A DNA stretch of 14,283 nt from Gallionella sp. GTDB taxonomy: Bacteria > Pseudomonadota > Gammaproteobacteria > Burkholderiales > Gallionellaceae. A program made the position numbers and the translations under genes. Below, piece after piece: positions 1 to 14,283 of the stretch (position 1 is the first letter of the stretch; each line of letters begins with the position of its first letter). Location of the stretch: positions 1 to 14,283 of the forward strand of contig JANYHX010000002.1 in NCBI GenBank assembly GCA_025362155.1. Direction: 5' to 3'. A model generated the notes under the pieces. The model searched no databases and had not been told where the DNA came from. It was given only the letters and a program-made list of their open reading frames with translations.

Positions 1-796
1 TGGCATGGTCGGCACGAAACAACGCGCCATAGCCCACTTCATCACCGGCGCGCAACTCCTGAACGGCAATAATGCGACTACTCAAGGTCATCGCAGGCTT
101 AAGTCCTAATTGTTGCGCGCTGTATTTTTCTCCATTTCCCGGGGCAAAGGGCGACGCGCCATATAGCATAATGCCGGGGCGCACCCAGTCGGCGTGGGTG
201 GCGGGATAACGTAGCAATGCAGCGGAATTTGCCATGGAGCGCGCCACGCGATAAGACGCCGCCAGGTCGTTAAATATGGCCAGTGGCTCCGACACTCCGC
301 GTGCCTCGTCAGCATGGGCGAAATGAGTCATCAAGGTGATGTCTCGCACTGCGCGATGGTGGCGTAATTGATCCATTATCTGCGCCACTTGTTGCGGTAC
401 AAAACCCAAGCGATTCATGCCGGTATTCACTTTCAGCCAGACATCAAGTTTCCCGCTATGCGGATAGGCGTCCAGCATGGCGATCTGCCACGCACTATGG
501 ATCACAACGGTTAAATCAAATTCTGCGATAACCGGTAAATCTTCCGCATTGAAAAAACCTTCCAGCAGCAAAATAGTCTGGCGAAAACCCGATTCGCGCA
601 AACGCACCGCATCCTGGATATCCAGCAGTGCAAACCCGTCCGTCGCAGCCAATCCCTCGGCGGCACGCATCAACCCATGCCCGTACCCATCCGCCTTGAT
701 GACAGACATAATGCGCGCAGAAGTGGCGCGGCGCGCCACATGGAGATTATTCTCCAGCGCGTTCAAATCAATATAAGCTTGTATAGGGCGTGGCAT
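1..796 (-). CDS. alr: Alanine racemase, PLP-dependent (partial, C-terminus outside window)
   Basis: Interconverts L- and D-alanine in the cytoplasm, supplying D-Ala for peptidoglycan. Reading from an ATG at 796, 265 codons are present of a family usually near 355-370, and the frame is still open at the window edge. The PLP-binding lysine is K34 in the motif VIKADGYGHG; the RPGIMLYG segment (phosphate and Arg contact region) and GYGALFRAD, with the second catalytic base Tyr, lie near the truncated end. The fold is the N-terminal TIM barrel plus the start of the C-terminal beta domain. No strong Shine-Dalgarno lies before the ATG, but the N-terminus (MPRPIQAYIDLNALENNL) starts where the family normally does. 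It is divergent from lplT, a neighbour pairing I recall from betaproteobacteria. Whether it is the biosynthetic (alr) or catabolic (dadX) type cannot be told here; the absence of dadA nearby favours alr. Confidence 0.95.
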   Translation of the reverse strand, partial: MPRPIQAYIDLNALENNLHVARRATSARIMSVIKADGYGHGLMRAAEGLAATDGFALLDIQDAVRLRESGFRQTILLLEGFFNAEDLPVIAEFDLTVVIHSAWQIAMLDAYPHSGKLDVWLKVNTGMNRLGFVPQQVAQIMDQLRHHRAVRDITLMTHFAHADEARGVSEPLAIFNDLAASYRVARSMANSAALLRYPATHADWVRPGIMLYGASPFAPGNGEKYSAQQLGLKPAMTLSSRIIAVQELRAGDEVGYGALFRADHA

Positions 797-830
797 GGAA
801 ACTGACTTAGTGCAACATAATAAAATTGGA

Positions 831-872
831 TATAGACATGAATAATAGCAGGGGCAAGGCTTTCATGTTATA
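831..872. promoter_or_regulatory. Imperfect inverted repeat in the alr/lplT divergent gap
   Basis: ACATGAA (836-842) and TTCATGT (862-868) are perfect inverted 7-bp arms with a 19-bp spacer. Skipping one base (G835), the outer TATA (831-834) pairs with TATA (869-872), giving 11 pairs per arm. The right arm overlaps a TATAAA (869-874) that is the best -10 candidate for lplT, though no good -35 is visible. On the minus strand TATTAT (822-817) is a possible alr -10. The symmetry in a divergent promoter region could mark an operator, but AT-rich gaps yield such repeats by chance. Confidence 0.35.
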
Positions 873-903
873 AAACGAACTGTCAATTTGAACCTTGTGC
901 TGA

Positions 904-2142
904 ATGAATTTCGGTTTTTACATCATCCTCGCGGCACAGTTTTTTTCCGCGCTTGCAGATAACGCCCTGCTGTTCGCCGCCATTTCTTTATTGCAATATT
1001 TGCACGCACCGGATTGGCATACGCCGGTATTGCAAGAAGCGTTTATTTTTTCCTACATCGTATTGGCTCCTTTCGTGGGTGCATTCGCCGACTCGTTGCC
1101 CAAAGGTCGGGTGATGTTTATCAGCAATAACATCAAAATTCTGGGCTGCCTCTCCATGTTGTTCGGCGTCAACCCCCTGCTCGCTTACGCCTTGGTTGGA
1201 TTAGGGGCGGCGGCTTATTCCCCCGCAAAATATGGCATTCTTACTGAATATTTGCCCGCGGATAAATTGGTGTTGGCCAACAGCTGGATGGAGGGCTTGA
1301 CTGTGCTTGCCATTGTGTTGGGTGCCATCATCGGTGGCGTATTCATCAGCCCCACCATTGCCGAACCGATGCTGAAGTGGTGGGACGTGCCATTCCTCGA
1401 CACCGGCATCGACACTCCGCCAGAATTGGCAATTTCAATTATTGTCGGAATTTATATTATCGCTGCCTGGTTCAATCTCTACATCCCGCGCGTGGCGATA
1501 GACCACAAACCGCTCAGTCGCAATCCTGTTTCCCTGACACATGATTTTTGGCATTCCTTCAAATTACTATGGAAAGATCCACTGGGGCAGGTTTCGCTCG
1601 CCGTCACTACCTTGTTCTGGGGTATCGGCGCCACATTGCGCTTGCTGGTACTCAGCTGGGCAGGGCTGGCGCTCCATTACGACATGACCCGAGCAGCCGC
1701 ATTAACCGCATGGGTGGCGGTCGGCATCGCCATAGGCGCGATGCTGGCGGCGAAATTTGTCAAGTTGCAACATTCGGTGAAAGTGCTGCCGGTCGGCATT
1801 GCCATGGGTTTGATGGTGCTGGTGATGATTCCTATCACCAACAGTTTGCTGGCCACACTGCTGTTAATTGTGATCGGTGCGATGGGCGGCTATTTCGTGG
1901 TGCCGATGAATGCGCTGCTGCAACATCGCGGCCACTTGCTAATGGGCGCCGGTAGTTCTATCGCGGTACAGAACTTTAACGAGAATCTGAGCATTTTCGT
2001 TATGCTGGGACTGTATGCCGTTATGGAAAAATTGGAACTCAACATCTACATTATCATTCTGGTATTCGGTTTGCTCTTGGCTGGCATCATGGCTGCGCTC
2101 TACCGGCGTCATGGGCATGATCAGGACCATGGGCAAATGTAG
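904..2142 (+). CDS. lplT: Lysophospholipid transporter LplT (MFS)
   Basis: A 412-residue major-facilitator protein that flips lysophospholipids across the inner membrane for re-acylation. The N-terminus (AAQFFSALADNALLFAAISLL) matches the LplT signature, with the conserved Asp-Asn in the first membrane helix. GAFADSLPKGRVMFISN at about residues 60-76 is the MFS motif between helices 2 and 3, and the rest is hydrophobic in a way that fits 12 helices. Length is close to E. coli LplT (397). The ATG at 904 is the first possible start and gives the expected N-terminus, but it lacks a clear Shine-Dalgarno. The C-terminal tail is His/Asp-rich. In enterobacteria lplT sits beside aas, the 2-acyl-GPE acyltransferase; no aas is present here, so the acylating partner must lie elsewhere. 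It converges with the DNA glycosylase gene, 33 bp away, with no convincing terminator between them. Confidence 0.9.
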   Translation: MNFGFYIILAAQFFSALADNALLFAAISLLQYLHAPDWHTPVLQEAFIFSYIVLAPFVGAFADSLPKGRVMFISNNIKILGCLSMLFGVNPLLAYALVGLGAAAYSPAKYGILTEYLPADKLVLANSWMEGLTVLAIVLGAIIGGVFISPTIAEPMLKWWDVPFLDTGIDTPPELAISIIVGIYIIAAWFNLYIPRVAIDHKPLSRNPVSLTHDFWHSFKLLWKDPLGQVSLAVTTLFWGIGATLRLLVLSWAGLALHYDMTRAAALTAWVAVGIAIGAMLAAKFVKLQHSVKVLPVGIAMGLMVLVMIPITNSLLATLLLIVIGAMGGYFVVPMNALLQHRGHLLMGAGSSIAVQNFNENLSIFVMLGLYAVMEKLELNIYIIILVFGLLLAGIMAALYRRHGHDQDHGQM

Positions 2143-2175
2143 GCTTCCGAGAAGTTCAGCAGAGCTCCAAGCAAG

Positions 2176-2958
2176 TTACGCGTTTTTATCTGTTACCTGT
2201 GCCATCACCTTAACCGCAAAACACATATCCTGCCACGCCTTGGCCTTTTCGGTTGGACTGCGCAGCAAGTAAGCCGGATGATAGGTGACGATCAATGGTA
2301 TGCCGTGATAATCATGCTGCGCATTGCGCAAACTGGCGAGAGTCGCCTCCTGGCCGAGTAACGCATTCGAGGCAACCTTGCCCAAAGCCACGATTAGCTT
2401 AGGTTGAAGGAGTTCGATCTGGCGTTGCAGATACGGCAGACACTGCGCAATCTCATTCGTTGCCGGAGTGCGATTATTGGGCGGGCGGCACTTAACGATA
2501 TTGGCGATATAAACACTTTGGCCGCGCTTGAGCTTTATCGCTGCCAGCATGCTATCCAGCAACTTGCCCGCCTGTCCCACGAACGGTTCGCCCTGCACAT
2601 CTTCATCCGCGCCTGGCCCTTCACCGACAAACAACCAGTCGGCTTTCTCCTCGCCTACGCCGAACACCGTTTGTGTACATCCGGCGCGCAGCTTACATGC
2701 GGTACAGCCGGTCACTTGCTGCTTAAGTTCAGACCAGTTTAAATTGCCCCATTCAGATTCGGATTGCCCCGACTTCCCAAACCCAGGCTTCCTGAATACC
2801 ACAGCTTCATCCTGGGACACCGCCTCTAAAATTGTTGGCGCACTCGGTTCAGTCAGGTGTCCCGCAGGCTCTTGCACCTTATCTGGAACAGACTGCTCGC
2901 GCCGTTTCCACAACGGGTAAAGATTCAGCTCGCGCAAAATCGCCTCGCCCCTATCCAT
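2176..2958 (-). CDS. Family 4 uracil-DNA glycosylase (4Fe-4S)
   Basis: Removes uracil from DNA to start base excision repair. The 260-residue protein has motif A as GEGPGADEDVQGEPFVG (about 112-128) and motif B as HPAYLLR (227-233). Four cysteines suit the iron-sulfur cluster: C85 and C88 (CTACK), C157 (KCRPP) and C173. The C157-C173 spacing of 16 matches the pair known from thermophile family 4 enzymes. About 75 residues precede the catalytic domain, beginning with an ILRELNLYPLW segment also seen in other proteobacterial members; the linker after it looks disordered. The ATG at 2958 directly follows the rimI stop (TAAATG), with AGGA about 8 bases upstream, so it is the last gene of the ispD operon. 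Such proteins are sometimes annotated as phage SPO1 DNA polymerase-related. Confidence 0.92.
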   Translation of the reverse strand: MDRGEAILRELNLYPLWKRREQSVPDKVQEPAGHLTEPSAPTILEAVSQDEAVVFRKPGFGKSGQSESEWGNLNWSELKQQVTGCTACKLRAGCTQTVFGVGEEKADWLFVGEGPGADEDVQGEPFVGQAGKLLDSMLAAIKLKRGQSVYIANIVKCRPPNNRTPATNEIAQCLPYLQRQIELLQPKLIVALGKVASNALLGQEATLASLRNAQHDYHGIPLIVTYHPAYLLRSPTEKAKAWQDMCFAVKVMAQVTDKNA

Positions 2959-3432
2959 TTATCTTTCCTGTCCCTTGCCTGCATCTGACCATTTACTGCT
3001 GGTCAAGTCGCACGCCATCATCACCGCATCCTCCTTGTCATGGTCATTTTGATAGTATCCGCGCCGTATTCCAATCTCGGCAAAACCCAGGCTGCGATAT
3101 AAAGCAATCGCTGCGATATTGGAAGGACGCACTTCGAGAAACACGCGGCGCGTATTTTTTTGACGTGCGGCATTCAGAATTTCACGCAGCATCAATCGTC
3201 CCAGACCTTTGCGCTGCTGCCCTGCTGCCACAGCAATATTCAATAACTCGGCTTCGTCCAGCACCGGCATCAACACCGCATAAGCCCGTATTTCGTCATC
3301 CTGCTCATCCACGCGACACTCATAGCCATGGTTCAACGCATCGGTAAAGTTTCCACAGGTCCATGGATAAGCCTGGATCGCTTGTTCAATCTTCAGTACC
3401 GTATTCACATCCCCCAGTGTCATGAAGCGCAT
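2959..3432 (-). CDS. rimI: Ribosomal protein S18-alanine N-acetyltransferase RimI
   Basis: A GNAT-family enzyme that acetylates the N-terminal alanine of ribosomal protein S18 using acetyl-CoA. With the ATG at 3432 it has 157 residues (E. coli 148). The acetyl-CoA loop QQRKGLG is at 72-78, and the family segments LDEAELLNIAV (58-68), FLEVRPSN (98-105) and AAIALYRSLGF (107-117) are clear. E100 and Y112 keep the 12-residue spacing of the E. coli catalytic pair E103/Y115. The C-terminal extension (about 144-157) is not conserved as far as I know. The start overlaps the tsaB stop by one base (TGATG). A TTG one codon earlier (3435) is possible but less likely. The tsaB-rimI pairing is common in proteobacteria and supports the RimI call over a generic GNAT. 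Confidence 0.93.
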   Translation of the reverse strand: MRFMTLGDVNTVLKIEQAIQAYPWTCGNFTDALNHGYECRVDEQDDEIRAYAVLMPVLDEAELLNIAVAAGQQRKGLGRLMLREILNAARQKNTRRVFLEVRPSNIAAIALYRSLGFAEIGIRRGYYQNDHDKEDAVMMACDLTSSKWSDAGKGQER

Positions 3433-4112
3433 CAACGCTGCTGTCTTTCACTGGTTTTCAAGGCCACCTTGTCGCGCAAATACAGCGGCAAGGCCTCCGC
3501 CGCATCCACGCCACGCCCGAGGGCAAATTGCACTGCGCCGAGGGCGGCTATTGCTGCGGCCTGAGGTACGGCAGCACCATTACTACCTTGCAAATGTCCA
3601 TCGTATCTTGCCTCCAGCACGGCATCATACGCGGCGAAACCACTGCCCACACCGAACCAGTCACCGCCCACAACAGGTGGTGCATATTCCGGTTTGCACA
3701 AACACGGCTCACTCACCGTAATCCAGCCATCATGCTGCCTTTCATACACCGCGTGATAAATCTCGCCCATGCGCGCATCCAGCGCGGCAATCACACGGGA
3801 TTTTTCTGAAGCTTCGGCCAGCGCTTCCAGCGTACATACGCCGACCACTGTAAGATTCGCGCCTAGCGCCAGACCCTGTGTCACCCCGCATGCAATGCGC
3901 ACCCCGGTGAACGAACCCGGCCCCATGCCGAATGCAACGCCATCGAGTTGCGCCAGCTTTACCGCAGCCTCGTGCAGCAATGCGTCCAGCATCGTCACCA
4001 ACGTCTCGGAATGTTTCTGCCCGACCCGCTCGCAACGCTCAATGACAATCCCGTCCTGCCACAGCGCAACCGAACAATATTCGGTGGAGGTATCCAACGC
4101 CAAAATACGCAT
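3432..4112 (-). CDS. tsaB: tRNA t6A modification complex subunit TsaB
   Basis: TsaB is the scaffold partner of TsaD in the TsaBDE complex, which with TsaC makes N6-threonylcarbamoyladenosine at position 37 of ANN-decoding tRNAs. It is 226 residues (E. coli 231) from the ATG at 4112. The N-terminus [17 protein letters not shown] is the ASKHA nucleotide-binding fold opening; GQKHSETLVTMLDALL and FGMGPGSFTGVRIACG are the diagnostic TsaB helix and loop. TsaB lacks the metal-binding His pair of TsaD, consistent with a non-catalytic role. The start overlaps the ispF stop by one base (TGATG) with a modest GGA about 8 bases upstream; an in-frame TTG at 4115 is a weaker choice. It lies inside the ispD operon between ispF and rimI. 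Confidence 0.94.
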   Translation of the reverse strand: MRILALDTSTEYCSVALWQDGIVIERCERVGQKHSETLVTMLDALLHEAAVKLAQLDGVAFGMGPGSFTGVRIACGVTQGLALGANLTVVGVCTLEALAEASEKSRVIAALDARMGEIYHAVYERQHDGWITVSEPCLCKPEYAPPVVGGDWFGVGSGFAAYDAVLEARYDGHLQGSNGAAVPQAAAIAALGAVQFALGRGVDAAEALPLYLRDKVALKTSERQQR

Positions 4113-4588
4113 CAATTATCCGTTACAAGCAACGCCACCGCCTGCGCCGCAATACCCTCGCCGCGTCCGGCAAAACCGAGCATTTCTGTAGTGGTTGCTT
4201 TCACGTTGATGGCGCTTTTCTCCATATGCAGATCGGCGGCAATGTTGGCAATCATCTGAGGAATATGCGTCGCCATCTTCGGTGCTTGCGCAATGATGGT
4301 CGCATCTACATTGCTGATGCGAAACCCCTGTTCACGCACCAGATGAGTGACTTCACGCAACAGGATACGGCTGTCGATATTTTTGAATTTGGCATCAGTG
4401 TCAGCAAAATGCCGCCCGATATCGCCTAGTGCCGCCGCGCCCAGCAGCGCATCGCAAATCGCGTGTAACAGCACATCCGCATCAGAATGGCCGAGCAGGC
4501 CTTTGTCATGGGGAATTTCCACCCCGCCGATGATTAATTTACGGCCCTCTACCAGCTGATGCACGTCGTAACCTTGACCAATGCGCAT
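4112..4588 (-). CDS. ispF: 2-C-methyl-D-erythritol 2,4-cyclodiphosphate synthase IspF
   Basis: The fifth MEP-pathway enzyme: cyclises CDP-methylerythritol 2-phosphate to the cyclodiphosphate with loss of CMP, as a metal-dependent homotrimer in the cytoplasm. From the ATG at 4588 it is 158 residues (E. coli 159). The metal ligands Asp8, His10 (GYDVHQL) and His42 ([12 protein letters not shown]) then carry exactly the E. coli numbers. Other signatures are [12 protein letters not shown] and the C-terminal [19 protein letters not shown]. An earlier ATG at 4594 overlaps the ispD stop as ATGA and would add two residues. I prefer 4588 because AAGGA (4601-4597) is 8 bases before it but only 2 bases before 4594. 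It directly follows ispD, as in many proteobacteria, where the two act two steps apart with IspE. Confidence 0.96.
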
Positions 4589-4590
4589 AT

Positions 4591-5274
4591 TCATTTTCCT
4601 TGTTGGGTCAGCAATAACTCCGCGAGCAGCCTATCCTGTGGATAGGTCACTTTAAAATTAGTCGAATCACTCAACACGAGTTTAGGCTGCAAGCCCAATG
4701 CTTCGACTGCCGACGCATCGTCGGTAAAATTACTAGCCTGCTGCAAAGCCTGTACCAACAGTCCGGCGCGGAACATCTGCGGCGTTTGCGCCTGCCATAA
4801 TTGTTCGCGGTTCTCAGTGCGCTTGATACGGTCATTGCCATCCGCACGCTTCAGCGTATCTGCCACCAGCACAGCAAGAATGCCCCCCACCGCATCATCC
4901 CGCAATTCCGCGATCAGTCTGGACAGTTGTGTCTGTGTCAAACAGGGACGCGCCGCATCATGCACCAGCACCCAGTCATCCGGTTCCAGTTCAGAAGCCA
5001 GCAAACCGTTCAGTACCGTATCCGAACGCTTTTCCCCTCCGCAATACAAAGGCTGCAGCTTTTCCCCAAAAAACGACCAGTCGTAGCCATGAAACAAATG
5101 GTCGTCAGGCGCAAGCACCACAAACACCGTGCTGATCTCTGCACTGGCACACAATGTTTTAAGCGCGTGAAACATCATTGGCTGCCCGGCCAGCTGCAGA
5201 TACTGCTTGGGTAAATCATGACCCATGCGCGCACCAAAACCAGCGGCAGGAACCAAGGCGTGAAATTCAGACAT
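4591..5274 (-). CDS. ispD: 2-C-methyl-D-erythritol 4-phosphate cytidylyltransferase IspD
   Basis: The third MEP-pathway step: transfers CMP from CTP to methylerythritol 4-phosphate. From the ATG at 5274 the protein has 227 residues (E. coli 236). The nucleotidyltransferase loop PAAGFGARM is at 9-17, and R16 and K23 (LPKQYL) correspond to catalytic Arg20 and Lys27 of E. coli. [13 protein letters not shown] (79-91), LVHDAARP (103-110) and the later TQTPQMF and TDDASAVE segments complete the family pattern. An in-frame TTG at 5304 would add ten residues (MPDIFITILP) with GGGG upstream, but the [12 protein letters not shown] start fits homologues better, even though the Shine-Dalgarno before 5274 is poor. 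It is the first gene of the five-gene minus-strand operon and is divergent from a diguanylate cyclase gene. Confidence 0.95.
4597..4601 (-). promoter_or_regulatory. Ribosome binding site that favours the second ATG of ispF
   Basis: On the minus strand AAGGA ends 8 bases before the ATG at 4588 and only 2 bases before the ATG at 4594. Spacing therefore favours 4588, and the metal ligands then take E. coli numbering (Asp8, His10, His42). The site lies inside the last codons of ispD. Confidence 0.5.
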
Positions 5275-5312
5275 AGGCAGGATTGTAATGAATATATCAG
5301 GCAAATGCCCCG

Positions 5313-5338
5313 CTATATTCTTCTCTGTTAGAATATAG
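5313..5338. promoter_or_regulatory. Perfect 9-bp inverted repeat between ispD and the diguanylate cyclase gene
   Basis: CTATATTCT (5313-5321) and AGAATATAG (5330-5338) are exact reverse complements separated by 8 bp, so arm centres are 17 bp apart. This is about 1.5 helical turns and could suit a dimeric regulator. If ispD is transcribed from the TATAAT just outside it, the repeat covers the start of transcription and could also form a hairpin in the ispD leader RNA. It lies in the only gap (85 bp) shared by the two divergent genes. No binding protein can be named from the sequence. Confidence 0.45.
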
Positions 5339-5339
5339 A

Positions 5340-5345
5340 ATTATA
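5340..5345 (-). promoter_or_regulatory. Candidate -10 box for the ispD operon
   Basis: The minus strand reads TATAAT, a perfect consensus -10, 65 bases before the ispD ATG. No good -35 (TTGACA) is visible 16-18 bases upstream; that position falls at the first codons of the divergent gene. On the plus strand the overlapping TATAAA (5342-5347) is too close to the ATG at 5360 to make a normal leader for the diguanylate cyclase gene. Confidence 0.35.
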
Positions 5346-5359
5346 AAGCAATTAAGATC

Positions 5360-6280
5360 ATGAATATCTCCATCCGCAATATTGATGCCGCATTACGTCG
5401 ACGCTCCCCCTATGAAATCAAGTCGGCGGTGCTCTTTTTAGTGATCATTATTTCTGTTGCGGCCTACCTGTTGGGATATGAAATATCCACTTCAACTTTC
5501 TTTTTGATACCTATTGCGCTGGTGACCTGGTATGGCAATTCCCGCTTAGGAATTTATTTCGCCCTGCTTTGTACCTTCATTGGGCATTTGATAGACACCC
5601 TTTTTGCCTCTCACATCTATAGCCATCCCTGGATTCCCTATGGGAACACCATTGTGCGGCTGGGATTATTTTTAATCACCACCCAATTTCTTACGCTGTT
5701 AAAGGTTCAATTGAATAGCGAGAAAGGTCTGTCCAGAACGGATAGTCTGACCGGGGTAATGAATGTCCGCGGCTTCGCCGAAGTAGCAGAAAAAATGTTC
5801 GAACTGGGCGCGCGCCACGGCAGACCGACGTGTCTGGCTTACATCGATATGGATGATTTCAAGAAAGTGAACGATGAGTTAGGTCATAGCACCGGCGATC
5901 AGGTACTGCAAACTGTAGGCGAAGTATTTCTTAACTCGGTGCGTAAAACGGATGTGGTATGTCGGCTGGGCGGTGATGAGTTTGCCATCGCGTTACCCGA
6001 AACCAATGAGGCAGGCGCAAAATCTGCGTTCAATAAACTCAAAAAAAATCTTGCTGAAGCCATGCAAGAACATAACTGGGTGGTCAGTTTCAGCATCGGT
6101 GTTATTTCCTTCGACTTGCCGCCGGCTGATTTCGATGAAGCGCTCAAGCTGGCTGATGCCCTGATGTATCAAGTCAAAAAGAACGGTAAAAATAATATTC
6201 AATTTGCGCATTATCCCCCAGAGAAAATAATTACCCCTGAATCCAGAAGAAATCTCCGTGGTATTTTCCACCCTGAATAA
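5360..6280 (+). CDS. Membrane-anchored diguanylate cyclase (GGDEF)
   Basis: A 306-residue protein predicted to make cyclic di-GMP from two GTP at the inner membrane. The N-terminus (about 20-115) has four hydrophobic segments, roughly 22-40, 45-59, 63-82 and 96-114, with very short loops and no sizeable periplasmic domain; I cannot assign it to a named sensor family. The GGDEF domain runs from about 125 to 285: a slightly divergent opening motif DSLTGVMNVRGF, the metal-binding YIDMDDFKKVND (161-172), and a perfect GGDEF at 204-208. The inhibitory I-site RxxD is intact as RKTD (195-198), five residues before GGDEF, so product feedback inhibition is likely. It is active-looking by motif. The Shine-Dalgarno before the ATG at 5360 is weak. 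It is divergent from ispD and 90 bp upstream of mfd, and looks more AT-rich than mfd by eye. Confidence 0.92.
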   Translation: MNISIRNIDAALRRRSPYEIKSAVLFLVIIISVAAYLLGYEISTSTFFLIPIALVTWYGNSRLGIYFALLCTFIGHLIDTLFASHIYSHPWIPYGNTIVRLGLFLITTQFLTLLKVQLNSEKGLSRTDSLTGVMNVRGFAEVAEKMFELGARHGRPTCLAYIDMDDFKKVNDELGHSTGDQVLQTVGEVFLNSVRKTDVVCRLGGDEFAIALPETNEAGAKSAFNKLKKNLAEAMQEHNWVVSFSIGVISFDLPPADFDEALKLADALMYQVKKNGKNNIQFAHYPPEKIITPESRRNLRGIFHPE

Positions 6281-6325
6281 AAGACACCTTTTACAAGCAA
6301 TACCAAGAAACTTCCCTCCATCCCT

Positions 6326-6331
6326 TATAAT
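6326..6331 (+). promoter_or_regulatory. Candidate -10 box for mfd
   Basis: A perfect TATAAT in the gap between the diguanylate cyclase stop (6280) and the mfd ATG (6371). No recognisable -35 is seen at 16-18 bp spacing. Transcription from here would give a leader of about 30 bases and would let mfd be expressed apart from the upstream gene. No intrinsic terminator for the upstream gene is apparent in 6281-6325. Confidence 0.4.
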
Positions 6332-6370
6332 CCGCGCCCTTAACTTAGGAACTACCTTGGCGCGATTTTC

Positions 6371-9300
6371 ATGCTGTTCTCGTCCCCCCATCCCCGTCCA
6401 CGTTACTCGCAATTAATCGGCTCATCCGATGCGCTGGCTCTGGCGCAATTTGCGGCCAAGAATTTGCCGCTGGCCCCTTCTCCTCTGGTAATCATCGCCG
6501 CTAATGCACAGGAAGCCCAGCGGCTGGTGGAAGAGATTCCCTACTTCGATTCCCAGCTGCGTGTGCATTTATTGCCGGACTGGGAGACGCTGCCCTACGA
6601 CCATTTCTCGCCGCATCAGGATTTGATCTCCGAGCGGCTGGCGACGCTACATCATGTACGCAGCCTGTCTTGCGACGTGCTGGTGGTGCCAGTGACCACC
6701 GCGCTGTACCCGTTTCCGCCGGTAGAATATCTGGCCGCCTTTACCTTTTTCCTGAAGCGCGGCGAAAAGCTCGACCTGGCCAAGCTGCGTGAGCAAATGA
6801 CCTTTGCCGGCTACAACCATGTGCAGCAAGTGTTGTCGCCGGGCGAATACTGCGTGCGCGGCGGCATTATCGATCTGTTTGCGATGGGCAGCGTGCTGCC
6901 GTATCGCATTGACCTGTTCGACGACGAGATCGAAACCATCGCCACTTTCGATGTGGACACGCAGCGCTCGCTATATCCGGTGCCGGAGATACGCTTGTTG
7001 CCGGCGCGCGAATTTCCGCTCGACGATGCCGGGCAGGCACGCTTCCGCCAGAATTTCCGCGTACGTTTCGAAGGCGATCCCTCCCGGTCGCCCATATACA
7101 AAAACGTCAGCAAAGGCAACGCCCCGGCAGGCATTGAGTATTACCTGCCGCTATTCTTTGAAAAGACTGCCACGCTGTTCGACTACCTGCCTAAGGCTGC
7201 CACGCTATGTCTGCATCACGATGTGCACGCAGCCATCGCCACCTTTAGCAAAGATGCCGCATCGCGCTACAACCTGCTCAGAGGCGATCCGCAACGCCCG
7301 CTGCTGGAGCCGCGTGAATTATTTATGGATGCGGAGCAGTTTTTTATTCGGATAAAAGAGTTCGCTCGCCTCGACGTTCTTCCCTCTCCCATCGGGGGAG
7401 GGATTGAGGGAGGGGGTGACCGTTCAGCAAAACCCACCCCCTGCCCCACCACCACTCTCCCCGAAATTGCGGTAAATCGCCGCGCCGAAATCCCGACACA
7501 AACGTTCCAGAATTTTCTGCAAACTTATACAGGGCGCGTGCTACTGCTTGCGGATAGCCTGGGACGGCGCGAGATTATTTCCGGCTATCTGAACGAATAC
7601 GGCTTGTCGCCTGCGCTATGCGAAAACTATGCGCAGTTCGTTTCCGGCCAAGAAAAGTTCATGCTCAGCGTGGCCGCGCTGCAAAACGGATTTATGCTCC
7701 CCAATGACAATCTCGCCATTGTCACCGAGACCGAACTCTACGCCGCCCAGCCGCGCAGCCGCGCCGCGCGCGCCGCGAAGAAAAGCAACGTGGAAGGCAT
7801 GTTGCGCGATTTGTCCGAGCTCAAGGTTGGCGATCCCGTCGTGCATGAGCAACATGGCATAGCGCGTTACAGCGGGCTGGTCAATCTTGATCTGGGCGAA
7901 GGCGAGGGAGAATTCCTGCTGTTGGAATATGCTGGATCAGATAAACTCTACGTGCCCGTCGCGCAGCTGCACGTCATCAGCCGCTACAGCGGTGGAGCGC
8001 CGGAAACCGCGCCGCTGCACAAGCTGGGCACACAAGCGTGGGACAAGGCAAAGCGCCGCGCCATGCAACAGGTGCGTGATACCGCTGCCGAACTGCTGAA
8101 TTTATACGCGCAGCGCGCCACGCGCAAGGGCCACGCTTTCAAGCTGAGTCCACACGATTACGAAGCGTTCGCCGCCGGTTTCGGCTTTGAGGAAACACCG
8201 GATCAGGCCGCCGCAATCACCGCCGTCATCAATGATCTGCAAAGCGGTAAACCGATGGACAGGCTGATTTGCGGCGATGTGGGTTTTGGTAAAACCGAAG
8301 TGGCATTGCGCGCCGCCTTCGTCGCGGCGATGGACGGCAAACAGGTGGCTGTGCTGGTGCCCACCACTTTGCTGGCCGAACAGCATTTCCAGAATTTCAG
8401 CAACCGCTTCGCCGACCTGCCGGTCAAGATCGCCGAACTGTCGCGCTTCCGTTCCGCGAAGGAACAGGCGCAGTCGATGAAGGACATGGAGGACGGCAAG
8501 CTCGACATCATCATCGGCACACACAAACTGATCCAGAAAGGCGTGAAGTTCCATAACCTCGGGCTGGTCATCATCGATGAGGAACACCGATTCGGCGTGC
8601 AGCAAAAGGAACGATTGAAAGCATTACGCTCTGAAGTGGATGTCTTAACGCTGACCGCCACGCCTATCCCACGCACCTTGGCGATGTCGCTGGAAGGCCT
8701 GCGCGATTTCTCCATCATCGCTACTGCGCCGCAACGGCGGCTGTCGATCAAGACCTTCGTCGCACAGGCCAGTGACGGCATCATCCGCGAGGCGGTGCTG
8801 CGCGAATTGAAGCGCGGCGGGCAGATTTATTTTCTGCACAACGAAGTAGACACCATCGCCAACGTAGCGGAGAAGCTGACCTTGCTGTTACCCGAAGCAC
8901 GCATTCGCATCGCACACGGGCAGATGGGCGAGCGCGATCTGGAACAGGTGATGCGCGATTTTTACCAGCAGCGTTTCAATGTGCTGCTGTGCACTACCAT
9001 CATTGAAACCGGCATCGATATACCCACAGTCAATACCATCATCATGAATCGCGCCGACCGTTTCGGCCTGGCACAATTACACCAACTGCGCGGCCGCGTC
9101 GGACGCTCGCACCACCAGGCTTACGCCTATTTACTGGTGGAAACCGAGGCCCTTACTGCGCAGGCAAAGAAACGGCTGGAGGCGATACAGGCGATGGAGC
9201 AGCTCGGCAGTGGCTTCTATCTTGCGATGCATGATCTGGAGATACGCGGTGCCGGCGAGGTACTGGGCGAATCGCAAAGTGGCGAGATGCAGGAGATCGG

Positions 9301-9826
9301 TTTCTCGCTATATACCGACATGCTGAATGCCGCCGTCGCTTCGTTGCGCCAGGGACGCGAACCGGACATGGCGCACCCGTTGGGCATCACCACCGAGATT
9401 AACTTGCATACACCCGCCCTGCTGCCCAGCGACTATTGCGGTGACATCCACCAGCGCCTGATGCTGTATAAGCGGCTGGCAAATTGCGCCACAGCGGAAG
9501 AACTGGAAGAGATGCAACAGGAATTAATCGACCGCTTCGGCCTGTTGCCGGAACCCGCGCAAACGCTGCTCGACAGCCATCGCCTGCGCATTCTCGCCAA
9601 ACCGCTGGGCATCAGCAAGGTGGATGCATCCGGCGAGGTAATTCAAATTCAATTCGTACCTCATCCGCCTATCGACCCGCTGCGTGTGCTGCATCTCATC
9701 CAGACCAAACGCCACTACAAACTGAGCGGCCAGGATAAGCTGCGCATAGAATTAAAATTTGGCGATATCAGCCAGCGCGTGCTCGCCATTAAAAACTTTT
9801 TTAATGAGTTAAAGCAGCAGGTTTAG
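6371..9826 (+). CDS. mfd: Transcription-repair coupling factor Mfd
   Basis: An ATP-dependent translocase that removes RNA polymerase stalled at DNA lesions and recruits UvrA. It is full length at 1151 residues (E. coli 1148). In order: a UvrB-like N-terminal module (LPDWETLPYDHFSPHQD, PAGIEYYLPLFF), the RNA polymerase-interacting domain opening with VGDPVVHEQHGIARYSG, then the RecG-like motor. The Walker A motif GDVGFGKT is at 635-642, the DEEH box at 736-739, TATPIPRT is motif III, and GRVGRSHHQAYAYLL belongs to the translocation motif region. The C-terminal TRCF domain follows (LLPSDYCGDIHQRLMLYKRL, ELIDRFGLLPEPA). Residues 338-359 are encoded by a foreign-looking hairpin sequence in the linker before LPEIAVNRRAEIP. 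The ATG at 6371 has no close Shine-Dalgarno (AGGA is 20 bases upstream), but an in-frame stop at 6341 and the conserved N-terminus support it. Confidence 0.97.
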   Translation: MLFSSPHPRPRYSQLIGSSDALALAQFAAKNLPLAPSPLVIIAANAQEAQRLVEEIPYFDSQLRVHLLPDWETLPYDHFSPHQDLISERLATLHHVRSLSCDVLVVPVTTALYPFPPVEYLAAFTFFLKRGEKLDLAKLREQMTFAGYNHVQQVLSPGEYCVRGGIIDLFAMGSVLPYRIDLFDDEIETIATFDVDTQRSLYPVPEIRLLPAREFPLDDAGQARFRQNFRVRFEGDPSRSPIYKNVSKGNAPAGIEYYLPLFFEKTATLFDYLPKAATLCLHHDVHAAIATFSKDAASRYNLLRGDPQRPLLEPRELFMDAEQFFIRIKEFARLDVLPSPIGGGIEGGGDRSAKPTPCPTTTLPEIAVNRRAEIPTQTFQNFLQTYTGRVLLLADSLGRREIISGYLNEYGLSPALCENYAQFVSGQEKFMLSVAALQNGFMLPNDNLAIVTETELYAAQPRSRAARAAKKSNVEGMLRDLSELKVGDPVVHEQHGIARYSGLVNLDLGEGEGEFLLLEYAGSDKLYVPVAQLHVISRYSGGAPETAPLHKLGTQAWDKAKRRAMQQVRDTAAELLNLYAQRATRKGHAFKLSPHDYEAFAAGFGFEETPDQAAAITAVINDLQSGKPMDRLICGDVGFGKTEVALRAAFVAAMDGKQVAVLVPTTLLAEQHFQNFSNRFADLPVKIAELSRFRSAKEQAQSMKDMEDGKLDIIIGTHKLIQKGVKFHNLGLVIIDEEHRFGVQQKERLKALRSEVDVLTLTATPIPRTLAMSLEGLRDFSIIATAPQRRLSIKTFVAQASDGIIREAVLRELKRGGQIYFLHNEVDTIANVAEKLTLLLPEARIRIAHGQMGERDLEQVMRDFYQQRFNVLLCTTIIETGIDIPTVNTIIMNRADRFGLAQLHQLRGRVGRSHHQAYAYLLVETEALTAQAKKRLEAIQAMEQLGSGFYLAMHDLEIRGAGEVLGESQSGEMQEIGFSLYTDMLNAAVASLRQGREPDMAHPLGITTEINLHTPALLPSDYCGDIHQRLMLYKRLANCATAEELEEMQQELIDRFGLLPEPAQTLLDSHRLRILAKPLGISKVDASGEVIQIQFVPHPPIDPLRVLHLIQTKRHYKLSGQDKLRIELKFGDISQRVLAIKNFFNELKQQV
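7382..7447. repeat. In-frame palindromic G/C-rich element inside mfd
   Basis: Two adjacent hairpins are visible. The first pairs CCCTCTCCC (7382-7390) with GGGGGAGGG (7394-7402): nine pairs, one of them G-T, round a 3-base loop. The second pairs AGGGGGTG (7411-7418) with CACCCCCT (7435-7442) perfectly round a 16-base loop, and extends by three pairs past one bulged G. The sequence encodes a low-complexity peptide (PSPIGGGIEGGGD, then KPTPCP) at residues 338-359, in a linker where E. coli Mfd is about 9 residues shorter. Similar CCCTCTCCC/GGGGAGGG palindromes occur between genes as dispersed repeats in many proteobacteria, so a repeat copy read in frame is a reasonable inference. Other copies would lie outside this window. 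Confidence 0.55.
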
Positions 9827-9833
9827 ATGACTG

Positions 9834-9843
9834 TGGTTAACCA
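9834..9843. repeat. 10-bp perfect palindrome after mfd
   Basis: TGGTTAACCA lies eight bases after the mfd stop codon in the gap before the binding-protein gene. It has no loop and no following T-run, so it is not an intrinsic terminator; it could be a small operator or chance. The rest of the gap (9827-9906) holds a weak promoter candidate, TTGCTG (9855-9860) with AACAAT (9878-9883) at 17 bp spacing, which matches consensus poorly. Confidence 0.25.
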
Positions 9844-9906
9844 GGACAATTAAGTTGCTGAAAGAGGTCGTCTCTGAAACAATAGGCCTCAAAAAACAAT
9901 AAGCTG

Positions 9907-9912
9907 AGAGGA
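9907..9912 (+). promoter_or_regulatory. Ribosome binding site pointing to an ATT start codon
   Basis: AGAGGA is the only strong Shine-Dalgarno upstream of the binding-protein gene. Six bases after it comes ATT (9919), followed by a second ATT (9922). No ATG, GTG or TTG occurs in frame between the upstream stop (TAG at 9883-9885) and the TTG at 9946, which is 33 bases away from this site and too far to be served by it. Confidence 0.6.
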
Positions 9913-9918
9913 AATAAC

Positions 9919-10914
9919 ATTATTCGTCTATACACTACGCTCATTTTGTGGATGAGCTTGAGTTTGATCGCGCACGCCGAAACCATCGTGCTAGCGGTTC
10001 CCGGGCCAGGCAGTGTGGCCTTCTTGCCCATTCATCTGGCCAAAGCCATCAATGCGGATCATGCCGCCGGGCTGGAGCTCAAACTGCGCTATTTTAATGG
10101 GGGCCCTTTAGCGGTGCGTGACCTGATGAGCAACAACAGCGATTTCGTGGCTGCGGGCCTGCCGGCGATAGCAGCCAGTCGTGCTGCAGGTATGTCCGTT
10201 TTCGCTATTGGCCAACTCAGCCAGTCAGCGATGTTCGAATTGCTATTGCGAGCTGATCTGAAAGGTCAGGTACATAGCATCGCCCAACTCAAGGGGAGGC
10301 GTATCGGCACCAGTACCAGCACCTCGGAACGTTCGATGGGACGCATGATGGCAGAGTATCTCCTGCAGCGTGCCGGACTCAATTCCGGCGACGTACAGTT
10401 CATCTCGACCGGGCATAATCGCGAATCACAGAGTGCCGCCCTGGCCAGTGCGACCGCTGACGCCATCATCGCGGATGAACCCTTTGCTTCGGAACTGGTT
10501 GCGCAAGGCGTGGCAATCAGGCTGGCAGATTTGTATTCTCAAAAACAAAGCGCGGGGTTGTTCGGCGGTTCTATCGTGCGCGCTGCTTTGGCCACCCGTG
10601 AAGACATCTATATACAACGCCCGGCAACAGTGAAAAAAGTGCAGCACATGTTCGATCTCGCCTTGCAATGGCTGTCCACGCATTCCGCCGAGGAAGTAGC
10701 TGATAAACTTGTCGGGCAGCCGGGCTTTGATGCCGCCCATAGCAAATTTTTGGTCGAGGTCTTGAAACGTAACCCGGGTATCTTTCCCAGCCGAATCACC
10801 TGGGATGCACCAGCGGTGGCAACAACAGAACGTTTCTTCCATGAAGTGGCAGCCAGTACTGAGGAGTCGAAGTTGTTATTTTCCGATTTTGTGCGCGGCG
10901 CGCCCTTGAATTAG
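9919..10914 (+). CDS. Periplasmic substrate-binding protein (NMT1/SsuA type), likely signalling partner
   Basis: A predicted secreted solute-binding protein of the NMT1/THI5-SsuA-NrtA class: VLAVPGPGSVAFLPIHLAK opens lobe 1, the GGPLAVRDLMSNNSDFVAAG segment follows, then IAQLKGRRIGTSTSTSERS and the ADAIIADEPFASEL segment. Read from ATT at 9919 it has 331 residues and an ideal signal peptide: MIRLYTT, a hydrophobic core, and AHA before E21 (signal peptidase I type; no lipobox Cys). Starting at TTG 9946 (322 residues) or ATG 9952 leaves a signal of about 11 residues or fewer with no positive charge. No ABC permease or ATPase lies beside it; the next gene is a GGDEF-EAL sensor read seven bases later. 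I infer that it delivers a ligand signal to that sensor rather than feeding a transporter. The ligand cannot be read from sequence; sulfonates, nitrate, pyrimidines and aromatic acids are all bound within this class. Confidence 0.82.
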   Translation: MIRLYTTLILWMSLSLIAHAETIVLAVPGPGSVAFLPIHLAKAINADHAAGLELKLRYFNGGPLAVRDLMSNNSDFVAAGLPAIAASRAAGMSVFAIGQLSQSAMFELLLRADLKGQVHSIAQLKGRRIGTSTSTSERSMGRMMAEYLLQRAGLNSGDVQFISTGHNRESQSAALASATADAIIADEPFASELVAQGVAIRLADLYSQKQSAGLFGGSIVRAALATREDIYIQRPATVKKVQHMFDLALQWLSTHSAEEVADKLVGQPGFDAAHSKFLVEVLKRNPGIFPSRITWDAPAVATTERFFHEVAASTEESKLLFSDFVRGAPLN

Positions 10915-10916
10915 GG
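10913..10916 (+). promoter_or_regulatory. Ribosome binding site overlapping the upstream stop, sets a TTG start
   Basis: AGGG begins inside the TAG stop (10912-10914) of the binding-protein gene and lies five bases before TTG at 10922. No ATG occurs in frame before the first membrane helix, so TTG is the credible start. The arrangement suggests translational coupling of the two proteins. Confidence 0.6.
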
Positions 10917-10921
10917 CTATC

Positions 10922-13663
10922 TTGAAAACCTCATTCCGCCCAAGCAGCACCCCTGCCACACTGCGACAGACATTCAGTCGCAGATTATTCCTGTTGCTGG
11001 GTTTGTTTTCATTGGTAATGAGTGTCTTCATAGTAGTGATTTATCAGCATCAAACCGACCGCCTGAATCGCTCCGTGTTGTCCGCCAACCTCCTTCATTT
11101 AATGCCGCGCATTCAGGATCAACAAAGAATATGGGATGATGATGCCGATCATTTGCTCGACGTTATGGAATGGTCAGGCTTGCTCAATTTGGCAGAACCG
11201 TCACGCACGGTAAAGTTGCAGGCATTTTTTACTGCCCAGACCGAAAGTATGGGATTTGAAGGCATTGCTATCACCGATGCAGTCAGCGGAAAGTTGTTGT
11301 TCGATTTCTGGAACCATGCCGAAAGACCCGATTTCCAGAATGCCCTCACAGAAAATCAACCATTCTGGTATGACGATCAGCACGCCATCCTGTACACCAA
11401 AGTAAAAAAGTCTACGCAAGCCTATGGACATGTCCTGCATAGCTACTTTTTCAAGGCATGGGATAGCGCCATGCTGCGCCGCTTGACTTTTCCCGATACA
11501 ACCACTTTCATTTCGCTGGGCACTCAACCCTTATTGAGTTCGGCTGGAAATTTGGCTATGGCATCCTCACCCCCCTACGCCGGAGAATATGCGGAGCATA
11601 TCTTGAATGGCGTTAAATATCAGGAGGGCAGCATCAAGCTAACGGATATAGCCATTGCGGATGACCGTCGCTTGCCCTTAAAGATGACGGTTAGATCGCC
11701 GATTAAGAATATCCTCCCCATGACTTTGGTCCTGAGCGCATCTGTCGGCGTTACCATATTATTTGGTGCCTTATTGTTCGTGGTCTTTGGTGTTTGGCTA
11801 AGACGCCTGGGCAAAAGGCTGGATGAACTGGCCAACGCGGCGTTACATTTCAAAAATAACCAGGCGAGCGGAATTACCAAGGAAACCCGGCGTTTGTTGC
11901 AGCTTGCCGATGCCCGGAAAGAGGATCAGGTCAGTGTGGTTGCCTACGAGTTATCAAACTTGATGGCGAGCGCCACACAACGCGATGAAGAACAACGCGC
12001 TTATCTGCAAACCATGGATCTACTACAGGATGCGGTGATTGAATTCACTCCCGAAGGCGACTTGCTGCGCGCCACCGATGCATGGAAAACCCTCACCGGC
12101 AAGGATGACCTGGCTTCCGGCGGTCTCATGAACTGCGTACATCCGGAAGATGTCCATGAATTGCTGGAGCAACTTAGCGCGCTGACCCACGAGCAGAAAA
12201 ATCAAATCAACATACGGTTCCGCTTGCTGCGTGAGGGGGATGCCAACAAACATTACTGGGTTGAAGGTCGATTTGCTCCCGTCAAGCAGAATGACAAAAT
12301 CACCAGTATTCGCGGGGTGGTGCGCGACATCACCCATACTTATCGGCAGGAACGCCAGATCAGCCATATGGCCTTACATGATGCGCTGACCGATTTGCCC
12401 AATCGGGTTTTGCTGGAAGACCGCCTGGAAATGTCGATCTCCCGCGCGGCACGCAACGGGCAACGCGTGGCATTAGGCTTTATCGATCTCGATCATTTCA
12501 AACAGGTGAATGATAATTTTGGTCATAAACTCGGCGATCGGTTGCTTAAAGAAGTTACAAAAAAATTACTCAGCGCACTGCGCGGGACGGACACTTTGTC
12601 GCGCTGGGGTGGTGATGAGTTTGTGGTGTTGTGCCCCGACTTGATCAACATGGATAATGCGCGCGATATTACGCAAAAATTGTCTTTGCTGGCACGCGAA
12701 AACATCACCATTGATGGCACTGATTTCCCGTTTACCTTTAGCGCAGGTTTTGCCGTATATCCGGATGATGCGAACAACAGCGAAATGCTGTTGGCGCAAG
12801 CGGATCGCGCAATGTTCTATGCCAAGGCACAGGGACGCAATAATATCCAGTTCTTTAATACCATTGCGGCCAAGGAAAGTGGGCGGCAGTCGTTTTATAT
12901 TCAAAGCCGTTTGATGCAAGCAATACACAGCAACCAGATCCAGTGCTGGTTGCAACCCCTGATATCGGCACGAACCGGGCAAGTGGTCGGCGCGGAAGCC
13001 TTGGCTCGCTGGCAAGAGCCGGAACAAGGATGGATATCCCCGGCAGTTTTTATTCCGATGGCAGAAAGCCTGGGATTGATCGACAAGCTGGGACAATCCG
13101 TATGGCAGCAGGCATTACATGCCCTGACCCTGTGGCCCGCCCATCATCGTTTATCGGTGAATCTGTCCAAGCGACAATTGTTTTCCAACACCATAGTCAT
13201 GCAACTCTGTGATGACCTCGCGCTGGCCAACATTAAACCGGAGCGCATCATGCTGGAGATTACTGAAAGTATCGCGCTTTCCGATGTGACCCATGCGCGG
13301 GAACGTATCGCCGAACTTGATTCCAAGGGTTTTGGCATTTCGATCGATGATTTTGGCGTGGGCTATTCCTCGTTGTCACAATTGCATGAAATTCCCGCCG
13401 ATGAGCTCAAGCTGGATATATCTTTTGTTAAGCGCATCCATGAGAAGCGCGGTTTTAGTATGGCAACAGCTATCATTGCCATCGCCAAATCATTGGATCT
13501 GGAATGCGTAGCGGAAGGAGTTGAGGATCTCCCCACCGCTGACTTGCTTGTCTCCATGGGGGTAGAATTATTGCAGGGTTACCATTTCGCCAAGCCCATG
13601 CCCATTAATGATTACCTGGCTTGGCTGGCAACTCAGCCTGAATTTTCCACGATGTCTGAATAG
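10922..13663 (+). CDS. Membrane PAS-GGDEF-EAL cyclic di-GMP synthase/phosphodiesterase with periplasmic sensor
   Basis: A 913-residue inner-membrane signalling protein. A cytoplasmic basic start leads to helix 1 (about 22-41), a periplasmic domain of some 220 residues (43-264) that I cannot assign to a family with confidence, helix 2 (about 265-292), a HAMP-like linker (to about 355), a PAS domain (about 362-475), GGDEF (484-647) and EAL (656-905). GGDEF is perfect at 563-567, with substrate motif FIDLDHFKQVND and an intact I-site RGTD (554-557). EAL motifs look complete: EALARW (692-697), N747, E779 and E782 (LEITES), D809-D810 (IDDFGVGYSSL), K830 (ELKLD), E865 (AEGVED) and Q885. Both synthesis and breakdown are thus possible; which dominates is not readable. 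It starts at TTG with AGGG overlapping the stop of the binding-protein gene, so the two are probably made together. Confidence 0.93.
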   Translation: MKTSFRPSSTPATLRQTFSRRLFLLLGLFSLVMSVFIVVIYQHQTDRLNRSVLSANLLHLMPRIQDQQRIWDDDADHLLDVMEWSGLLNLAEPSRTVKLQAFFTAQTESMGFEGIAITDAVSGKLLFDFWNHAERPDFQNALTENQPFWYDDQHAILYTKVKKSTQAYGHVLHSYFFKAWDSAMLRRLTFPDTTTFISLGTQPLLSSAGNLAMASSPPYAGEYAEHILNGVKYQEGSIKLTDIAIADDRRLPLKMTVRSPIKNILPMTLVLSASVGVTILFGALLFVVFGVWLRRLGKRLDELANAALHFKNNQASGITKETRRLLQLADARKEDQVSVVAYELSNLMASATQRDEEQRAYLQTMDLLQDAVIEFTPEGDLLRATDAWKTLTGKDDLASGGLMNCVHPEDVHELLEQLSALTHEQKNQINIRFRLLREGDANKHYWVEGRFAPVKQNDKITSIRGVVRDITHTYRQERQISHMALHDALTDLPNRVLLEDRLEMSISRAARNGQRVALGFIDLDHFKQVNDNFGHKLGDRLLKEVTKKLLSALRGTDTLSRWGGDEFVVLCPDLINMDNARDITQKLSLLARENITIDGTDFPFTFSAGFAVYPDDANNSEMLLAQADRAMFYAKAQGRNNIQFFNTIAAKESGRQSFYIQSRLMQAIHSNQIQCWLQPLISARTGQVVGAEALARWQEPEQGWISPAVFIPMAESLGLIDKLGQSVWQQALHALTLWPAHHRLSVNLSKRQLFSNTIVMQLCDDLALANIKPERIMLEITESIALSDVTHARERIAELDSKGFGISIDDFGVGYSSLSQLHEIPADELKLDISFVKRIHEKRGFSMATAIIAIAKSLDLECVAEGVEDLPTADLLVSMGVELLQGYHFAKPMPINDYLAWLATQPEFSTMSE

Positions 13664-13687
13664 CTTAACAGTAGCCCAAGGGAATTC

Positions 13688-14283
13688 ATGTTTCGACTAT
13701 TACGCTATTTCTCCATTGCAAGCCTGGCTTCCATCATATTGGCGGCGGTTGCACTCGGCACATTCCACGAGTTATCGGAAAAAAGCCAGTTGCTTAGATT
13801 TGGCGAAAGCCGAAACGTTGTGCTCGCGCAGGATTTTTCCAATCATATCTGGCCGCAGTTTCGCAGTTTTGCCAATACCGCGAAGCCTCTAGACACAACA
13901 ACCCTGCGTCACCATCCCGAGCTTGTAAAACTATCACTCAGTGTGCGCGAGGCGGTGCGTAACACCGCCACAGTCGAAGTAGAAATTTATCAACTGGACG
14001 GACGCAAGCTGTTTTCCACTAGTGCAGCGCAAATCGGCATAGGCGATAACGGTAATCAGGGTTTTGTCTCGGCAAAACGAGGGCAGGTATTCAGCGAAAT
14101 CAACCACTACGACCAGTCCGCCTCCCTTGACGGAGAAGTCGTAAATCGGGATGTGTTGTCGAGCTATATCCCTGTGCGCAGCAGCGAAATTGCACCCATC
14201 GATGGCGTGATGATGATCGCCACCGACATCACCGACCTTGTGGCAAGTAATGCCCGCCAACAGCGTCTGGTTACCGCCAGTGT
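13688..14283 (+). CDS. Membrane sensor protein with periplasmic domain (partial, N-terminus only)
   Basis: The frame opens at ATG 13688, with AAGGGA a few bases upstream, and is still open at the window edge after 198 complete codons. Residues 1-25 (MFRLLRYF then a hydrophobic run through VALG) form an uncleaved membrane anchor. Residues about 28-185 look like an extracytoplasmic ligand-sensing (PDC/Cache-like) domain, with VEIYQLDGRKLFST and YIPVRSSEIAPIDGVMMIATDITDL resembling the beta-strands of such folds. A second helix would be expected to start right at the cut edge (QQRLVTAS). The output domain is missing, so it may be a histidine kinase, a GGDEF/EAL enzyme or another transducer. It lies 24 bp after the GGDEF-EAL gene on the same strand and is probably in the same operon. 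Confidence 0.8.
   Translation, partial: MFRLLRYFSIASLASIILAAVALGTFHELSEKSQLLRFGESRNVVLAQDFSNHIWPQFRSFANTAKPLDTTTLRHHPELVKLSLSVREAVRNTATVEVEIYQLDGRKLFSTSAAQIGIGDNGNQGFVSAKRGQVFSEINHYDQSASLDGEVVNRDVLSSYIPVRSSEIAPIDGVMMIATDITDLVASNARQQRLVTAS

Follow-up and report, generated by a model that had tools for sequence, protein, structure and literature searches.

A solute-binding protein paired with a GGDEF-EAL membrane sensor in Gallionella: a probable two-part receptor with an NMT1-class binding protein

Results

The gene pair and its products

The window, by which we mean the whole analysed stretch of 14,283 nucleotides from Gallionella sp. (contig JANYHX010000002.1), carries the gene for a periplasmic solute-binding protein (SBP) followed on the same strand by the gene for a membrane sensor. 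The features of the pair are as follows.

9919..10914, + strand: SBP gene, encoding an NMT1-class periplasmic solute-binding protein with a signal peptide (open reading frame, Pfam and fold model)
10915..10921, + strand: intergenic gap, 7 bases separating the two genes
10922..13663, + strand: sensor gene, encoding a membrane sensor with PAS-GGDEF-EAL output, 913 aa from TTG 10922
11048..11713, + strand: periplasmic double-Cache domain, about residues 43-264 (~220 residues), from the fold model; proposed docking site of the SBP
11714..12001, + strand: second membrane-spanning helix, then a HAMP-like linker of helical shape; about residues 265-360, from the secondary structure of the model
12371..12844, + strand: GGDEF domain, residues 484-641 (Pfam)
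12908..13597, + strand: EAL domain, residues 663-892 (Pfam)

The SBP frame is open up to its stop codon at 10912-10914. The earliest ATG, GTG or TTG of this frame is TTG 9946, which gives a protein of 322 aa. Position 9919 is an ATT codon with AGAGGA on its 5' side, and translation from it would yield what by eye is a proper signal peptide, IIRLYTTLILWMSLSLIAHA-ETIV; together these two features make it plausible that translation begins at a rare AUU or that this codon contains a base error. Either ATT 9919 or TTG 9946 is thus a plausible start. As judged by eye, a cysteine is absent from the cleavage site, which points to a soluble periplasmic protein. The only Pfam matches of the SBP are NMT1 (E=3.5e-13), NMT1_2 (9e-8) and Phosphonate-bd (1e-6). 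The fold model (pLDDT 93.7) has 3qsl as its top PDB match (TMq 0.90), followed by SsuA, a pyrimidine-binding protein, PqqT and TauA. The assignment to the NMT1/SsuA class made in a preliminary description, which had been written from the sequence, is therefore upheld. Sulfonates, taurine, pyrimidines or PQQ are the ligands of solved proteins with an SBP-like fold, and serve here as a search space only.

A Shine-Dalgarno-like AGGG (10913-10916) overlaps the SBP stop codon and is likely to be the ribosome-binding site of the sensor gene, an arrangement that suggests translational coupling of the two genes. The sensor matches GGDEF (2e-44), EAL (2e-65) and PAS_9 (2e-6) in Pfam, and its motifs are intact: RGTD-TLSRW-GGDEF, with the RxxD I-site present, and EALAR. 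EAL-domain residues E692, N747, E782, D809, D810, K830, E865 and Q885, which have catalytic roles, are invariant in 11/11 sensors. With both sets of catalytic motifs preserved, the sensor should be able to make as well as break c-di-GMP. Membrane spans were assigned by eye, and the model places the periplasmic domain between the first long helix and a helix starting at model residue 266. Sequence, Pfam and model thus agree with the earlier layout of a TTG-started sensor, seven bases after the SBP gene, with a periplasmic domain of ~220 residues, PAS, GGDEF and EAL. The HAMP-like linker of that layout is weakly supported: Pfam matches HAMP in 5/47 members of the sensor family (best E 0.032), although the model has a helix-link-helix shape at this point.

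The surroundings of the pair

No ABC transporter genes were seen in the window (Pfam for six proteins, the remainder by eye), in keeping with the original remark that the SBP gene has none beside it. A protein of the MFS type is encoded at 904-2142, ~8 kb from the pair. The nearest gene upstream of the SBP gene is mfd, and next downstream of the pair is a second membrane sensor gene, interrupted by the contig end. Promoter and terminator scans returned sites no more numerous than in shuffles. At 16 loci, where neighbouring genes were predicted with a home-made codon caller and inspected by eye, a few being scanned with Pfam, no transporter, catabolic operon or target gene common to the loci emerged. 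At one locus (L058, a Methylibium bin) a regulator of the metal-sensitive-repressor family, a zinc alcohol dehydrogenase and an esterase are encoded upstream of the SBP; they resemble a formaldehyde-detoxification operon, a single case.

Conservation of the pair and its separation from permeases

Of the family SBP loci (window included), 50/52 have directly downstream a sensor sharing this periplasmic domain, and 0/52 have an ABC permease on the same strand at a distance of up to 4 kb, the 4-kb view being restricted by short contigs. In the next SBP group outward, 28 more distant SBPs, the sensor is present at 0/28 and a permease at 25/28. The permease and ATPase probes were two genes of locus L041, chosen by eye and later confirmed as BPD_transp_1 and ABC_tran. 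An ABC ATPase match was found near the family SBP at two of the 52 loci, on the same strand in L058 and on the other strand in L084. Homologues lying mostly beside permeases of their own, which the preliminary description had named as evidence against its reading, are accordingly a property of the outgroup and not of this family.

Among 150 same-family genomes the pair is kept in all ten relatives with SBP identities of 57-69% and 31-34%, seven of which have identities of 57-69% and linked sensors; it is absent at L041 and L042, weaker SBP hits from the same set. A phylum sample (398 genomes, own left out) has the sensor pair at 17/18 of the strong SBP loci read. A scan of genome contigs with a single SBP sequence found nothing; the same search with an alignment succeeded, and among the best 80 of 147 relatives, which were kept, the pair is found again in bins whose titles name beta-, gamma- and alphaproteobacteria as well as Magnetococcales. 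These three sets overlap (L043 is the contig of G124, L081 that of G583) and are not independent. Four loci (L055, L056, L063, L075) were not cleanly read, and the contig of L092 ends within the SBP. The second domain profile was made from the downstream proteins, so that the 16 non-seed loci alone constitute a fair test of recognition. Conservation across the relatives, as neighbours, excludes a chance origin of the pair. It also runs counter to the second objection foreseen in the preliminary description, a pair that is not kept together in related genomes.

The family is sparse. Strong SBPs occur in 18/397 phylum genomes and 3/368 class genomes (own left out), which indicates that the pair is not essential. 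In one case (L188) a strong SBP stands alone. Conversely, three Gallionellaceae genomes (G028, G098, G138) encode the sensor without an adjacent SBP and with no strong SBP elsewhere in the genome, and in the phylum sample the SBP is missing beside the sensor at 9/29 loci, with 2 more undecided at contig ends. Dependence of the sensor on the SBP is thus not absolute. The three SBP-less Gallionellaceae sensors keep 24/28, 25/28 and 20/28 (0.71) of the invariant periplasmic positions; the first two values are inside the range of leave-one-out controls (0.78-1.0) and the last is just below it. This comparison, in which "EAL" denotes residues 663-720 only, gave no clear signal of relaxed selection on their periplasmic domains. 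The distance correlation is in part plain co-inheritance, with r dropping to 0.55 for deep pairs.

A LuxQ-like fold and exchangeable outputs

The periplasmic domain is modelled as a double-Cache fold (pLDDT 91.9). No Pfam family for it was found in 47 members, even at E 0.5, among the 25 of 31 families listed, and sequence searches of the PDB returned coiled-coil and designed-bundle matches only (best E 0.002), which fall outside the Cache part. In a second-look structural comparison the top five matches were LuxQ periplasmic domains, two of them solved with the binding protein LuxP, at a sequence identity of 11-12% in the structural match. Ranking by Foldseek E-value places the Cache domains of amino-acid chemoreceptors above LuxQ, so that direct binding of a ligand by the Cache domain is possible.

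Behind this domain the output varies while the SBP and the domain stay constant. The 50 sensors carry GGDEF-EAL in 23 cases, GGDEF in 2, a histidine kinase in 14 and none in 7; L056 is left out of the last figure, and no output is assigned to 3 sensors truncated at the end of a contig. Rhodoferax lacus (L057), a cultured environmental isolate, carries the GGDEF-EAL form, and Dechloromonas hankyongensis (L084) the form with no output. A clean swap of output was seen in one pair of relatives. The module is not restricted to GGDEF-EAL output, since histidine kinases too are found behind this SBP and domain.

Discussion

Relation to known systems

The preliminary description had likened the pair to NspS-MbaA of Vibrio cholerae. 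As in that system, known also from Sinorhizobium meliloti, an SBP gene lies directly 5' of a closely spaced or overlapping GGDEF-EAL gene, and the sensor has two transmembrane helices. According to the accessible part of one account (PMC9993111), the nspS and mbaA genes share 16 bp in V. cholerae and 3 bp in S. meliloti, the periplasmic part of MbaA has ~230 residues, and over 200 homologous gene pairs exist; NspS is there PotD-like and binds polyamines, and MbaA has SGDEF and no RxxD. The pair in the window differs in its SBP, which is of the NMT1 class and not of the PotD family, and in having PAS and a GGDEF with RxxD. The likeness therefore extends to gene order and GGDEF-EAL layout but not to the binding protein, and on the fold model LuxP-LuxQ, not NspS-MbaA alone, is the best structural precedent.

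LuxP belongs to a binding-protein class different from NMT1, and LuxQ is a kinase/phosphatase. LuxP-LuxQ (Vibrio harveyi, V. cholerae) shares with the modelled pair a periplasmic double-Cache domain and, presumably, the use of a binding protein as ligand subunit; the window has instead an NMT1-class SBP and PAS-GGDEF-EAL output, although 14/50 sensors do have kinases. ArtI, for its part, is a component of an arginine importer, and STM1987 is not known to carry an EAL domain. In Salmonella the c-di-GMP response to arginine requires arginine-binding ArtI and the dCache_1 domain of STM1987, as described in the available text of PMC8846402, a parallel to the pair proposed here. In the ScrA-ScrB-ScrC system of V. 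parahaemolyticus, encoded in a single operon, ScrC is a dual GGDEF-EAL enzyme that is switched by ScrB, a binding protein of the periplasm (PMC10269520, seen in excerpt). The window pair likewise encodes a binding protein and a GGDEF-EAL enzyme; it lacks a signal synthase gene like scrA upstream, where mfd is found instead. With the SBPs of NMT1-class ABC transporters (SsuA, TauA, 3qsl) the window SBP shares fold and Pfam family, but the next group outward sits beside permease and ATPase genes at 25/28 loci and the window family at 0/52.

A candidate mechanism and its rivals

We consider it probable that the SBP and the sensor form a two-part receptor, in which the SBP is the ligand-sensing subunit and not part of a transporter. 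This reading is based on the pair itself, the fact that it is conserved with no transporter genes beside it, the common periplasmic domain, the LuxQ-like predicted fold, the intact motifs and the swapping of outputs. Most likely, the SBP reports a chemical outside the cell to a membrane c-di-GMP enzyme. In the periplasm, the secreted NMT1-class SBP would close around a small molecule and dock on the double-Cache domain of the sensor, much as LuxP does on LuxQ. Docking would move the membrane-crossing helices, and the HAMP-like linker and PAS could relay the shift, tipping GGDEF-EAL between synthesis and breakdown of c-di-GMP. Physical docking, control by ligand and the way in which the switch turns are what we infer.

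The SBP could, on the other hand, be an orphan transporter part that uses permeases encoded elsewhere, its adjacency to the sensor meaning co-regulation only and the Cache domain sensing a ligand of its own. SBPs may indeed be encoded away from transporter genes, as noted in the accessible portion of PMC9602780; the sensor occurs without the SBP in some genomes, where the periplasmic domain is largely kept; and Cache domains are often ligand-binding themselves, those of chemoreceptors heading the Foldseek list. We nevertheless regard this explanation as unlikely, since the family SBPs go with this particular sensor domain (50/52, against 0/28 for outgroup SBPs), since SBP and domain remain constant as the output changes, and since the closest second-look fold, LuxQ, is a Cache domain docked by a binding protein.

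It is highly improbable that the pair is a true NspS-MbaA homologue, that is, a receptor for polyamines with an SBP that only happens to score as NMT1. Gene order, close spacing and the two-transmembrane, GGDEF-EAL layout would fit, but the PotD-like NspS and the SGDEF of MbaA without RxxD, as given in the part of PMC9993111 available, are set against Pfam NMT1, folds such as 3qsl, SsuA and the pyrimidine-binding protein, and GGDEF with RxxD here. That the pair is decaying, or came about by chance in a single metagenome bin, might be suspected from the ATT or poor TTG start of the SBP and from the state of the genome, a fragmented bin of 330 contigs, 88% complete. We give this practically no weight: the frames are open, the catalytic motifs intact, and seven relatives combine 57-69% SBP identity with linked sensors. 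Conservation refutes it.

On the receptor reading, the pair represents a new family of SBPs and sensors, which would operate in the manner of NspS-MbaA, ScrB-ScrC and LuxP-LuxQ without being assigned to any of them. A wider proposal, on which our judgement is evenly balanced, is that of a family of plug-in receptors in the Pseudomonadota, with an NMT1-class SBP and the LuxQ-like Cache domain belonging to it as the fixed input and with outputs that are exchanged (dual c-di-GMP enzymes, cyclases, simple or hybrid kinases, none in one clade). The NMT1 fold would here have left transport to become the dedicated sensor of a signal that is not imported. If this is true, the transmembrane protein of the output-less clade must signal through a partner in trans.

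Receptors driven by SBPs are common, with at least 13 SBP families in such a role according to the available parts of PMC9602780 and PMC11113362. For c-di-GMP enzymes driven in this way we found few known systems in the literature (NspS-MbaA, ScrB-ScrC, ArtI-STM1987). Our literature search found no paper joining NMT1 with GGDEF and, judged by title, none on such a pairing of NMT1 with histidine kinases. Because the proposed docking domain is missing from Pfam, the pair also offers a sequence probe by which other receptors of this kind may be found. A dedicated SBP/sensor pair with exchanged outputs could also serve as a natural experiment on how a single docking signal acts on cyclases, phosphodiesterases and kinases. 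Many Gallionellaceae are iron oxidisers, and in this family an extracellular cue feeding c-di-GMP could influence attachment, stalk or biofilm formation.

Proposed mechanism and its precedents

The following features of the window are considered here.

Open frame with its stop ending at 10914, + strand: gene of the secreted NMT1-class solute-binding protein (SBP)
10922–13663, + strand: gene of the membrane sensor, starting at TTG 10922, just 3' of the SBP stop at 10914
13688–14283: 5' part of a second membrane sensor gene, truncated where the contig stops
5360–6280: gene of a further membrane diguanylate cyclase (GGDEF, E 4e-38 by Pfam), between ispD (identified by eye) and mfd

We consider it most likely that the SBP would act as the ligand-sensing part of the pair and the periplasmic Cache domain of the sensor (residues ~43–264) as its dock, with the linker and PAS domain passing the signal inward and the GGDEF-EAL part doing the switching. 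In Vibrio cholerae, according to one study (PMC8967002), closed NspS favors the cyclase activity of MbaA, and the state free of NspS favors phosphodiesterase activity. We assume by analogy that this logic would carry over to the window pair, whichever way the switch runs. GGDEF-EAL enzymes under SBP control are already known (NspS-MbaA, ScrB-ScrC), and SBP-driven receptors are considered widespread. As far as literature searches show, what is new is an NMT1-class SBP in the receptor role for the sensor, the unnamed LuxQ-like domain family to which the Cache domain belongs, and the way different outputs replace one another behind an unchanging SBP/domain pair.

The two genes and their neighbors

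The SBP matches NMT1 in Pfam and, read by eye, carries a signal peptide. Its confident structure model (pLDDT 93.7) has 3qsl as the nearest solved fold in the structure search (TMq 0.90), with binding proteins for alkanesulfonate, pyrimidine, PQQ, and taurine among those that rank next; 3qsl is also the top PDB match by sequence (E 5.8e-28). Starting at the first standard start codon, TTG 9946, would leave the n-region nearly absent and spoil the signal peptide. An ATT at 9919 is well positioned downstream of AGAGGA, and translation seems to start there, unless the metagenome bin contains a base error (window 9919–9951).

Pfam finds PAS, GGDEF, and EAL in the sensor, with intact GGDEF/EAL motifs and an RxxD site. 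The source genome is a fragmented bin of 88% completeness. An intact version of the truncated gene, encoding 682–683 residues with a GGDEF-EAL match, follows the SBP-sensor pair at three related loci (L031, L033, and L034), indicating two c-di-GMP sensors in tandem.

Conservation of the pair

Named species genomes were scanned with the SBP alignment, and the best 79 of 147 relatives, together with the window, gave 80 loci; the closest relatives among the named records were Gallionella, Gallionellaceae, and Nitrosomonadales metagenome bins. The 80 loci fell into groups of 52 and 28 separated by a wide score gap, the weakest member of the first, a fragment, scoring E 2e-58 and the strongest of the second 9.5e-46. 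The sensor domain lies directly downstream of the SBP at 50 of the 52 loci, and at none of the 52 is there a permease on the same strand within 4 kb. The corresponding counts in the second group are 0/28 for the sensor and 25/28 for a permease, with neither at L093, L112, and L113. The only exceptions to pairing in the first group are L092, where the contig ends within the SBP, and L063 (8921–10865), where the SBP is followed by the opening bases of a sensor and then by unrelated sequence with helix-turn-helix regulator genes, perhaps a mobile element. Among the named loci, L063 is a clear break of the pair. At L051, L078, and L147 two family SBPs stand in tandem before a single sensor, which raises the question of two ligands or a paired SBP.

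The same two SBP groups appeared in 398 phylum-wide genomes (E ≤ 8.9e-104 vs E ≥ 4.7e-40). The family is sparse: excluding the window's own genome, a strong SBP occurs in 18/397 phylum and 3/368 class genomes. All 18 of these phylum genomes also hold the sensor, and the SBP adjoins it at 17 of the 18 strong loci read. The remaining strong SBP (L188) stands alone, facing a mechanosensitive-channel gene; a normal pair is present in its genome as well.

Within the window's taxonomic family, 52 of 150 genomes gave SBP matches at E ≤ 1e-3, most of them weak. The stronger matches, window excluded, comprise seven at 57–69% identity and three at 31–34%; a GGDEF-EAL gene is immediately 3' of the SBP in all ten, in differing surroundings. 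Of two weaker matches examined with these ten, L041 has a permease and an ATPase gene alongside, and L042 is followed by a sensor to which a separate binding domain is fused. L042 (7464–10062) encodes a non-family NMT1 protein and then a protein with Phosphonate-bd and PAS domains, cut at the locus end, and is another binding-protein/sensor neighbor pair.

Sensors without an SBP

The sensor is present in 15/150 family genomes (own included), beside an SBP in 11, lacking one in three (G028, G098, and G138), and at a contig end in one. At the 29 phylum loci read, the SBP is beside the sensor at 18 and not at nine, with two undecided at contig ends. In a search of 15 genomes where the sensor has no SBP in view, no strong SBP was found elsewhere (best match E 5e-14). 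These sensors speak against a strict SBP-sensor unit. Loss of function after loss of the SBP fits three of these 15, L171, L172, and L173, where most of the Cache domain is gone and the transmembrane helices are retained. It does not fit the Gallionellaceae sensors of G028, G098, and G138, whose periplasmic domain is largely intact.

Exchange of outputs

The outputs are exchangeable behind the constant SBP/domain pair. Among the 50 sensors examined, 23 carry GGDEF-EAL, two GGDEF alone, 14 a histidine kinase (nine with receiver domains), and seven no output domain, while four are unassigned, three being cut by contig ends; the assignments were checked by Pfam in 13 of the 50, with the window. 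On a 46-row SBP tree the output needs 7 changes, compared with 19.5 in shuffles. SBP and domain distances correlate (r = 0.86, 46 pairs), which is co-inheritance and not contact. The output-less sensors, which end after the linker, form a single supported clade (L075, L079, L080, L083, L084 from Dechloromonas hankyongensis, L085, and L089). At L084 the sensor is followed by a ~297-residue protein without a Pfam match and then by Reg_prop propeller proteins on the opposite strand.

L069 and L073 represent a recent output swap: their SBPs are 88% identical, sensor residues 1–300 are 69% identical and the remainder 25%, and one output is a kinase, the other GGDEF-EAL. Between L073 and L068, both GGDEF-EAL, similarity is maintained over the whole sensor. 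At L071 (8920–13174) a hybrid kinase form precedes a receiver-GGDEF response regulator, so even the kinase branch may feed c-di-GMP. The family GGDEF-EAL sensor at L039 (8914–12102) bears a C-terminal chemoreceptor zinc-binding (CZB) domain (E 6e-16).
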